From assembly GCF_000374845.1 (NCBI RefSeq), contig NZ_KB895416.1:310001-374000 (forward strand): 64,000 bases of DNA. Direction: 5' to 3'. The translations under genes and the position numbers were made by a program. Below the pieces are notes generated by a model. That model worked only from the letters and a program-made list of their open reading frames with translations, was not told the DNA's origin and did not search any database. This DNA is from Paenibacillus terrigena DSM 21567. Its GTDB lineage: Bacteria; Bacillota; Bacilli; Paenibacillales; Paenibacillaceae. Shown piece after piece: positions 1-64,000 of this stretch (position 1 is the first letter of the stretch; every line of letters starts with the position of its first letter).

Positions 1-88
1 TATGAATTTCAATGAGCTGTTGCAGCGGCGTACGGGTAAAGAAATACTCTTCGACCGGCTGGGTCGCAGGTTGTTCTTTAATGCTCAC
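1..88 (-). CDS. 5' end of an unidentified gene, cut by the window edge
   Basis: Only the first 29 codons are present, read leftwards from a GTG at 88 with an AAAGGAG ribosome binding site just upstream. The peptide begins VSIKEQPATQPVEEYFFTRT. A TATAAT-like box lies on the minus strand at 135-140. The gene diverges from the Gfo/Idh oxidoreductase at 257. I do not recognise the family from this fragment; a regulator or another sugar-catabolism gene would fit the position, but that is a guess. Confidence 0.5.
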   Translation of the reverse strand, partial: MSIKEQPATQPVEEYFFTRTPLQQLIEIH

Positions 89-256
89 TTCGGAAGGACT
101 CCTTTCCGTGAAATTCTCGTTAGCTTGTTCCTCTATTATATCAATTATGCTCCTCGAAAAGTACCAAAAAACGGGCTTCGAAGACAAAGAATCCTTCGCG
201 GCTTGGTCTTATACTAGAGTTGAATTGAGCGGATCGAATGAGGAGGCTTATAGGAT

Positions 257-1411
257 ATGAAGTTGGGTGTCATTGGCTATGGAAGCCGGATTAGTTATGT
301 GATATCGGAAATGATTAATCAAGATGCGCGGTGCCAAATTGCGGCGATCGTCGATGTTCGGAAGGATGAAATTCGTACGGCATTAGCAGAACAAGGGAAA
401 ACGGATGTACGATTCTATGATACGGCTGAAGCGATGCTCGAATCGGAAGCTTTGGACGGTGTCGTCATTGGTACGCGGTGTTCACTGCATACGGAGATGG
501 CGATCAAGGTGCTCGCTACGGGACTCCCGCTCTATGTGGAGAAGCCGGTCTCTACGACGATGGAGGATTTATATCGACTCAAGGATGCTTATGAGGTATC
601 GGATTCGAAGGTTATCGTCTCTTTCCCTCTTCGTAACTCGGAGATTGTGAAGCAAGTGAAGGAGATTATCAACTCCGGCAAAATCGGAACCGTCGAGCAT
701 GTCCAAGCGGTGAATAATGTTCCGTACGGCAATGTCTATTATCAGAACTGGTATCGGGATGAAGAAGAGACAGGCGGCCTATTCCTTCAGAAAGCGACGC
801 ATGATCTGGATTATCTTAATGATGTGATCAAGCTGAAGCCAGTTAGCATCTGCGCGATGACGTCGAAGCAAATTTTCAAAGGAACCAAGCCTGCGGGACT
901 CAAATGCAAAGAATGCGAAGAGAATCGCACTTGTGCAGAGAGTACGGCTTTCAAGACAGATGGAACGGAAATGTGGGAATATTGCGCGTTTGCCGAGGAT
1001 ACGGGCAATGAAGATTCAGGCAGCTGCATCGTTCGGTATGAATCAGGCATGCATCTGACGTATTCACAGAACTTCTTCGCGCGTCGTGGTGCACAAGCAC
1101 GTGGGGCTAGATTTTTAGGATACAAAGGAACGGTCGAATTCGATTTCTATACCGGTATCGTTAAAGTTCATATGCATCATACACCGCGCGTGGAGACGTA
1201 TGATTTTTCACTCGGCGGCGGACATTTTGGCGGGGATACGGATTTGGCGAAAAACTTCATCGAGTTGATGCAAGGGACAGCGGAATCAAGATATCCGCTA
1301 GAAGATGGGCTGTTAAGCGCATTGATGTGCTTGAAGGCGAGAGAATCAGCGATGACGGATACATTCCAATCACTAGAGTGGGGCCATGTTCGTGAAGCTG
1401 TCCACATTTAA
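257..1411 (+). CDS. Gfo/Idh/MocA family NAD(P)-dependent oxidoreductase
   Basis: 384 aa, normal length for the family. The N-terminus carries a Rossmann GxGxR-type nucleotide loop (GVIGYGSR, residues 4-11), and the family EKP motif with the catalytic lysine is seen as YVEKPVST near residue 95. The C-terminal half is the usual substrate-binding alpha/beta domain and has an unusual cysteine-rich stretch (CKECEENRTC plus three later cysteines, about residues 218-257), which may bind metal. The start is set by GAGGAGG at 239-245. Such enzymes oxidise or reduce sugars and inositols; the substrate cannot be read from sequence. It is probably co-transcribed with the DUF4091 gene 28 bases downstream, suggesting glycan catabolism. 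Confidence 0.85.
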   Translation: MKLGVIGYGSRISYVISEMINQDARCQIAAIVDVRKDEIRTALAEQGKTDVRFYDTAEAMLESEALDGVVIGTRCSLHTEMAIKVLATGLPLYVEKPVSTTMEDLYRLKDAYEVSDSKVIVSFPLRNSEIVKQVKEIINSGKIGTVEHVQAVNNVPYGNVYYQNWYRDEEETGGLFLQKATHDLDYLNDVIKLKPVSICAMTSKQIFKGTKPAGLKCKECEENRTCAESTAFKTDGTEMWEYCAFAEDTGNEDSGSCIVRYESGMHLTYSQNFFARRGAQARGARFLGYKGTVEFDFYTGIVKVHMHHTPRVETYDFSLGGGHFGGDTDLAKNFIELMQGTAESRYPLEDGLLSALMCLKARESAMTDTFQSLEWGHVREAVHI

Positions 1412-1439
1412 CTAATTCATAAGAGAGAAGGTATTGAGC

Positions 1440-3113
1440 ATGGAACAATCCAATCTGTTTCAATCGATCACATTAGATGCGTTGTCTAAAGTATTCGCAG
1501 ATGAGAAGCCACAAGGGGGAGCCTATACAAAGGGTTCGGCATTATATGGGGAGACATTTGCTTTTCAAGTGGCTTACAGTGCAGAGCGATTATTCAAAAA
1601 CTTGCAAGTCGAAGTCGAGTCAACGATTGGGTTACCTTTTCACGTGAGAGCGGTTGGGTTAGTGCCTTCGGAAATGCCTTGTTATTTCGACCATGATGCC
1701 GACGTATTGCGGACAACGGCAGGGTTATACCCAGATCCGTTATATGAACTGGAGCATACAGCGATCCATGCATTGCCTAAGCAGTGGCGTTCGCTCTGGA
1801 TTCATGTCGATCTCGATGATACGGTACAACCGGGTGATCATGAGGTGAAGGTATCGATCAAATCGGAGGAGGGTGCTCTACTTGCGACGAACACGTTCGT
1901 GCTCAATGTGATTCCAGCGAAGCTGCCGAAGCAGCGGTTGATTCACACGGAATGGTTCCATACGGATTGTATAGCGACCCAATATGGCGTGGACGTGTTT
2001 AGTGAAGCACACTGGGGGCTGCTTGCGCAATTTGTGGGGACGGCTGTGAAGCATGGGATGAATATGATTTTGACGCCGCTATTCACACCGCCGCTCGATA
2101 CGGCCATTGGTGGTGAGCGTCCGACGGTCCAGTTGATCGATGTGGAAGTGCTCGGTGATGGGACGTATCGCTTCGGATTCGACCGACTGACACGGTGGGT
2201 GGAGATGTGCCGGAATGTTGGGGTGGAATATTTCGAGTTCTCTCATTTGTTCACACAGTGGGGCGCGAAGCATGCACCGAAGATCGTCGCAACGGTGGAA
2301 GGGGTAGAACGGCAAATTTTTGGCTGGAATACGAGTTCGACGTCGGCGGAATACCGCAGCTTCATGGATCAGTTCTTGCCAGCGTTAGATGGTTACATTA
2401 AGAATAATGGAATTGCGCAGCAGAGCTGGTTCCATATCTCTGATGAGCCGAGTCAGGATCAACTGGAGACGTACATGGCGGCGAGCGAAATGGTGCGTAA
2501 GCATCTGTCGGCTTATCCGATTATGGATGCGTTATCATCCCTCGATTTCTATGAGCAGGGTCTGGTGCAGCGCCCGATTCCGGCGAACGATCATATCGAA
2601 CCGTTCCTGCGCAGCGAGGTACCGGATTTATGGACGTATTATTGTTGTTCCCAGGATGATCAGGTATCGAACCGATTCTTTAATATGCCTTCCGCACGGA
2701 ATCGTGTACTTGGCTTCCAATTGTATAAGTTCGGCCTGCAAGGCTTCTTGCACTGGGGCTATAACTTCTGGTACACCCAATATTCGGCGAATCAACAGAT
2801 TGATCCCTTCCGTACGACGGATGCTGGTGCAGCGTTCCCTTCTGGCGATGCTTATCTGGTCTATCCGGGCGAAGCGGGACCTGTTGAATCGATTCGGCTT
2901 GAGGTGCTTCATCAAGGCTTGCAGGATTTGCGTGCGCTCGAACTATTAGAGTCTTGGATCGGCAAAGAAAAGACGGTTGCGCTGATCGAAGAGGGGCTCG
3001 CAGCACCGATCTCATTCTCGGAATACCCGAGAGGGAATGGAGAATGGCTTCTCGCTGCAAGGGAACGGATCAATCAAGCGATTGCTGCACATTGCTGTCT
3101 AACGAACGGCTAG
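1440..3113 (+). CDS. DUF4091 domain protein, glycoside-hydrolase-like
   Basis: 557 aa. The start is taken as ATG 1440 because AGAAGG at 1425-1430 sits about nine bases before it; an in-frame TTG at 1434 is too close. An N-terminal beta-sandwich-like region precedes a TIM-barrel-like region (WFHTDCIATQYGVD, then FEFSHLFTQWGAKHAPK). The C-terminus has the DUF4091 signature around WTYYCCSQDD and LHWGYNFWYTQ. DUF4091 proteins resemble family GH123 N-acetylgalactosaminidases; activity here is unproven. No signal peptide is visible, so it acts in the cytoplasm. It follows a Gfo/Idh gene and shares a terminator with the convergent GH43-like gene. Confidence 0.8.
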   Translation: MEQSNLFQSITLDALSKVFADEKPQGGAYTKGSALYGETFAFQVAYSAERLFKNLQVEVESTIGLPFHVRAVGLVPSEMPCYFDHDADVLRTTAGLYPDPLYELEHTAIHALPKQWRSLWIHVDLDDTVQPGDHEVKVSIKSEEGALLATNTFVLNVIPAKLPKQRLIHTEWFHTDCIATQYGVDVFSEAHWGLLAQFVGTAVKHGMNMILTPLFTPPLDTAIGGERPTVQLIDVEVLGDGTYRFGFDRLTRWVEMCRNVGVEYFEFSHLFTQWGAKHAPKIVATVEGVERQIFGWNTSSTSAEYRSFMDQFLPALDGYIKNNGIAQQSWFHISDEPSQDQLETYMAASEMVRKHLSAYPIMDALSSLDFYEQGLVQRPIPANDHIEPFLRSEVPDLWTYYCCSQDDQVSNRFFNMPSARNRVLGFQLYKFGLQGFLHWGYNFWYTQYSANQQIDPFRTTDAGAAFPSGDAYLVYPGEAGPVESIRLEVLHQGLQDLRALELLESWIGKEKTVALIEEGLAAPISFSEYPRGNGEWLLAARERINQAIAAHCCLTNG

Positions 3114-3126
3114 TTGAAGAATGTAG

Positions 3127-3154
3127 AAAAACCTGCTGAGCTCAGCAGGTTTTT
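3127..3154. terminator. Bidirectional Rho-independent terminator
   Basis: Perfect palindrome with stem AACCTGCTGAG/CTCAGCAGGTT flanked by A and T runs. It lies between two convergent genes and serves both. Confidence 0.9.
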
Positions 3155-3172
3155 TGTATGGTTGGGAGTATG

Positions 3173-4039
3173 TTATTTGGCTTCTAACGAATCTGAGGAT
3201 TCTTCGACGCGCAGAATGGATGGCCGCTCATTCGGATTGTGATTCGGGGCATGAAGGGCAAGGAGCAGGTTATTGTACCAATCCCGAAATAACATGCCGT
3301 GTCCACCATCTTCGACATAGAGCGGGTTCTCTTCATGCACCCATGGACCTGTAATTCTTCCACTAACAGAGCGTGCAATCCCCGTAGTATATCCTTGTTC
3401 ACCAAGGCTTGACCAGATCATGAGCAGGCGGCCGTTGTTCATGTGGTGCAGGAAGGGGCCGTCCGTCACGAAGCCACCTTCGGTATTCGGCTTGACCCAT
3501 GGCGCTTCGGATGCACGAAACAACAGCTGCGGCTCGCTGACAATTCGGTCAAGCGTATCGGCTAATTTGGCAGCATAGATCTCGCCGTCTGTTACTTGCA
3601 GCCACTCCCGACAGAAGATGAGCCATGGTGTACCGTCTTTCTCCATATAGAGGGTACCGTCTAAGCACTCCCATGCCTTTGGTGTAATAGGGCCTAGACT
3701 ATGGAGCTCGAAGGGTCCCATCGGATGATCGGCGACGAGCACTTGCACCGCACGCGACATCCCTTTTGCTTTGAAAGAAGCAAACATATAGAATCGGTCT
3801 TGCACATGATGAACTTCAGGCGCCCAGTAATGGTGATCGGACCAGAATCCCGGCTCAGATCGGAACACGGGGAATGGCCCCTCCCAATTTAATAAATCGC
3901 AGCTGCGGTACACGTCAAAGCCTTCAGGTTTGCCGTCCCATGCGGTCGCACCTTGGGTTCCATACATATAATAAGTATTCTCCACAGGTACAGGAAGAAT
4001 AAAGGGGTCTCGAAAGTGAATATCAGATAATCGTATCAA
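3173..4039 (-). CDS. GH43-like five-bladed beta-propeller glycosidase
   Basis: 288 aa. Propeller motifs typical of clan GH-F/J are visible: FRDPFILP near the N-terminus (aspartate in the usual catalytic-base position), YWAPEVHH near residue 68, LDGTLYMEKDG near residue 125 and TDGPFLHHM near residue 190. Family members are arabinosidases, xylosidases and related exo-enzymes. No signal peptide is seen, so the substrate is probably an imported oligosaccharide. It is convergent with, and probably functionally tied to, the oxidoreductase and DUF4091 genes. A start at 4039 is supported by a GGAGG on the minus strand. Confidence 0.8.
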   Translation of the reverse strand: MIRLSDIHFRDPFILPVPVENTYYMYGTQGATAWDGKPEGFDVYRSCDLLNWEGPFPVFRSEPGFWSDHHYWAPEVHHVQDRFYMFASFKAKGMSRAVQVLVADHPMGPFELHSLGPITPKAWECLDGTLYMEKDGTPWLIFCREWLQVTDGEIYAAKLADTLDRIVSEPQLLFRASEAPWVKPNTEGGFVTDGPFLHHMNNGRLLMIWSSLGEQGYTTGIARSVSGRITGPWVHEENPLYVEDGGHGMLFRDWYNNLLLALHAPNHNPNERPSILRVEESSDSLEAK

Positions 4040-4304
4040 ATGGTGGTCCTCCTTTGAATCATTTACTCTAGCAAATAGATTAGCATGATTTGGTATAATG
4101 CTCCAGAGGTAGCTGGGTCGTAACGGCTGTGAATATGGAGAATCATGAAATTTGTTGTCAGAGGCGGGAGCATAGTTTTGGACATGAAAAAATCTCTAGT
4201 TCTCGTTACTTGGGTGTAGGAGTTTTTTTGTATGAAAGATTTATAGGATAGGACAAAAAAGGAATTTGGCGTGCTATAATTTGTAAAAAAGGAGGTTGTA
4301 CACG

Positions 4305-4823
4305 ATGTTAATTCAGCCATTGGATGGAGAGTATGCAACTTATTATGACCAATATATAGGCCTTGTACCTGAAGGGGATATTCGGGGAATTCTAGAGCAG
4401 CAATTAGAGCGTACCACCCAATTCTTCGCGAATTTATCGGAGGAGCAAGGAGATTTCCGGTATGCACCGGACAAGTGGTCGATTAAAGAAGTGATCGGTC
4501 ATATTGCGGATACGGAACGCGTGATGAGCTATCGATTGCTGCGTATTGCGAGAGGAGATCAGACACCTCTCACAGGGTTTGATGAGAATGCGTTCGTGAG
4601 CGGAGCGGCCTTCGCTTCAACACCGATGTCTGAATTGATTGAGGATCTTCGAGCCGTCCGCCGTGCTACAATTACATTATTGCGCGGAGTTACAGATGAA
4701 GCAGCAGCGAGAGTAGGGACAGCGAATCATTCGCCGATTTCCGTTCGGGCACTTGCCTATATTATTGCGGGTCACGAGATTCACCATTTGAACATACTGA
4801 AGGAAAGATATCACATTTCGTAG
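4305..4823 (+). CDS. DinB family protein (putative metal-dependent)
   Basis: 172 aa. ATG 4305 follows AAAGGAGG at 4288-4295; a TATAAT box lies at 4275-4280. The DinB/YfiT four-helix fold is suggested by WSIKEVIGHIADTERV (first metal histidine) and the C-terminal HEIHHLNIL (second histidine pair). Family members include thiol transferases and mycothiol- or bacillithiol-linked enzymes; the reaction here is unknown. It is monocistronic, ended by the terminator at 4863. Two further members of the superfamily lie at 42752 and 50614. Confidence 0.82.
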   Translation: MLIQPLDGEYATYYDQYIGLVPEGDIRGILEQQLERTTQFFANLSEEQGDFRYAPDKWSIKEVIGHIADTERVMSYRLLRIARGDQTPLTGFDENAFVSGAAFASTPMSELIEDLRAVRRATITLLRGVTDEAAARVGTANHSPISVRALAYIIAGHEIHHLNILKERYHIS

Positions 4824-4862
4824 ATTTCGAGGATCATCGAAATCATGTGCCGAAATCATCGG

Positions 4863-4902
4863 GGCGTATCAAGTTCGCAGGAACTTTGTACGCTCTTTTT
4901 TG
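4863..4902 (+). terminator. Rho-independent terminator
   Basis: Stem built from GCGTA...AAGTTC and GAACTT...TACGC around a GCAG loop, followed by TCTTTTTT. It ends the DinB transcript. Confidence 0.8.
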
Positions 4903-4954
4903 TGTGTTCAAGGATGGGGGAGCTTGTTATAATTATTGGAAGGATTGATGAATT

Positions 4955-5886
4955 ATGGATGTGCATGTGTCGGTATATGGTGAGCAGCGTATGTCGATAA
5001 AATTCAAGTTTTTTCGAAGAAGAAGCGCCTCCGGCTTCAGTTTGGATATAGATCTGAAATGGGATGCTTCGCATCATTAGCAGCCGCAGAATGAATTACG
5101 TGCAAGAGGATACAGCGCGAAGACGGTTAAAGCTTATTGCGGTCAGGTCCAACGCTTCTTCGAGTATAGGAGACAGAACAATGTAAGGTGGACTGATCAT
5201 GTTGTTCGAGATTATTCCCTTTATTTATTGGATCGGTCCTGCTCCCATGCGTACGTAAACCAAGCAATTAGTGCGATCAAATTTTATTTGATCCACGTGA
5301 TGGGATACCGCGAGAATGTATCGAATGTTAGGCCTGAGAAAGAGAATAAATTGCCTTCGATTCTATCGCTGGATGAGATTATGCTTATGCTCACGACCGT
5401 CAAGAATCTGAAGCATAAAGCAATTTTCTATGTTACATATTCTTCAGGCTTACGCGTTGGTGAAGTCGTTCGATTGCGTATCGAATACTTCGATCGAGCC
5501 CGCAAAACACTGCATATTCGGCAAGGCAAAGGAAAAAAGGATTGTTACACCTTTTTGTCGGATGCAGCTTTTACAATCGTGAGCAGTACGTTCGTATAGA
5601 GAATCCAGAAGGTTGGCTATTTCCGGGTCAAGAAGCAGGACGACATCTAACCGAACGAACTGTTCAGAAAATATTCAGTCAAATGATTGGAGCTGCGGGA
5701 ATCAGGAAGTAAGTCAGTGTTCACTCGCTGAGGCATTCATTCGCTACGCATCTGCTAGAGGGCGGGATTGATATTCGCTACATTCAAGAGCTGCTGGGGC
5801 ACCAGAGCAGTCGGACAACGGAGAGGTATACGCATGTGAGCGTGAGAGATGTGAGTCGAATTAAGAGTCCGCTGGATCAGGTGTAG
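4955..5886 (+). pseudogene. Broken tyrosine recombinase (XerD/IntI-like)
   Basis: A recombinase reading frame of about 310 codons with three lesions: an in-frame TAG at 5078, a frameshift near 5570-5590, and an in-frame TAA at 5710. Core-binding domain remnants include RGYSAKTVKAYCGQVQRFF. The catalytic domain keeps YSSGLRVGEVVRL (Arg I), [15 protein letters not shown] (His-x-x-Arg), [17 protein letters not shown] (second His and the Tyr nucleophile) and ends RIKSPLDQV. The SPLD tail occurs in integron integrases and related integrases, but the extra IntI helix before the HxLRH patch is not apparent. A TATAAT box at 4928-4933 and GGAAGG precede the ATG. It points towards, and ends 91 bases before, the first cassette boundary at 5978. 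That it once moved the cassettes is inference. Confidence 0.85.
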
Positions 5887-5892
5887 GACGGT

Positions 5893-5984
5893 CGTGAATA
5901 TGGGCGTGATGCGGGGTATTCACGAAATACGTGAATTCCCTGGCTGATGGGGGATTGGGGAAGTTCGTGAAAAAGACGTTATGT
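5893..5984 (+). other. Candidate attI-like insertion site
   Basis: This is the left boundary of the array. The recombination-type core GTTATGT (5978-5984) is the exact complement of ACATAAC at the end of the first cassette (6675-6681). Upstream are four copies of the hexamer CGTGAA in 80 bases: 5893-5898 (+), 5919-5924 (-), 5930-5935 (+) and 5966-5971 (+); the middle two form an inverted repeat. Such repeated arms resemble recombinase-binding sites. The core is directly visible; a role as attI is inference. Confidence 0.5.
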
Positions 5985-6038
5985 GCAATACCCTGAAAGA
6001 TCTTTATACATTATTTTAATTAACAAGGAGACAAGTTT

Positions 6039-6626
6039 ATGATTAGAAGATTTAAAACCTCTAAAGCAGCGTTCACTTTACTAATATCATTAATTTTGCT
6101 GTTTGGAATAGTATCTGTTACTTCTGCAAGTAGTACCGATTTCATAAAAGCAAAGATTTCAAATATTAAAATTATGGTAAATAATAAATCCAGAAATATT
6201 AAAGCGAATATGCTTAATGTTAACGGTGTTAATTATGTTCCACTTAAAGAGTTTGCCAATATTTTAGGCTATACAACTGACTATAAAAATTCTACAAAGA
6301 CGATCGAAATAAATAAAAAAGAAGGGGAAGAAGATAGTCTTGTAATTGATGATAACGGAAATATTTTGAGTTTAGATGAGTGGGTTACAATTAGAGAATT
6401 GTCACTACGTTTCGGAGTGAAAATAAAATATGAAGACTCAAATGTAGTTCTCACATATAAAGAAAAAACAATAAATTTACGCCCGAGTAATGGAGCAAAT
6501 GATGATATTCCCAATTTAATAGCTGAAACAACATATAGTTCTGAAGGTATTCCATTACTTTTTGTTAAAGGAGTAATGTACTTAAAGAAAAGCGATGCAG
6601 AATTATTTATAGAACAGAAATTATAG
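6039..6626 (+). CDS. Cassette 1: secreted protein with copper-amine-oxidase-type stalk domain
   Basis: 195 aa. A signal peptide is clear: basic MIRRFKTSK, a hydrophobic stretch, then a TSAS cleavage region near residue 31. The mature part starts with the stalk-domain pattern (IKIMVNN..., VNGVNYVPLKEFANILGY), which recurs as VTIRELSLRFGVKIKYEDS; these short beta-rich repeats are common in Bacillota surface proteins. No catalytic residues are recognised. AAGGAGA supports ATG 6039. The gene sits alone in its unit, as expected for a cassette. Confidence 0.75.
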   Translation: MIRRFKTSKAAFTLLISLILLFGIVSVTSASSTDFIKAKISNIKIMVNNKSRNIKANMLNVNGVNYVPLKEFANILGYTTDYKNSTKTIEINKKEGEEDSLVIDDNGNILSLDEWVTIRELSLRFGVKIKYEDSNVVLTYKEKTINLRPSNGANDDIPNLIAETTYSSEGIPLLFVKGVMYLKKSDAELFIEQKL

Positions 6627-6674
6627 AAATGGATAAAGTTAATTGTATGATCAATTCGAGGAAGAGGGTACTGC

Positions 6675-6844
6675 ACATAACATCATATCCACGCATCGGA
6701 GCCTGACGGCTCCTCGGTCCGCCCGAAGGGGATAGGCAAGGAAGCGGAATCAGGCGGACACATCCGCACCGACTAACCGCATCGCGGCCGGCTGCTGGCG
6801 CAGCCTTAAGTCGGTGGGACGTCGTGGATACAGGAACGTTATCC
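6675..6844 (+). repeat. attC-like site 1
   Basis: 170 bases from ACATAAC to GTTATCC. The inner boxes ATCCACG and CGTGGAT pair. Between them are two further arms, GGTCCGCC...GGCGGACA and CCGACTAACC...TTAAGTCGG, so the folded strand would form a three-way junction. Confidence 0.8.
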
Positions 6845-6887
6845 GAAACCTCTGAATGTATTTATTAAATTCTTGAAAGGAGTTCTT

Positions 6888-7079
6888 ATGATAATCTTTG
6901 GATTTATTTCGGTTTATCTAATGCCATTAATAGGGTTTCTTTTTATAGTTTGCTTGCTTAGAGCTATCAAGAAAATTATAAAAGATAAATCATATACTGC
7001 CGAAGTCTTTTGGAGTGGATTTTTCTTTGCGATAATTGTGTGGACAATAAGTATGACAGTTTTAATAACAGGTAAATAA
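6888..7079 (+). CDS. Cassette 2: small membrane protein
   Basis: 63 aa with two predicted membrane helices: one near the N-terminus (IIFGFISVYLMPLIGFLF) and one near the C-terminus, separated by a short basic linker (RAIKKIIKDK). AAAGGAG at 6876-6882 sets ATG 6888. No family recognised. It is the sole ORF of the unit and lies about 150 bases before a rearranged attC. Confidence 0.6.
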   Translation: MIIFGFISVYLMPLIGFLFIVCLLRAIKKIIKDKSYTAEVFWSGFFFAIIVWTISMTVLITGK

Positions 7080-7229
7080 GACTTGATGTTACTCGCGCCA
7101 TCATGAGTAATATTGGGTAAACCCATTAGACCCCGCGTCGCTTTTATTTTAAAGTGCCAACAAGACTAATATGGGATATAACCCCATTTAAAAACTTGAA
7201 ATAATGGGCGGAATTAATTTAAGGTCTGA

Positions 7230-7453
7230 TTAAGTTCGGATTTAAGGGCAGTAGCGAACGCGACGCGGCGTAGATACGGTGTTATCCGTTGCCTCTGACT
7301 TCTTCGATAACCCTTTCAAAATAGATATTACTGCCACTTAGCCTTGCAGGGTTGTCTGCCTGACTTCACTTCTCCGAAAACCATCGGGCAGACCAAGGAC
7401 CGGCGCATGCGCGCCTTAAGCCTTTCGGGTTCGCAGATACAACAACGTTATAT
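7230..7453 (+). repeat. attC-like site 2, rearranged
   Basis: The right arm (CTTAAGCC at 7415-7422, then CGCAGATAC and GTTATAT at 7447-7453) is in normal orientation. The left arm is inverted: read on the minus strand, 7306 down to about 7255 is CGAAGAAGTCAGAGGC, GGATAAC, ATCTACG, as at normal left ends. The central hairpin at about 7331-7400 is inverted too. GGATAAC matches the start of cassette 2 (GTTATCC at 6838) with 15 of 18 bases complementary, so this is one scrambled attC rather than two. The stretch 7090-7230 has no gene and no clear feature. Confidence 0.6.
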
Positions 7454-7460
7454 GAAATCG

Positions 7461-8039
7461 ATGTTAAAGGAGAAAGAGGAGAGTTCTATTAAACGTTCAT
7501 TAAAATTACTTCTTATTCTAATGACTATTTATATAATCTTTTTAATTCCCAATCTATTTTCTTGGTATGAAATGGAAAAGTTTGAAAGTAAAATAAATAC
7601 TGCGCTTGGGAATTTTTTAACTTCGCAATGTAAAACTAACGTTCACATCGATTGGGTCAAAATTCATAACATACCAACTGGATTTTTAACAATAGGAAAA
7701 GACTCACAAGAATGGAATGCGCAGGTTACTATTAATTCCAATTATACTTATCCCATTGAAGGAAGTGTAGACGGTAGTTTTCATTTTTATTTTCATGAAG
7801 AATTTTGTGGAAAAAATTATCATTCAGATAAAATTGGATATAAGAGTTTAGATTTGAAAAATAAAACATTTGTAGATGAATATGACCAAAGTTCAAAGAC
7901 GGGGGATATTGGTCTTAAAGAATCAAACATAATTTTATTAACGTTCTTCTTTGGCTTGATAATTATCGTTTTTATTATATCAGCAACAATTGAATTGTTC
8001 ACAAATCTAATAAAAATATATAAAAGAAAGAATGAATAG
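7461..8039 (+). CDS. Cassette 3: membrane protein with an extracytoplasmic central domain
   Basis: Up to 192 aa: an N-terminal membrane helix (LKLLLILMTIYIIFLIP), about 110 mostly soluble residues with two cysteines, and a C-terminal helix (ILLTFFFGLIIIVFIIS). The start is uncertain. ATG 7452 and 7461 have no good ribosome binding site, whereas AAAGGAG/AGAGGAGAG at 7465-7483 lies just before an in-frame ATT at 7488, which would be a rare start. The layout resembles the cassette 9 product, so the two may be distant relatives. Function unknown. Confidence 0.65.
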   Translation: MLKEKEESSIKRSLKLLLILMTIYIIFLIPNLFSWYEMEKFESKINTALGNFLTSQCKTNVHIDWVKIHNIPTGFLTIGKDSQEWNAQVTINSNYTYPIEGSVDGSFHFYFHEEFCGKNYHSDKIGYKSLDLKNKTFVDEYDQSSKTGDIGLKESNIILLTFFFGLIIIVFIISATIELFTNLIKIYKRKNE

Positions 8040-8070
8040 TTTGTGAGTAACTCAAGATGGCATCGACATC

Positions 8071-8232
8071 ATATAACACCATATCTACGCCATGTCGCGT
8101 TCGCTCCTTGGTCTGCCGAGGAGTTTTCGAAGAAGCTTAATCAGCATACAACCCTGCAAGGCAAAGTGGCAAAGCCACCCGGCTCGGTCGCGCCTTAAGC
8201 CTCTCGGGTTCGTAGATACAACAACGTTAGCT
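8071..8232 (+). repeat. attC-like site 3
   Basis: 162 bases from ATATAAC to GTTAGCT. ATATAAC complements GTTATAT at 7447. Inner boxes ATCTACG/CGTAGAT pair; the arms TTGGTCTGCC and AGGC...GCCTTAAGCC are present. Confidence 0.85.
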
Positions 8233-8276
8233 GAAATCAACGAAATTGTAATGGAAAATCGAAAGGAATATAAAAA

Positions 8277-8738
8277 ATGAATCTAATCCGCATAGAACCA
8301 ATTGATAAAAATAACTGGGAAGAAGCTCACTCGATATCTTTACTCAAATCACAAGAGAAGCTTGTACCTTCTGTTATCGAATCTTTAGCATGGGCTTATA
8401 TAAAACCGTGGGATGAGGCCTTTGATCCATATATTTTGTGCAAGGATGATAAAACATTCGGATTTTTTTATCTTTCCTATACACCTAATAGTACGAATAA
8501 TTACTGGATTGGTGGTTTTCAAATAGACAAGGAATATCAAGGGATGGGATTAGGAATACAATCTCTTAAAAGAATATTAGAATTCATTCAGGAAATGCAC
8601 AGACAATGCGAAGTAATCTCTCTAACAATCGAAAAAAGTAATAATCATGCTAGAAAGCTTTACGAGAAATTAGGATTTGTCAATCAAGATAAAGAGAACC
8701 AAGATGGCGAGATTATATATAAACTAAAGTTAAAATAA
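8277..8738 (+). CDS. Cassette 4: GNAT family N-acetyltransferase
   Basis: 153 aa. The acetyl-CoA loop is QGMGLG in the segment IDKEYQGMGLGIQSLKRIL (about residues 82-100), preceded by the motif A strand (YWIGGFQ), and the C-terminal NNHARKLYEKLGF motif is complete. Length and pattern resemble diamine/spermidine or small-molecule acetyltransferases; the substrate is unknown. GAAAGGA upstream supports ATG 8277. Acetyltransferases are classic integron cargo, and a second, different GNAT gene is in cassette 10. Confidence 0.85.
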   Translation: MNLIRIEPIDKNNWEEAHSISLLKSQEKLVPSVIESLAWAYIKPWDEAFDPYILCKDDKTFGFFYLSYTPNSTNNYWIGGFQIDKEYQGMGLGIQSLKRILEFIQEMHRQCEVISLTIEKSNNHARKLYEKLGFVNQDKENQDGEIIYKLKLK

Positions 8739-8787
8739 ACTATAAAGAACTTGTTGTACTAGGTTACTCGAAGAGGTCGTTGACATC

Positions 8788-8947
8788 AGCTAACATTACA
8801 TTCCTGCGTCATCGCTAACGCTCCTCGGTCACCGAGAGGATTTTCGGAGAAGTTAAATCAGGCGACACATCCAACCGGCTAAGTCTGACGACCCGGCAAC
8901 TTTGTTGCCTTAAGCCGTTTGGACGTCAGGAATGCGAAACGTTAGAC
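8788..8947 (+). repeat. attC-like site 4
   Basis: 160 bases from AGCTAAC to GTTAGAC. AGCTAAC complements GTTAGCT at 8226. The inner boxes have changed together to ATTCCTG/CAGGAAT. Confidence 0.85.
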
Positions 8948-8983
8948 GAAATTCTTAAATAAGATAACAAAGGAAGGGAAAAT

Positions 8984-10384
8984 ATGTTCAAAAATAATTA
9001 TGAAATATTAGAAAGTCTTACTTTTTTCTTTGATATCAATGAATTTGAAAAAGCTGACATTAGAATTCATGATAAGCAAATCTTTCTACTTGAAGATATG
9101 TTAGCGCTTATACTAAGAATTTCTACCGAAGAACTGTTGTCGATGACAGTTAAAAACATAGTAGAAGGAAAAATAAATATAAATGATCATCTTAGGTACT
9201 ATGCTTGGTACGGCAGTAGTGGGGGGAAATTATATAAACTTATTGGAGATAAAGTCACACTTTATAAAAGAAATTCTGAGCCAACTTTAGAAGATGATCA
9301 ATTAAAATTAATATTCTCGCACGAGGCAATTGATATTTTGATGGATGATTTTAATTATAACATTAAAAATCAATTTTTTAGTTATTGTGATGAAGTGATC
9401 AGAAGGGCGAACCAATATAATAGCTACCTACAATTTATTGTTGCAGGAACAGATGAGAGTATTTCGATGCTTGAATTTAATAGCAGCTATAGTACTTTTA
9501 TTATGAGTATGCCTGAACATAACATTTTTCTGAGAGAAAATTGGAATATATCTGATGTTTTTCATTATGACACGAGATTTAAAAAATCTATTTTGCCAGA
9601 GTACAAGGTAGTTTCTCTAATATCAAGTGTTAGGGTTGGCGAAATAGATGATGTGAAAAACAAAGAAGGACAGATTGAGAATAACTATATTCATGAGCTG
9701 TTATTTAAACAAGACGTAGAGGAACTTCTTCATAAATTTAAATTAATTAGGTTAGTTACTACTGCTCCAATTTACTGTACGGAAATAATGACTCAATTTA
9801 AGTATACCTTCATAGGGATTCCTCAATATCTCCAACCACCTCAGATCACTAAAACAAATGAAGCGATTTATAAATTTAATAATATTAATGCTGAATTAAT
9901 TAATTCAGTATTTAATGAATTTTCCTTGCCTATTGATAATGAAGTATTAAATTTGCTTCTTGTCAATTATGATTATTCATTTTATGTACCGGACGATGTA
10001 GCAATATTAATTCTAGTAAGTTGTTTGGAAATTATTTATCATCCTGGAGATAAAGATGAATTAAAGTTCCGGATAGCTAGGAATGCTACAATATTTTTAG
10101 GAACAAACGAAGAAGAAAGCACTTTATTATTTGATGAGATAAAAAAGTTGTATGATATAAGATCATCATTAGTACACACTGGGAAATTCAATCTCTCAAA
10201 ATATAGATATTCAAATAAAGAAGAAGTAATTTATCGATTAAAGAAAATAGTAAGTACTTCAATTCTAAAATATAAAAATGAAATAGTAGATAATAATGTG
10301 ACTAAAACAGAGTTTTTTGATCAATTAAATAAATCTGGATTTGGTGATTATCCGTTTAACAGTTACAAAGTAAACTTATTTTAG
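8984..10384 (+). CDS. Cassette 5: large protein with a C-terminal HEPN-type motif
   Basis: 466 aa, the largest cassette ORF. The last ~120 residues contain a helical region with RSSLVH (Arg393 to His398), the R-x4-H motif of HEPN ribonucleases, in a context (YDIRSSLVHTGKF) like the C-terminal domain of ApeA-type proteins. The first ~300 residues are not recognised. HEPN proteins often act in phage defence or toxin systems by cutting RNA; a defence role here is inference. AAGGAAGGG upstream fixes ATG 8984. Coding sequence is markedly AT-rich. No partner antitoxin gene is present in the unit. Confidence 0.7.
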   Translation: MFKNNYEILESLTFFFDINEFEKADIRIHDKQIFLLEDMLALILRISTEELLSMTVKNIVEGKININDHLRYYAWYGSSGGKLYKLIGDKVTLYKRNSEPTLEDDQLKLIFSHEAIDILMDDFNYNIKNQFFSYCDEVIRRANQYNSYLQFIVAGTDESISMLEFNSSYSTFIMSMPEHNIFLRENWNISDVFHYDTRFKKSILPEYKVVSLISSVRVGEIDDVKNKEGQIENNYIHELLFKQDVEELLHKFKLIRLVTTAPIYCTEIMTQFKYTFIGIPQYLQPPQITKTNEAIYKFNNINAELINSVFNEFSLPIDNEVLNLLLVNYDYSFYVPDDVAILILVSCLEIIYHPGDKDELKFRIARNATIFLGTNEEESTLLFDEIKKLYDIRSSLVHTGKFNLSKYRYSNKEEVIYRLKKIVSTSILKYKNEIVDNNVTKTEFFDQLNKSGFGDYPFNSYKVNLF

Positions 10385-10431
10385 GAATTGTTATAAGCAT
10401 GACGTCGTAACCTATATCAAAGAAGAACTTC

Positions 10432-10552
10432 GTCTAACATAATATTCATGCATCAGGCATCCGCCCTCGGTCCGGCAGAGGGATTTCAGAAAGTTAGGCG
10501 TAGCCGGACACATCCGACTAAGTCGGACATCATGAATACAGGAACGTTAGAA
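10432..10552 (+). repeat. attC-like site 5 (short form)
   Basis: 121 bases from GTCTAAC to GTTAGAA, the shortest site. GTCTAAC complements GTTAGAC at 8941. Inner boxes ATTCATG/CATGAAT pair. The second internal arm is shorter than in other sites. Confidence 0.8.
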
Positions 10553-10590
10553 GAAATACCCGAATAAATTAATAAATGAGTGAGATGAAA

Positions 10591-11022
10591 ATGCAGTGGA
10601 GCAAATTAAAAAAACGAATTGAAAGTAACTTTTGTGAAGAATTACAAGATAGAGTTACTTTATTTAGCACTTGGTATAAGCAAGGTGGAAGTCCTGGAAA
10701 AGGAAGAGCTGCAGTATTATTGGATAAAACCGAGATTTACGAAGCTAATACTGATAAGTGGTTAATGAATAAACAAGAAACGAATGATAATATTTTAATA
10801 GAAAGATTTGAATTTCATAAATTACTGGAAGAATATTCGAGTTGTTCTATTGAAGAATTGTTAGTATCTAAGCACGAATTAATTCGAGGACTAGCAATAA
10901 TTGATAAGAGAGTAGGGAAACGCACGCTAATAAATATGAACAAACTTGAAGGTGAATTCATGAAGAAATTATATAAAGTAAGATGCGAAATTGAAGGAAT
11001 AAGTATAAAGGACACTATCTAA
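10591..11022 (+). CDS. Cassette 6: SF0329 family protein of unknown function
   Basis: 143 aa from ATG 10591, chosen because the family begins MQWSKLKKR; in-frame ATGs at 10576 and 10585 would add five or two residues, and no start has a strong ribosome binding site. The N-terminal pattern (MQWSKLKKRIES, DRVTLFSTWY, DKTEIYEANT) matches the small SF0329 family as I remember it. The C-terminus is helical and charged. No enzyme motif is seen and the family function is not known to me. Confidence 0.6.
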   Translation: MQWSKLKKRIESNFCEELQDRVTLFSTWYKQGGSPGKGRAAVLLDKTEIYEANTDKWLMNKQETNDNILIERFEFHKLLEEYSSCSIEELLVSKHELIRGLAIIDKRVGKRTLINMNKLEGEFMKKLYKVRCEIEGISIKDTI

Positions 11023-11047
11023 GTAGATTCAAGAAGTCGGGTACATC

Positions 11048-11206
11048 ATCTAATATCATATCTACGCTGCGGCCTGATGCCCTTCGTCTGCAAGAAGAAT
11101 TTCGAAGAAGCAAAGTCAGCAGACAACCCTGCACTGCCTAACCGCATCGCGGCCGGGACTACGTCCCTTAAGGCAGTGAGGGTTCGTAGATACATAAACG
11201 TTATGA
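11048..11206 (+). repeat. attC-like site 6
   Basis: 159 bases from ATCTAAT to GTTATGA. The 5' box differs from the expected TTCTAAC at two positions, but bases further out (TCGGGTA) exactly complement TACCCGA at the start of cassette 6. Inner boxes ATCTACG/CGTAGAT pair. Confidence 0.8.
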
Positions 11207-11237
11207 GAAATATGACAAATAGAAAGAAGCGATTATC

Positions 11238-11978
11238 TTGAATGAAATAATGCAATTAATAGAAAAGCTCTCTTGGGATGCTCCGGATGAAGAAAAATCA
11301 AATGCTAAGATACAACTAAAAGAGATTAATGATAAAGATCTTCATTTTTTAGTGCAGCCCTTAACTAAAGGACATTGGGACGGAGCTGCAGAAGTAATCG
11401 TTAGCTTAGGCTATCCAAGGGTACAGAGGATCCTTCCAGGATTACTTGAATGGATACAAGATTTGAACTGGCCAGGTGCAATGGTAATTGCAGACTTTTT
11501 AAAAACAATTGGCAGTCCACTAATTCCTTTTATAAGAGATGTTTTACAACAACATTCAGACGATGATGTTTGGATAGGATGGATATTTTCTCAAATTATT
11601 AATGAATGGTCTACAGAACATATAACTCAATTAAAAGAAGAATTAATTCTGATTTCACAAAGAAGAGATAATGATATCGAAGCATCGAGATTATTATTAA
11701 ATCACAAGTTATTATCAAAACAAGAAATATTATCGAAATTAGAAGAGAAGAAAAACAATACGGAACTAGAACTTCACGAACTTATTGAACAGTATCCAAA
11801 TGTAGATTGCGAAAAGCTTAATCGTGAATTTCGTGATCTTATTTTCAAACCAAATTTATCTAAAGATTTTTATGAGCGCAATTTGGAACAATTTTCTTTT
11901 TGCAATAAGACATCCTATTTGAGAGAGTACTTGAATGATATTGATAGTTTTGTCGAGGAAGTGTCATACTTCGCATAA
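11238..11978 (+). CDS. Cassette 7: DUF5071 domain protein
   Basis: 246 aa. Residues ~30-135 carry the DUF5071 pattern (ILPGLLEWIQDLNWPGA, then IPFIRDVLQQHSDDDVWIGW), a repeat-like helical domain of unknown role; the C-terminal ~100 residues are helical and unassigned. The start is TTG 11238 with a weak AAGAAG site, or ATG 11250. The TAA stop (11976-11978) lies inside the attC box GCATAAC, so gene and recombination site are fused as closely as possible. Confidence 0.65.
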   Translation: MNEIMQLIEKLSWDAPDEEKSNAKIQLKEINDKDLHFLVQPLTKGHWDGAAEVIVSLGYPRVQRILPGLLEWIQDLNWPGAMVIADFLKTIGSPLIPFIRDVLQQHSDDDVWIGWIFSQIINEWSTEHITQLKEELILISQRRDNDIEASRLLLNHKLLSKQEILSKLEEKKNNTELELHELIEQYPNVDCEKLNREFRDLIFKPNLSKDFYERNLEQFSFCNKTSYLREYLNDIDSFVEEVSYFA

Positions 11979-12135
11979 CACCATATCTACGCTGAGTCGC
12001 TATGCTCCTTGGTCTGCCGAGGATTTTTCGAGGAAGAGTAATCAGCAGACAACCCATGCAAGGCAAGTGGCGAAGCCACCCAGTCGCTGACGCTCCTTTA
12101 AGCCTTTCGGGTTCGTAGATACAAGAACGTTATCT
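11973..12135 (+). repeat. attC-like site 7
   Basis: 163 bases from GCATAAC to GTTATCT. GCATAAC matches the complement of GTTATGA at 11200 with one mismatch; the outer TGTCATA matches fully. Inner boxes ATCTACG/CGTAGAT pair. Confidence 0.85.
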
Positions 12136-12179
12136 GAAATACGACAAGTGCTGAATTAATTTTTTTGGAGGTAAGGGCA

Positions 12180-12533
12180 ATGAAGCAATTGAATTTAAGT
12201 ACAATTATTAGTTCTTTTATATTAGGTATTTCAATTGTTATTAGTGGCTTGATTATTAGTAATTCTGAACAGAAAGAGGTAAGAATAAATGAAAAGCATC
12301 AAAAGGAATACAAGCCATTAATGACAATTAAAGAAACATCTGAATACCTGAATTTAAGTGAACTGCAAGTTAAAACGATCATATCAAGTGAAGAAACCAT
12401 GTTAAGAGCCTCGGGTTCATATACTGGCATGATGTTACCCATTATTAGAATTGGGACCGATATTTATATAAGTACAGATGAATTAAAGGAATGGATAAAA
12501 CAGTCAACAACAGAGAGAAAACAATATCAGTGA
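12180..12533 (+). CDS. Cassette 8: membrane-anchored excisionase-type HTH protein
   Basis: 117 aa. An N-terminal membrane helix (IISSFILGISIVISGLII, residues ~8-25) is followed by a short linker and an excisionase/MerR-like winged-helix pattern: LMTIKETSEYLNLSELQVK and, after a turn, IYISTDELKEWIKQS. GGAGGTAAGGG sets ATG 12180. DNA-binding domains tethered to the membrane are uncommon; alternatively the domain may bind something other than DNA. Sole ORF of its unit. Confidence 0.6.
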   Translation: MKQLNLSTIISSFILGISIVISGLIISNSEQKEVRINEKHQKEYKPLMTIKETSEYLNLSELQVKTIISSEETMLRASGSYTGMMLPIIRIGTDIYISTDELKEWIKQSTTERKQYQ

Positions 12534-12560
12534 TAGTATTTTCGAAGAAGGTCGTACTTC

Positions 12561-12775
12561 AGATAACATCGTTTTCCTGCATCGCAGCTTACGCTGCTCG
12601 GTCCGCCCGAAGAGAGAAGAAATTCATTACGAAGTTGTTTCAGAAGCAAGGAAGTAAATTCAGGCGGACATATCTGCAAGGCTAAGTGGCAGAGCCACCC
12701 GGCGAGAATGAATTGCTTCGCAATATTTATTTAGCAGCTTAAGCCTTACGACATCAGGAAACACAAACGTTAGAG
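12561..12775 (+). repeat. attC-like site 8 (long form)
   Basis: 215 bases from AGATAAC to GTTAGAG, with longer internal arms than other sites. AGATAAC complements GTTATCT at 12129. Inner boxes TTTCCTG/CAGGAAA are a further co-varied pair. Confidence 0.85.
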
Positions 12776-12800
12776 GAAATTAACGAAAGAAGGGGAGAAT

Positions 12801-13340
12801 ATAAAAAATAAATATACTATAGTCATCTTATTCTTTTTTATATTTTTAATAGTTTTAACTTCGCCAGTATCTATAAAAGCTATTAATAGCTTTGTACAAA
12901 CCGAAAGAATTGCGAAGGATGTTGAAGAAGCAATAAATGCATACTTTAAAGCTAATTGTAAACCACCAATACTAATTCGAAATCTGTGGATAAAGAAACA
13001 TGATTTTCGTATTGGTGGTCCTGAATTTTATTACGGATTTGAATATAATTATGAAGGACTATGGAGAGAATATAGCGATCCTGCAGGTGGTGAAGACTAT
13101 ATTTATATATCATTATCAAACCAAATTAACTGTATTAAGAACGACAATAAACTAGTTTATGATGATACTGAAAAAAGAATAGTTATAGAAGATGAAAATA
13201 AAAATTATGATATTAATGTATGGATATGGGGTAGCTTTGAGAGAGGTTTGTTATTAATTTATTCTGGGTTTATTTTTATTATTGATCTATTAATATCTAT
13301 TATTTGGGCAGTTGTTATTTTCGTGAAAGCAAAAAAGTGA
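12801..13340 (+). CDS. Cassette 9: membrane protein with ATA start
   Basis: A 179-codon open frame with no ATG, GTG or TTG near its start. AAGGGGAG at 12790-12797 is followed by ATA at 12801, the likely initiation codon. The product has an N-terminal membrane helix (TIVILFFFIFLIVLT), about 110 soluble residues with two cysteines (motif YYGFEYNYEGLWREY), and a C-terminal helix (LLIYSGFIFIIDLLISIIW). The layout matches the cassette 3 product. Function unknown. The open frame is sequence fact; the ATA start is inference. It would be missed by gene finders that require standard starts. Confidence 0.65.
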   Translation: MKNKYTIVILFFFIFLIVLTSPVSIKAINSFVQTERIAKDVEEAINAYFKANCKPPILIRNLWIKKHDFRIGGPEFYYGFEYNYEGLWREYSDPAGGEDYIYISLSNQINCIKNDNKLVYDDTEKRIVIEDENKNYDINVWIWGSFERGLLLIYSGFIFIIDLLISIIWAVVIFVKAKK

Positions 13341-13368
13341 TTAGTGATTCGAAGAAGTCGTTAACTTC

Positions 13369-13526
13369 CTCTAACACCGTATCTACGCTGCGGGCTACAC
13401 CCTTGGTTCGCAAGGAGAGATGGCAGAGAAGTGGAATCAGCTCACAACCCTGCGAGGCTAAGTCCGTTGGACCCGGCGCGTATGCGCCTTAAGCCTCTCG
13501 GGTTCGTAGATACAAGAACGTTATCT
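13369..13526 (+). repeat. attC-like site 9
   Basis: 158 bases from CTCTAAC to GTTATCT. CTCTAAC complements GTTAGAG at 12769, and 17 of 18 bases pair when the arms are extended. Inner boxes ATCTACG/CGTAGAT pair. Confidence 0.88.
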
Positions 13527-13577
13527 GAAATAACTTGAAACTCAACACATATATAAAACAAAGGTGGTAACACTTTA

Positions 13578-14057
13578 ATGAATTATAAATTAATTCAAGC
13601 TTCTAAAAAATATGAAGATATCATAAGAAACCTAATGCAATTTTATATTTATGATTTCTCTGAATTTGTAAAATGTGATGTAGAAGATGATGGATTATTT
13701 GGAGCATATCCATATTTGGAAGAGTATTGGAAAGAAGTTAATCATCGATTTCCATATGTCATTAAGCAAGAAGATAAGTATATAGGTTTTGTGTTAGTAA
13801 GATTTATTGAATCAGAAGAGCGGAATTACTACTCGATTGCGGAGTTTTTTATTATGAAGAAATATAGAAAAGAAGGAATAGGTAAAGCAGTAGCAAAACA
13901 AATATTTGATTTACATAAGGGGCAGTGGGAAGTTTATCAATTAGAAAGCAACAAACCAGCTCAGGTATTTTGGAATAAGGTCATAAATGAATACACGCAA
14001 GGTGAATTTAAAGATCGGATTGAAAATAGTAGAAAGATACAAGATTTTAATAGCTAA
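13578..14057 (+). CDS. Cassette 10: GNAT family N-acetyltransferase
   Basis: 159 aa. Motif A is seen as YSIAEFFIMKKYRKEGIGKAVA (KxGxG-type acetyl-CoA loop, residues ~92-110), followed by WEVYQLESNKPAQVFWNKVI, typical of the subgroup that has NxxAxxFW near the C-terminus. AAGGTGGT precedes ATG 13578. Substrate unknown. A truncated relative lies at 22395-22634 and another C-terminal fragment at 45013-45198. Confidence 0.85.
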   Translation: MNYKLIQASKKYEDIIRNLMQFYIYDFSEFVKCDVEDDGLFGAYPYLEEYWKEVNHRFPYVIKQEDKYIGFVLVRFIESEERNYYSIAEFFIMKKYRKEGIGKAVAKQIFDLHKGQWEVYQLESNKPAQVFWNKVINEYTQGEFKDRIENSRKIQDFNS

Positions 14058-14079
14058 ATCAAAGAAGTCATGTTACATC

Positions 14080-14226
14080 AGATAACACCGTTTTCCAGCT
14101 GCGTCGCTTTCGCTCCTTGGTCTGCCCGATGCATTTCGAGACAACCCTGCGTGGCTAAGTGGCGAAGCCACCCAATCGCTACGCTCCTTAAAGCCTCTCA
14201 GGTTCGTAGATACAAGAACGTTATCA
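14080..14226 (+). repeat. attC-like site 10, chimeric
   Basis: 147 bases from AGATAAC to GTTATCA. AGATAAC complements GTTATCT at 13520. The left inner box (TTTCCAG) is of the site 8 type, while the right one (CGTAGAT) is of the site 3/6/7/9 type, so they do not pair. Internal arms are present. Confidence 0.75.
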
Positions 14227-14531
14227 TGGTGCTTTTTTGTGGGCTAATTTAAGCATGCTTCCTTTTTACCAGCCAATCACAGTCAAGATTTAGTAAGTTT
14301 AAGGCTTCAGAACTCCAATGAATGCGGCCTAACCAACTAAATCGGGGTATGAATTCTTAACCCAGTGCTAATCTTTTAAGCATAAAAGAAAAAGCTCATC
14401 CCCGATTGATTGGGATGAGCTTAATATACCAACACCATGTTCACGCATCGGGCTTCCACACTTACTAACCGCATTGCGGTCGGCACCTGACTGTGCATTA
14501 AGTCGGTGGGACGTCGTGATTTGTATTACGT
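14227..14531 (+). other. Decayed right end of the array, no gene
   Basis: After the last clear boundary there is no ORF. 14271-14322 is about 83% identical to 22666-22717 (43 of 52 bases by eye). 14428-14531 is an attC remnant: AACACCATGTTCACGCATC, an arm TAACCGCATTGCGGTCGG, then TTAAGTCGGTGGGACGTCGTGA, very like the right half of site 1 but without a good terminal box. Confidence 0.55.
14391..14422 (-). terminator. Rho-independent terminator of the YheO-like gene
   Basis: Stem AAGCTCATCCC/GGGATGAGCTT; on the minus strand it is followed by TTTTTCTTTT. It lies beyond the attC remnant, which is therefore transcribed with the regulator. Confidence 0.75.
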
Positions 14532-14544
14532 GGTGCCACCTCGT

Positions 14545-15234
14545 TTATTTTATTTTATTCAAGTATCTGTAGATCGTCGCTTCGGAAGCTTCCAAATGTT
14601 TGGCAACCTCGCTTACGCCACCTTTAAGCAGAAATACCCCTTTTTCGTTTAACTTTCTAACGACATCGATTTTCTCTTTAGGCGACATGCGCTCAGGCGC
14701 GATTTCGCTCTCAGATAATACGCCTTTAATCAATGATAAGAGGAGATCTTCGATGTTGTCCTCGAAGCTTTCCAGTACGTTAAGATCCAACGCCGATTTT
14801 TGCTGCTCCGTATGATTTGGTTCGTTGATAGCCATGGTTGTAAAGTTGGCAAGCATAATGGCATCTTCAATAACACTTCGTGCCGATATAAGATCGGATA
14901 GGTCGACGTTCACGCAGATCATGCCGATAATTTCATTCTGTTCATCCTTGATAAAATAACTCGAAGAACGAAAAGGCTTCTTGCTCTTGCCGACGCTTTC
15001 GTAATTGCAGATGAAATGTTTGTCTTTATAGTTTTTATCCTTCAATACTTTTAAAGCAAGGTCCGTAATGGGGCCGTTCACTTTTCTGCCGCTAATATGT
15101 CCATTAACAATCTCAACGATTGAGTTGTCCGGCTTCGTCACATCGTGCAGCACAACCTCGCAATTCTTACCCAAGATTTCACCAATAAAGTGAACAATCG
15201 GAATATACATCGTGAGTCTATCTGAATCATCCAT
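14545..15234 (-). CDS. YheO/DauR-like PAS and helix-turn-helix regulator
   Basis: 229 aa from ATG 15234, preceded by AAAGGAG. The N-terminal two thirds is a YheO-type PAS domain (VHFIGEILGKNCEVVLHDV, NGHISGRKVNGPITD); the C-terminus is the matching HTH (KGVFLLKGGVSEVAKHLEA, SEATIYRYLNKIK). In DauR and relatives this layout controls catabolism of amino-acid-like compounds. It is divergent from ridA-MFS-isomerase, and a perfect 19-base palindrome lies between them, so it probably regulates that operon. The ligand is unknown. Confidence 0.85.
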   Translation of the reverse strand: MDDSDRLTMYIPIVHFIGEILGKNCEVVLHDVTKPDNSIVEIVNGHISGRKVNGPITDLALKVLKDKNYKDKHFICNYESVGKSKKPFRSSSYFIKDEQNEIIGMICVNVDLSDLISARSVIEDAIMLANFTTMAINEPNHTEQQKSALDLNVLESFEDNIEDLLLSLIKGVLSESEIAPERMSPKEKIDVVRKLNEKGVFLLKGGVSEVAKHLEASEATIYRYLNKIK

Positions 15235-15322
15235 TTTTACCACTCCTTTACCTTCCGGTTCTCATATTCCGAGTCTAACAATAAAGAATTATTATTTCAA
15301 TAAAAAATTCTCAAAAAAAGTA

Positions 15323-15388
15323 TTGTAATCATGAGAAACATGTATTAAAATAAAATCATCGCAATAATAAATTATCATCATGATAATT
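15323..15388 (+). promoter_or_regulatory. Promoter and operator of the ridA operon
   Basis: TTGTAA (15323-15328) and TAAAAT (15346-15351) with a 17-base spacer form a promoter. A perfect palindrome AATTATCATCATGATAATT (15370-15388) starts about 19 bases after the -10 box, where a repressor could block transcription. The bound protein is probably the divergent YheO-like regulator (inference). Confidence 0.6.
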
Positions 15389-15411
15389 ATTCACTATTAG
15401 GAGGACATCAC

Positions 15412-15792
15412 ATGCATACAACAATTTCAACCCAGAATGCTCCAGGAGCCATCGGACCTTATTCTCAGGCTGCTAAGATCGGAAACCTTGTTTTCGTATC
15501 CGGCCAACTTCCGATCAATCCTCAAACGAATGAAATGCCTGAATCTGTCGAAGAGCAAGCCAAACAATCGCTCGAGAATGTAAAAGCAATTTTAGAGGCT
15601 GCAGGCTGCAATTTGAAGAACGTTGTGAAGACGATTATCTTTTTGAAAGATATGAATACATTCGCAAAGGTAAATGAGGTTTACTCTTCGTATTTTGAAG
15701 GCAACTATCCGGCACGAAGCACGATTGAAGTTGCACGGCTGCCAAAGGATGCCTTGGTAGAAATCGAAGTAACAGCTTTTATTGAAGAATAA
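15412..15792 (+). CDS. ridA: RidA family enamine/imine deaminase
   Basis: 126 aa, exact family length. Hallmarks: N-terminal GAIGPYSQA, FVSGQLPI, and YPARSTIEVARLP with the conserved arginine that binds the carboxylate of imine intermediates, then VEIEVTAFIEE. AGGAGG sets ATG 15412. RidA hydrolyses reactive 2-aminoacrylate-type intermediates made by PLP enzymes. In this operon, with a transporter and a TIM-barrel isomerase, it is more likely a pathway-specific relative. Confidence 0.9.
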   Translation: MHTTISTQNAPGAIGPYSQAAKIGNLVFVSGQLPINPQTNEMPESVEEQAKQSLENVKAILEAAGCNLKNVVKTIIFLKDMNTFAKVNEVYSSYFEGNYPARSTIEVARLPKDALVEIEVTAFIEE

Positions 15793-15819
15793 GAAGTTGG
15801 GGAAGGGAATGAGTAGAAT

Positions 15820-17103
15820 ATGAATTCGAAAAGTGTAGTGGCAAAAAAATGGTTAACGCTTGCCGTACTCATTCTGGGCGGGGGGACAATTTTTAAATTA
15901 CCGTATCTAAAAGATGCGTTTTATATTCCGATGATGGAATATTTTCATCTAACACATACGCAAATCGGTGTCGCGTTGTCTGTCTACGCCTTTATTCAAA
16001 CGTTTGGTTACATCACCTCGATGTACATAACAGACCGATTTTCCAAGAAGAAGCTGCTCCCCATCGCCTTGGGCGGAGTAGGGTTACTTGGATTTTACTT
16101 AACAACGTTTCCAGGATATTATGAAATATTGGTATTATGGGCGCTATTCGCTTTGTTTGCTGAACTTGCGTTCTGGCCCGTCCTGATCAAAACGGTAAGA
16201 TTGCTCGGGGACAGTAATGAGCAGGGCAGAATGTTCGGCTTCCTGGAAGCAGGAAGAGGGATTGTAGATACGATTGTAGCGTTTACGGCACTTGGTATCT
16301 TCCAATGGCTGGGGGCAAATGCTGCGGGCTTAAAAGGCGCCATCATTTTCTTCTCTATTACGGCAATTGTAACCGCTATCATCTCGTACTTCCTTATTGA
16401 AGATGACATCATTCAAGATACAGATGAGCATGGCAATAAAATCAATCGAAGCAAAATGGCATTTGATGGAGCACTAAAAGCCCTCAAAATGCCTGAAATA
16501 TGGGTCGTCTCATTTACGATCTTCTCTGTATACTCCGTGTATATCGGATTGACTTATTTCATTCCGTTCCTGAAAGATATTTACGGAATGCCTGTAGCGC
16601 TGGTCGGGGCGTACGGGATTATCAACCAATACTGCTTGAAGATGGTCGGTGGACCGATTGGTGGTTTCCTTGCTGATAAAACATTCAAATCCTCAGCTAA
16701 ATTTTTGAGAATGACTTTTGTTTTAGCTATTATCGGTATGATCATCTTTATCATGCTTCCGCACGAAACAATGAATATCTATGTAGGTATGGTGTTTACA
16801 CTCGGTTATGGCGCAATTATTTTCTCACAAAGAGCTGTGTTCTTCGCTCCGATCGAAGAGGTTGGCATCCCGCGTGAAATTAGTGGTGCGGCGGTATCCA
16901 TTGCTTGTATGATTGGTTATCTTCCATCCATGTTCGCCTTTACGCTGTATGGAAATATGCTGGATCGCACACCGGGGATTAATGGATATAAACATGTGTT
17001 TATGACTATGATTGGGTTTGCCGTGTTTGGTTTAATCATCAGCAGTTACTTAGTAAAAATCGTTAAGAAGAAAAAAGCGCAAGAACAAGCTCAAGTTCAG
17101 TAG
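15820..17103 (+). CDS. MFS transporter
   Basis: 427 aa with about 12 membrane helices. The loop after the second helix reads DRFSKKKLLP, the MFS motif A region, and there is a long charged central loop (EDDIIQDTDEHGNKINRSK). It resembles sugar-phosphate/organic-acid porters of the UhpC type. It lies 27 bases after ridA in the same operon, so it probably imports the substrate of this pathway. Substrate unknown. Confidence 0.85.
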   Translation: MNSKSVVAKKWLTLAVLILGGGTIFKLPYLKDAFYIPMMEYFHLTHTQIGVALSVYAFIQTFGYITSMYITDRFSKKKLLPIALGGVGLLGFYLTTFPGYYEILVLWALFALFAELAFWPVLIKTVRLLGDSNEQGRMFGFLEAGRGIVDTIVAFTALGIFQWLGANAAGLKGAIIFFSITAIVTAIISYFLIEDDIIQDTDEHGNKINRSKMAFDGALKALKMPEIWVVSFTIFSVYSVYIGLTYFIPFLKDIYGMPVALVGAYGIINQYCLKMVGGPIGGFLADKTFKSSAKFLRMTFVLAIIGMIIFIMLPHETMNIYVGMVFTLGYGAIIFSQRAVFFAPIEEVGIPREISGAAVSIACMIGYLPSMFAFTLYGNMLDRTPGINGYKHVFMTMIGFAVFGLIISSYLVKIVKKKKAQEQAQVQ

Positions 17104-17143
17104 TTCATCATGTAAAAAAACAGAATGTATGGAGGAGAGACAT

Positions 17144-18094
17144 ATGAAAATCGGTTTAGAAACAGAAAGCTATCACTTGCAGTTTATTACAGGTAGAATG
17201 GATATTTTCAAATTTATTCAAAAGACCGCAGAGCTCGGGCTAGACGGGGTAATGATCAATATCGTGAAATGGCCGGGACTGCCTGGATGGGGAACACTCG
17301 AATCGTTCGAACCTGAATACCTGAAAAGAGTAAAGGCTGAAATTCAGAAATATGGATTTTTCGCTGAGATCGATACGAATGGTACAGACCCGGATCACTT
17401 GTCGCAAGTGATTGAAGTTGCTCATCAAATCGGAGCGGATGTCATCCGGACATACACATGTATGGGCGAATACGACGCTGCACGGATGGCTGAAGCACCT
17501 GCAAACATTAAGAAAATTGTTCCTTTGCTGCAGCAATACAGAATTAAGCTTGCTGTGGAAAACCATGAGGAAGAGCTAGCGGATGAGGTTATTCAGATCA
17601 TTGAGGAAGTGAACAGTCCTTGGGTTGGCGCTCATTGCGATCTCGGTAACGGCATGATGGCGTGGGAGGAGCCGGTTGATGCTGTGACCAAGTTGGCACC
17701 GTATGCATACACCACCCATTTTAAAGACCATATCATTGTTCATGATGGAGAAGACTATAGAGTATGCGGTGTTCCTGCGGGAACAGGCAACATCGATTTG
17801 GATCAACTGTTCAAAATCCTTGTGGAGAAATCGACATTGACTCGTATCAACGTAGAAATGTGTTTCCCATACGCGATCCATTTCAAAAGAGAGCCTGGCG
17901 CTGGCGGCGTGTCCAAAGTTGGTGAAGGAGCATTTAAAGTCGAGGAGCCACCTTATGACTTGTCCGTGATTAAGCCGTTAGATTATTATTACCCACCGCA
18001 AGAGCTCATGGAGCAAATGCTTGAAGATCAAGCAAGAGGCGTGGAGCAATCCGTCAAACATGCGCTGGCTTTGAGAGATAAGTATTGCCGGTAG
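17144..18094 (+). CDS. Sugar phosphate isomerase/epimerase-like TIM-barrel protein
   Basis: 316 aa from ATG 17144, set by GGAGGAG. This is the xylose-isomerase-like barrel (AP endonuclease family 2). Metal ligands are suggested by LAVENHEE (Glu), GAHCDLGNGMMA (His/Asp), THFKDH (His) and INVEMCFP (Glu). Family members isomerise or epimerise ketoses and related acids. It closes the ridA-MFS operon; the terminator at 18148 follows. The precise reaction is not deducible. Confidence 0.85.
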   Translation: MKIGLETESYHLQFITGRMDIFKFIQKTAELGLDGVMINIVKWPGLPGWGTLESFEPEYLKRVKAEIQKYGFFAEIDTNGTDPDHLSQVIEVAHQIGADVIRTYTCMGEYDAARMAEAPANIKKIVPLLQQYRIKLAVENHEEELADEVIQIIEEVNSPWVGAHCDLGNGMMAWEEPVDAVTKLAPYAYTTHFKDHIIVHDGEDYRVCGVPAGTGNIDLDQLFKILVEKSTLTRINVEMCFPYAIHFKREPGAGGVSKVGEGAFKVEEPPYDLSVIKPLDYYYPPQELMEQMLEDQARGVEQSVKHALALRDKYCR

Positions 18095-18147
18095 ACGCTG
18101 GCTACGGATTCGTGAAAGTTGCAATAACCGTATAAAGGCTTTAGGAC

Positions 18148-18182
18148 AGAGGGACGTTGCTCTATGCGACGTTCCTCTTTAT
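18148..18182 (+). terminator. Rho-independent terminator
   Basis: Stem AGAGGGACGTTGC/GCGACGTTCCTCT with two G-U pairs and a TCTAT loop, then TTTATTG. Ends the ridA operon. Confidence 0.75.
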
Positions 18183-18309
18183 TGTTTCCTGATCGGTTGT
18201 ATTCCATCCAAGCAAGAACATCATGTGCGATAAAACCCAAGTCTATTTCCCATGATCACACCACTTATGATATGGTTATTTATATGAATGAGAACAGGAG
18301 TGCATAGGT

Positions 18310-19716
18310 ATGTCTAACTTAGAACCAAGCTCAAACCTGCAGCACGAGAATATATATTCAGCATTAATTCATAAGCAAAAGGCCTTCTTTGGCACGCATC
18401 AGACCAAGTCACTCGCCTTTCGGAAGGATGCACTGAACAAATTAGGCGATGCCATTCGGAAATACGAGCAGCCCATCATTCAAGCGTTGAAGTCGGATCT
18501 GAATAAATCCGAATTTGAGGCATATTCCACGGAGGTTGGTATCTTACTGAAAGAGATTCGCTTCTTCTTGAAGCATCTACATACTTGGGCGCGGCCCAAA
18601 AAGGTGAAAACCCCGCTCACTCACTTTGGCTCCAAAAGCTCCATTTATGCAGAGCCTTATGGGGTTGTTCTGATTATTGCGCCTTGGAATTTCCCATTTC
18701 AGCTCGCGATTGCGCCGCTGATTGGTGCGATCGCCGCTGGGAACTGTGCCATCATCAAACCATCCGAGCTTACACCTAAGACTTCAGAGGTTATAGCCGC
18801 ACTTGTTCAAGAGACGTATGCCGAAGAATACATCGCTGTCGTACAGGGAGATGTTGGAGCAAGCCAAGCGCTGCTGCGCGAGAAGACAGATTATATCTTT
18901 TTCACGGGAAGCATTCCTGTAGGCAAAGTCATTATGGAGGCGGCTGCAAAGCATTTAACGCCAGTCACGTTAGAGTTAGGGGGCAAAAGCCCTTGTATCG
19001 TTCACAAGGACGCGAACCTGAAGCTCGCGGCGAAGCGAATTGCATGGGGAAAGTTCATGAACGCAGGTCAGACTTGTGTAGCGCCAGACTATATTTATGT
19101 CCACCGGTCCGTTAAAGCATCATTAATTACGCACTTAAAGGACGCCATTCAACAATTATATGGAGCGAACCCGCTCGATAACGAGAACTATACACGGGTT
19201 GTCAGCGACAAGCATTTCATGCGGCTCGAAGCCATGCTTCATGAAGGTACGCTTGTTGCAGGAGGCAGAAGCAATCGTGATACTTTACGTATTGAGCCTA
19301 CGATTCTGACAGACGTCACAGCGAATGACCTCGTGATGCAGGATGAAATTTTCGGACCCATTCTGCCTATCCTTGAATATGATCGTATTGAAGATGTTCT
19401 TCAGGAAATCGATAGCTGCTCGAAACCGCTTGCCCTGTATATTTTCTCCGAGAATCGAGAAATTCAGCAGCAAGTGCTGACGCATGCTTCTTTCGGCGGA
19501 GGCTGTGTGAACGATACCGTATATCATTTCACCACTCCGTACTTGCCTTTCGGCGGGGTTGGCAGCAGTGGAATGGGCAACTATCACGGGAAGGCCGGTT
19601 TCGATCTGTTCTCCCATCGCAAAAGTGTGTTGAGACAGACTACCCTATTTGATATTCCGTTTCGTTATCCACATATCAAGGACGGTCTCAAACGAATCAA
19701 GATGTTTCTCAAATAG
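18310..19716 (+). CDS. Aldehyde dehydrogenase, class 3 type
   Basis: 468 aa, typical of short class 3 enzymes such as YwdH. NAD-binding FTGSIPVGK, general-base glutamate in LELGGKSPC, and catalytic cysteine in GQTCVAPDY are all intact, as are PWNFPFQL and LPFGGVGSSGMG. AGGAGTGCATAGGT precedes the ATG. It oxidises aldehydes to acids, probably medium- or long-chain or aromatic. It may be co-transcribed with the lysoplasmalogenase 30 bases downstream, whose reaction releases a fatty aldehyde; that link is inference. Confidence 0.93.
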   Translation: MSNLEPSSNLQHENIYSALIHKQKAFFGTHQTKSLAFRKDALNKLGDAIRKYEQPIIQALKSDLNKSEFEAYSTEVGILLKEIRFFLKHLHTWARPKKVKTPLTHFGSKSSIYAEPYGVVLIIAPWNFPFQLAIAPLIGAIAAGNCAIIKPSELTPKTSEVIAALVQETYAEEYIAVVQGDVGASQALLREKTDYIFFTGSIPVGKVIMEAAAKHLTPVTLELGGKSPCIVHKDANLKLAAKRIAWGKFMNAGQTCVAPDYIYVHRSVKASLITHLKDAIQQLYGANPLDNENYTRVVSDKHFMRLEAMLHEGTLVAGGRSNRDTLRIEPTILTDVTANDLVMQDEIFGPILPILEYDRIEDVLQEIDSCSKPLALYIFSENREIQQQVLTHASFGGGCVNDTVYHFTTPYLPFGGVGSSGMGNYHGKAGFDLFSHRKSVLRQTTLFDIPFRYPHIKDGLKRIKMFLK

Positions 19717-19746
19717 AATCTATCCCATTGTAAAGGAGCTGTCGCT

Positions 19747-20424
19747 ATGAACAAGTACCGATTACCCTTACTTATTCTAGTCATGGGCTTACTGTACATA
19801 TTCGTGATTCCATCTGAGCCGGTTGCAGTTAAGCTTCTATTCAAAATCATTCCGATGCTGCTCATCATTACGTATGCCTACGTACAAGCACCGCATCCGA
19901 AACAATATTACGAATGGATGCTGTTAACAGGCTTATTCTTCTGTATGCTTGGTGATAGCTTCATCATCGGCTCATTTATCCTTGGATTAGTAGCCTTTCT
20001 CATCGGGCATCTCTTCTATATGACGGGATTCTTCCGCAAATGGCGCTTCTCGAAGCTTCGTTTCGCGGCAATCATCCCCATTGCGGTATACGGCTATCTC
20101 GTCGGCGGGGAGATCATTCACGCGTTGATTCGAGACAACAACAATTCACTAATTGTGCCTGTACTGCTCTACATGACCGTGATTTCATTGATGATGTGGT
20201 CCGCCATCATGACCGGCAACAAATGGGCTATCATTGGGAGCATTACGTTTGGGATCTCAGACTCCATTCTATCATGGAACATGTTCGTAACCCCATTCGC
20301 ATCCGCGGATACGCTCGTTATGATTACTTATTACACCGCCCAATTCTGTATAGCCTACAGCCTTCAGGCCAAAGTAAACCAAGCTTCCGGTCATTCTACT
20401 GCCAGCAAAAGCATCCAAGACTGA
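19747..20424 (+). CDS. Lysoplasmalogenase (YhhN/TMEM86 family) membrane protein
   Basis: 225 aa with about eight membrane helices. Conserved polar signatures of the family are present: FFCMLGDSFI, the SITFGISDSILSWN segment and YYTAQFCIA. Eukaryotic members cleave the vinyl-ether bond of lysoplasmalogens, releasing an aldehyde. The upstream aldehyde dehydrogenase could use that product. AAAGGAG supports the start; a strong terminator follows. Confidence 0.82.
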   Translation: MNKYRLPLLILVMGLLYIFVIPSEPVAVKLLFKIIPMLLIITYAYVQAPHPKQYYEWMLLTGLFFCMLGDSFIIGSFILGLVAFLIGHLFYMTGFFRKWRFSKLRFAAIIPIAVYGYLVGGEIIHALIRDNNNSLIVPVLLYMTVISLMMWSAIMTGNKWAIIGSITFGISDSILSWNMFVTPFASADTLVMITYYTAQFCIAYSLQAKVNQASGHSTASKSIQD

Positions 20425-20450
20425 TTCTAAATCCATATGGTTAAACACAC

Positions 20451-20495
20451 AAAAAGCAATAAACGTTGTCCTTAGGACGGCATTTATTGCTTTTT
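20451..20495 (+). terminator. Rho-independent terminator
   Basis: Long stem AAAAAGCAATAAA/TTTATTGCTTTTT with an inner TCCTTAGGA hairpin; symmetrical, so it could work in both directions. Confidence 0.88.
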
Positions 20496-20554
20496 GCGTA
20501 CAGCGCCCCAACGATAAAGAACCCCGTCTCGCGATAATCTCCGTAAATGTAATT

Positions 20555-20591
20555 CTCCGTTCATACTCCGTTCATAGAACAAGCCTATACT
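20555..20591 (+). promoter_or_regulatory. Activator-type promoter of the HrtBA-like genes
   Basis: Two perfect tandem copies of CTCCGTTCATA (20555-20565, 20566-20576), then TATACT at 20586-20591. An 11-base direct repeat in place of a good -35 box is typical of OmpR-type response-regulator binding. No two-component system is encoded nearby. Confidence 0.55.
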
Positions 20592-20623
20592 CATGTTTGT
20601 AACAAAGAAATGGAGGGTTTTTC

Positions 20624-21658
20624 ATGAATATGGCATGGAAAGAAATGAAGAAGAGCAAAGCGAAGTTTATTATATTAGGGTCTATTATATTCCTTGTAAG
20701 TTTTCTAACCTTTATTGTTTCGGGATTGGCCAATGGATTGTCCCAAGATAATGCGGCGTTGATCAAGGATATGCCTCAAGGTCATTTCTATATGAATACC
20801 GATGCGAAACAAACGTATAATCTTTCCCAAATCGATCCAAAGGTACAAGACCAAGTGTTACAGGAAAACAAGGATGCCGCAGCATTTTCCATTCAGATGG
20901 GCTTTGTGAACGATGCAGAGGAAAAGCAGCATACCGTAGCGTTCGTGACTTCAACGGATTCCCCGTTATTCGAAAAAGTCGGTCCGGGAGAAATCGTGTT
21001 AGACCGTTCCTTGGAGAAGGATGGCATTAAAGTCGGAGATGTACTCACGAATAATCAGTTCAGCGGCGAATTCAAAGTCGTCAAATTCGTGGAACAGAAG
21101 AAATACAGCCACGCCCCTGTCGCCTATATTAACATGGATAACTATAAAGAGATTTACCGTGCGAAGGGCTTGCAGCTGATGTTCATCCCTGGACAAGATA
21201 CGGCACCGTCGATCACGGGATTACAATCCTTTTCAAATAACGAGTTTCTTAACACCATCTCAAGCTACAAAGCAGAGAACATGTCCCTTAATATGATCAT
21301 TTGGTTCTTGATTGCCATCAGCGGCTTGTTGTTCGCGATTTTCTTCTACATGATGAATGTGCAGAAAATCGGACTATACGGCATCTTGAAAGCGATCGGA
21401 GTAAAAACAGGCACGCTATTCCGTATGATGTGGGCTCAAATGTTCTTCATCACCATCACGGCATTGGTCTTGTCCGTAGCATTAAGCCTAGGCTTTAATA
21501 TGATTGCACCGAAAGGCATGCCGTTTAGTCTGACAATAGAAGGGACGATGCTATTATCCATCCTTTTCTTAGTCATCGGATTTATCGGCGCTACCCTCTC
21601 TGGCTTACAGATTCGGAAAGTGGAACCTTTACAAGCTATTCAACAAGGAGACATGTAA
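20624..21658 (+). CDS. FtsX-like ABC transporter permease (HrtB type)
   Basis: 344 aa. An N-terminal membrane helix (FIILGSIIFLVSFLTFIV), a large extracytoplasmic domain (residues ~45-220) and three C-terminal helices form the FtsX/MacB half-permease layout. It ends QIRKVEPLQAIQQGDM, as in HrtB/DevC permeases. AGGAGGG-like TGGAGGG sets ATG 20624. It is coupled to the ATPase two bases after its stop. HrtBA pairs export haem or toxic compounds; the substrate here is not proven. Confidence 0.85.
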   Translation: MNMAWKEMKKSKAKFIILGSIIFLVSFLTFIVSGLANGLSQDNAALIKDMPQGHFYMNTDAKQTYNLSQIDPKVQDQVLQENKDAAAFSIQMGFVNDAEEKQHTVAFVTSTDSPLFEKVGPGEIVLDRSLEKDGIKVGDVLTNNQFSGEFKVVKFVEQKKYSHAPVAYINMDNYKEIYRAKGLQLMFIPGQDTAPSITGLQSFSNNEFLNTISSYKAENMSLNMIIWFLIAISGLLFAIFFYMMNVQKIGLYGILKAIGVKTGTLFRMMWAQMFFITITALVLSVALSLGFNMIAPKGMPFSLTIEGTMLLSILFLVIGFIGATLSGLQIRKVEPLQAIQQGDM

Positions 21659-21659
21659 T

Positions 21660-22334
21660 ATGACAACCTTCACAATACAAGACGTTACCAAATCATTTAC
21701 TACTGGCGAAGTTACGGAACAAGTACTCAACGGAATCAACCTTTCCCTGAAAAAAGGGGAACTCACGGCTCTCGTAGGTGCTTCCGGTTCCGGGAAGAGC
21801 ACGCTGCTCACCATAGCTGCCGGCCTTCAACGTGCTTCCAATGGGCAGGTGCAATTCGAAGGGAGCAACATGACCGCGATGACGCAGGAGGAGATCCGGA
21901 AGATACGTGCAAGCAAATTTGGATTTGTGTTCCAATCTGCTCATCTGGTACCGTTCCTTACCGTAGAAGACCAGCTCATGCTCATGCTCGACGTCTCAGA
22001 GTCCAAAATGTCCAAACGCGAGCAAAAGGAAGAAGTCGCCAAAATTCTCAAGTTAGTCGAAATGAATCATCGCAAAGACGCTTATCCTGCTTCTTTATCC
22101 GGTGGGGAAAAACAACGGGTTGCTATCGCTCGCGCTATCATCCACAAGCCTAAAATCCTGTTCGCGGATGAGCCAACGGCAAGTCTGGACTCAAAGCGTT
22201 CACGGGATGTAATGACGCTCATCCGTGATCTGACCAAGACACTCAACATCACGACCTTGATGGTCACCCATGATGAAGAAATGCTCTCGTATGCGGACCA
22301 TATCATTACAATGAAAGATGGATTGATTGTATAA
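21660..22334 (+). CDS. ABC transporter ATPase (HrtA type)
   Basis: 224 aa. Walker A GASGSGKST, Q-loop FVFQSAHLVPF, signature LSGGEKQR, Walker B ILFADEPTASLD and the switch histidine VTHDEE are complete. AAGGAGACATGTAAT carries its ribosome binding site inside the permease stop region, so the two genes are coupled. Belongs to the LolD/MacB/HrtA group that powers FtsX-type permeases. Confidence 0.92.
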   Translation: MTTFTIQDVTKSFTTGEVTEQVLNGINLSLKKGELTALVGASGSGKSTLLTIAAGLQRASNGQVQFEGSNMTAMTQEEIRKIRASKFGFVFQSAHLVPFLTVEDQLMLMLDVSESKMSKREQKEEVAKILKLVEMNHRKDAYPASLSGGEKQRVAIARAIIHKPKILFADEPTASLDSKRSRDVMTLIRDLTKTLNITTLMVTHDEEMLSYADHIITMKDGLIV

Positions 22335-22340
22335 TAAAGA

Positions 22341-22381
22341 GGAAGTCGTATATTCATGACGAATATGCGGCTTTCTTTTTT
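22341..22381 (+). terminator. Rho-independent terminator
   Basis: Stem AAGTCGTATATTC/GAATATGCGGCTT with G-U pairs, then CTTTCTTTTTTTT. Ends the ABC operon and overlaps the apparent start of a GNAT fragment, which therefore has no real start. Confidence 0.82.
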
Positions 22382-22394
22382 TTGGCCGTTTTGT

Positions 22395-22634
22395 GGTGGA
22401 TATAATTATCTTGCTCACTTTTTTATATTGCGTAAATATCGTAAACAAGGCTTAGGAAGAGAAGTTGCTAGAACTATATTTAATTCCAGGTTAGGCGAAT
22501 GGGAATTGTATCAATTAGTACGCAATAAACCCGCCCAGCTATTTTGGACAAGAGTGATAAATGAATTTACAAACGGAAATTATGAGGAAAAGTATGAAGA
22601 AGGAAGAAGATATCAAACATTTTTTAGTAAGTAG
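22395..22634 (+). pseudogene. C-terminal fragment of a GNAT acetyltransferase (cassette 10 type)
   Basis: The readable part (YNYLAHFFILRKYRKQGLG, then WELYQLVRNKPAQLFWTRVI) lines up with residues ~88-150 of the cassette 10 acetyltransferase. About the first 85 residues are missing and there is no start or ribosome binding site after the terminator. The stop is followed by CTCGAAGTTGTC and AGCTAAT, similar to the cassette-end consensus, so this is probably a decayed cassette. Confidence 0.7.
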
Positions 22635-22665
22635 CTCGAAGTTGTCTTGTCATTTCATTTATATC

Positions 22666-22873
22666 AGCTAATCAAAATCAAGGTTTAGGAAATTTAAGAT
22701 TTCAGAACTCAAATGAAATAAGTCTACTCCTAAAAGTAAAATAATGGTAAAATATACCTAACGAGGTTTCGTTATGTGGTCTGAAAAGGCGTCGCTACTC
22801 AGGGGAACCTGGTTATGTTCACTTTATACGGCGAGATCTAGAACGTCGTAAATGTGGAAACGTTATTGAAAAT
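22666..22873 (+). repeat. Decayed attC-like region
   Basis: Starts at AGCTAAT (22666-22672) after CTCGAAG and ends AACGTTATTGAAAAT (boundary-like GTTATTG at 22862). The first 52 bases match 14271-14322 at about 83%. A small inverted repeat TAACGA/TCGTTA lies at 22759-22774. The inner boxes of normal sites are not recognisable, so assignment is tentative. Confidence 0.35.
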
Positions 22874-22902
22874 TAATGCAATCATTAGGAGGAGTATCAA
22901 GG

Positions 22903-23424
22903 GTGCTAATTGATAAGTACTTAGATGAATGGGATTTTGCTAAGAAAAATGATATAGAAGTAAGAATCCCAACTCCTCCAATGATTCAATATCTTTATGA
23001 TATTGATTATGGTAAGTCAAGAATGATTAAGGTGTTATTTTCATTACGTGGCCTCCCGAAGCGAATGGTCTCATTAAGAGGCATTTTTGATACAGGATTT
23101 ATTTTATTAGAAGAGGACCGGACCGAGATAGTCATTGGGCTTGTAGCTCAACCTTGGAAGTTCAACGGGAACATCATAAAGTTGAGTCCTGAGCAATTTA
23201 TGGTATTTAGGGATCAAGACTTCGTGAAGATTACATGGAATTTTAAATTTGAAAAGAATCGAGAAAGATATGTAAATATAAGTACAGAAACAAGAATTTA
23301 CTGTACGTCACGTAAAGCTAAAAGATATTTCTCATTTTATTGGTTTTTCATTGGTTTTTTCAGTGGGGTTATACGGAAAGAGATGTTAAAGATTATTAAA
23401 GAAGAACTTTTAAAGAGCAGCTAG
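22903..23424 (+). CDS. Conserved hypothetical protein, possibly SRPBCC-like
   Basis: 173 aa from GTG 22903, chosen because TAGGAGGA lies nine bases before it; an ATG at 22876 would place that site inside the gene. The pattern (RIPTPPMIQYLYDIDY, FILLEEDRTEIVIGLVAQPW, TWNFKFE, NISTETRIYC, a hydrophobic RYFSFYWFFIGFFSGVIR tail) resembles a family of unnamed proteins with a helix-grip-like layout. No catalytic residues assigned. It begins 30-40 bases after a cassette-like boundary, so it may be the cargo of the next decayed unit. Confidence 0.7.
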   Translation: MLIDKYLDEWDFAKKNDIEVRIPTPPMIQYLYDIDYGKSRMIKVLFSLRGLPKRMVSLRGIFDTGFILLEEDRTEIVIGLVAQPWKFNGNIIKLSPEQFMVFRDQDFVKITWNFKFEKNRERYVNISTETRIYCTSRKAKRYFSFYWFFIGFFSGVIRKEMLKIIKEELLKSS

Positions 23425-23452
23425 GGTAAAATCGTTAGAAGGACTGATTTAA

Positions 23453-23632
23453 TTGAAAATAAAGACAATTATTGTTCTTATGTTACTTGTATTAGCTGGA
23501 TGTATAGAAAAGAAGGTAGAATCAATTGAAATTCACAATAAACAGCATGTTACATATCTGAATGACTATGGCTGGACTGCTGACTCTACGCATGGAGAAA
23601 ACTTATGTTTGAATCAATCCTATCCCTTTTAA
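23453..23632 (+). CDS. Small putative lipoprotein
   Basis: 59 aa from TTG 23453 after AAGGA. It begins with a basic start and a hydrophobic segment ending in lipobox LAGC, so the cysteine near residue 17 could be lipid-modified. The rest (HVTYLNDYGWTADSTH) recalls the beginning of DUF4830-type proteins, and the product may be a truncated member. It overlaps the next small ORF by 28 bases. Confidence 0.45.
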   Translation: MKIKTIIVLMLLVLAGCIEKKVESIEIHNKQHVTYLNDYGWTADSTHGENLCLNQSYPF

Positions 23633-23766
23633 TAAATAGTATAATGCCATTTTCACTTGGGTTGTTTTTTTACGTTATCTCACCGTTAATTAGACAGAAA
23701 GACATCAAAGTATCAGAAGTTTCAAGAATAAGTGGAATTGTTATACTGATAATCGTTTGTATTTGA
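23605..23766 (+). CDS. Small membrane protein
   Basis: 53 aa with two hydrophobic segments (LLINSIMPFSLGLFFYVI and SGIVILIIVCI) around a basic loop. GGAG lies eight bases before ATG 23605. Overlaps the end of the small lipoprotein in another frame. Family unknown. Confidence 0.45.
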   Translation: MFESILSLLINSIMPFSLGLFFYVISPLIRQKDIKVSEVSRISGIVILIIVCI

Positions 23767-23879
23767 ATTATAAAGAGTTATTTGGATATCCTGTTTCAAT
23801 CCTGAAGATGAGTAAGGCATCGTCAGTTTCCAATGAAGTGAACCCAATTTCATTACTTCTTTTCTTGGAGGAGATCAAT

Positions 23880-24377
23880 ATGTCCAGTAATTGGGGAGAT
23901 TCGTATGCCGGGAAACTCAGGTCCATTTTAGGCAATCAGAAACTCATTATTCCGTCGATTCGAGCCATTATCACTGATGAAGAAAATAGAATTCTTTATA
24001 TCGAACGAAAGGGAAATAAGAAATGGGCATTACCAGCGGGAGGAATTGAATTAAATGAATCCATAATGGAATGTCTTAAACGTGAAGTACTAGAAGAGAC
24101 AGGGATAGAAGTCATAAAGGCAACACTAATCGCGATGTATACGGGCAAAGAATATTCTATAACCAATCGATTTGGTCATGAGTATCAAGGATTTGAACTT
24201 TTATTCCGAGTTGACGAGTGGACAGGAACACTCTTAGTAGAAACAGATGAAACCACGAATATTGGGTTCTTTTCAATAGATAATCTACCTCAATTTGAAT
24301 CTGGATACTTTGAACAACATGAGAAAGAAGTATTAGAAGATCTTCAAAAATTTAATGGAACCCCAATAATTAAATAA
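23880..24377 (+). CDS. NUDIX hydrolase
   Basis: 165 aa from ATG 23880, fixed by TGGAGGAG; a longer frame upstream has no site. The Nudix box is intact: GGIELNES...REVLEETGIE (residues ~57-79), preceded by KKWALPAG. Hydrolyses a nucleoside diphosphate linked to another moiety; substrate unknown. First of at least seven NUDIX-type genes, intact or broken, in the 23-48 kb stretch. Confidence 0.9.
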   Translation: MSSNWGDSYAGKLRSILGNQKLIIPSIRAIITDEENRILYIERKGNKKWALPAGGIELNESIMECLKREVLEETGIEVIKATLIAMYTGKEYSITNRFGHEYQGFELLFRVDEWTGTLLVETDETTNIGFFSIDNLPQFESGYFEQHEKEVLEDLQKFNGTPIIK

Positions 24378-24434
24378 AGATTTTGCGAAATAAAGCAAAG
24401 AATGCGAAACCCCAAATAGATTAGGAATGATCGT

Positions 24435-25418
24435 ATGATAGATACTAAAATAATTCTTGTCGAAGGTTTGCCTGGATCAGGAAAATCAACGACTGCTCAA
24501 TTCATATCCCAATGCCTTTCAGACAGCGGAATTGCGAACAAGTGGTGGTATGAGGAAGAAGAAGGGCATCCTGTATATATGTTTAATGATGATGAATCTA
24601 TGAAAGAAGTCATAAATGATCTTGCTAATGGAGATTATCAAAAAGTAGTGAATAACGCTTTAGAACAATGGAGGAGATTCTCCGACTCTTTAATGAGAAT
24701 AGATCAAGTAATCCTCATAGATAGTACTTTTCTAGGGTATTTAACTTGGACCTTATTTCCATTGGACGTGCCAGTTAATGAAATTGAAAAATATTTGGCT
24801 GAAGTTGAGCGTATTATTAGTCCATGGAAACCAGCTTTGATTTACTTCCATCAACGTGACGTGCATAACTCACTAAAAAAAATATGTGACAAGAGAGGAG
24901 ATACGACTACAGAGCGATTTATCCAAAATGCCAGTGAATCCAAATATGGCATTGCAAGAAAATTAGTGGGATTTGACGGAATGGTTTCATTCTGGAAAGA
25001 TTATCGTCATTTCACGAACAGCATCATTGAAAAAACACGAATGCGGAAGCTTTCAATTGAGAATTCTGAAGGGGATTGGGATAAATACCTACTAGAAATC
25101 ATGGAATTCTTAGAGATATCAATGTCTAAAAAAGTAGTAATTCGAACTGAAGATATGGATTCTTATACGGGGATTTATAAATGCGGCGAGATGATATGTG
25201 AAGTATATCGAATGAATAATGAGTTGTATATGAATGGAATACAACAAATTTGGCCTAATAGCAGACTTTTACCAAGAATGAAGAATCAATTTGAAGTCGA
25301 ATCATTACCCATAAAAGTGACTTTTAGTTCTACGAAGATTCATATGGAAGGGCCAAGATTATTCGATGGAAGTGTAGAGAAGGTGTTTAGTAAAGGGGGA
25401 GATTCCACCACATGCTAG
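24435..25418 (+). CDS. P-loop kinase-like protein with C-terminal beta domain
   Basis: 327 aa. Walker A EGLPGSGKST (residues ~9-18) opens a kinase-like NTPase domain (~1-220), with VILIDSTFLG as a probable Walker B strand. The last ~90 residues begin YTGIYKCGEMICEV and look like a small beta-barrel of the DUF3471/lipocalin-like kind found behind beta-lactamase-family domains; this fusion is unusual. Its stop overlaps the GrpB-family gene by seven bases. A shorter relative without the extension is at 39242. Substrate unknown. Confidence 0.72.
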   Translation: MIDTKIILVEGLPGSGKSTTAQFISQCLSDSGIANKWWYEEEEGHPVYMFNDDESMKEVINDLANGDYQKVVNNALEQWRRFSDSLMRIDQVILIDSTFLGYLTWTLFPLDVPVNEIEKYLAEVERIISPWKPALIYFHQRDVHNSLKKICDKRGDTTTERFIQNASESKYGIARKLVGFDGMVSFWKDYRHFTNSIIEKTRMRKLSIENSEGDWDKYLLEIMEFLEISMSKKVVIRTEDMDSYTGIYKCGEMICEVYRMNNELYMNGIQQIWPNSRLLPRMKNQFEVESLPIKVTFSSTKIHMEGPRLFDGSVEKVFSKGGDSTTC

Positions 25419-25924
25419 GTCTACCAAAAGGGCAAGTATTTATCGTCCCTTGGAATGAAAAATGGATGCTTGACTACGAACAAGAGAGTCATAGAATAAA
25501 TACAAAATTAAATAAATTCAAAGTAACGATACATCACATAGGAAGTACCTCGATACGTGACCTCAGTGCTAAACCTATTATTGATATTGCGGTAGAACTA
25601 GATCATTTTGATGATGGTTTGTTATGTGTTTCTGGTCTAGAAGAACTTGGTTATCGATATCATGGTACCAATCTACTGCCAGAAAGACATTATTTTAATA
25701 AAGGAGAACCACGGACACATCAAATCCATATGTATGCGAAGAATAATCGATATCTAAAAGAACAGCTTTTATTTAGAGATTATTTGAACTGTAATGAAGA
25801 AGCAAGACAAGAATATCAAGAGCTCAAGGAAAGGCTTTCGAAAATATATAGCACGGATAAGCACGCTTATGCAGATGCAAAGACGGAGTTTATAAATAAC
25901 ATTATTCTAAAAGCAAGACGATAA
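25412..25924 (+). CDS. GrpB family nucleotidyltransferase-fold protein
   Basis: 170 aa, usual length. GrpB signatures: VPWNEKW near the start, HHIGSTSIRDLSAKPIIDIAVEL (nucleotidyltransferase-like GS and two acidic residues), ERHYFNKGEPRTHQIHMY. Despite an old name it is unrelated to GrpE. GrpB proteins are often fused to or next to kinases such as CoaE; here it overlaps a P-loop kinase gene, suggesting they work together. Activity unproven. Confidence 0.85.
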   Translation: MLGLPKGQVFIVPWNEKWMLDYEQESHRINTKLNKFKVTIHHIGSTSIRDLSAKPIIDIAVELDHFDDGLLCVSGLEELGYRYHGTNLLPERHYFNKGEPRTHQIHMYAKNNRYLKEQLLFRDYLNCNEEARQEYQELKERLSKIYSTDKHAYADAKTEFINNIILKARR

Positions 25925-25993
25925 GTAGACGAGCAAAATAAAGTATGGGGACAGGGATGATTTAATGATAGCAGGTACTATGGTCTTGGATTT

Positions 25994-26173
25994 ATGGTAA
26001 ATAAGAAGTTAAACATTTGGAAAATAGTCAGCTTAATTATTATGAGTGGAGGCGTTTTGTCACCAATTGGTCTAGACCCTAAATGGATATATTTTGTAAC
26101 ATTTTTACCAGGAAGTGTTCTATTAATTATCGTTAACCGGTACGAGGTGAAATTTAGAAATAATATTGATTAA
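25994..26173 (+). CDS. Small membrane protein
   Basis: 59 aa (starts MVNKKLNIWKIVSLIIMSGG) with two hydrophobic segments and a basic C-terminus (NRYEVKFRNNID). The ribosome binding site is weak, so the call rests on an uninterrupted frame with membrane-protein composition between two real genes. Not recognised. Confidence 0.45.
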   Translation: MVNKKLNIWKIVSLIIMSGGVLSPIGLDPKWIYFVTFLPGSVLLIIVNRYEVKFRNNID

Positions 26174-26202
26174 GGTGGTTCTTATGAACGGGGGATCAAT
26201 AG

Positions 26203-26778
26203 ATGTTTGAATACGTGACGCACTACTATAAACAAAATTCAGTGCCTTTTCAAAGTTTGTCCGCATTATCTGAGCCGGAAGCGCTCAAAATTATGGAAGA
26301 ACTTCGAGATAATTCGCCTATGTTTGAGAGGTTTAATCATCCGATGGAATATTTGGAGAACAGAGCTCAGACAGAAGTATGGTTATGGAACAGTTTCATT
26401 CAAAAAGGCGGTAAACCTCCAGAGCGGTTTCCAATCTACATGGTGCTGGGCCATTCTTCTTGGCTAGATACGCGTTCATTCGATTATGGTCATGCAATCA
26501 ATTCCGTACAAATACCGCTATCGATTTTTAGTGAAGATGATATTACGTTTACGGTCCCGGATAGTATGGTTTCGTTCAGTTATAACAAAGATAAGCCGCA
26601 GCAATATTATCGTCCTGAGTATCATGGGCACATATTCACGCTTAGTGAGGCTAAAACATTATTCCATCCCGAACTGAATAACATGTTAGAGACAGAATTG
26701 CCGGAGGGTACCATTCCATACATTGAAGCGCAAGTGTGGAATCATCAATTAATTCGCACGCATTTTCAGATGGATTAG
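26203..26778 (+). CDS. Hypothetical protein
   Basis: 191 aa, soluble. Visible features: a helical N-terminal third (LSEPEALKIMEELRDNSPMFERF), then strands with FPIYMVLGHSSWLDTRSFDYG and IPLSIFSEDDITFTVPDS. I do not recognise the family. The GGGGATC site before ATG 26203 is moderate. The following 220 bases hold no gene, only a small ATTGCC/GGCAAT hairpin at about 26942-26956. Confidence 0.7.
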   Translation: MFEYVTHYYKQNSVPFQSLSALSEPEALKIMEELRDNSPMFERFNHPMEYLENRAQTEVWLWNSFIQKGGKPPERFPIYMVLGHSSWLDTRSFDYGHAINSVQIPLSIFSEDDITFTVPDSMVSFSYNKDKPQQYYRPEYHGHIFTLSEAKTLFHPELNNMLETELPEGTIPYIEAQVWNHQLIRTHFQMD

Positions 26779-26998
26779 ATCGTTATATTTTCCGCATGGG
26801 GGATCTGCGCGACGTAGATTCCTTTTTCATATGCCGCTAACATCGGTAACCTCTTGACTTGGGTTTATTTAACATACAAGATAATAATAGCAATTATTTT
26901 CGAGAATCTATGCTGTGATTGAAGACGTAGACTAACGATGGATTGCCGTTGGCAATAAAAACCAACATGGGGATTTAGCATAAGAAGAGGTGGATGTC

Positions 26999-27997
26999 AT
27001 GGAACAACAAGTCAAAGAGCTGATGAATGACCGACTGCTTGATCAAGCGGCGATTACTTTTGGATTACGTCTATCTGATTTACAGGTGATCGGTGGGTTT
27101 CAAAACTTTGTCTATGAATATGAGAAGAACGGCAAGAATTACATCTTTAGAATGACGCATAGCTCCCATAGGAATGCAGATCAAGTGCGAGGAGAGCTCG
27201 AATGGATTCAATATCTCTATGATCATGGCGTGTCAGTCAGCAGACCCATCCCTTCACAGCATGATCGACTCGTTGAGGTTATTGAACAGGAAGATTCCTA
27301 TTTTATCATCACTTCATTCGAGAAAGCACTTGGTAAGAAGATCTTCTATCCAGAATGTATGAATAATGATTCATTGTCAGAGCTGTGTGGAGAGATAACG
27401 GGGCAAATACATGAATTTTCTAAAATGTACGTACCTAGCAGCAAGTCAATTACGCGTCATCATTGGACAGATAATTACTATTTAACACATATGAAGAAGT
27501 TCATCCCTTCACATCAGCACGAAGTTCTCAAAGGCTTTGATCAGCTAACGAATCAGATCAATCTTTTGAATAAAGAGGCTCGTTATGGGCTTATTCATGG
27601 CGATATCAATGTCGCGAATTTCATGCTCGATCACAATAAAATCATGCTTTTCGATTTCGATGAATGTCAGTACAGCTGGTATGTCGAGGATATTGCCATT
27701 CAACTTTTCTACATGGTCTATGTTGTACTTAATGATTCGATTGATGAGAGAAATAATCAGGCTAGGAGATTTCTACATCATTTTCTTAAAGGCTATGAAC
27801 GATACACATCCATGGATAGTGAATCGCTTCAACACATCAGCTTATTCCTGCGACTTAGGGAATTAATTGTTTATATTGGGATGCACCGAAGTTTTGACCT
27901 AACCAATTTAGATGATTGGACAAGTACATATATTCAGGAAAGCAGAGCAAGGTTGGAAAAAGGAATTCCGATCGTAGAAGGACTTTTAGGATTATGA
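26999..27997 (+). CDS. APH-like phosphotransferase
   Basis: 332 aa from ATG 26999, eight bases after AAGAAGAGG. Kinase-fold motifs: catalytic loop LIHGDINVANFM (residues ~200-211) and metal-binding LFDFDEC. It belongs to the aminoglycoside/homoserine/choline kinase superfamily. A close paralogue is at 49556: both share GGFxxFVYEYxKxGxxY near residue 30 and R.GE.EW. Substrate unknown; resistance is possible but not shown. Confidence 0.85.
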   Translation: MEQQVKELMNDRLLDQAAITFGLRLSDLQVIGGFQNFVYEYEKNGKNYIFRMTHSSHRNADQVRGELEWIQYLYDHGVSVSRPIPSQHDRLVEVIEQEDSYFIITSFEKALGKKIFYPECMNNDSLSELCGEITGQIHEFSKMYVPSSKSITRHHWTDNYYLTHMKKFIPSHQHEVLKGFDQLTNQINLLNKEARYGLIHGDINVANFMLDHNKIMLFDFDECQYSWYVEDIAIQLFYMVYVVLNDSIDERNNQARRFLHHFLKGYERYTSMDSESLQHISLFLRLRELIVYIGMHRSFDLTNLDDWTSTYIQESRARLEKGIPIVEGLLGL

Positions 27998-28032
27998 TTT
28001 TGAAATCTGGTCAAAGAAATGGAGGTAGTTCA

Positions 28033-28581
28033 ATGGAAATCAAAAAATTAGTGCACTTAACAATGGATGAAGTCGTATCTTTAGGCGATTTTGGGTATGT
28101 TTCCAGTCAGAAATATGAAGTGAAGAAAGAGGAGTCTTTGCAAGCAGTTTCTATCAACATGAATCTGATCGATCTTGATGAACCCTATGTTAAACAAGAA
28201 ATGAACGAAGAAGATGATCTTAACCGATATGAGGAACTCGTTAAGCAAGGCTATTCGTTAGGCCTCTACATCGATAATAAACTAGCAGCGCTGGCCATCT
28301 CAGAAGGGCAGACTTGGAATAATACGCTCATGTTATGGCATCTGCATGTTCACGAAGATCATAGAAGGCAGAAATACGGGCACATGCTGCTGAACAGGGT
28401 CATTGAACTGGCGCAAGAAAATGGCTTTCGAGCGATAACCTTAGAAACGCAAAATACGAATGTTCCAGCGATCCAGTTTTATAAACAATGTGGCTTTGAG
28501 ATCGAAGGCATTGATTTGTCTATGTACGATTTAGGTGAAGGAAATGAAGAGGTTGCACTGTTTATGAGAAGAAAGTTTTGA
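28033..28581 (+). CDS. GNAT acetyltransferase, streptothricin/nourseothricin-acetyltransferase-like
   Basis: 182 aa from ATG 28033, after TGGAGG. Motif A: LHVHEDHRRQKYGHMLL (R-x-x-K-Y-G, slightly atypical of RxxGxG). The stretch AITLETQNTNVPAIQFYKQCGF, followed by EIEGIDLSMYD, is shared with Sat/Nat acetyltransferases. Streptothricin resistance would be a reasonable test; it is inference. Starts 35 bases after the APH-like gene. Confidence 0.82.
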   Translation: MEIKKLVHLTMDEVVSLGDFGYVSSQKYEVKKEESLQAVSINMNLIDLDEPYVKQEMNEEDDLNRYEELVKQGYSLGLYIDNKLAALAISEGQTWNNTLMLWHLHVHEDHRRQKYGHMLLNRVIELAQENGFRAITLETQNTNVPAIQFYKQCGFEIEGIDLSMYDLGEGNEEVALFMRRKF

Positions 28582-28608
28582 TTCGAGGTATATAAAGGAG
28601 CGACAGAC

Positions 28609-29175
28609 ATGCGTTATCCTTTTGATTGTATTACGGAATTCATGTTTTTCGAGACAGGCGTAGAGCAATCGGATCTAATCCTTATCCCTGGCGGCAGCCA
28701 TCCTCAACTCATGGAGAGGGCTGCGGAACTGTATCATCAGGGCATGGCCCCATATATATTACCGTCTGGGGGACCAACCTCTCACGTTAACTCAACAGAA
28801 TGGGAGTTCCTACAAGATGTCGGAATTCGATTAGGTGTTCCGGAACATGCGATATTACGAGAAGACCGTGCTACGAATACCTTTGAAAATGCAAGATTTT
28901 CGTGGAAGGTCATTCAAGAACACGGATTAGTCCCCAAGAAAGTCATCTTAGTATGTAAATCATACCATGCAAGACGTGCCTTACTTACTTATCAGACTGA
29001 TTTTCCGATGGATGTTACTTTCTATGTATGCCCCGTTACGGATAAAACAGGTACAACCAAGGATAACTGGTTTACTGAAGATACGAAGATCAAATATGTC
29101 ATGAACGAACTCGTTAAGGTAGGCCAGTATTTTGCGCATCACATCCCCAACTGGGTTAACCGTGAACAAGATTAA
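28609..29175 (+). CDS. YdcF family (DUF218) protein
   Basis: 188 aa. DUF218 signatures: LILIPGGSHPQLMERA, PYILPSGG, HAILREDRATNTFENARF and VILVCKSYHARRAL. The family has a Rossmann-like fold; ElyC/SanA members affect envelope synthesis, but this one lacks membrane helices. AAAGGAG sets ATG 28609. Confidence 0.85.
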   Translation: MRYPFDCITEFMFFETGVEQSDLILIPGGSHPQLMERAAELYHQGMAPYILPSGGPTSHVNSTEWEFLQDVGIRLGVPEHAILREDRATNTFENARFSWKVIQEHGLVPKKVILVCKSYHARRALLTYQTDFPMDVTFYVCPVTDKTGTTKDNWFTEDTKIKYVMNELVKVGQYFAHHIPNWVNREQD

Positions 29176-29312
29176 TATAATAGAGTTTCTCAATCAAAAA
29201 CGATAAAGAATTCGTTCACCGTTTAAGTAAGGCTGACAATGCTGTTGACATAGCAGAGGCATACGTTCGAAGAAGTTTAAGATTTTTATTATTTTTAAAG
29301 GAAGTGTTCCCA

Positions 29313-29768
29313 TTGCCCAACGTAGAAATGACCAACATGTGCATGATTTATGATCCAACAACGGACAAGGTGCTTGTTCAAGATCGGATTAAGTCTTGGA
29401 AAGGCATCGCATTTCCAGGAGGACACATCGAAGATGGCGAGAGCATTATCGATTCTACGATCCGAGAAATAAAAGAAGAGACGGGGTTAACGATATCTGA
29501 CTTAGAGCTATGTGGGATCGTATACTGGTACAACGATGCAACGGGTGATAGATATCTCGTGTTTAGTTATCGGACAGAGGTGTTCAGCGGTCAGTTGCTA
29601 GATGAGACCGAAGAAGGTCGTCTTTTCTGGGTAGATAAAAATGAATTATCATCCCTTCCTCTAGCAGAAGGTTTGAAAGAACGGTTACCACTGTTCCTGG
29701 ATAAGAAATATTCTGAAGGCTTCGGGATTTGGAATGAACATCATCAGACGGAATTGAAATGGCAGTAA
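29313..29768 (+). CDS. NUDIX hydrolase, MutT-like
   Basis: 151 aa from TTG 29313, eight to nine bases after AAAGGAAG; an in-frame GTG at 29304 is too close. Nudix box: GGHIEDGES...REIKEETGLT (residues ~36-58), preceded by WKGIAFPGG as in 8-oxo-dGTP diphosphatases. A frameshifted paralogue is at 43301. Confidence 0.88.
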   Translation: MPNVEMTNMCMIYDPTTDKVLVQDRIKSWKGIAFPGGHIEDGESIIDSTIREIKEETGLTISDLELCGIVYWYNDATGDRYLVFSYRTEVFSGQLLDETEEGRLFWVDKNELSSLPLAEGLKERLPLFLDKKYSEGFGIWNEHHQTELKWQ

Positions 29769-29793
29769 ATATGGAGCAAAAGGGAAAGAGGGA

Positions 29794-30342
29794 ATGATCA
29801 TTTTAAACAAAGACGGTGTCATCATACGTACCCTAGCCGAAAGCGATGCGCTGCTGCTCCTTAAATGGCTGTCAGATCCTCGTGTTTTAGAATTTTTTGC
29901 GGGTCGAGATAGACCCTATGATCTTGCATTGGTACGCGAACACTTTTTCAATGAAGAGGACGATGCAACGTGTTGTATCATTCAATACGATGGCGTGGAT
30001 ATCGGGTATATTCAGTTTTACCCCATATCTGAAGAGGATTACGAGGAATTTGGATATCTTCAAGATGAACGCATTTACGGTCTGGATCAATTCATCGGTG
30101 AAGTGGATTATTGGAATAAGGGTATAGGAACCAAGCTCGTGAAGGCAATGGCGGAATATTTAGTGAAGGAAATCGGAGTGGATAAGATTATCATGGATCC
30201 TCAAACATGGAATACGCGGGCATTAAGTGTGTATGAGAAGTGTGGATTCCGGAAAGTGAAGCTATTACCTGAACATGAGTGGCATGAGGGCCAGATGAGA
30301 GATTGTTGGTTAATTGAATATGATGGAGCAGAGGATTCTTGA
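29794..30342 (+). CDS. GNAT acetyltransferase, AAC(6')-like
   Basis: 182 aa. N-terminal IIRTLAESDALLLLKWLSDPRVLEFF and GLDQFIGEVDYWNKGIGTKLVK (acetyl-CoA loop NKGIGT), then MDPQTWNTRALSVYEKCGF, match the Acetyltransf_8 type that includes aminoglycoside 6'-acetyltransferases. The aminoglycoside substrate is a hypothesis. Overlaps the next gene by four bases. Confidence 0.85.
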   Translation: MIILNKDGVIIRTLAESDALLLLKWLSDPRVLEFFAGRDRPYDLALVREHFFNEEDDATCCIIQYDGVDIGYIQFYPISEEDYEEFGYLQDERIYGLDQFIGEVDYWNKGIGTKLVKAMAEYLVKEIGVDKIIMDPQTWNTRALSVYEKCGFRKVKLLPEHEWHEGQMRDCWLIEYDGAEDS

Positions 30343-30845
30343 ACATAAGACGAAAACATTGGATTCTTATCGTAGTATTACTCGCTATCCTCATCCCATT
30401 TACGATAAGCTATCTCAACTATTCGAAAATAAACGTTAGTGACCAATATGCGGATGAATTCAGGAACAATCTATTCGAGAACTTGAATCGTAAAAAGCCG
30501 TTCACCATGGACGAAGTGACCAACTTCGCGTGGGACCGGATGCATGTCTTTGGCCCCTACCTATCTCGGGAGCAGATGCAGCAAGTGACTGGCAGGAAAT
30601 GGACTAACAATCGCACCTATATCGGATATCTTTTAGGGGGATTAGGGTTGGATGATTTTCCGCTGCTAGACGAGGGTTACCACAAGCTAGTATTTATCAA
30701 TCAAGAGAAGGTTGTCCTGGACATTACATTAGAACGCTATAACGTCGATTTTTTATCGATCAAGGAACTGCGCAACAACGATCGAACCAAACTTATTGTA
30801 GAGGATGGTACTCATGTTAAGCTTGATCACGGAATTGCCGACTGA
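30339..30845 (+). CDS. Membrane-anchored hypothetical protein
   Basis: 168 aa from TTG 30339, overlapping the upstream stop (TTGA). One N-terminal hydrophobic helix (HWILIVVLLAILIPFTISYL) is followed by an extracytoplasmic domain with FTMDEVTNFAWDRMHVFGPY. This pattern is common in unnamed Bacillota lipoprotein-like proteins. No enzyme motifs. Confidence 0.65.
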   Translation: MNIRRKHWILIVVLLAILIPFTISYLNYSKINVSDQYADEFRNNLFENLNRKKPFTMDEVTNFAWDRMHVFGPYLSREQMQQVTGRKWTNNRTYIGYLLGGLGLDDFPLLDEGYHKLVFINQEKVVLDITLERYNVDFLSIKELRNNDRTKLIVEDGTHVKLDHGIAD

Positions 30846-31234
30846 TAAGTCATTGCGTACCCATACTACCGGATGGAAACATGATGATGGTCTGGGATCG
30901 GGATGAGCAGGGATTAACGACGATCGGTGGCAGGTTGGAGGCGAACGAGACATTAGAAGCTGGTTTAGACCGAGAAGTCATGGAAGAGGCAGGGCTCTTA
31001 TTGGCAGATGATCGAATCCCATTTGCAGCTTGGTACTGGGAGAGCACGGATACCTATACGGTATGGTTTCTAGCCAAAGTCAATACAATGGTACAAATGC
31101 CTGAAGGGTTCGAGAAAACCGGCTGCGTGATCATGAATTTTGAGACGGCCATACAGATGATTATGCGATTAGAAGGTATGGGGGAGCGGGTTGAGATCAT
31201 TAGAAGGGCAAGAATCTTGGCTGAGCAAGGCTAA
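30842..31234 (+). CDS. NUDIX hydrolase with uncertain start
   Basis: The Nudix core is intact: GGRLEANET...REVMEEAGLL, then AWYWESTDTYTVWFLA. The first ATG in frame is 30881, but the first beta strand (ISHCVPILPDGN) lies before it, so translation probably begins upstream. The frame is open only from 30827, and CTG at 30842 overlaps the preceding stop (CTGA), suggesting coupled translation from CTG. Otherwise the gene has lost its true start. Confidence 0.65.
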   Translation: MISHCVPILPDGNMMMVWDRDEQGLTTIGGRLEANETLEAGLDREVMEEAGLLLADDRIPFAAWYWESTDTYTVWFLAKVNTMVQMPEGFEKTGCVIMNFETAIQMIMRLEGMGERVEIIRRARILAEQG

Positions 31235-31246
31235 TGAGGAGAGTAC

Positions 31247-31412
31247 ATGAGTAAACGTTGGATAGGTGGTGGCTGCTGTCATCGCAAACGTTGCAGTCGT
31301 CATTTGGATCCAACTGGATGATGTTAATGAAATATATAACCTCACAGAGAGATACGTCGCTGGACCAGCAAAGACGATGGAAGAAGCGAACTGCAATTGC
31401 TAGGAAAATAAT
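31247..31412 (+). pseudogene. Small membrane protein gene, probably frameshifted
   Basis: ATG 31247 has a GAGGAG site and reads MSKRWI; the sensible continuation VVAAVIANVAVVIWIQLDDV is in another frame from 31266, ending TAA at 31410-31412. A net shift near 31264 would join them. Alternatively a 47-48 aa protein starts at GTG 31266 or 31269. Confidence 0.35.
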
Positions 31413-31517
31413 AGAAGGTAGATGAATGTAGGAGATACGGTCATCACCCAATAATCTGCTAGTGAAAAATTAGAATTGTGATTATAATAGATCATTATGC
31501 TTCTAGGAGGAAAATTC

Positions 31518-32021
31518 TTGAAAATAGCACTTCTATTATTAATGCTCATGGGTTCCTACAGTCATGAGGGGATAAATTCAGGGGATATTAATGTCCTGCA
31601 AACACACCCTACCGACAAAGAGTTACGACTTTATATGGATGAGAACAAAATCAAACCCCTAGATATACATGTTCAACCAAAGGAAACGCTAATTCTAACG
31701 GAAAATGAACTCATCCGTGTTGAGAAAGACCCGATCGAAGGTGAATTGTTGTCCATGGGCGTTGGATGGGAGCCTGCATCAAGCGAAGTGAAGGCCTATG
31801 CAAGAATCAATGATGGATTGCTGTATTTTGTCGTGTATGACGACGAACTGATGAAGAAAACCCATACACTAGATATCGGTAATTCCAAACAAAGTAGAAT
31901 CATTGAATATCATGGGCAAAAAGGAATGTTTGTTGACCTAGGAGATGAATTTGACGCAGGTGGATCAATCAATTTCTTGGATAAAGAAGGAGATATCATT
32001 CATCAAGAGGCTTTCTGGTAA
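31518..32021 (+). CDS. Exported hypothetical protein
   Basis: 167 aa from TTG 31518, seven bases after TAGGAGG. A short signal peptide (LKIALLLLMLMGSYS) precedes a beta-rich soluble domain. No cysteine follows it, so this is not a lipoprotein. The family is not recognised. Confidence 0.65.
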   Translation: MKIALLLLMLMGSYSHEGINSGDINVLQTHPTDKELRLYMDENKIKPLDIHVQPKETLILTENELIRVEKDPIEGELLSMGVGWEPASSEVKAYARINDGLLYFVVYDDELMKKTHTLDIGNSKQSRIIEYHGQKGMFVDLGDEFDAGGSINFLDKEGDIIHQEAFW

Positions 32022-32063
32022 ACCACCGGCGGAGGATCGCCGAAGAGAATAGACTTCAATGAC

Positions 32064-32156
32064 TTGCCAAAACCGATCAGGGTATTTGGCTATTTTTTTA
32101 TCGGGGCATTGATCATGATGGCCGTGATCATATTCATCAGTGCATGGATGAAATAA
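32064..32156 (+). CDS. Very small membrane peptide, uncertain
   Basis: 30 codons from TTG 32064, in frame with and after the stop of the previous gene; the same open stretch extends back to 32022. The peptide is hydrophobic (IRVFGYFFIGALIMMAVIIF) and ends SAWMK. No good start, so it may be the detached tail of a former longer gene. Confidence 0.25.
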   Translation: MPKPIRVFGYFFIGALIMMAVIIFISAWMK

Positions 32157-32178
32157 CACGAAAGCGAGGAGAACGATC

Positions 32179-32718
32179 ATGGAGTTTCCTGTCTTAGAAA
32201 CGGAAAGATTAAAGCTTCGACAACTGCGGCTTGATGATGCATCAGACTTGTATGATTATTTTTCCAATGACGAGGTAACGGAGTACTACGATTTAGCCAC
32301 CTTTACAGAACGTAAACAAGCGGAAGATTTGATTCAAATGTGGATAGACAGTTTCAGCCGTCTACGTAGCATTCGATGGGGCGTCACATTGAAATTGGAA
32401 GATCGCGTCATCGGAACCTGTGGTTTTCATAAATGGTCGCAGAAGAATCGCAGAGCTGAGATCGGCTATGAATTATCTCCTGCGTACTGGCGTCAAGGGT
32501 ATATGAGTGAAGTATTGGATGCGGTTATCAGGTGTGGATTTCATGAGATTGGATTGAATCGAATAGAAGCGCAGATTTTTCAAGATAATATCGGTTCGAG
32601 AAAAGTGTTGGAGAAAGCAGGGTTTGAGGAAGAAGGTGTGTTGCAGGACTATTTCTATCTGAAGGATAGATTTGTGGATGCCGCGATTTTTGCGATATTG
32701 AAGAGGGATATATGCTGA
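32179..32718 (+). CDS. GNAT acetyltransferase, RimJ/RimL type
   Basis: 179 aa. LETERLKLRQLRLDDA at the start, RRAEIGYELSPAYWRQGYMSE (acetyl-CoA loop RQGYMSE) and NRIEAQIFQDNIGSRKVLEKAGF are the RimJ/L pattern. AAGCGAGGAG precedes the ATG. Acceptor unknown. Confidence 0.88.
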   Translation: MEFPVLETERLKLRQLRLDDASDLYDYFSNDEVTEYYDLATFTERKQAEDLIQMWIDSFSRLRSIRWGVTLKLEDRVIGTCGFHKWSQKNRRAEIGYELSPAYWRQGYMSEVLDAVIRCGFHEIGLNRIEAQIFQDNIGSRKVLEKAGFEEEGVLQDYFYLKDRFVDAAIFAILKRDIC

Positions 32719-32781
32719 TTCGAAATATGGCTAAAATCGGATTTTTAGTAATGTGATAGACGAAAGACGGAGGTTTCCATA

Positions 32782-33396
32782 ATGAATACTAACGCACGAA
32801 AAAACGCACTTGTCATCATCCTACACGAAATATATGGGGTCAACGATCATACATACTATTACCGGGACATGTTGGTCCAAGAAGGTTATGACGTGCTTAC
32901 CCCCGATCTGTTACATGGTCAAGCATTTACATATGACCAAGATGAGCAAGCGTATCACTTTTTTGTGAATGAGATTGGGTTCGATCAAACGGCTGCTGAA
33001 GTAAAGCAAATGGTGCTCGCGAACCGGGAGCGTTATGACCGAATCTTCCTGATGGGCTTTAGTGTCGGGGCAACCCTTGCGTGGATGAATAGCGAAATTG
33101 GTGTAGACGGCATCATCGGATTCTATGGATCAAGAATTCGAAATCACCTATATATTGTGCCGGAATGCCCTGCTTTATTGTTCTTTGCGAACCATGAGAA
33201 GTCATTTGATGTATTGGCGTTAGCGGAGAGACTTCAAGGAAAGAGTAACACAACAATTGAGGTAATCGAAGGCGAACATGGATTTATGAATCCGTTCCAT
33301 CCAGCCTATAAATCGGATGAATCTATGACATGTATAGCGGTGACCAAGGAATTTCTTCACAAGGAGGTTTATAAAGTTGGAGCGAATCAACCATAA
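32782..33396 (+). CDS. Dienelactone-hydrolase-family alpha/beta hydrolase
   Basis: 204 aa. Alpha/beta fold with IILHEIYGVNDHTYYY, nucleophile elbow GFSVGA (serine rather than the cysteine of classical enzymes, residue ~95) and catalytic histidine in EHGFMNPFHPAY. Substrate unknown. Its 3' end overlaps the BtrH-like gene by 20 bases and contains that gene's ribosome binding site. Confidence 0.82.
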   Translation: MNTNARKNALVIILHEIYGVNDHTYYYRDMLVQEGYDVLTPDLLHGQAFTYDQDEQAYHFFVNEIGFDQTAAEVKQMVLANRERYDRIFLMGFSVGATLAWMNSEIGVDGIIGFYGSRIRNHLYIVPECPALLFFANHEKSFDVLALAERLQGKSNTTIEVIEGEHGFMNPFHPAYKSDESMTCIAVTKEFLHKEVYKVGANQP

Positions 33397-34426
33397 AGTC
33401 GAGTTGGACAACTATCATTTTAGCGGCTTAGAGGCATCACAGATTGGAGCTCTTCTATCTGTTCTGAACTATTACAAGGTGCCTACTTCCGCATCATGGA
33501 TCTATGGGATGACAGGCATGGCTTTTCTTCTGGTGCATGATCACGGTTTCAAGAAGCCCAATGCTGGACCACCAGAATCGCAGATTTTCAAGCTGGCGCG
33601 CAATATTGGATTGGACATAGAAGGGGTACACACTTACGCGGAGCAGGATCAGTTCAGAGCGCTTCAGCAAGACATTTGGCATCAAGCTTACACCGCTATT
33701 GATCAGGGATACCCTGTTTTTGCGAAAAATCTAGATATTGAAAATCAAACCTCTCTTGTCTATGGGGTGGATGCAGAGGGGTATTATACGCACTCGTGGC
33801 ATGGCGGTGAGGGACATGAGAATTGGGATGATGTCATTCCGTGGGATCAGCTTGGTCTTTCTTATTGTCCATGTCGTTACTGTCGCAACCGCAGCGCTCT
33901 AAATCCTATTGCTAGTGGACCAAGACTCATCTCATTACATTGGGCGAAAATAATCCCAGCAATCGAGCCATTGGATGCGCTAAGAGAAGCTCTTCAATTT
34001 GTCATTGCCTTGAATCAGCAGGGTGTGATGTATTGGCATCACCATACGTATGTTGTAGGCGAACAAGCATATATCGGGTGGATGAAGGCGCTTGAGCACA
34101 ATAAAATAGAGAAATATTATTTTAGCCTCACCCTCGAAGCGATTGCGGATGCAAGAAGAAATGCCGTTCACTTCTTCAATGAATTGAAGGATTTAGGGCT
34201 TGGAATCTCTTCAGATCTGATCGACGAAGCGATGGAGAAGTACACCCAGATTGCAGCAAATTATACGCATTTGGTTCACAAGTACCCTTATGAACAGCCG
34301 CGTGAATTACTGGATGACATGGACAGACAAGCGTGCATCGAGATCTTGCGGAAATTGATGCAAGACGAGAAGCAAGCGCTAGGAATCCTCGTGAAGCTGC
34401 TTGAACAGATCGAGACGATGGGGTGA
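33377..34426 (+). CDS. BtrH_N domain protein
   Basis: 349 aa from TTG 33377, after AAGGAGG. The N-terminal ~140 residues resemble the BtrH_N domain of butirosin acyltransferase BtrH, a papain-like fold: an HFSGLEASQIGALLSVLNYY motif, then GVDAEGYYTHSWHGG. The C-terminal ~150 residues are helical. BtrH transfers an acyl group from a carrier protein to an aminoglycoside; no carrier protein is encoded here, so the role is open. Confidence 0.68.
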   Translation: MERINHKVELDNYHFSGLEASQIGALLSVLNYYKVPTSASWIYGMTGMAFLLVHDHGFKKPNAGPPESQIFKLARNIGLDIEGVHTYAEQDQFRALQQDIWHQAYTAIDQGYPVFAKNLDIENQTSLVYGVDAEGYYTHSWHGGEGHENWDDVIPWDQLGLSYCPCRYCRNRSALNPIASGPRLISLHWAKIIPAIEPLDALREALQFVIALNQQGVMYWHHHTYVVGEQAYIGWMKALEHNKIEKYYFSLTLEAIADARRNAVHFFNELKDLGLGISSDLIDEAMEKYTQIAANYTHLVHKYPYEQPRELLDDMDRQACIEILRKLMQDEKQALGILVKLLEQIETMG

Positions 34427-34427
34427 G

Positions 34428-34529
34428 ATGATGTATGGCGTAGTCATTCATTTCGATCCGAATACAGAACAAATCATCAAGAAGCTCTGGACTGAGCTAA
34501 GGGACAGAGGGATTTCTAACTATGTATAA
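34428..34529 (+). pseudogene. Truncated 2'-5' RNA ligase family gene
   Basis: 33 codons (MMYGVVIHFDPNTEQIIKKL, then WTELRDRGISNYV) match the first strand and helix of LigT/YjcG-type proteins, then stop. Neither of the two HxT/S motifs is present. The start overlaps the upstream TGA. Confidence 0.6.
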
Positions 34530-34628
34530 CAATCAATCGAGTCCTTTATCTCAGCCCATCCAGAAGTGTACTAAATAGATATAGCATCGCATTGACATAA
34601 TAACTGCTAACTTCATGGAGGTATCATC

Positions 34629-35234
34629 GTGAACAAAGACAAGCTTATACATAAATTCGATAAACAGGCACGCGTGTATGATCGCAGAAGGAAGAACGCC
34701 TCGGACAGAAAATGGAGGGAACCACTGGTATCTTGCGCTTATGGCAAAGTACTAGAGATTTCTGTTGGCGCGGGTGCTAATTTTCCATTTTACCCGAAGG
34801 GTGTGGAAGTCATTGCCGTGGATTTCAGTCATGAAATGCTGTTGTCCGCGCAAAGGGGCGCTGCGGAACATCGCCTGAACGTAGAGTTCATTCGTGCAGA
34901 TGTTGAGTCCCTATCATTCGATCCGAATACATTTGATACGATCGTGTCGACGTTATCTTTTTGCGGTTACGAGAATCCTCTGGTCGTGCTAGCTTCATTG
35001 AATAAGTGGTGCAAGCCTGATGGGCAGATCCTTCTGATGGAGCATGGTGCAAGCTCCAAACCGATGGTTCGGCATATGCAGAACCTCATCAATCCCATGT
35101 TCCGGCGAATGGTAGGCTGTCACTTGAACCGAGATACGATGGGCATGCTGCAGCAGGCAGGCCTTAGCGTAGAGCGGGAAGAGCACCATTGGATGGATAT
35201 GATCCATTTGATATGGGCACGTCCTAAGAAGTGA
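34629..35234 (+). CDS. Class I SAM-dependent methyltransferase
   Basis: 201 aa from GTG 34629 after GGAGG. Motif I is VLEISVGAGANFPFYP (residues ~38-53, serine replacing the usual glycine), motif II VIAVDFSHEML, and FDTIVSTLSFCGYENP is the post-II strand. Resembles UbiE/phosphatidylethanolamine methyltransferase-like enzymes. Acceptor unknown. Confidence 0.85.
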   Translation: MNKDKLIHKFDKQARVYDRRRKNASDRKWREPLVSCAYGKVLEISVGAGANFPFYPKGVEVIAVDFSHEMLLSAQRGAAEHRLNVEFIRADVESLSFDPNTFDTIVSTLSFCGYENPLVVLASLNKWCKPDGQILLMEHGASSKPMVRHMQNLINPMFRRMVGCHLNRDTMGMLQQAGLSVEREEHHWMDMIHLIWARPKK

Positions 35235-35346
35235 TCATGATTCTGTAGCGATTTATTGAAATCATATCCTACAGAGGAAGAAATATGTTATAGTTAAGGG
35301 AATTTATGGTTGATTCACCATCAACATGAGAAAGGAGGCTTCGTAT

Positions 35347-35430
35347 ATGTGTTTAACCAGATTTATAATCAGCTCCATGCAAGTCTATATTACGAACAAC
35401 GGCGGTTGTTTGTGTGGAGCTATAAACTAA
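35347..35430 (+). CDS. Possible 27-residue cysteine-containing peptide or leader
   Basis: ATG 35347 lies eight bases after a consensus AAAGGAGG and reads 27 codons ending YITNNGGCLCGAIN. The coding bases include AGCTCCA/TGGAGCT and ACAAC/GTTGT inverted repeats, so translation could be linked to an RNA fold controlling the CD3324-type gene 100 bases downstream. A TATAGT-like box lies near 35289. Both roles are inference. Confidence 0.4.
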   Translation: MCLTRFIISSMQVYITNNGGCLCGAIN

Positions 35431-35528
35431 TAACCGTCATCCATTGATGCATGAATGCATGGTCATGTTCGTCATATAGACTTTGCTACCTTAAAAAAGC
35501 AATATAAATTTTAAGGAGTAGAGCGAAT

Positions 35529-35795
35529 ATGAAATATATCAATGCAGATGTTGTCCTTCCCGATCATTTACTGAAGGAATTACAGAAATATGTGCCAGGC
35601 GGCATGTTATATGTCCCGAAGCCAGCAGGGCTTCGCAAGAAATGGGGCGAAAAATCGGGAAGCAGGGTGTATCTTAGCCGTAGAAATGAAGAGATTCGTC
35701 AGAAATTCTCGGTGGGTACCTCGATCGATCAGCTATCAGACCAGTTTTGCCTATCCTATGATAGCATTAAGAAAATTGTATATTCAAAAAAGTAG
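35529..35795 (+). CDS. CD3324 family protein (Mor-like HTH)
   Basis: 88 aa. Family pattern: MKYINADVVLPDHLLKELQK, GGMLYVPKP, KWGEKSGSRVYLSRRNEEIR and a helix-turn-helix (SIDQLSDQFCLSYDSIKKIV). It looks like a small transcription regulator. TAAGGAG sets the start; a terminator follows. Confidence 0.85.
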   Translation: MKYINADVVLPDHLLKELQKYVPGGMLYVPKPAGLRKKWGEKSGSRVYLSRRNEEIRQKFSVGTSIDQLSDQFCLSYDSIKKIVYSKK

Positions 35796-35803
35796 TTCAT
35801 AGA

Positions 35804-35839
35804 AGTCACATTGGATGTCATACTAATGTGGCTTTTTTG
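35804..35839 (+). terminator. Rho-independent terminator
   Basis: Stem AGTCACATT/AATGTGGCT with one G-U pair, followed by TTTTTTG. Confidence 0.75.
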
Positions 35840-35935
35840 TGCATAGAACAGTTTGAAATATTTTCTGCCTATATTTGTCGTTATTTCCTTATTTATAATG
35901 TTGAGATATACCAGACTTCAAAGCGGGGGTACGAC

Positions 35936-36985
35936 ATGCAAGATTTTTTTCAAATGGACACGGATGAGAAACGGTCATCCTTATTAGCAAGGGCAAGGCA
36001 AGTCGCTCTGTCCGCCATGGAACAATACCATTTAGCGTGGGAACACATTACATTCATTCAATTATCCGACTCGATTACGTATAAAATAGAAACTTCTTCA
36101 GGAGAAACGTATCTGCTTCGCATTCATGCCGATCGATGCACGAAGGAGCAAATCCGCTCCGAGCTTATTCTGCTGCAATTCCTGAGTCAAGAGGCTGGGA
36201 TGACGGTACCCACGGGGCTGGCGTGCAAGGATGGAGCCTGTATCTTGGAGGTAGCTACGGAAGTGGGCTATCGAAGTCCTTATGTCACCATCATGCGCTG
36301 GGTGGAAGGGGAATCGCCGTCAGGTGAGATGACAGATAGCGATGCCTACAATATGGGCGTCATGGCGGGCAAACTGCATGATGCTGTGGCGCAATTCAAC
36401 CCTCCAGGTCATTTTGTTCGACCAACATTGGGTGCAGAGAGTTTTAGAGAAGAAGTCGCTCGATTAGAGACCTATCATGATCGGTTTCTATCGAATGCAG
36501 CTTGGGGGATGTACCGGTCTGCTGCGGATCAAATCTTAGCTTCCCTCGCGGATATAAATAAGAATAACGATAATTATGGTCTTATCCATGGAGACCTGCA
36601 TACCGGGAATATCGTGTTCCATGATGGTATGCCTTTTCCGATCGATTTCGGCCGCTGTAGTTACGGATATTATCTGTATGACGTGGCCAGCACGATCCTT
36701 GGCTTATATCCGAAGCATCGAGCCATGTTCATGCAAGGCTATCTACAGGTTAGAAGCTTGACGGAGGAGGATCTTCAACATCTGGAGACTTTCTTCGTCA
36801 TGGTGCTGATCGGAAATTATTCGCATCATGCTGCCAATCCAGCAGAAATAAGCAATTTAATCGGTGAACAACCCTATGCGCAAGCGATTATCCGGGATTT
36901 TTTGCGAGTAGAGCCGTTTCTATTTCAAGAGATTAAGCCGGTGGAGATTGAGAGTGGATCTACGAATGCGACGATTATTATATAG
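35936..36985 (+). CDS. APH-like phosphotransferase (SrkA/homoserine-kinase-like)
   Basis: 349 aa from ATG 35936; the open frame extends back into a terminator and is ignored. TATAAT at 35894-35899 may be its -10 box. Motifs: TYLLRIHADRCTKEQIRSEL (lysine replaced by arginine in the ATP site), LIHGDLHTGNIVF and FPIDFGRC. Resembles stress-response kinase and homoserine kinase-like proteins. Substrate unknown. Confidence 0.85.
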   Translation: MQDFFQMDTDEKRSSLLARARQVALSAMEQYHLAWEHITFIQLSDSITYKIETSSGETYLLRIHADRCTKEQIRSELILLQFLSQEAGMTVPTGLACKDGACILEVATEVGYRSPYVTIMRWVEGESPSGEMTDSDAYNMGVMAGKLHDAVAQFNPPGHFVRPTLGAESFREEVARLETYHDRFLSNAAWGMYRSAADQILASLADINKNNDNYGLIHGDLHTGNIVFHDGMPFPIDFGRCSYGYYLYDVASTILGLYPKHRAMFMQGYLQVRSLTEEDLQHLETFFVMVLIGNYSHHAANPAEISNLIGEQPYAQAIIRDFLRVEPFLFQEIKPVEIESGSTNATIII

Positions 36986-37003
36986 AATTAGAGGAGAATA
37001 TCG

Positions 37004-37984
37004 ATGAATATTATTATTCGACCAATGGTCGTTCCTGATGATTATGATGATGTAGCGAAATTGATCAATCTCATTGCATCGGAATTGGTTACGGCTAAGG
37101 ATTTAGCGGAGGATGATGCACGGATTCCTGCTGTTGGTTCGCTAAGTCGCGATGAAGAAGGACGGTTAACCGGGCATGATCGACCGCGTTGGATTGCGGA
37201 AGACGGTGAGGGGAGAACGATTGGATATGCACATGCTTGGCGTGCGCCGTGGTCAGCGCCAGGTGTGTTATATGAGCAAATCATTGTGGATCCAAGTGTA
37301 CGGAATCAGGGTGTAGGGTGTGCGCTCTATGAAGTGCTAATGACGTATACGTCGGAGGTGCAAGCGAATCGCGTGATTTCCGATCTTCGAGATGATGATC
37401 CGGGTTCTTTGGCATTTACAGCCAAGCGAGGCTTCACACAAGAGCGGCATTTGTTCGAATCATGTATTGAATTATCTAATTTCAGCAGTGAGTTATTAGA
37501 GCAGCCTGCCCATTTCGATAACGATTCCTTACAAATGGTAACATTAACCGATCGGCCTGGTGAGGCCTTTGAACAATGGTTATATGAGTTGTATCGAACG
37601 ACGCACGAAGATATTCCTGGCTTTGAAGGGGTGTACATGTGGTATAGCGAATGGCGCAAGTGGACGCTCGATAAAGAGGACTTTGACAGGTCATTGGCAC
37701 TGTTGGTTCTTGATGATGACCGCCCAGTTGGCGTCGTGCAGCTTACGGCACATCCAGAATCGGAGAGTCTGTACAACAGCTTTACGGGAGTAGATGGCGC
37801 GTATCGAGGTCAAGGGATTGCTAGAGCGCTGAAAATACAATCGATTCGTGAAGCGTTAAAGAGAGGCTATCGTTATATTCGCACGAATAATGACTCGCTC
37901 AACGCGCCGATGCTGAATATCAATCGAAGCCTTGGATACCAACCGGTTCCTGGGTATTACATGATGACGCGTAACATCGAGTAG
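37004..37984 (+). CDS. Double-domain GNAT acetyltransferase
   Basis: 326 aa with two GNAT units. The first has VLYEQIIVDPSVRNQGVGCAL (loop RNQGVG, ~residue 105), the second has SLYNSFTGVDGAYRGQGIA (loop RGQGIA, ~residue 265) and ends NAPMLNINRSLGYQPVPGY. Tandem GNAT proteins include mycothiol-synthase-like and antibiotic-modifying enzymes. Starts 18 bases after the APH-like gene. Confidence 0.87.
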   Translation: MNIIIRPMVVPDDYDDVAKLINLIASELVTAKDLAEDDARIPAVGSLSRDEEGRLTGHDRPRWIAEDGEGRTIGYAHAWRAPWSAPGVLYEQIIVDPSVRNQGVGCALYEVLMTYTSEVQANRVISDLRDDDPGSLAFTAKRGFTQERHLFESCIELSNFSSELLEQPAHFDNDSLQMVTLTDRPGEAFEQWLYELYRTTHEDIPGFEGVYMWYSEWRKWTLDKEDFDRSLALLVLDDDRPVGVVQLTAHPESESLYNSFTGVDGAYRGQGIARALKIQSIREALKRGYRYIRTNNDSLNAPMLNINRSLGYQPVPGYYMMTRNIE

Positions 37985-38056
37985 CTGTGGTGAAAATAAA
38001 GGCTAGAGTGTATTTGCGCAAGAGATAATGGTTTGATCATAAGGCTTGATGTCTTT

Positions 38057-38085
38057 CCTTTGAAAGGCAAAGGGTCTTTTTTTTT
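38057..38085 (+). terminator. Rho-independent terminator
   Basis: Short stem CCTTTG/CAAAGG followed by GTC and a run of nine T. Confidence 0.65.
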
Positions 38086-38237
38086 GCAGCAAAATTGTAC
38101 CGGATTCTGAGGTCGACGCCCCTCTGACAAAAGGAGTAAACACTTAAAGGAAATTTAGGGTTTGTTCCCATAGTTACGATTTTCGCCCATATGTTATAAT
38201 TATCCTTATGGTGAACATTATGTTAATTTAGGGATAT

Positions 38238-38261
38238 CCCACATACCATGTGGGTTTATTT
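38238..38261 (+). terminator. Terminator-like hairpin in a leader
   Basis: CCCACAT/ATGTGGG with a three-base loop, then TTTATTTG, about 25 bases before the next gene. TATAAT upstream at about 38195 would make it part of that gene's leader, so it could be an attenuator. The 38100-38230 stretch has no gene. Confidence 0.45.
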
Positions 38262-38285
38262 GTTATCACGTAATGGGAAGAGGAA

Positions 38286-38528
38286 GTGTTCAATATCAGT
38301 AATATTGACAAACGAAACAGATTGGATGAAGAAATATTCACTTACAAACAGACGAAGGATAACAAAGTGTTCATCTATTGGATGGGTAAGCAAGTGACGA
38401 TTCTATCTGGGAAGCATAGCGAGAAGTTTATGGAGAGAATCGCGAATACGGATTTCAAGGAAGCCCAGTTAATCATGGCGAAAGTCACGGGGAATTTTAA
38501 ACGCGGAAATGAGAAGGACAATAAATAA
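38286..38528 (+). CDS. Small conserved-looking hypothetical protein
   Basis: 80 aa from GTG 38286 with AAGAGGA directly upstream. Contains EEIFTYKQTKDNKVFIYWMG and GKHSEKFMERIANTDFKEAQ, a short beta-hairpin plus helix layout. Followed closely by a membrane protein gene; family unknown. Confidence 0.6.
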   Translation: MFNISNIDKRNRLDEEIFTYKQTKDNKVFIYWMGKQVTILSGKHSEKFMERIANTDFKEAQLIMAKVTGNFKRGNEKDNK

Positions 38529-38553
38529 TAAATACGTTTGCCGAGGTGAGTTG

Positions 38554-38940
38554 ATGAAGTTCGTTCGCAAGGGATGGAATCGTTATGTGTTCTTTATTTT
38601 TCTTACGGTTGGATTGATTTTTCTAGCCTCTTATGGAATCAGTTATTATTATGAATTCGTATATTCGACCGTGACCTTTGTAATTGGATTAATCGTATTG
38701 CTGATTGGTATTTATGGATCGATGCAGGGACGGTCCTTTGGTAACCGAATGGTTGTGCCTGGGTATAACTCGATCCATTCGACAATAGAGCTAGAGCGGG
38801 AAATGCAAGAGATTAAGCGCCAAGGACCATACATGTATACATTAGAAAATAGAGTGATGAGATTCCGAAGCGTGCCGTTCGCATTGATTATCTCGGGGCT
38901 GATTAGCTTTGGGATTACTTATTTTATTGGTTCAGCTTAG
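38554..38940 (+). CDS. Membrane protein
   Basis: 128 aa from ATG 38554 (site CGAGGTGAG). Three hydrophobic helices (FFIFLTVGLIFLASYGISYY, STVTFVIGLIVLLIGIYG and a C-terminal ALIISGLISFGITYFIG) flank a cytoplasmic helix rich in E/R. Likely co-transcribed with the preceding small gene. Function unknown. Confidence 0.65.
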   Translation: MKFVRKGWNRYVFFIFLTVGLIFLASYGISYYYEFVYSTVTFVIGLIVLLIGIYGSMQGRSFGNRMVVPGYNSIHSTIELEREMQEIKRQGPYMYTLENRVMRFRSVPFALIISGLISFGITYFIGSA

Positions 38941-39056
38941 TTACAAAAGTTGAAAACTCGCCTTGCATCAACAATGGAGCCTTCTTCTGTTCAGAAGAAT
39001 CATTCAAGATGAGCTTGGACGGGTTTTGTTTATTAAGGGAAGGTTGAATATTGTGA

Positions 39057-39236
39057 ATCGAAGATTGCCCGGAAAAGCTAGATGGATCTTTCATTCGCTG
39101 GGTCTGGAACTATAACAAGCAGACAAGGCAACAGGTGCTGCAACGGCTTAAAGGACTGGATTCCAGTAAACGTATATTCGTATTGAAGAATCGAAGAGAT
39201 GTGAGAGAGCTGATAGAGCAGCTTCAGAAGGAGTAG
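39057..39236 (+). pseudogene. C-terminal remnant of a DNA topology modulation (FlaR-like) kinase
   Basis: The frame encodes CPEKLDGSFIRWVWNYNKQT, then IFVLKNRRDVRELIEQL, typical of the C-terminus of adenylate-kinase-like topology modulation proteins. The P-loop and first ~110 residues are missing and there is no start codon. It ends six bases before the next P-loop kinase gene and contains its ribosome binding site. Confidence 0.6.
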
Positions 39237-39241
39237 TGCAC

Positions 39242-40075
39242 ATGAACCCAACAAAACTCATTATAGTCGAAGGTATACCCGGATCAGGGAAAACATCTAC
39301 AGCTCAATATATCAAGGACAAGCTTGATATGGACCAGATTTCGAATCGTCTATATCTAGAGGGAGATGTGAATCATCCGGCTGATTATGAATCAGTGGCA
39401 TGTCTTAACGCAAGTGAGATAGGAAACCTTCAAAGGAAGCACCCTTTGTTTATGGAAGCGATAGCTCCCTTTATACAAGTTGTCGATGCATATCATCTAA
39501 TCTACTATGGAATATATCAAGAACAACATCCTATCGATGTGGATCAGGATGCCATGGATGAATTGCGTAGATTCGATGTATATGAATTATCCGTTGATAC
39601 ATATCAAGAGTTGATAGCACGCAGATGGCAAGAATTCGTTAGTAATGCTCAGAAGTCCAAGGAGATCGTTATTTTAGAATGCTGTTTTCTTCAGAATCCA
39701 ATGACAATGATGTTCGGTCGACATAATTGTTCCCTATCCGTAATAAGTGAGTTTATCAAGAGATTAGTGGCTATTATTCAACCGTTAAGTCCGAAGTTAA
39801 TTTACTTCTATCAGGATGATATTAGAGCTTCATTAGATCGAGTGATCCAAGAACGATCGAAGGAATGGCTGGAATACTTCATTTGGTATTTCACAGAACA
39901 GGGGTATGGAAAATCTAATGGGTATGAAGGGCTGACCGGGCTATGTGAAGTGCTAAAGAAGCGTAAACACTATGAGTTAGACATCATTGATCAACTTGAT
40001 CTTTATAAATTGGTCATTAATAATTCGGCACGCGATTGGGAAGACGTCTTACAGAAAATAAGCAAATTTATTTAA
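39242..40075 (+). CDS. P-loop kinase-like protein
   Basis: 277 aa from ATG 39242 after AAGGAG. Walker A EGIPGSGKTS (residues ~9-18); EIVILECCFLQNPM is a probable Walker B strand. Similar in layout and in IxxYFYQDDIRxSL to the gene at 24435 but without the C-terminal beta domain. Substrate unknown. Confidence 0.75.
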   Translation: MNPTKLIIVEGIPGSGKTSTAQYIKDKLDMDQISNRLYLEGDVNHPADYESVACLNASEIGNLQRKHPLFMEAIAPFIQVVDAYHLIYYGIYQEQHPIDVDQDAMDELRRFDVYELSVDTYQELIARRWQEFVSNAQKSKEIVILECCFLQNPMTMMFGRHNCSLSVISEFIKRLVAIIQPLSPKLIYFYQDDIRASLDRVIQERSKEWLEYFIWYFTEQGYGKSNGYEGLTGLCEVLKKRKHYELDIIDQLDLYKLVINNSARDWEDVLQKISKFI

Positions 40076-40091
40076 TAAACACGGAGGGATC

Positions 40092-40679
40092 ATGATGGAA
40101 GATCACAACAATATTCACGTTCCTGCTTCAACTTCAATCCTTGTTCATAAGGCATCAGAAATCGGTTTTATAGCCTCATGTGATGAACTAACGGGAAGTT
40201 TCCTTCGGATGCTTGTAGCGTCCTATAGACGTGCCAATATTCTTGAATTGGGTACTGGTGTAGGGTTTTCAACCGCATGGATTCTGGAAGGGATGGATCA
40301 GGAGAGTCGTTTAACCACCGTTGAAATGGATGAAGTTTGTGCAACCATTGCCAGAGAGATTTTAGGAGATGATCCACGGGCAACCTTTGTGACAGAGGAT
40401 GGTGGACATTTTATCGAAAAGCATGCGAATGAGCAATACGACGTGATCTTCGCAGATACGTGGCCCGGAAAATTCTATTCAATCGAAGAAGCACTGAACA
40501 TGGTAGCTCCAGGGGGATTGTACATCATTGACGATCTGAATCCGCAGCCCAATTGGCCAGAAGGCCATGGTTCCAAGGTGGAGGCGCTGATCGCGTATTT
40601 GGAGACGAGAGAAGATTTCTTTATGAGTAAATTGAACTGGTCCACCGGATTGATCCTCATGACGAGGAGAACTGCATGA
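40092..40679 (+). CDS. Class I O-methyltransferase (family 3)
   Basis: 195 aa. Motif I ILELGTGVGFSTAW (residues ~50-63), VEMDEVCATIAREI and YDVIFADTWPGK (metal-site acid) match the catechol/caffeoyl-CoA O-methyltransferase-like family. Starts with two ATG codons after GGAGGG. Acceptor unknown. Confidence 0.87.
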   Translation: MMEDHNNIHVPASTSILVHKASEIGFIASCDELTGSFLRMLVASYRRANILELGTGVGFSTAWILEGMDQESRLTTVEMDEVCATIAREILGDDPRATFVTEDGGHFIEKHANEQYDVIFADTWPGKFYSIEEALNMVAPGGLYIIDDLNPQPNWPEGHGSKVEALIAYLETREDFFMSKLNWSTGLILMTRRTA

Positions 40680-40759
40680 TCTTGTTGACGGGATCGCCGC
40701 GCACATAGGGATCAGATTGTAGAAGAAATAGCAGAAAATATTTTTATAGGAGTGTACTT

Positions 40760-41374
40760 ATGAAATTTGTATTGCTGCCTTTTATCGAAGGATTTAATCA
40801 AACGGGTGACTTAACGCAAGATATCACGTACTTTTTTCAGATGAACGATGACCTCAGAACGTTAGAGCATACTTTGCAGGTCGCGAGAGAAGCTGAGCGC
40901 ATTGCTGGGCTATATGGATTAGATCCAGAGCAGGTTGTTCAAGCCGCACTGCTTCATGATATTAGTAACGTTATTCCGATTTCTACGATGTTAGATGCAG
41001 CTGAAGCGCTGGACATTGAAATTCTCGATGAAGAACGGAAATACAATCGAAGTGTACACCAGAAGCTATCCAGCTGTATGGCGCGTGAGATTTTTGGCAT
41101 TACAGATCAGGACATATTGGATGCCATCGAGAGCCATACAACACATCAGGTGAATGCGAGTCTTATTGCCAAAGTATTATTTGTCTCTGATAAAATTTCA
41201 TGGAATCTACCTGGGGAACACCCGCACTTACAAGAGATGAGACGCCATGTGGATGCACTCGAAATCGATCAAGCGATACTGATCTACCTCAATCAGATTT
41301 GGGAGCAAAGGCATAAGCTGAAACTTGTCCACCCATGGTTGATCGAGGCGAGGGAAGAGCTGCTGAGAAAGTAG
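40760..41374 (+). CDS. HD domain protein
   Basis: 204 aa. Metal-site order: LEHTLQVAREAERIA (first His), AALLHDISNV (HD), SVHQKLSSCMA and ESHTTHQVNAS, then FVSDKIS. This is like YqeK/HDIG phosphohydrolases, which cleave Ap4A or other nucleotides. AGGAGTG sets the start. Followed directly by a broken NUDIX gene. Confidence 0.85.
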   Translation: MKFVLLPFIEGFNQTGDLTQDITYFFQMNDDLRTLEHTLQVAREAERIAGLYGLDPEQVVQAALLHDISNVIPISTMLDAAEALDIEILDEERKYNRSVHQKLSSCMAREIFGITDQDILDAIESHTTHQVNASLIAKVLFVSDKISWNLPGEHPHLQEMRRHVDALEIDQAILIYLNQIWEQRHKLKLVHPWLIEAREELLRK

Positions 41375-41389
41375 GTGCAAGGAGAACCC

Positions 41390-41901
41390 ATGAAACTAAT
41401 TAAAGAAATCTATCAACAGGGTGCGAAATCACCAGATACAGAAATGCCGTACCGCATTCGCAAAGCTGCAAGAGCCATCGTATGGAACGATGCCAAGGAA
41501 ATGGCGCTCATGCACGTGTCATCGGACGGTTATTATAAGCTCCCTGGTGGAGGAATCGAAGCAGGAGAGAGCAATGAGGAAGCGCTTCGACGCGAGGTGC
41601 TCGAACCCCTGAAGAAATTGCCCTGCGGGAAGTGTTAGAAGAGACAGGGTACGAGTGCACTATCATCGCTCAGATTCCAGGAGAGTATGTGTCAGATACA
41701 TGCACGACAAAGTATTTTTTGATGAAACCGACAGGCGTAATCACGAATCATGACTTCGAGACAGAGGATGTTGCGTGGTGTGACCCAAGCGAAGCATTCG
41801 AGAGGATCTAGCTAAGCAGGACACCAAAAGGAGTAGAGCGAGATACCCAAGCGCTGAAAAACGCTATCGAGACACGGAAACGATTCGTCGTATCAACATA
41901 A
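41390..41901 (+). pseudogene. Broken NUDIX hydrolase
   Basis: From ATG 41390 (site AAGGAG) the frame encodes YKLPGGGIEAGESNEEALRR, then shifts near 41605-41615. The next frame carries a second partial box, PEEIALREVLEETGYE, so the box appears partly duplicated. An in-frame TAG lies at 41809 before the last 30 codons (GVERDTQALKNAIETRKRF). Two lesions argue for a true pseudogene. Confidence 0.75.
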
Positions 41902-41924
41902 GACTGTATGAGGAGGTTTTTAAC

Positions 41925-42542
41925 ATGCAATTGAAATGGTTAGAGTGGGCGAAGCAGATCCAAGCCATTAGTCAGAACGGTCTGGCATATTCCAAGGACA
42001 TCTATGATCTAGAACGATTTCAACAATTGAGAGATCTAAGTATCGAGATTATGCGAGAGTACGCTGATGTGGAGTCTGAACAGATTCGGGCGCTTTTTGC
42101 CAATGAGACAGGGTATGCTACGCCGAAAGTGGACGTACGTGGTGTTGTTTTTAGAGAGAATAAGATTCTCCTGGTCAAAGAACGTCTGGATGGAGCATGG
42201 GCATTGCCTGGGGGTTGGGGAGACATTGGTCTATCACCGAAAGAGGTCGTTGTCAAAGAAGTATGGGAAGAGTCAGGATTTGAGGTTGAAGCGGTTCGTC
42301 TCCTAGGCGTGATCGATAAGAAATTTCATAACCACCCGCCTTCTCCGTTCCACGTCTATAAGTTCTTTATTCTGTGCAACATCATTGGCGGTGAGGCCAA
42401 AGAGGGGATGGAGACGCTGCAGGTCGCATTTTTCGACGAGGAGAATCTACCTGAGCTGTCAACGGAGAGGAATACGGAAGAGCAAGTGAAAATGTTGTTT
42501 AACTACCTTCGAAATCCGGGGCTTGACGTATTTTGTGACTAG
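41925..42542 (+). CDS. NUDIX hydrolase with N-terminal helical domain
   Basis: 205 aa. Residues 1-60 (LKWLEWAKQIQAISQNGLAY) are the Nudix_N_2-type domain. The Nudix box follows WALPGGWGDIGLSPKEVV...KEVWEESGFE (residues ~92-118). Such proteins, like YjhB, act on ADP-ribose or similar. AGGAGG sets the start. Four NUDIX-type genes, intact or broken, fall within 41-47 kb. Confidence 0.88.
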   Translation: MQLKWLEWAKQIQAISQNGLAYSKDIYDLERFQQLRDLSIEIMREYADVESEQIRALFANETGYATPKVDVRGVVFRENKILLVKERLDGAWALPGGWGDIGLSPKEVVVKEVWEESGFEVEAVRLLGVIDKKFHNHPPSPFHVYKFFILCNIIGGEAKEGMETLQVAFFDEENLPELSTERNTEEQVKMLFNYLRNPGLDVFCD

Positions 42543-42591
42543 AAGGTTAAGTGAGTAAGTGAGATTATCCAAAGGGAATGAGGGATGAGCA

Positions 42592-42747
42592 ATGAGTTTT
42601 TCGTGGGGATTAGCCATCATCCAACTGTTATGGATCTTAATCATTGGTGTATCTATTTACCTGCTGGTACTTCTAATCAAGCTTGCTCGTCGAGGGATCC
42701 AAGCACTTGATAAATATATTGCAGACCGACCAACACGGAATAAATAG
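42592..42747 (+). CDS. Small membrane protein
   Basis: 51 aa, one long hydrophobic helix (IIQLLWILIIGVSIYLLVLL) then KLARRGIQALDKYI. GGATGAG precedes ATG 42592. Ends four bases before the YfiT-like gene; likely one operon. Confidence 0.6.
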   Translation: MSFSWGLAIIQLLWILIIGVSIYLLVLLIKLARRGIQALDKYIADRPTRNK

Positions 42748-42751
42748 GCAT

Positions 42752-43288
42752 ATGGATAATAGAATGCTAGACCCTATACGGTTTCCCATCGGTCAGTTCG
42801 AACCAACAATAAATATAACGGATGAAGATCGTAACAATCTGATCCATCAGATCCCCGAAATGAGTCATCGATTGAGAGCAATAACACAGGATCTCAGTCC
42901 AATTCAATTAGACACACCCTATCGGCAAGAAGGATGGACCATTCGGCAAATCATTCACCATCTTGCAGATAATGATATGAACGCATACCTTCGATTCAAG
43001 CGGGCATTGACGGAACATGAGCCAATGTCGAGCACATATCGAGAAGATCTCTGGGCGGAACTTCATGATTATCAGCATATTCCTATCGAAGATTCAATAT
43101 TTTTGCTTGAGCTGCTTCATCGGCGTTTTTACATCCTTTTGCGTGGAATGGAGCCTGTGGATTTTCATAAGAAGCTGCGAACTGCAGTGTTAGGAAACAT
43201 CACGTTGGATATTGCGCTCCAACGATTTGTATGGCATAACCGCCATCATATGGCACAGATCGAATCATTGATTTACAAATACTGCTAG
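42752..43288 (+). CDS. YfiT/BstA family bacillithiol transferase
   Basis: 178 aa from ATG 42752; an ATG at 42764 is possible. Pattern: DPIRFPIGQFEP at the start, EGWTIRQIIHHLADNDMNAY (first metal His), RFVWHNRHHMAQIESL (last metal His pair). In Bacillota these enzymes conjugate bacillithiol to electrophiles in detoxification. Ribosome binding is weak, so coupling to the small upstream ORF is likely. Confidence 0.88.
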   Translation: MDNRMLDPIRFPIGQFEPTINITDEDRNNLIHQIPEMSHRLRAITQDLSPIQLDTPYRQEGWTIRQIIHHLADNDMNAYLRFKRALTEHEPMSSTYREDLWAELHDYQHIPIEDSIFLLELLHRRFYILLRGMEPVDFHKKLRTAVLGNITLDIALQRFVWHNRHHMAQIESLIYKYC

Positions 43289-43300
43289 GAAGTGATCCCA

Positions 43301-43833
43301 TTGGCAGATGCATTAACGCATAAAATATATACGATGTGTATGGTACAGGACGGCTCGAAGGTACTTCTTATCAATCGACCGGATCAAAAAGGTTTTCCAG
43401 GTTATATCGCACCGGGGGAAAGGTGGATTTTCCAGAGAGTATCGTTGACGGTGCGATCCGTGAAGTTCGAGAAGAGACAGGGCTAATCGTGAAAGACATT
43501 ATATATAAAGGTCTGGATGAATTCTGTGAACCGAATCAAGGGCTAAGATATATGGTATTCAACTATTTGGTTACCGCTTTTGAGGGTGAATTGCTTAAGA
43601 ATCCGCCAGAAGGCGAGTTGTTATGGGTTGAAATCGATGAGGCTCTTCAACTGCCGATGCAGGATTGGTTCAAGCGCAGGTTGCCATTGTTCTTTGAACC
43701 GGGAACATTCGAGCTCAGTTTTATATGGGATGATGTGCAGCAGAAGACATTGCATGAGACGGTAAAGAGTTATGGTTCGGGAGAAAGCGCTAAGGTGGGT
43801 TCGATCTCGAAAGGGGAGTGTACCCATGTCTAG
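43301..43833 (+). pseudogene. NUDIX hydrolase frameshifted in a G run
   Basis: From TTG 43301 (site AGGAAG) the frame reads YTMCMVQDGSKVLLINRPDQ up to YIAPG, then shifts in a run of five G (43414-43418). One more G would give APGGKVDFPESIVDGAIREV, then REETGL, a proper Nudix box, and the rest to 43833 is intact. Close relative of 29313. It could be a recent mutation, phase variation or a sequencing error. Confidence 0.7.
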
Positions 43834-43975
43834 ACTTATCGGAGATCGCATCCTTTTAAGAGAATACCGTCAAGAAGATATTCATTGTATACGGCAATGG
43901 TGTAATGATCCGGAGATTGTAGACGAAGAGGTGAACTATGAGGACATCGAATCAGCAAGCATTAATTATCATTGA
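43826..43975 (+). pseudogene. N-terminal fragment of a GNAT acetyltransferase
   Basis: ATG 43826 with AAGGGGAG reads SRLIGDRILLREYRQEDIHC, then IRQWCNDPEIVDE, a RimJ/L-type start, and ends after 49 codons where the isochorismatase gene begins. The acetyl-CoA site is missing. Confidence 0.6.
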
Positions 43976-44471
43976 TGTCCAGAATGCAATGTTCGATCCA
44001 TCGGACCCAGTCTATCAGGGTGAAGCATTGCTTCACAAGATTCAGGGCTTGATCACCAAGGCTCGCTCAAATCACATACCGATTTTCTATGTGCAGCATG
44101 AGGAAAGGGAAGGTACGCCGCTTGAACGTGGTTCGCAGGGGTGGTTGATTCACCCGTCTATTGCGCCGCAAGAGACAGATGTGATTATTCACAAAGAAAC
44201 ACCGGACTCCTTCTTTGAGACGAAGCTAAGACAGGAACTGGTACAGCGGGATATTAACGAAGTTGTCCTCGCAGGGATTCAGAGCGAAATATGCGTAGAC
44301 ACGACATGTAGAGCAGCTCGCAGCCAGGGTTATCAAGTTACGTTAGTGAAGGACACGCATAGTACATGGGATTCTAACGATCTTACGGCGGACCAGATTA
44401 TTCAACATCATAACAATGTATTGCAATGGTTCGCGAGCTTGAAGAATGCGGATGAGGTCACTTTCGAATAA
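43938..44471 (+). CDS. Isochorismatase-family cysteine hydrolase
   Basis: 177 aa. Catalytic triad positions: Asp in LIIIDVQNAMF, Lys in VIIHKETPDSFF, Cys in GIQSEICVDTT. Family members hydrolyse amides such as nicotinamide. GAGGTGA sets ATG 43938, which overlaps the GNAT fragment in another frame. Confidence 0.9.
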   Translation: MRTSNQQALIIIDVQNAMFDPSDPVYQGEALLHKIQGLITKARSNHIPIFYVQHEEREGTPLERGSQGWLIHPSIAPQETDVIIHKETPDSFFETKLRQELVQRDINEVVLAGIQSEICVDTTCRAARSQGYQVTLVKDTHSTWDSNDLTADQIIQHHNNVLQWFASLKNADEVTFE

Positions 44472-44509
44472 ATATCAGCAAGATAACAATCAGGAAAGTA
44501 GGGATTTCG

Positions 44510-45016
44510 ATGAACATTCAGTGCCGAACCATACATGAGGGCGATCCGGCGATCATCTCTAGTGCATTCGCAGAACAGGGTTGGAACAAGCCGCAAAGCC
44601 TGTATGAACGATACGCTCAGGAGCATCAGAAGGGCGAACGCGTTACGATCATCGCTGAGGTGGACGGTGTTTTTGCGGGATACCTGAATGTGCTGTGGCA
44701 TTCGACTTATCCATCTTTTCGTGCACAGGGGATTCCCGAAATTAATGATTTTAATGTCCTCATCCGATATCGCCGTCAAGGCATTGGTTCGATCTTAATG
44801 GATCAAGCAGAAGCCGTTATCAAGGAGAGATCAGCGGTAGCAGGAATAGGTGTGGGCCTATTCTCCGATTACGGGAATGCTCAGATTTTGTATGCGAAGC
44901 GCGGTTATATTCCAGATGGGAAAGGCATACATAACGGGGAAAAGTATATCGGGTACGGAGATCATATTCGGATTGACGATGATATTGCTCTATTTTTAAC
45001 GAAGGAATTGCGGTAA
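44510..45016 (+). CDS. GNAT family acetyltransferase
   Basis: 168 aa. INDFNVLIRYRRQGIGSILM (loop RRQGIG, residues ~85-104) and YGNAQILYAKRGYIPDG are the GNAT core. AAAGTAGGG precedes ATG 44510. Acceptor unknown. Confidence 0.87.
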   Translation: MNIQCRTIHEGDPAIISSAFAEQGWNKPQSLYERYAQEHQKGERVTIIAEVDGVFAGYLNVLWHSTYPSFRAQGIPEINDFNVLIRYRRQGIGSILMDQAEAVIKERSAVAGIGVGLFSDYGNAQILYAKRGYIPDGKGIHNGEKYIGYGDHIRIDDDIALFLTKELR

Positions 45017-45198
45017 ATGAAAGCTACCTCGGCCAGTGGGAGCTCCAGACCAATCCGACGGAAAGCAATAAGAGAGCACAGTCCTTCTGGAGAAGAACGA
45101 TTCAGCAGTATACTTCTTCCGGTTTCAAAGAGGAGCAGCGCGAGACAAGGGATGACGGGGAAAAGTTGATATTTAGATTCAACAATGCAAAGAAATAA
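45013..45198 (+). pseudogene. C-terminal fragment of another GNAT gene
   Basis: The open frame reads GQWELQTNPTESNKRAQSFW, then RRTIQQYTSSGF, resembling the end of GNAT proteins such as the cassette 10 product. It has no acetyl-CoA loop and no start of its own. Confidence 0.55.
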
Positions 45199-45219
45199 GC
45201 AGCGATAGGGGAAGATCTT

Positions 45220-45633
45220 ATGAACATGGTATTTGGTGATATTCTGATCAGCACGGATCGATTGAAATTAGATTTTGATAAGATCTATCAGTTGCTATCG
45301 ATGACATATTGGGCTGACAATAGACCCGTGGACAAGGTGCGCAAATCAATCGAACATTCGTTATGTTATGGCGTGTATCAAGGGAATCGGCAGATTGGTT
45401 TCGCACGTGTCATTACAGATTGGGCGACAACCTATTGGCTGTGTGACGTGGTGATCGATTCCGAGTTTAGAGGGCAAGGCATTGGCAAGAAGCTCATTGA
45501 CACGATCATTCATAGCGAGGATTTACAAGGCTTATCTGGATTTCTGGGAACGGCGGATGCACATGGACTTTATGAGCAATATGGATTTGTGAAGGACGAC
45601 AATCGATTTATGGTTCGGCGGCCTCAAATTTGA
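45220..45633 (+). CDS. GNAT family acetyltransferase
   Basis: 137 aa. LCDVVIDSEFRGQGIGKKLI (loop RGQGIG, residues ~74-93) and GLYEQYGFVKDD. The N-terminal SMTYWADNRPVDKVRKSIEH is common in short Bacillota GNAT proteins. AGGGGAAG sets the start. Overlaps the reading frame of the next GNAT gene. Confidence 0.88.
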   Translation: MNMVFGDILISTDRLKLDFDKIYQLLSMTYWADNRPVDKVRKSIEHSLCYGVYQGNRQIGFARVITDWATTYWLCDVVIDSEFRGQGIGKKLIDTIIHSEDLQGLSGFLGTADAHGLYEQYGFVKDDNRFMVRRPQI

Positions 45634-45650
45634 AGGTGAGGGAAGCAAAG

Positions 45651-46166
45651 ATGCGTATCCGATTAGCCATTGAAAAGGATATCGAAGGGATAGCTCATGT
45701 TCATATGGAGAGCTGGCGGTCCACGTATCAGGGAATCATCTCAGAGTCGGTTCTATCTAACCTGACCATGGAAGGACGCATCAAGAAATGGGCTCAAATC
45801 TTCGAACGGGGTCACTCCGATAGCGTGATTTATGTGCTGGAAGATGAAGACGGGACGATCAATGGATTCTTTCACGGTGGGAAGAGCAGACAACCTGAAT
45901 TAGGGTATGATGCTGAACTCTATACCATTTATTTGTTAGAAGAAGTCCAAGGGCTCGGGTATGGCAGACAGCTCTTCGATACTTTCGTGGATGCGCTCAA
46001 ACAGTGGGATTATTCATCATTCATGGTCTGGGTACTCGAAGATAATCCATCACTTCATTTCTATAAGAAACTCGGCGGACAAGTAATAGCAAGCAAAGAA
46101 ATCAAAATCGGGGAGGATCGACTTACGGAAGTCGCACTCGGTTGGGGAAAGGATGAAGAAGCATGA
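45651..46166 (+). CDS. GNAT family acetyltransferase
   Basis: 171 aa from ATG 45651. RLAIEKDIEGIAHVHMESWR at the start, IYLLEEVQGLGYGRQLFD (loop QGLGYG) and LEDNPSLHFYKKLGGQ. Ends in a four-base overlap with the cupin gene, so they are coupled. Acceptor unknown. Confidence 0.87.
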   Translation: MRIRLAIEKDIEGIAHVHMESWRSTYQGIISESVLSNLTMEGRIKKWAQIFERGHSDSVIYVLEDEDGTINGFFHGGKSRQPELGYDAELYTIYLLEEVQGLGYGRQLFDTFVDALKQWDYSSFMVWVLEDNPSLHFYKKLGGQVIASKEIKIGEDRLTEVALGWGKDEEA

Positions 46167-46663
46167 GACAGCTTATTAAAGATTCCGTCATACAACTCGC
46201 TGAACAATTACAATTGCCGGAGAAAGTTATCCATCAGGATGACTTGCCGTGGGTGCCTTTTGATGAAGGTGAAATAAACTGCTATTTCAAGCCGTTAAGG
46301 TTTGATCTGTCGACAGGGACATGGACGTATTTATTCCGAATCAAACCAAACAAAAGATTAACGCGTCATCGACATACCGGAGGTAGTGTCATCGGGTATC
46401 ATCTGAAGGGGCAATGGCGGTATGAAGGACGGGACTGGATCGCAACGCCGGGTACATTTATTTTCGAACCGCCTGGAGATATTCATACGTTGATAACGGG
46501 GGATGAGGAGGTAGAGACGTTATTTATTCTTGGCGGGGCACTGCAATATTTTGATGAGAATAATCAAATCATTGGCCAAGACGATGTCTATACGGTGCTG
46601 AAGAAGTATCGAGATTACTGTGCGGCACATGGGATTTCAATTCGGGAAGAGTTGATCTATTAG
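46163..46663 (+). CDS. Cupin protein, 2,4'-dihydroxyacetophenone-dioxygenase-like
   Basis: 166 aa. Cupin motif 1 RLTRHRHTGGSVIGYHLKG gives metal-binding histidines; motif 2 is EPPGDIHTLITG. This matches the ChrR-like/dihydroxyacetophenone dioxygenase group. Whether it is an enzyme is not certain. Confidence 0.82.
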   Translation: MRQLIKDSVIQLAEQLQLPEKVIHQDDLPWVPFDEGEINCYFKPLRFDLSTGTWTYLFRIKPNKRLTRHRHTGGSVIGYHLKGQWRYEGRDWIATPGTFIFEPPGDIHTLITGDEEVETLFILGGALQYFDENNQIIGQDDVYTVLKKYRDYCAAHGISIREELIY

Positions 46664-46710
46664 AGGTTGTTCAAGGATTATAAAAAGAGGACTGCAAGGA
46701 GTAACATGCC

Positions 46711-47139
46711 GTGATAATCAGAAATTCCGTCAAAGCAATCATTATACAAGACAATAAATTACTCGTAACGAAGCTGCAGGACGAAGATGGAATGTATTAT
46801 CTACTACCTGGTGGAGGACAAGAAGTCGGAGAGAAAATGCATGACACGGTGATCCGAGAATGTATGGAAGAGACTGGCTTTGTTGTTGAAGTTCAGGAGT
46901 TGATGTTCATTCGAGAGTGCTTCCTCGTACCAGGCATCCATCGTGTGGAAATGATCTTCCGATGCCATGTGGTTGGTGAGTCACAGATAACGAACATGGA
47001 TCAGAACCAGCTGGGATTTGAATGGATCGATATGGATCAGATAGAGCATGAGCCATTATTCCCAGCTGAGCTTCGAACACGAATTAAGCGATCTCATTCG
47101 AATATAGAGCAACCTGTTTATTTGGGTGAAATCCATTAG
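46711..47139 (+). CDS. NUDIX hydrolase
   Basis: 142 aa from GTG 46711 after AAGGAG. Nudix box: GGGQEVGEK...RECMEETGFV (residues ~33-55), preceded by YYLLPGG. Substrate unknown. The following HhH gene starts 13 bases later. Confidence 0.88.
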   Translation: MIIRNSVKAIIIQDNKLLVTKLQDEDGMYYLLPGGGQEVGEKMHDTVIRECMEETGFVVEVQELMFIRECFLVPGIHRVEMIFRCHVVGESQITNMDQNQLGFEWIDMDQIEHEPLFPAELRTRIKRSHSNIEQPVYLGEIH

Positions 47140-47152
47140 TTCTGGAGGAATA

Positions 47153-47365
47153 ATGATGAATAAGAAGCTTACTAGCCCAAATGATATCCCTAGCCATCTA
47201 TCACAGCCTGCACTACGTGCTCTTGCAAACGCAGGGTTAACGAATTTAGAACAAATTTCAAAGCTATCATTAAAAGAGTTTAAGAATCTGCATGGGATTG
47301 GCCCAGGGACGGTTAAACCGATTCAAGAGGCTCTGAAAGCGAAAGGTTTGTCTTTCACGGAGTAA
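47153..47365 (+). CDS. Helix-hairpin-helix small DNA-binding protein
   Basis: 70 aa from ATG 47153 after TGGAGG. SQPALRALANAGLTNLEQIS and LHGIGPGTVKPIQEALKA match the alpha-CTD/HhH fold, where GIGPGT binds the DNA backbone. Probably binds nucleic acid; role unknown. Confidence 0.82.
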   Translation: MMNKKLTSPNDIPSHLSQPALRALANAGLTNLEQISKLSLKEFKNLHGIGPGTVKPIQEALKAKGLSFTE

Positions 47366-47422
47366 GGATTTGTCCAAGCTCAAGCATGTATTCACCCAGA
47401 CAAGTAGCAGGAGGGCACGAAC

Positions 47423-47559
47423 ATGAAAATAAGTAAAGCCAACGCAGACCATTATCTATGGGGAGCATCTTCAATCGTTCTGAAACAGATATCGAGTTTC
47501 TAGTGATTTCGCAACCAACAACTTCAGGGGATCGGGTCGTTGTAGATTCATTGGATTAA
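47423..47559 (+). pseudogene. Cupin gene with internal deletion
   Basis: ATG 47423 (site AGGAGGG) reads MKISKANADHYLWG, then a shifted frame gives NRSETDIEFLVISQPTTSGD, then RVVVDSLD. These are the two ends of a known type of ~110-residue cupin; the metal-binding middle is deleted. Confidence 0.6.
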
Positions 47560-47620
47560 TTAAACATTGGTTATTTCTGGAACCTATATTATAATATATG
47601 GAAAATCTCAGGAGGAACCT

Positions 47621-48157
47621 ATGAATCTATCCAATCTTGCTAGAGAGATTTACGAAGTCGCACACCTGACAGGGAGCTTTACACTCAGATCGGGGCAAGT
47701 CTCACAGGAGTATTTTGACAAGTATCAGTTCGAGGCAGAACCACGTGTTCTAGATCGAATATCGCAAGCATTGGTTGGACTTATTCCTGAGAGAATAGAA
47801 GTGTTAGCAGGTCTTGAAATGGGGGCTGTACCCATCGCAACAGCACTCTCGTTGAAATCCGGGATCCCCGCAGCATTTGTTCGGAAAAAAGCGAAAGCCT
47901 ACGGCACCGCGAAATTGGCGGAAGGTGCAGCGATTAATGGGAAGCGGGTTTGCGTTATTGAAGATGTGATCACGACAGGCGGGCAAGTACTCCTAAGTAC
48001 GCAAGATTTAAGAGAAGCAGGTGCAATCGTCGAGGATGTGATTTGCGTGATCGAACGTGATCCTGAAGGTCGTCGGAAATTGGAAGAAATCGGGCTCCAC
48101 GTGCATACGTTGTTTAAGATGGAAGATTTAATCGAGGCGGGTAAGATTACATCTTAA
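47621..48157 (+). CDS. pyrE: Orotate phosphoribosyltransferase (PyrE-like)
   Basis: 178 aa from ATG 47621, after AGGAGG. PRPP-binding motif VCVIEDVITTGG (residues ~110-121) and the flexible loop FVRKKAKAYGTAKLAEG are intact. OPRTase makes orotidine monophosphate from orotate and PRPP. It stands alone, without other pyr genes, so it may be a second copy or a relative with another base as substrate. A TATAAT box lies near 47590. Confidence 0.85.
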   Translation: MNLSNLAREIYEVAHLTGSFTLRSGQVSQEYFDKYQFEAEPRVLDRISQALVGLIPERIEVLAGLEMGAVPIATALSLKSGIPAAFVRKKAKAYGTAKLAEGAAINGKRVCVIEDVITTGGQVLLSTQDLREAGAIVEDVICVIERDPEGRRKLEEIGLHVHTLFKMEDLIEAGKITS

Positions 48158-48166
48158 GGAGTCTGA

Positions 48167-48889
48167 ATGATGAACGAACTAGAATTATTCAATAATATGC
48201 AAGTGATGAACCTCTTTCGGACAGCATGGCAGTATTTTATCCAAAACTTCCTTAAGATCTTAAGTATTGTATTGATCATCGCAGTACCCGTAGAGGGGCT
48301 CATCTATTATTTTTTTCAAGATACGATGGAAGGTAAGGTTTATGGTCTTCAGATTCTATTAAACTTGATAATGAGTGCATTGTTGACCATCATTCCATCG
48401 ACAATCATCTGTATGATGTTCCCGAAGATCGTGAATGGCGAAGAGGTAGGGCTGAGGGAAGCATTTCGCAAAGGACTCAAATATTGGTTCAAACTCACGA
48501 TTTATGTGTTTGTTGTAAGAATTATCTCTGCGTTGGGGTTACTGCTTTTCATTATTCCAGGGCTCATCTTCGTGGTACGTATGCTCTTCGTGGATTATAT
48601 TATTATGCTGGAAGGCACCTATGGCAATAACCCGATTAAACGAAGCAATGAGATGATTAAGGGCAGGACAGGAGAATTTATGCTAATCATGGTGGGGGTC
48701 GGCATCGTTCAATGGGGACTCGACTATGTGTTTCGAACTTACATTCATCTGGATCCATGGCTTCTCTCGCTAATCTCAGGCGTGATCTCAGAGTTATTCA
48801 TAGAGTTCATGACAGTACTGTTCCTGATCGCCTATCTCTACATCCGAAAATACGAAAATCCAGAGCAGATTATAACTCTCGACGAATAG
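48167..48889 (+). CDS. Multi-pass membrane protein
   Basis: 240 aa with five to six helices. The LGLLLFIIPGLIFVVRMLF segment followed by VDYIIMLEGTYGNNPIKRSN is typical of the glycerophosphodiester-phosphodiesterase-membrane-domain-like/DUF975-like proteins. It starts 10 bases after pyrE. Function unknown. Confidence 0.72.
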   Translation: MMNELELFNNMQVMNLFRTAWQYFIQNFLKILSIVLIIAVPVEGLIYYFFQDTMEGKVYGLQILLNLIMSALLTIIPSTIICMMFPKIVNGEEVGLREAFRKGLKYWFKLTIYVFVVRIISALGLLLFIIPGLIFVVRMLFVDYIIMLEGTYGNNPIKRSNEMIKGRTGEFMLIMVGVGIVQWGLDYVFRTYIHLDPWLLSLISGVISELFIEFMTVLFLIAYLYIRKYENPEQIITLDE

Positions 48890-48918
48890 AAGGAAAATGA
48901 CATCAAAGGGGGTGGCAT

Positions 48919-49566
48919 ATGCGCAGGAAGGAAGGACAAATGATAGAACTTGCCGAGCAATTTGCCCGGGCGTTCTTAGCGTCGGATCCGAGCGGGCATG
49001 ATTGGTGGCATGTTCATCGTGTTCGCAACTTAGCCCTTGAGATCGCGGATCGTGAGCATGCGGATGCTTACATTTGTGAATTGGCAGCACTGCTGCATGA
49101 TGTAGCGGATGTGAAGCTTAATGCATCGAAACAAGAGGGTTTGGATCGTGTACGAGATTGGCTAGAGCGTGTGGGGGAAGACCCAGCGGTCATTGCACCG
49201 GTCATGGAGATCATTGCGAACATGTCTTATAACGGTGGAAGCAATGTGCCGATGACGACCATTGAAGGTCAGGTGGTGCAGGATGCGGATCGTCTAGATG
49301 CGATCGGTGCGATCGGGATTGCACGAACTTTTGCCTTCGCAGGGTCGCGTGGGCATCTGATTCACGAGCCGGGGGAGCATCGCTCGAACACGAAGACAGC
49401 GATCGCCCATTTTCACGAGAAATTGTTGAATTTACAAGAACTAATGAATACGGGCTATGCCAAAGAGCTCGCAGCAAACAGACATCAGTTCATGGAGGCG
49501 TTCTTGCAGCAATTCCATGCGGAATGGTCAGAACATAGGGAGGAAGACAGAACAGATGATTCCTGA
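48919..49566 (+). CDS. HD domain phosphohydrolase (YedJ type)
   Basis: 215 aa. HDWWHVHRVRNLALEIA gives the first His, AALLHDVADVK the HD pair, and VVQDADRLDAIGAIGIART the distal Asp. The YedJ subgroup pattern GRSN/RSNTKTAIAHFHEKLL is present. Substrate not established. The next gene overlaps its last 11 bases. Confidence 0.88.
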   Translation: MRRKEGQMIELAEQFARAFLASDPSGHDWWHVHRVRNLALEIADREHADAYICELAALLHDVADVKLNASKQEGLDRVRDWLERVGEDPAVIAPVMEIIANMSYNGGSNVPMTTIEGQVVQDADRLDAIGAIGIARTFAFAGSRGHLIHEPGEHRSNTKTAIAHFHEKLLNLQELMNTGYAKELAANRHQFMEAFLQQFHAEWSEHREEDRTDDS

Positions 49567-50569
49567 AATTAAGGCATTATATACAGATCAAATTTTACAT
49601 GATGCAGCTCGTCGTTATGGTGTCGAACCGGAGGAGGTTCGATCGCTGGGCGGGTTTGAGAGTTTCGTCTATGAATATACGAAGCAGGGCGAAGATTACG
49701 TTCTCAAAATAACACATACCCTGCGCAGAAGCGTGAATTACATTCGCGGGGAAATCGAATGGGTGAATTATTTAGCAGATCAAGGCATCAAAGGCTCCCG
49801 CGTGGTTCCATCCGAACAAGGGAATCTCGTCGAGGAAATTGCTGCAGACCAGGGCTCTTTTCTTGCGATTGTCTACGTCAAAGCACGAGGAATAGCTATC
49901 ACGGCGGATGTGTGGGATGAGCCGCTATTCGAGCAATGGGGCGCCATGCTCGGCCGAATGCACCGTCATACGAAGGATTACGAAGTTAGCTCTCCGCTTA
50001 TTCAACGCCAGACGTGGGATCAAGAGGAACAATTGCGAGCCGACAAATATTTGCCGGCAGATGATCCGGTCATTGGCATCTTAGAGGAACGATTGAAGAC
50101 TTTACGCTCTCTGCCAATAACGCGAGATACTTATGGTCTCGTGCATGCGGATCTTCATCAGAAAAACTTCTTTATTGAGCATGGCGAAATCTATCCATTT
50201 GATTTCGACGATTGTGAGTATACGTATTTTGTCAATGATATCGGAATCACCTTATATTATGCGATGCGATATGCTCCTACGAAGAATGATGATATGACTG
50301 ATTATGCGCGCACATTTTTCCGTTGTTTTGTGGAGGATTATCTGCGGGAAAATTCAATAACAATCGAAGAAATTGCTTATATCCAAGATTTCATTAAGCT
50401 GCGCCATACCCTGTTGTATATTGTATTCATTCAAGTTGGCCACCTGTCGAGGGAAAATGAGGAGCAGCTACAAAGATTATTGCAGCATCAACATGAAGTC
50501 ATCTCCGAAGAACCGTTAGTACCGCTCGATTTTGTCGCTGAATTCCGCCAATTGCAGGGTTTATCGTAA
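49556..50569 (+). CDS. APH-like phosphotransferase
   Basis: 337 aa from ATG 49556 after GGGAGGA; an upstream extension within the HD gene is ignored. LVHADLHQKNFFIEHG (catalytic loop, residues ~200) and YPFDFDDCEYTYFVND match the 26999 paralogue, which has HGDINVANF and FDFDECQYSWYVED. Same superfamily as aminoglycoside kinases; substrate unknown. Confidence 0.85.
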   Translation: MIPEIKALYTDQILHDAARRYGVEPEEVRSLGGFESFVYEYTKQGEDYVLKITHTLRRSVNYIRGEIEWVNYLADQGIKGSRVVPSEQGNLVEEIAADQGSFLAIVYVKARGIAITADVWDEPLFEQWGAMLGRMHRHTKDYEVSSPLIQRQTWDQEEQLRADKYLPADDPVIGILEERLKTLRSLPITRDTYGLVHADLHQKNFFIEHGEIYPFDFDDCEYTYFVNDIGITLYYAMRYAPTKNDDMTDYARTFFRCFVEDYLRENSITIEEIAYIQDFIKLRHTLLYIVFIQVGHLSRENEEQLQRLLQHQHEVISEEPLVPLDFVAEFRQLQGLS

Positions 50570-50613
50570 CAAGTCAATGCCAATAGACTAAATAATTGAT
50601 AGGGGTTGAGCGT

Positions 50614-51093
50614 ATGAGTCATTTTGTATTTAATCAGCAGCGTTTCGTTCGTCAAATGTTGTTAAAAGTGGTTGATGGCGTTTCCGAGGAAATGGCGAAT
50701 CAAGTTCCCGATGGGTTTCGGAATCATATCCATTGGAATTTAGGTCATATTTATGTCGTGTTCGAACGATTCGCATTTCAAAACATTGGACTTCCGATGC
50801 AGCTTCCTGAAGGCTTCAAAGAGCAGTTCGAGAATGGTACGTCACCCCTTACGCGACCGGAGTCGGTTCGTGTTCCGAGCCTTGAAGAACTGAAGCAGCT
50901 TTTAGCGCAGCAGAACGAGCGAGTTCAAGCAGCGCTTGAACATCGTCTGCAGGAACCCATCGATCCGCCATATACGACATCAGCGGGGATGGTGCTCGCC
51001 TCCCCTGAGCAATTTCTAACCTTTAATTTATTTCACGAAGGCATGCATTTGAACACGATTAGACAGTATAAAGTGCTGCTTTCTCAATCCTAA
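50614..51093 (+). CDS. DinB family protein
   Basis: 159 aa from ATG 50614 after AGGGG. HIHWNLGHIYVVFER (first metal His) and LFHEGMHLNTIRQYK (His pair) define the DinB fold. Third member in the window. Reaction unknown. Confidence 0.83.
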   Translation: MSHFVFNQQRFVRQMLLKVVDGVSEEMANQVPDGFRNHIHWNLGHIYVVFERFAFQNIGLPMQLPEGFKEQFENGTSPLTRPESVRVPSLEELKQLLAQQNERVQAALEHRLQEPIDPPYTTSAGMVLASPEQFLTFNLFHEGMHLNTIRQYKVLLSQS

Positions 51094-51095
51094 AG

Positions 51096-51683
51096 GTGAA
51101 CAACATACGAACGAATATCTACATGGTGAGGCATGCCGAGTCCCCTTTTCGATACGGAGAGGAACGCACACGAGGCATTTCCGAAGCAGGGGCTCAGGCA
51201 GCAAAACGGGTGGCAGATATTCTTCGCAACGAAGCGATTGATGTCGTTGTCTCGAGTCCGTACGCCAGAGCTATCCTGACGGTTCAACCTTTGGCAGATC
51301 AGGCGAATCTGTCAATTCTTCCGTACGAAGCATTGCAAGAGCGATTCGTCGAAGGACATTATCATGTGTCGTGGGAAGAGAAAAAACAGGCGGTTGCGAA
51401 GTCATTCGATGATATCGACTATGCGATGGATGGCGGGGAATCGACGAGAGCGGCGCAGCAGCGAGCGATCCCCGTAATCGAGGAGTTGCTGTCTACCTAT
51501 GGTGGCAAGAATATCGTGATCGGGACCCATGGCAATATCATGACGGTCATCATGAACTATTATGATTCGAGGTATGGATTTGATTTCTGGAATCAGACAT
51601 CGATGCCAGATATTTATCGCATGACTTTCGAAGGGAATCGGCTCCAGCAGATAGACCGATGTTGGAATTTAAGCTGCTCATAG
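51096..51683 (+). CDS. Histidine phosphatase family protein
   Basis: 195 aa from GTG 51096, overlapping the leader AAAGG after the DinB stop. YMVRHAES carries the RHG-type catalytic histidine (RHA variant), VVSSPYARAILT the second arginine, and VIGTHGNIMTV the second histidine. Phosphoglycerate-mutase-like phosphatase. Last gene of the + strand run; terminator follows. Confidence 0.9.
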   Translation: MNNIRTNIYMVRHAESPFRYGEERTRGISEAGAQAAKRVADILRNEAIDVVVSSPYARAILTVQPLADQANLSILPYEALQERFVEGHYHVSWEEKKQAVAKSFDDIDYAMDGGESTRAAQQRAIPVIEELLSTYGGKNIVIGTHGNIMTVIMNYYDSRYGFDFWNQTSMPDIYRMTFEGNRLQQIDRCWNLSCS

Positions 51684-51722
51684 CGAAGCGTCTTGCTTGA
51701 TGTACTTGTAAATGAATCAACA

Positions 51723-51765
51723 AAGACCTCTCCATCAGATCGATTGGATCCATTGGAGAGGTCTT
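51723..51765. terminator. Bidirectional terminator
   Basis: Stem AAGACCTCTCCA/TGGAGAGGTCTT between convergent genes; T-rich on both sides. Confidence 0.85.
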
Positions 51766-51769
51766 GTTA

Positions 51770-52516
51770 TTAAGCATAACTGTTGTTCAAAAATGCTCGT
51801 GTGCGTTCCGATTGCGGGTTCGTGAACAATTGCTCCGGCGTCCCCTGTTCGATGATTTCTCCACCATCCATAAATAGGACCCGATCCGCGACTTCTCTCG
51901 CGAAGCCCATTTCATGGGTAACGACGATCATCGTCATTTGCTCTTCTGCTAGCTGTTTCATAACTTGCAGGACTTCGCCCGTTAATTCCGGATCCAGCGC
52001 GGAGGTCGGCTCATCGAAGAGTAGAATGTCCGGATTCATCATGAGTGCACGCGCGATTGCCACACGTTGCTTCTGCCCGCCGGAGAGCTGCGACGGTAGG
52101 GCATCTGCGCGTTCGGTGAGTCCGACCTTTGCTAGTAATGCCGTACTTCTGCGCCGAACGGCGTCTGCAGACTCACGCTTGACCTGCAGCGGAGCGAGTT
52201 CGAGATTCTGTGTCACCGTCAGATGCGGGAATAGATTGAAATGCTGGAACACCATTCCCATCCGTGAGGTGATGTCTCGGATTTCCTGCGCCTTCCCATA
52301 AGTTCCTTGCTGAACAAGGGGTTGACCTGCAATCCGAATACTGCCGCCTTGCACTTCTTCGAGATGAATCAGGCTGCGCAGCATCGTGCTCTTTCCTGAG
52401 CCAGAAGGTCCAATGACCGCGATCACTTCATTTGGATTCACGTCAAAAGAAATTTGTTTCAAAACTTCAACTGATCCATAAGATTTCTTCAAATGAGATA
52501 CTTCGATAATCCCCAT
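51770..52516 (-). CDS. Amino acid ABC transporter ATPase (GlnQ type)
   Basis: 248 aa from ATG 52516, eight bases after AAAGGA. Walker [11 protein letters not shown]-loop [11 protein letters not shown], signature LSGGQKQR, Walker [15 protein letters not shown] and switch VTHEMGFA are all present. The GlnQ/HisP family drives polar amino acid uptake. Forms an operon with the permease and binding protein upstream. Confidence 0.94.
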
Positions 52517-52532
52517 ATTCGCCATTCCTTTA

Positions 52533-53192
52533 TTAATCAAATTTCAATCGGCGCTCCAGCCATTTGAAGAAGAGGGTCAATAGGAGCGTCATAAGCAGAT
52601 AAATGATCCCCGCATAGATGTAGGGCATCAATGTAAAGTCACGATTCACAGCGGTCTGTGCAAAATGTAATAGCTCCGGTACGGCAACCGCATAGAGCAG
52701 CGCGGTATCCTTCACAAGGGTAATCGATTCGTTCGATATAGCCGGCAATGCGATTCGGAACATTTGCGGGAGAATAATACGTACGAGTGTCTGTCTGCGA
52801 TTCAGGCCAAGCACTTGTGCGGCTTCGTATTGTCCTTTGTCAATTGCGAGAAGTCCGCCTCGGAATATCTCAGCATAATAAGCCGCATAGTTCAGAATGA
52901 AGCCGAGGCAAGCGGCGACGAACCGATCTAAGACCAAGTATTGGCCTATGCCTGGAATCATCGGGAGTCCAAAGCAAATCACTAACAATTGTAAGAGCAG
53001 CGGTGTACCGCGCATCAGATAGATATAGATTCCGGCCAGACGCGAGAGGAGCTTCACGCGGCTATTTACGGCGAGCGTAAGTAGAAACCCTAAAGGAACA
53101 GAGACGATGATGGCAATGAAGAATAATAGGATCGTCATCTGCGCGCCTTCCAGCAGCGGTTTTATAATTTTGATGAAATAATCGGTAGTCAT
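52533..53192 (-). CDS. Amino acid ABC transporter permease
   Basis: 219 aa, five helices, with the HisM/GlnP pattern [20 protein letters not shown] and the coupling [20 protein letters not shown] loop. Substrate probably a polar amino acid or cystine. Confidence 0.93.
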
Positions 53193-53246
53193 AGCGTACA
53201 GTCCTCTCCAGGTGAAACGAATAAATACGTAATCTGAAACAAAACA

Positions 53247-53265
53247 GGCTTTCTCGAAGAAAGCC
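53247..53265 (-). terminator. Intercistronic hairpin
   Basis: GGCTTTC/GAAAGCC hairpin followed on the minus strand by TGTTTTG. Lying between the binding-protein and permease genes, it could raise binding-protein output relative to the membrane parts. Confidence 0.6.
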
Positions 53266-53294
53266 CAGCTTGTTCATTATTTTATATCATTTGC

Positions 53295-54062
53295 CTACTT
53301 AAGCACTTTATCCTCACCAAACCATTTATTCGAGATCTTCGCGGCCGTGCCATCTTGATTCAATGCATCAAGTGCCTTTTGCAGTTGGTTCAGTAAATCT
53401 TCGTTGCCTTTTTTCACGCCAACACCATACTCTTCTGGAGCCAGCGATTCATCGAGCAGTTTGAAGCTATCTTTTTCTTTGGCCATGTAGTATTTAATAA
53501 CAACCTCATCGATGACCACCGCATCAATGCGTCCGGATTTCAGATCACTCAAGGCAAGAACGTTATCCGCGAATTCTGTAACCGTCTTAACACTTTCATG
53601 AATTGGGCTTGCAGCTAGTGCATCCGACGCGGATGAGAGCGTCTGGAGCCCAACAACTTTGCCATTCAAATCAGCAAGCTTAGTGATGGGGGAATTCGCC
53701 AGTGTTACGACAACCTGAGCATTTTTGAGATACGGCTTCGTGAAGAGTACTTTTTCTTTTCGTTCATCGGTAATGGTATAGCCGTTCCAGATCAAGTCGA
53801 TTCGACCGCTGCTCAATTCAGATTCTTTGGTCTGCCAATCGATGGGTTGGAATTTCACCTTCTTGCCCATCTTCTCGACAGCTGCAGTCGCATAGTCAAT
53901 ATCAAATCCAACAAGCTCATTACTATCATCTCGGAACCCAAGAGGTGCGAACTTGTCATCGATGCCAATGACGATCGTATCTTTGTCGGTAGAGCCGGAA
54001 CAGCCAGTAAGAAGAGCGAAGAGTGCAACGAATACGAGTCCAATAATTGCTGTACGTTTCAT
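53295..54062 (-). CDS. Amino acid ABC transporter substrate-binding lipoprotein
   Basis: 255 aa from ATG 54062 (site AAGGTGG). Signal peptide with lipobox LLTGC, then the family 3 solute-binding fold: FAPLGFRDDSNELVGFDIDY, LSSGRIDLIWNGYTITDERK, DLKSGRIDAVVIDEVV. Resembles cystine/glutamine-binding proteins. Confidence 0.93.
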   Translation of the reverse strand: MKRTAIIGLVFVALFALLTGCSGSTDKDTIVIGIDDKFAPLGFRDDSNELVGFDIDYATAAVEKMGKKVKFQPIDWQTKESELSSGRIDLIWNGYTITDERKEKVLFTKPYLKNAQVVVTLANSPITKLADLNGKVVGLQTLSSASDALAASPIHESVKTVTEFADNVLALSDLKSGRIDAVVIDEVVIKYYMAKEKDSFKLLDESLAPEEYGVGVKKGNEDLLNQLQKALDALNQDGTAAKISNKWFGEDKVLK

Positions 54063-54093
54063 GAAGGATGACCACCTTTTATCGAATGTCAAA

Positions 54094-54145
54094 CACTTTA
54101 GTGTGTTACCACGTTATCAGAATCCTATGATAACATACTAAAGTG
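54094..54145 (-). promoter_or_regulatory. Nested inverted repeats upstream of the ABC importer
   Basis: Outer CACTTTAGT (54094-54102) pairs with ACTAAAGTG (54137-54145), inner GTTATCA (54113-54119) with TGATAAC (54128-54134). This is a large symmetrical structure in the promoter/leader of the operon: either a double operator or an RNA fold. No riboswitch family recognised. Confidence 0.45.
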
Positions 54146-54271
54146 AAATCTGTCGACAACTCATGCTAATAATATTTGTTGATTCATTAATTTGGAATTA
54201 AATGGTTATAAATAATAGAGGACCGTGTTACATTTGAAGAATAAGTAAAAAAATTGATGGGAGATGAAGGG

Positions 54272-54525
54272 GTGAGGTTCATTGATTTCGTCAAAGAAGT
54301 ATTGCCCAGGAAATTCATAGCAGTGATTGCGACGTACGGTGTGGCCATATCGTTCTTCAGTGATTATTTCACTACGGTCATGTTAAGGCAGTGAAGCCGA
54401 ATCCTAGTATTTTGTTGTATCTGCTTGTCTTCACATCGGATCTGTGGTATCACGCCATCTTTAGCCTGTTGATTCCGCTTGCAATCCGGTTAGGATTCAT
54501 GTCCATCGTGTGGTATCGGGGTTAA
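54272..54525 (+). pseudogene. Small membrane protein gene, frameshifted
   Basis: GTG 54272 reads FIDFVKEVLPRKFIAVIATY, then GVAISFFSDYFTTVM and stops; another frame continues KPNPSILLYLLVFTSDLWYH to 54525 with a further helix. A single shift near 54390 joins two membrane segments. Confidence 0.4.
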
Positions 54526-54641
54526 ATATTACGTAAGGATTAGCAATTAATTGTTGGAACGGAATGGCTGTAATTGCGTATAGGTATGATATGTGTCAAA
54601 AATCATAAGATAGAGATAAGTGTCGGGGTAGGAGTGAATGC

Positions 54642-55703
54642 ATGGTTAATTTTTTACGAAGTAATGGGTTTAAACGCGTTATTATTCTAATCGGGATCGC
54701 TCTTGCACTGTATTTGATGCAGAGTATGATCAATCTTATTCTTATCACGTTCATCTTCACCTTCTTGATGAATCAACTCTCCACAATTACGACAAAAGGA
54801 ATTAGGCGAATCGTTCCGATCAATGAGAAGGCCGTGATTGCTACGCTCTATCTCCTCCTTGTCGCCGGGATCGTTGCCGTCATTTACAAGTATTTACCGG
54901 TCGTGACCCAACAGATTACACAGCTGATTGACCTCATTACCGGATTTAGTCTCGATCCGAATGATAATGAGATCGCGAGGTATTTGGCTCCGACGATCGA
55001 GAAGATTGAACTCGATAAATACTTGGGGCAAGGTTTTGACCTCATCCTCAAAAATATCACGAACATCGGTAAGATCAGCATGCAGGTGTTCATGGCCCTA
55101 ATCTTAAGTTTGTTCATTCTCCTCGAGAAGAAACGAATTACGGAATTCACAGCGAAATTCAAAGACAGCAAGATTGGACCCTTCTATGAGGAGCTAGCGT
55201 ATTTCTGCAAGAAATTCGTTAATTCATTCGGTAAAGTGATCGAAGCACAATTCATTATTGCGGTTGTGAACTGTATTCTTTCTGTTATTGCCCTTTATTT
55301 CATGGGCTTCCCGCAATTGATTGCACTCGGCATTATGATCTTCCTACTCGGATTGATTCCTGTGGCAGGGGTTATTATTTCGTTGATCCCGCTCAGTATT
55401 ATTGCTTACAGTATCGGCGGATTGATGTATATTGTCTATATTCTGATCATTATTATGATACTGCATGCGATTGAGTCGTATATTTTAAATCCGAAGCTGA
55501 TGTCGGCGAAGACCGATCTTCCGATCTTCTATACGTTCATCATCCTGATCTTCTCGGAACATTTCATGGGTGTATGGGGATTGATCATCGGAATTCCGAT
55601 TTTCATGTTCTTACTTGACATTCTAGAAGTCACATCTTCCCCAGAGGATGAGATGCATAAGCAGCTCGCGATACAAGAGGATAAGGATAAGAGAACCAAA
55701 TAA
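54642..55703 (+). CDS. AI-2E family transporter
   Basis: 353 aa, about eight helices. The family pattern LGLIPVAGVIISLIPLSIIA and the C-terminal ESYILNPKLMSAKTDLP block are present. Members include the autoinducer-2 exporter TqsA and Na+/H+ antiporters; the substrate is not clear from sequence. Confidence 0.9.
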   Translation: MVNFLRSNGFKRVIILIGIALALYLMQSMINLILITFIFTFLMNQLSTITTKGIRRIVPINEKAVIATLYLLLVAGIVAVIYKYLPVVTQQITQLIDLITGFSLDPNDNEIARYLAPTIEKIELDKYLGQGFDLILKNITNIGKISMQVFMALILSLFILLEKKRITEFTAKFKDSKIGPFYEELAYFCKKFVNSFGKVIEAQFIIAVVNCILSVIALYFMGFPQLIALGIMIFLLGLIPVAGVIISLIPLSIIAYSIGGLMYIVYILIIIMILHAIESYILNPKLMSAKTDLPIFYTFIILIFSEHFMGVWGLIIGIPIFMFLLDILEVTSSPEDEMHKQLAIQEDKDKRTK

Positions 55704-55707
55704 TATT

Positions 55708-55920
55708 TCAGATGAAAATAAAAATGGAATCATCGCTCTTATGCGTGTGATTCCATTTTTGTTTATATTTGTTCTGTTGTTTGGCAAGTGCTTCGCGAAG
55801 TGTTGGCGTCGTGCGTTCAACAGGCAGGATGCCATGCCATGTTCCTCTTCGATTGGCTGGATCATATTTTCCTTCACGGATTTGCTTTTCTCTGCGTTTT
55901 CTGGATTTTGTTGCTCCCAT
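55708..55920 (-). CDS. Small conserved basic protein
   Basis: 70 aa from ATG 55920 after GAGGAGG. MGATKSRKRREKQIREGKYD, then RRGTWHGILPVERTTPTL, is a basic protein type widespread in Bacillales. The final 15 codons run through the terminator hairpin at 55720-55760, so the natural stop seems to have been lost or the tail is not conserved. Function unknown. Confidence 0.75.
   Translation of the reverse strand: MGATKSRKRREKQIREGKYDPANRRGTWHGILPVERTTPTLREALAKQQNKYKQKWNHTHKSDDSIFIFI
55720..55760. terminator. Bidirectional terminator
   Basis: AAAAATGGAATCA/TGATTCCATTTTT, convergent between the AI-2E transporter and the small basic protein, and overlapping the latter's 3' coding end. Confidence 0.85.
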
Positions 55921-56064
55921 GTGTAGTGCCTCCTCAAATCATTCATTTTTATCGTACCTCTGTATTGTACGCAGTATTCAACTGTAAGTTGCAGTAGCAT
56001 GGCATGTTCTTGGCAGAACCGCTATAATGAGAGGATTATGAGGTTATCGGACAAGGAGCAATAT

Positions 56065-56622
56065 ATGAAAAATCTGCTGGTCACCGGGTATCGCGCACAT
56101 GAGCTTCAAATTTTCAGTCAGAAGCATGTTGGGATTGGGTACATACAGAAAGCGATCGAGAATCGGCTCAGACCTTTGATCGAAGAAGGGTTAGAATGGA
56201 TGATTACACCTGGGCAGTACGGGGTTGACTTGTGGGCCATCGAAGTGGGCATTGCGCTCAAGGCAGACTATCCCCATTTCCGTGTCTCCATCATGACGGC
56301 GTATATGAACCCTGATGAGAAGTGGAAAGAGGACAAGCAGAACTATTATCAGAAGCTGCTGAAGGGTGTGGACTATTACGCATCGGTGAGCAAAGAGCCG
56401 TATAGCGGAGGTTGGCAGCTAAGGGCAAGGGACGATCTGCTCTTCCGCAAGACTGACGGGATTCTCTTGTTCTATGATGAAGATGCAGCAGAAGGCAGTC
56501 CACGATTTTATAAAGAACGCGCTTTGAAGAAGCAGCTGGAAGAAGACTATCCGATTATTGGCATTTCGTCGGAGGAGATCCAGAGTATTGCAGAGGAAGA
56601 GAATCTCAGGTACATCGAATGA
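56065..56622 (+). CDS. YpsA/DUF1273 SLOG family protein
   Basis: 185 aa from ATG 56065 after AAGGAGC. KNLLVTGYRAHELQIF, WMITPGQYGVDLWAIEV and ISSEEIQSIAEEENLRYIE are the YpsA pattern. SLOG folds bind nucleotide-derived ligands; YpsA affects cell division in Bacillus subtilis and Staphylococcus. Confidence 0.9.
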   Translation: MKNLLVTGYRAHELQIFSQKHVGIGYIQKAIENRLRPLIEEGLEWMITPGQYGVDLWAIEVGIALKADYPHFRVSIMTAYMNPDEKWKEDKQNYYQKLLKGVDYYASVSKEPYSGGWQLRARDDLLFRKTDGILLFYDEDAAEGSPRFYKERALKKQLEEDYPIIGISSEEIQSIAEEENLRYIE

Positions 56623-56657
56623 GTTGAGATCCTCACCCAGCTGCTATGGTTAAATCC

Positions 56658-56936
56658 TTATGATGGTCCCATCACTGCTCTTTGCTGCTTGTTGCGGCGA
56701 ACGAAGATGAACAGTACAAGTGCAGTGATAGCCACAGCTGTTGGAGCAACGAGCCAGATCGCTGTCGCGCCGAACCAGTTCGGCAGGATCCAGATCAGTG
56801 GGAGGAGTAAGATCAAGCCTCGACTAAGAATAATGGCAAGCGACTTCCCTGTCTGATTAATCGATTGATAATACTCGGCGTACACCAAGGCGAGATCGTA
56901 GCATAGATGGATCCATAGAAGCATTTGAACCTTCAA
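56658..56936 (-). pseudogene. C-terminal remnant of a MATE efflux protein
   Basis: Readable from ATG 56924 or earlier: YYQSINQTGKSLAIILSRGL, then ILPNWFGATAIWLVAP. These are the last two or three helices of MATE transporters; the other ~350 residues are absent and the 5' end falls in a terminator. Confidence 0.65.
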
Positions 56937-56964
56937 AATCTTGAAGGAGTCAAATGCTTTTTTT
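56919..56964 (+). terminator. Rho-independent terminator
   Basis: Stem AAGCATTTGA/TCAAATGCTT with inner CCTTCAA/TTGAAGG, then TTTTTTC. Confidence 0.8.
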
Positions 56965-57081
56965 CATCTTATTAAGAGGGCGGTTCAACGGACAAGAAGC
57001 CTACAACAATTCGAATGAAACGGAATAAGTATATATCACAGATTAATGCATATCTCAACAACGACAGAGAGGATACAGCTG

Positions 57082-57981
57082 ATGAAGAAAGCGTCACAAT
57101 TCAAGCAAATCGTTCATTCACCTCATTTGGATTTTTTGATGGAGGCCCATAATGGCTTGTCGGCGAAAATTGTAGAGGAGGCAGGATTCAAAGGGATTTG
57201 GGCCAGCGGATTATCGATTTCCGCATCATTGGGTGTAAGGGATAATAATGAAGCCTCCTGGACACAAGTTCTGGATGTTCTAGAGTTTATGAGCGATGCG
57301 ACGACGATCCCGATTCTGTTGGATGGAGATACCGGATATGGAAACTTCAACAACGCAAGACGATTGGTGAAAAAGTTAGAACAGCGTCATATCGCAGGCG
57401 TATGTATTGAAGATAAGTTATTCCCGAAAACGAACTCATTTCTTAACGGCGAGGCCCAGCCGCTTGCAGATATTGAAGAGTTCTGCGGTAAGATCAAAGC
57501 GATGAAAGATACCCAGCTTGACGACGACTTTATGGTTGTGGCGAGAGTGGAAGCCTTTATTGCAGGTTGGGGTCTAGAAGAGGCATTGAAACGATCGGAG
57601 GCTTATCGACAGGCTGGTGCAGACGCGATTTTGATGCACAGCAAAAGTTTGGATATTACAGAAATTGAAGCTTTTATGAATGAATGGGCCGGTAGGCATC
57701 CGGTAGTGCTTGTACCCACCAAGTACTATTCTACGCCGACGGAGCGTTTTCGGGAACTGGGGGTCAATGTCGTTATCTGGGCAAACCATAATATGAGAGC
57801 ATCCATTGCTGCAATGCAAAAGACATCCCAAAAAATTTTTAACGAAAAAAGCATTGTTGATGTCGAAGGCAGCGTGGCCACTTTAGAAGAAATCTTCCGG
57901 TTGCAAGAGGCAGAAGAGCTTCAAAAAGCAGAAAAGAAGTATCTGCCATCCACGGAAAAGCTTTCAGGTGATCTTCAATGA
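57082..57981 (+). CDS. aepX: Phosphoenolpyruvate mutase
   Basis: 299 aa from ATG 57082 after GAGAGAGGAT. Catalytic loop [11 protein letters not shown] and [19 protein letters not shown] (metal-binding Asp) are the PEP mutase hallmarks, distinguishing it from isocitrate lyase relatives. It converts phosphoenolpyruvate to phosphonopyruvate, the first step of almost all phosphonate synthesis. Overlaps aepY by four bases (ATGA). Confidence 0.93.
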
Positions 57982-59108
57982 TCAATACCAAACGGTTCGG
58001 AGAGGAACTGCACAGATTAGGATTTTCTTTTTATACTGGGGTGCCGTGCTCATATTTGAAATACTTGATCAATTATGCGATCAACGAATGTGATTATATT
58101 GGGGCAGCTAACGAGGGAGACGCGATTGCCATTGCTTCGGGCGCCTATCTAGGTGGGAAAAGGTCCGTCGTTCTTATGCAAAATTCGGGACTAGCGAACG
58201 CTGTATCGCCTTTGGTTTCACTCAATTATCCGTTTCGGATTCCGCTTCTTGGATTTGTCAGTTTACGTGGTGAACCGGGTGTTCCCGATGAACCGCAGCA
58301 TGAATTGATGGGACAGATCACAACGCAAATGCTGGAACTTATGCAGGTGGAATGGCAGTATTTATCCTCCGATTTGGAGGAAGCCAAGAAGCAACTATTA
58401 CAGGCCATTCACGTCTTGGATCAGAATCGGTCGTTTTTCTTTGTGGTAAGAAAAGAGACCTTTGAACAAGAAACGCTGCAAAAACAAGAACAATTCCTGA
58501 TTTCAAATGAATCCAAAGAGATAAAACGTGCAGAGGACCAGTTACCGTCTCGAATTGAAGCATTATCTTGCATTGATGCAATGAAAGACAAGGTTACGAT
58601 TCAGCTTGCTACTACAGGAAAAACTGGTCGGGAGTTGTATGAAATCAACGATGATATCGGCAATTTCTATCTCGTAGGTTCTATGGGATGCGTTAGCTCC
58701 TTGGGACTGGGATTGGCGCGGACTCGTAAACAGAACGATATCGTAGTTATTGACGGAGACGGCTCCGTTCTGATGCGTATGGGATGTTTGGCGACAAATG
58801 GAGCGTATGGACCGCCCAATATGCTTCACATTTTGCTGGATAATCACGTTCATGACTCGACAGGGGGACAATCAACCGTGTCCGATCATATCGATTTTGT
58901 GGAGATCGCAGCTTCCTGCGGCTATAGAAAATCTAGCTACATTCATACCTTGAGCGAGCTGGAATCGTCCATAAAAGATTGGAAAAGAACAAAAGGATTG
59001 ACGTTCCTTTATATGAAAATTGCCAAAGGGTCCAAGGAAAAGCTTGGCCGACCTCACATGAAACCCTATGAAGTCAAAGAACGATTAAAGACGTTTTTGG
59101 ATATGTAA
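57978..59108 (+). CDS. aepY: Phosphonopyruvate decarboxylase
   Basis: 376 aa. TPP enzyme: [20 protein letters not shown] with the catalytic glutamate region, [17 protein letters not shown], and the TPP motif [12 protein letters not shown]...[11 protein letters not shown]. It makes phosphonoacetaldehyde and pulls the unfavourable mutase reaction forward. Confidence 0.93.
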
Positions 59109-59136
59109 CCTTGAGGTCAACAAAGGGAGAATAATA

Positions 59137-60255
59137 ATGACGCCCATCAGACGTAACATTTTGTTGAACCCCGGCCCAGCCACAACGACGAATACCGTGA
59201 AATTCGCTCAAGTTGTGCCGGATATTTGTCCCCGTGAAGAGGAATTCGGCTTACTAATGGAAGAAGTATCCTCGGAGTTGACTCGTTTCGTGACAGATGA
59301 GGATGGTTATACGACTGTTTTGTTTGGAGGTTCAGGCACAGCCGCGGTGGAATCCATCCTCAGTTCTGCCATCGGTGACGATACCGTGCTCATCATCAAT
59401 AATGGTGCTTACGGAAAACGGATGTGCGAGATTGCCGAAGCCTACGGCTTGCATTACTTAGAATTTCCAAGCCCTCCCGATCTACCTATCGATATGATCG
59501 CACTCGAATCTATAGTCGGCTCTCACGCGATTTCGAATCTCGCTGTTGTCCATTTGGAAACAACGACAGGGCTACTAAACGACATCACTTCCATCGGAAA
59601 TCTATGTAGAAGGCATAACATTGATTTCATTGTAGATGCAATGAGTTCTTTTGGTGCGGTTCCAATTCGAATGGCCGACATGAACATTAGTTTTTTGGCA
59701 GCGAGCTCCAACAAATGTCTTCAGGGTATGCCCGGCGTATGCTTCGTCGTGGCTAATAATGAGAAAGTGACTGCACTAAAGGACAGAAAGCCCAGAAATT
59801 ATTATTTAAATTTGTATGAACAGCACCGACATTTCGTAGAAACTCGTCAAATGCGGTTTACGCCTCCTGTTCAAACGTTCTATGCGCTTCAGCAGGCCAT
59901 TTTGGAATTGAAACAGGAAGGTGTTATAGAGCGGTATGAGCGGTATAAGAAATCATGGGAAACGATAGTCGATGGAATTACGCAACTTGGCCTAACCTTT
60001 ATTGTGAGTAAGGAACATCACTCCAAGATCGTAACGTCCATTGTCGAACCGGATTGCAGCGGATACGATTTTCAGGAGATGCACGATTATTTATACGATC
60101 AGGGTTTTACGATTTATCCCGGCAAGCTGGATAATCGTAAAACATTTCGGATCGCGAACATCGGGGATGTTTCGCACGAAGATATGACAGCATTCTTAAA
60201 ATCTCTTGAAAATTACCTGCGGACAATTGATTTCTTTCGAAAGGCAGATGAGTGA
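59137..60255 (+). CDS. phnW: 2-aminoethylphosphonate-pyruvate transaminase
   Basis: 372 aa. PLP lysine in AASSNKCLQGMPG, cofactor Asp in DFIVDAMSSFG, FGGSGTAAVE near the N-terminus. It interconverts phosphonoacetaldehyde and 2-aminoethylphosphonate. Next to aepXY and without phosphonatase, it works here in the synthetic direction (inference from context). Its TGA overlaps the ATG of the next gene. Confidence 0.93.
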   Translation: MTPIRRNILLNPGPATTTNTVKFAQVVPDICPREEEFGLLMEEVSSELTRFVTDEDGYTTVLFGGSGTAAVESILSSAIGDDTVLIINNGAYGKRMCEIAEAYGLHYLEFPSPPDLPIDMIALESIVGSHAISNLAVVHLETTTGLLNDITSIGNLCRRHNIDFIVDAMSSFGAVPIRMADMNISFLAASSNKCLQGMPGVCFVVANNEKVTALKDRKPRNYYLNLYEQHRHFVETRQMRFTPPVQTFYALQQAILELKQEGVIERYERYKKSWETIVDGITQLGLTFIVSKEHHSKIVTSIVEPDCSGYDFQEMHDYLYDQGFTIYPGKLDNRKTFRIANIGDVSHEDMTAFLKSLENYLRTIDFFRKADE

Positions 60256-60989
60256 TGAGCGGAGCTGAAAAAATTAGAAAAAATGAATTTATGAAGCAAG
60301 ACGATCGGCTCAGGCCGCATATTCCTGTAACGTTAAAGGCAACCCCAACTAATTTCAGAGAGCTGCTCGATAAATATAGCGATATCATTTTTAAACCGAT
60401 TAACGGCAGTCGCGGCAGAAATGTCTATCGGGTAACATCACTTAGAAGCGGTCGATATCGCATTCATCATGAGTCTAACATTGTTCATGTGTATAGCAAA
60501 GAAGAAGTCTTCAATCGCATTCAGCTTCACTCCAGGACGTATGATTATTTAGTACAGCCTCGGATTAGACTTGCGAAGATAAATGGCCGGCCATTCGATT
60601 TGCGGGTCATTGTTCAACGCAAGAGAAACTCAAAAAAATGGAAAGTAACAGGTAAAGTTGCTAAGGTAGCAGGAAAAGGATATATTGTTACAAATATCAC
60701 AAGAAGCGGAGGAACTGTTCGTAAAGTTCGGACTGCTATTCGGCAAAGTTCACTACAACCTTCCAAGAAACGAAATTTGCTGCCCGCAATTAATCGACTA
60801 GCAGTCACAACAGCAAGCCGATTAAAACAAATCTATCCAAGTCAACGTATTTATGGTCTCGATATGGGAGTGGATAAATCGGGGCATTTATGGATCATCG
60901 AAGCAAATAGACGGCCAGCCATGTCTCATTTTCTCAAACTGCGGGACCGCACCATGTATCGACGTATTCGGAGGTGGAAGTCTAAATAA
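60255..60989 (+). CDS. YheC/YheD family ATP-grasp protein
   Basis: 244 aa from ATG 60255. ATP-grasp features: IIFKPINGSRGRNVYRV (AT-binding lysine), YLVQPRIRLAKINGRPFDLR, VIVQRKRNSKKW, and LDMGVDKSGHLWIIEANRRP (metal-binding E-x-N). YheC/D proteins are spore-coat-associated in Bacillus; ATP-grasp enzymes usually form amide bonds. Coupled to phnW by TGATG, it may ligate aminoethylphosphonate or an amino acid to it (inference). Confidence 0.82.
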   Translation: MSGAEKIRKNEFMKQDDRLRPHIPVTLKATPTNFRELLDKYSDIIFKPINGSRGRNVYRVTSLRSGRYRIHHESNIVHVYSKEEVFNRIQLHSRTYDYLVQPRIRLAKINGRPFDLRVIVQRKRNSKKWKVTGKVAKVAGKGYIVTNITRSGGTVRKVRTAIRQSSLQPSKKRNLLPAINRLAVTTASRLKQIYPSQRIYGLDMGVDKSGHLWIIEANRRPAMSHFLKLRDRTMYRRIRRWKSK

Positions 60990-61025
60990 CAAGTCGGCTA
61001 TAACTTCTATATCTGCTTTCTTAAT

Positions 61026-61069
61026 GAGGCTGTTGCAAAAGTTCGAATCAGAACTTCTGTCACAGCCTC
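61026..61069 (+). terminator. Hairpin after the phosphonate operon
   Basis: GAGGCTGT/ACAGCCTC with inner AAGTTC/GAACTT; the T run (GTTTGGGTATTT) is weak, but the site lies between convergent genes. Confidence 0.55.
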
Positions 61070-61119
61070 GTTTGGGTATTTCAGCGTGATAAAGTTGAGT
61101 TCTTCCAAGTCGGTAGGTA

Positions 61120-62001
61120 TCAAATAAGATCCCCTTTATACTCACTGGGTGACATACCCACATATTTCTTGAAGACCTTGCTGAAATAATAAGGGTCTTC
61201 TAGACCCACGAGATAACCAACCTCGCCGATACTTAGATGGGTGGCATCTAGCAATTCCTTCGCATGATTGATCCGAACTTGATTGATATATTTCGTAATC
61301 GTATGCCCTGTCACTTGGCTGAACACGCGATTCATATAGTCGAAGTTGCATGCGAATTCCTGCTCAATATCAGCTCCGGAAATTTTGCGCGCATAGTTCA
61401 AATGAATGAAGTCTAGCAGCGCATTCAGTTTGATTAACGACTTCGTGTTCTTCTGATGATTGCTCTGCAGCTCCGTCATCAAATATTCTCGGGAAATCTC
61501 AATACAGAGCTCGGATAACCGCATCGCTGTAAGTGTTCGGTTGTAAGAGCGACCGTGATAGAGCTGCACCATCTCGCTTAGGACATGGTAGAAATGCTGG
61601 AGTCTTGAGCTCGTCGCAAACCGAACATATTTCGGCAGATAACAGATAGAAGGTTCTATAGGCGTTCCGCCCCCGCCTTCCTCGAGAAGAATACGTCTTG
61701 CAAGCGTGTGGAGATCCTCGACCTCAACGGATTGAATCTCTGGATGCGTAAAATGAATATAGTAATAGTCGCAGGCATGCTTCGCCGTTCCCTCATGCTC
61801 AAGGTTCGGTTCCAGCATGAAGGAGTCGCCTTTTTTTAGAATATATTGAACGCCATTCTCCTGGATATGCATCTCGCCGCTCTTCATGAAGTAGAGGATA
61901 TATTCGTTCACATTGCGTCTAAAATGACGCCACGGCGTCTTATATGATACATAACCGACAAGCTTGATCGTGGGCAGTGTGTCCATAGGAATTGCAAGCA
62001 T
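61120..62001 (-). CDS. AraC family transcriptional regulator
   Basis: 293 aa. N-terminal cupin-like sensor (EMHIQENGVQYILKKGDSFM, LEPNLEHEG), C-terminal double HTH with YMNRVFSQVTGHTITKYINQ and VGYLVGLEDPYYFSKVFKKY, then MSPSEYK. It is divergent from ThuA and Gfo/Idh genes and probably activates them in response to a sugar. Confidence 0.92.
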   Translation of the reverse strand: MLAIPMDTLPTIKLVGYVSYKTPWRHFRRNVNEYILYFMKSGEMHIQENGVQYILKKGDSFMLEPNLEHEGTAKHACDYYYIHFTHPEIQSVEVEDLHTLARRILLEEGGGGTPIEPSICYLPKYVRFATSSRLQHFYHVLSEMVQLYHGRSYNRTLTAMRLSELCIEISREYLMTELQSNHQKNTKSLIKLNALLDFIHLNYARKISGADIEQEFACNFDYMNRVFSQVTGHTITKYINQVRINHAKELLDATHLSIGEVGYLVGLEDPYYFSKVFKKYVGMSPSEYKGDLI

Positions 62002-62031
62002 TGATACTCTCCTTCATTCATCCAAAAGTCG

Positions 62032-62045
62032 CTTTTGTACAAAAG
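62032..62045. promoter_or_regulatory. Palindrome in the AraC/ThuA intergenic region
   Basis: Perfect 14-base palindrome CTTTTGTACAAAAG. Downstream on + are TTGATC and TATACT (about 62050 and 62086), a poor -35/-10 pair with long spacing. It may be the regulator's operator. Confidence 0.45.
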
Positions 62046-62201
62046 TGTCTTGATCCGACATTCTCAATTATTCTATCACAACCTATACTAAGGTAGAAAA
62101 TGTTATCACCACGACAAACTTATCAAGTTAAGTTAGACGCAATACTACAATCTTGTACAGAGGCAGGTTCGTTGGATCACACTACCTTAGGAGGATTAAT
62201 G

Positions 62202-62933
62202 ATGGCACACATTCAAGTTACCGTATGGAATGAATATCGACATGAACGTCACAATGAAGTGGTAGCAGGCATTTACCCGGAAGGGATTCATAACGCGATT
62301 GCCAGCTATTTGAAAAAAGAAGATACATTCGAAGTGAAGACAGCTGTTCTGGATGACCCGGATCATGGGCTAAGCGATGAGACGCTTGCGAACACGGATG
62401 TATTGATTTGGTGGGGGCATATCGCTCACCAAGAAGTACGTGACGATATCGTTGAGAAGGTCCGCAGCAGAGTGTTAGACGGCATGGGATTAATCGTGCT
62501 TCACTCCGGTCATGCATCCAAAATATTCGAGAGATTGCTCGGAACAAAAACAGGCGCGTTAAAATGGCGTGATGACGGCGAGAAAGAACGGATCTGGGTC
62601 ATTGAGCCAGGTCATCCGATTGCGGAAGGGCTCGGCGAATATATCGAAATTCCAAAAGAAGAAATGTACGGCGAGCGCTTCGAGATTCCTGCACCGGACG
62701 AATTGGTATTCATCTCTTGGTTCGAGGGCGGCGAAGTGTTCCGCAGCGGCTGCTGCTATCGCAGAGGCCAAGGGAAAATCTTCTATTTCAGACCGGGTCA
62801 CGAGACCTTCCCTGTGTACCATCAGCCAGAAGTCTTGAAGGTGATCTCGAACGCAGTCCGCTGGGCAGCTCCAACGCAAGCGCCGAACGTGACTTATGGC
62901 CGCGTAGATCCAATCGAGAAAATCGGAAAATAG
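62202..62933 (+). CDS. ThuA domain (trehalose-utilisation-like) protein
   Basis: 243 aa from ATG 62202, seven bases after [58 protein letters not shown] and [20 protein letters not shown] are the ThuA pattern (glutamine-amidotransferase-like fold). ThuA acts with Gfo/Idh ThuB in trehalose/sucrose catabolism; a Gfo/Idh gene follows here too. Confidence 0.9.
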
Positions 62934-62944
62934 AAAATCTTCAT

Positions 62945-62992
62945 AGGGACTGCCCGAGATCATCCATCGATGACCTAAGGGCAGTCCTTTTT
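62945..62992 (+). terminator. Rho-independent terminator
   Basis: GGACTGCCC/GGGCAGTCC followed by TTTTTCT, ending the ThuA transcript. Confidence 0.85.
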
Positions 62993-63203
62993 CTATATGG
63001 ACCTTAAAGTCATGCGCGAAATGATGATTGATTTCATCATTTATATCGATTTTTTTGTTCTTTCTTTTGATATAAAAGAAAATTTTTGTGACAAAATGGA
63101 AGGAATGAGGGGTGGTCATCAGGAATATTTTAGAGGATGAATCAGAGACCTAAGGGTCAGGTGGCCTTTGGGCATAATCATGAAGGCGATGGAGGAGATC
63201 AGC

Positions 63204-64000
63204 ATGAAGTCGAAAATGAAAATCGGCGTGATTGGATTAGGCGGACGAGGCATCGGGATGATGCAATTAATGCTGCATATGGATGATATCGAAGTGGTTG
63301 CGGTCTGTGATCTGTATGAAGATCGCTGCGAGCAGGCGGCGAAAATCGTGGAGCAGTCGGGACAACCGCGTCCGATGACGACGAAGGATTATACAGAGAT
63401 TGTAGAAATGCCTTCGGTGGATGCGATCGTGGTCACCACCTCGTGGGCGGACCATATCCATGTGGTGGTCGCCGCGATGGAGCATGGCAAATACGTGGCC
63501 TGCGAAGTTGGCGGGGCATATTCCATCCAGGAATGCTGGAAACTGGTTGAAGCCTATGAGCGCACCAAAGTGCCTGTCATGATGCTGGAAAATTGCTGTT
63601 ATGGGCGAACAGAGCTGATGCTCCTGCATATGGTGCAGCAGGGCGTGCTTGGGGAGATTGTTCACTGTACAGGTGGATACATGCATGATTTGCGCTATGA
63701 GATCGCCTATGGCAAGGAGAATCGCCATTATCGCTTGAACAATTATATTCACCGCAACTGCGATAATTATCCGACACATCAGCTCGGACCGATTGCCCGC
63801 ATCCTCGACATCAATCATGGCAATCGGATGGTATCGCTCGTCTCCGTCGCGTCCAAGTCGGCAGGGCTTCATGATTACGTGAAGAACGTGAAGCAGGACG
63901 AGGAGCTCGCGAAGGTGAACTTCCTGCAAGGCGACATTGTAACGACGACAATCAAGTGCGCTCGTGGCGAGACGATCACGCTGACGCTGGATACGACGCT
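63204..64000 (+). CDS. Gfo/Idh family protein, GH109-like, partial at window end
   Basis: The frame is open from ATG 63204 (site GGAGGAG) to the window end, 265 codons. Rossmann loop GVIGLGGRGIG at residues ~8-18. The usual EKP is replaced by ACEVGGAYS, and MMLENCCYGRTELM, GGYMHDLRYE and YPTHQLGPIARILDINHG match the GH109 N-acetylgalactosaminidase-like subgroup, which hydrolyses glycosides by an NAD-dependent route. A terminator separates it from ThuA. Confidence 0.82.
   Translation, partial: MKSKMKIGVIGLGGRGIGMMQLMLHMDDIEVVAVCDLYEDRCEQAAKIVEQSGQPRPMTTKDYTEIVEMPSVDAIVVTTSWADHIHVVVAAMEHGKYVACEVGGAYSIQECWKLVEAYERTKVPVMMLENCCYGRTELMLLHMVQQGVLGEIVHCTGGYMHDLRYEIAYGKENRHYRLNNYIHRNCDNYPTHQLGPIARILDINHGNRMVSLVSVASKSAGLHDYVKNVKQDEELAKVNFLQGDIVTTTIKCARGETITLTLDTT

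Follow-up and report, generated by a model that had tools for sequence, protein, structure and literature searches.

A gene cassette array in Paenibacillus terrigena resembles an integron and points to a separate recombinase family in Bacillota

The window analyzed here, a 64,000-nucleotide stretch of the Paenibacillus terrigena DSM 21567 genome (contig NZ_KB895416.1, positions 310,001 to 374,000), carries a real array of integron-like gene cassettes. It very probably represents an integron-like system of Bacillota with its own recombinase family and an attI-like site, in which cassettes are excised as circles and enter serially at GTTA. Judged by its sequences, the system is integron-like in its working and outside integron membership by its integrase.

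The array comprises ten gene-cassette units between 5978 and 14219, each opening with GTTA, and a closing core at 14220. Nine units close with a long hairpin site of 121-215 bp, and unit 2 with a rearranged one. The coordinates and anatomy given in a previous sequence-only reading (ten units, nine long palindromes plus one rearranged copy, almost always a single + strand ORF per unit) were thereby confirmed. All cassettes lie on the + strand, and the first coordinate of each is that of its GTTANNN start. Cassette 1 (5978-6837; ORF 6039-6626; attC-like site c1, 6675-6844) matches the copper amine oxidase N-terminal domain, while cassettes 4 (8226-8940; ORF 8277-8738; c4, 8788-8947) and 10 (13520-14219; ORF 13578-14057; c10, 14080-14226, the array end) match GNAT acetyltransferases. 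Cassette 6 (10546-11199; ORF 10576-11022; c6, 11048-11206) matches the SF0329 family, cassette 7 (11200-12128; ORF 11238-11978; c7, 11973-12135) matches DUF5071, and cassette 8 (12129-12768; ORF about 12180-12533; the long c8, 12561-12775) gave a weak HTH_17 match below cut-off. No Pfam match was obtained for cassettes 2 (6838-7446; small ORF about 6888-7079), 3 (7447-8225; ORF 7452-8039; c3, 8071-8232), 5 (8941-10545; ORF 8984-10384; the short c5, 10432-10552) and 9 (12769-13519; ORF about 12801-13340; c9, 13369-13526). The proteins of cassettes 3 and 9 showed no convincing kinship (E 0.57), and in unit 9 no ATG, GTG or TTG start was found downstream of the core. The sites are likewise on the + strand, apart from the partly inverted c2 (about 7250-7453), whose R'' arm is inverted at 7281 and whose R1 matches fall on both strands (7315-7457, +; 7309-7402, -). 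An Rfam search of the window at Rfam's own cut-offs gave no match, and promoter and terminator patterns showed no excess over chance.

The first approximately 17 bases of every unit in the window (10/10) complement the unit's own end and not its neighbour's, with 1 to 4 mismatches per unit and position 11 mismatched in all ten. Over positions 5-22, own-unit complementarity scored 124, as compared to 111 for the best of 200,000 permutations and 64 for the sites as arranged in the array. The 7-base boxes at both ends of a unit are perfect complements in 8/10 units, a count that includes the inverted arm of unit 2; units 6 and 7 are the imperfect ones. The sequence-only reading was thus right about the self-complementary ends and wrong in counting six perfect units. 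Across 203 units, taken from the window and, with L056 excluded, from 19 of an initial set of 20 relatives, matches at eight variable positions came to 6.85 with the own end, 3.07 with the neighbour's and 2.71 at random, and 150 units matched at seven or all eight. As a control we used two class 1 arrays (12 cassettes), replacing a Gemmatimonadota control that had also taken in the flanks of 12 loci; by simple rules applied to the fetched side, no classical arrays were recognised there beside the IntI of 11 loci. Own-end complementarity reached 12-13 bases in 5/12 class 1 cassettes, whose ends were picked by best 7-base match, so that only bases beyond these are a test, and two of whose 12 ends are uncertain. 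This control ruled out complementarity beyond 7 bases as a trait unique to the new type.

Covariation supports the three-way fold that the sequence-only reading had proposed for the 121-215 bp sites: of 284 matches, the 150 best have 94.9% paired cells and 604 double-change cells vs 157 in shuffles, in an alignment that had been fitted to the model itself. A model built from seven sites recovered both of those left out, c5 at 1.2e-14 and c8 at 1.9e-15. In computed folding, the bottom strand was more stable than the top in 170/202 circle-form sites, and the circle form was more stable than the array form in 186/202, by a mean of 7.1 kcal/mol. In 183/203 units, the bases at position 11 face each other as G-T when the bottom strand folds and as A-C when the top strand does. 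Single-strand folding of sites in array form was mixed (z of -0.45 for c3 and -3.42 for c9). Covariation and the circle-form folds make it likely that the recombinase acts on the bottom strand in folded form.

Comparisons among genomes also bear on mobility. A genome of the same genus (G001) keeps two upstream neighbours of the locus, 89% and 65% identical. After these come two sites, but neither an integrase nor any of the ten cassette proteins. A shared order of the same units, named in the sequence-only reading as a refutation, was thus not seen in this comparison between species. Elsewhere in G001, a copy of cassette 3 (L155:4991-5784; 96% identity over 795 bases) ends at the cores and stands first, directly after an attI-like site, and cassette 7 has a 96% copy in another array of the window's genome (L152:5799). 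Nine further aligned pairs have unit identities of 0.93-0.98 (six pairs) or 0.78-0.88 (three), with 0.52-0.65 in the 250-base flanks of all nine; similarity begins at GTTA in 8/9 and ends after GTTA in 7/9. By these alignments, cassettes move as whole units with breakpoints at the core. The proposal that units were circularised and inserted serially gains support from both the own-end complementarity and the unit-precise copies.

Upstream of the array, and co-directional with its cassettes, lies a tyrosine recombinase gene (5087-5880, +) broken by a frameshift plus an in-frame stop into pieces at 5087-5566 and 5638-5880. Neither its broken state nor its non-IntI family had featured in the sequence-only reading. 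The gene gives the window genome's best integrase_gron matches, below cut-off, and its closest homologue is 61% identical. A TIGR02249 (IntI) search of the window's genome returned nothing above cut-off (positive control: IntI above cut-off in 50/150 Gemmatimonadota genomes), and the recombinase family scores 203 bits on this model, with a cut-off of 265. One relative (L039) scores 225.3 on NCBIfam NF040815, cut-off 220. The IntI-defining insert of ~40 residues (additional domain, patch, helix I2) is absent from the recombinase; anchor motifs are 58-61 residues apart in the new recombinases vs 100 in IntI (spacing parsed in 38/42 new and 6/16 IntI rows), and residues 176-238 of the IntI structure 2a3v have no counterpart. 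The 16 IntI rows form one clade in the tree (100/99) with the new rows outside it; two further distant rows fall among the latter. An extra N-terminal domain of about 80-90 residues weakly resembles, in fold comparison, branched-DNA-binding domains (UvsW, XPB, HARP). On these sequence and tree comparisons, the recombinase family is distinct from IntI. Since the gene is broken and no second copy was found in the window's genome, the array there can probably no longer change without outside help. A LexA-like box, sought with one pattern, occurred in 1/53 integrases and 0/159 control windows. Records covering 80% of the recombinase numbered 0/144 matched for phages and 7/842 for plasmids.

An attI-like site (5960-5981, +) ends in the first core GTTA and matches GAAGTTCGTAAATAAGACGTTA at 20/22 positions. 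Matches of at least 17/22 occur 3' of the integrase in 29/42 Paenibacillaceae loci, one of which (L070) lacks GTTA, as compared to at most 15 in 83 control windows. The site is anchored to the recombinase gene and conserved while first cassettes differ between loci.

Recombinase homologues precede arrays, co-directionally, in 36/44 Paenibacillaceae loci; the remaining eight, without sites, had 2-766 bases available 3' of the gene. The 44 loci hold 260 sites, 258 of them on the integrase's strand and none in the flank upstream of it. In L117, where the integrase is broken, one site overlaps its 3' end. Sites are present in 302/394 Paenibacillaceae genomes, and the recombinase family in 37/398 genomes drawn across Bacillota (E 1e-70). 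Outside Paenibacillaceae, a model-free scan of 31/35 loci found 40 pairs downstream in 14 loci, one upstream and none in shuffles; array-like pairs of this kind follow the recombinase in Clostridia. This wide spread in Paenibacillaceae, extending to Clostridia, was absent from the sequence-only reading.

The system shares with IntI integrons an attI, an array whose cassettes lie on one strand and mostly carry a single gene, attC-like sites that fold, a GTT core with complementary R'', and many GNAT genes among cassettes. It differs in an integrase outside the IntI clade and without the insert. The IntI gene is commonly transcribed away from its array, whereas the Bacillota integrase is co-directional in the window and in relatives' loci. 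Its sites are also set apart by their length and three-way folds, and by an outer stem that runs to ~17 bases and is consistently mismatched at position 11, as compared to at most 12-13 bases in the class 1 control. The available part of one study describes SOS control by a LexA box as common in integrons (PMC8876359), whereas just one of the 53 Bacillota integrases has a similar box. Like CALINs, which the accessible text of another study gives as attC clusters without integrase (PMC9024848), the window's array has no working integrase; unlike them, many relatives carry an intact, adjacent one. Xer-type NF040815 proteins (site-specific tyrosine recombinase/integron integrase) share the catalytic fold, whereas the Bacillota family has the N-terminal domain and a tight link to cassette arrays.

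Given these features, we suggest that cassettes would exit as circles and re-enter one after another at GTTA cores. The substrate of the recombinase would be the bottom strand of a cassette site, folded as single-stranded DNA into a three-way hairpin with an outer stem of about 17 pairs in the circle form. More speculatively, the N-terminal domain, with its weak likeness to DNA-binding domains of UvsW, XPB and HARP, might fill the role of the extra IntI helix I2.

Other explanations would account for parts of this pattern. The recombinase may instead use double-stranded cores in the manner of Xer or phage integrases, the hairpins serving, for example, in ending transcription; we consider this unlikely, as it leaves unexplained why a unit's start complements its own end, as well as the compensatory changes and the strand bias. 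A true IntI integron, with its integrase elsewhere or lost and the adjacent broken recombinase unrelated, would fit the site logic shared with class 1 cassettes (12-13 bases of own-end complementarity in 5/12). It is nevertheless very improbable: the window's genome has no TIGR02249 match above cut-off, relatives of the broken gene directly precede arrays in dozens of loci, and attI is anchored to that gene's family.

The faintest prospect is that ordinary dispersed palindromic repeats came to stand in a row by chance. The presence of sites in 302/394 family genomes would suit such repeats, as would the 9/48 site matches that are single or paired in the window's genome (48 from 150 scored of 759 candidates, the rearranged site supplying two). 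The other 39 are clustered, with at least three per cluster, so in this genome the palindromes are not mainly a repeat dispersed outside arrays, the alternative foreseen in the sequence-only reading. Own-end complementarity, unit-precise copies and the fixed orientation downstream of the integrase also argue against it.

It seems to us an evenly balanced proposition that a second recombinase lineage came to recombine folded single-stranded sites without the IntI helix, by means of an added DNA-binding N-terminal domain and a longer outer stem, and that the large cassette arrays it built across Bacillota have been missed because integron searches require the IntI insert. We found no published description of the system in the literature covered, which lay outside preprints and most subscription journals. 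Firmicutes (Bacillota) appear almost integron-free in the accessible text of PMC9024848, with one complete integron (Limnochorda) and few CALINs. Our results suggest that bacteria regarded as almost devoid of integrons have a second system of gene capture that has gone unnoticed. If confirmed, cassette capture would be common in this bacterial group, which would offer a natural second experiment for the view, expressed in the available part of PMC7790495, that the extra IntI helix was the step to single-strand recombination.

The ten-unit array (5978-14219 of the window, G000:C5:310001-374000) was seen again on re-examination as the sequence-only reading had described it, with nine long imperfect palindromes, each closing a unit, one rearranged copy, and site lengths of 121-215 bases. 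All ten units start with GTTA and three variable bases, in most cases followed by GAAAT. The rearranged copy is the second site (7250-7453), whose inverted internal piece may lock cassette 2 in place. Beyond the array end, a degenerate stretch (14429-14530) resembles part of an attC-like site, matching the site of cassette 1 at 81% over 64 bases.

A unit that once existed as a circle would have had its start next to its own end, the two folding together. Within each of the ten window units, the first 17 bases complement those up to the same unit's R'' box with one to four mismatches, and position 11 is mismatched in every unit. The summed own-unit score was 124, against a maximum of 111 in 200,000 random pairings and 64 when each site was paired with the next unit's start, which supports the earlier proposal that the units were closed as circles. 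A wider test took in 203 units, 8 from the window and the rest from 19 relatives (locus L056 left out), with only neighbouring sites at most 4000 bases apart included. Over eight variable positions, own ends matched at 6.85, compared to 3.07 for neighbours and 2.71 for random pairs; 150 units scored 7 or 8, and 18 scored 4 or less. Among 12 class 1 cassettes from two plasmids, used as a control, complementarity spanned 12-13 bases in five, 8-9 in four and about 12 with two mismatches in one, two ends being uncertain, while positions 13-17 were at chance (0.25) across all 12. The site described here thus differs by a longer outer stem rather than by a wholly new principle.

Copies of cassettes were found at other places. 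Cassette 3 recurs in another species of the genus (G001), 96% identical over 795 bases, with similarity stopping at the GTTA cores, whereas a gene neighbouring the window's array shows only 65% identity between the two genomes. This copy lies right after an attI-like site and is followed by NUDIX-like and GNAT-like ORFs, named by reading (locus L155, 4960-7050), in a genome without a known recombinase homologue. The place in G001 equivalent to the window's array, judged by upstream genes, contains two sites and lacks all of the ten window cassette proteins; another compared genome, G002, has the array's neighbour gene with no site nearby. A further array in the window's genome contains a 96% copy of cassette 7. 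One cassette recurs in six relatives at differing positions (80-97.5% identical). Across nine aligned unit pairs, identity was 0.78-0.98 within units vs 0.52-0.65 in 250-base flanks, similarity beginning at GTTA in eight and ending after GTTA in seven. The exceptions were L041/L044, where the common stretch does not start at a core, and L039/L046, where the two units close with different sites. Two opposite-strand sites inside the array of L070/L047 (Saccharibacillus endophyticus) are possibly an inverted cassette pair.

The tyrosine recombinase gene upstream of the window array is co-directional with it and interrupted by both a frameshift and a stop; its first piece matches only its own gene at 1e-10, giving no second copy in this draft genome of 40 contigs. 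Homologues occur in 139 of 394 family genomes at 1e-20. Association was counted in the 44 Paenibacillaceae loci among 79 named loci. Sites lie downstream of the gene in 36 of the 44, and the other eight have 2-766 bases past it; 258 of 260 sites share the recombinase's strand, and none lies in its upstream flank. No site was present in six loci taken around four further recombinases from the window's genome. In 29 of 42 loci the gene is followed by an attI-like 22-mer scoring at least 17/22; one of these 29 lacks GTTA. The best of 83 control windows reached 15/22.

A model built from seven window sites matched 302 of 394 family genomes (seven best candidates per genome scored). It also matched 27 genomes in a sample of 250 from the class that included at least 22 family members; 18 of the 27 were in the family and nine in other families. 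Across the phylum, 37 of 398 sampled genomes carry the recombinase family. A scan by end complementarity alone, applied to 31 of the 35 loci from outside Paenibacillaceae, gave 40 pairs downstream of the recombinase in 14 of the scanned loci and one upstream pair (L140); five shuffles of each locus gave none. Loci with downstream pairs were mostly Clostridia, with few pairs in those labelled Bacteroidales (two), Treponema (one) and Rhizobium (one). On the Chryseobacterium plasmid NZ_CP041688.1 (L156, 8974-18960), a full-length, 38% identical homologue precedes same-strand genes with identical repeated ends, forming three pairs. A group II intron gene in the opposite direction and repeated Crp/Fnr regulator genes also lie there.

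A forward ORF of at least 60 residues is present in 183 of 203 units, and the longest ORF is reversed in 28. Among 99 cassette proteins scanned (7 from the window and 92 picked from a random 110 of relatives) were 12 matches to GNAT acetyltransferases, five to NUDIX proteins, four to methyltransferases, one to an immunity protein and, in a defence library, one to the DRT reverse transcriptase Drt8 (2.3e-145). Single cassettes matched an Old-family nuclease and a Cas12f/TnpB-like protein. In L043 (3009-7889), a cassette run consists of one internal repeat of about 59 bases in varying copy number.

The literature searched, which took in few subscription papers and no preprints, contained no account of arrays of this kind from either Paenibacillus or Clostridia; an earlier published description may exist. 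In the passages retrieved, Firmicutes are credited with one complete integron and a few CALINs (PMC9024848), named among integron-bearing phyla (PMC8618304), or noted as lacking integrons (PMC2426708). The last also mentions a search that demanded the IntI patch, which would overlook the system seen here. Other excerpts concern Xer proteins without the I2 domain (PMC7790495) and LexA control of integrons (PMC8876359); those from PMC3108266 contributed nothing further.

The sequences themselves show the units, with their ends and their copies, as well as the attI-like site and a conserved fold. In the proposed working, the bottom strand of a site would fold and then be cut by the recombinase. 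We infer this from computed folding, in which the bottom strand was more stable than the top in 170 of 202 circle-form sites (unit start joined to own end), from position 11, which pairs G-T on the bottom strand and A-C on the other in 183 of 203 units, and from the stability of the circle form, which exceeded that of the site as it lies in the array in 186 of 202 cases (mean 7.1 kcal/mol). Because the circle form is the more stable, these values suggest that the substrate is better for entry of a circle than for release of a unit from the array.
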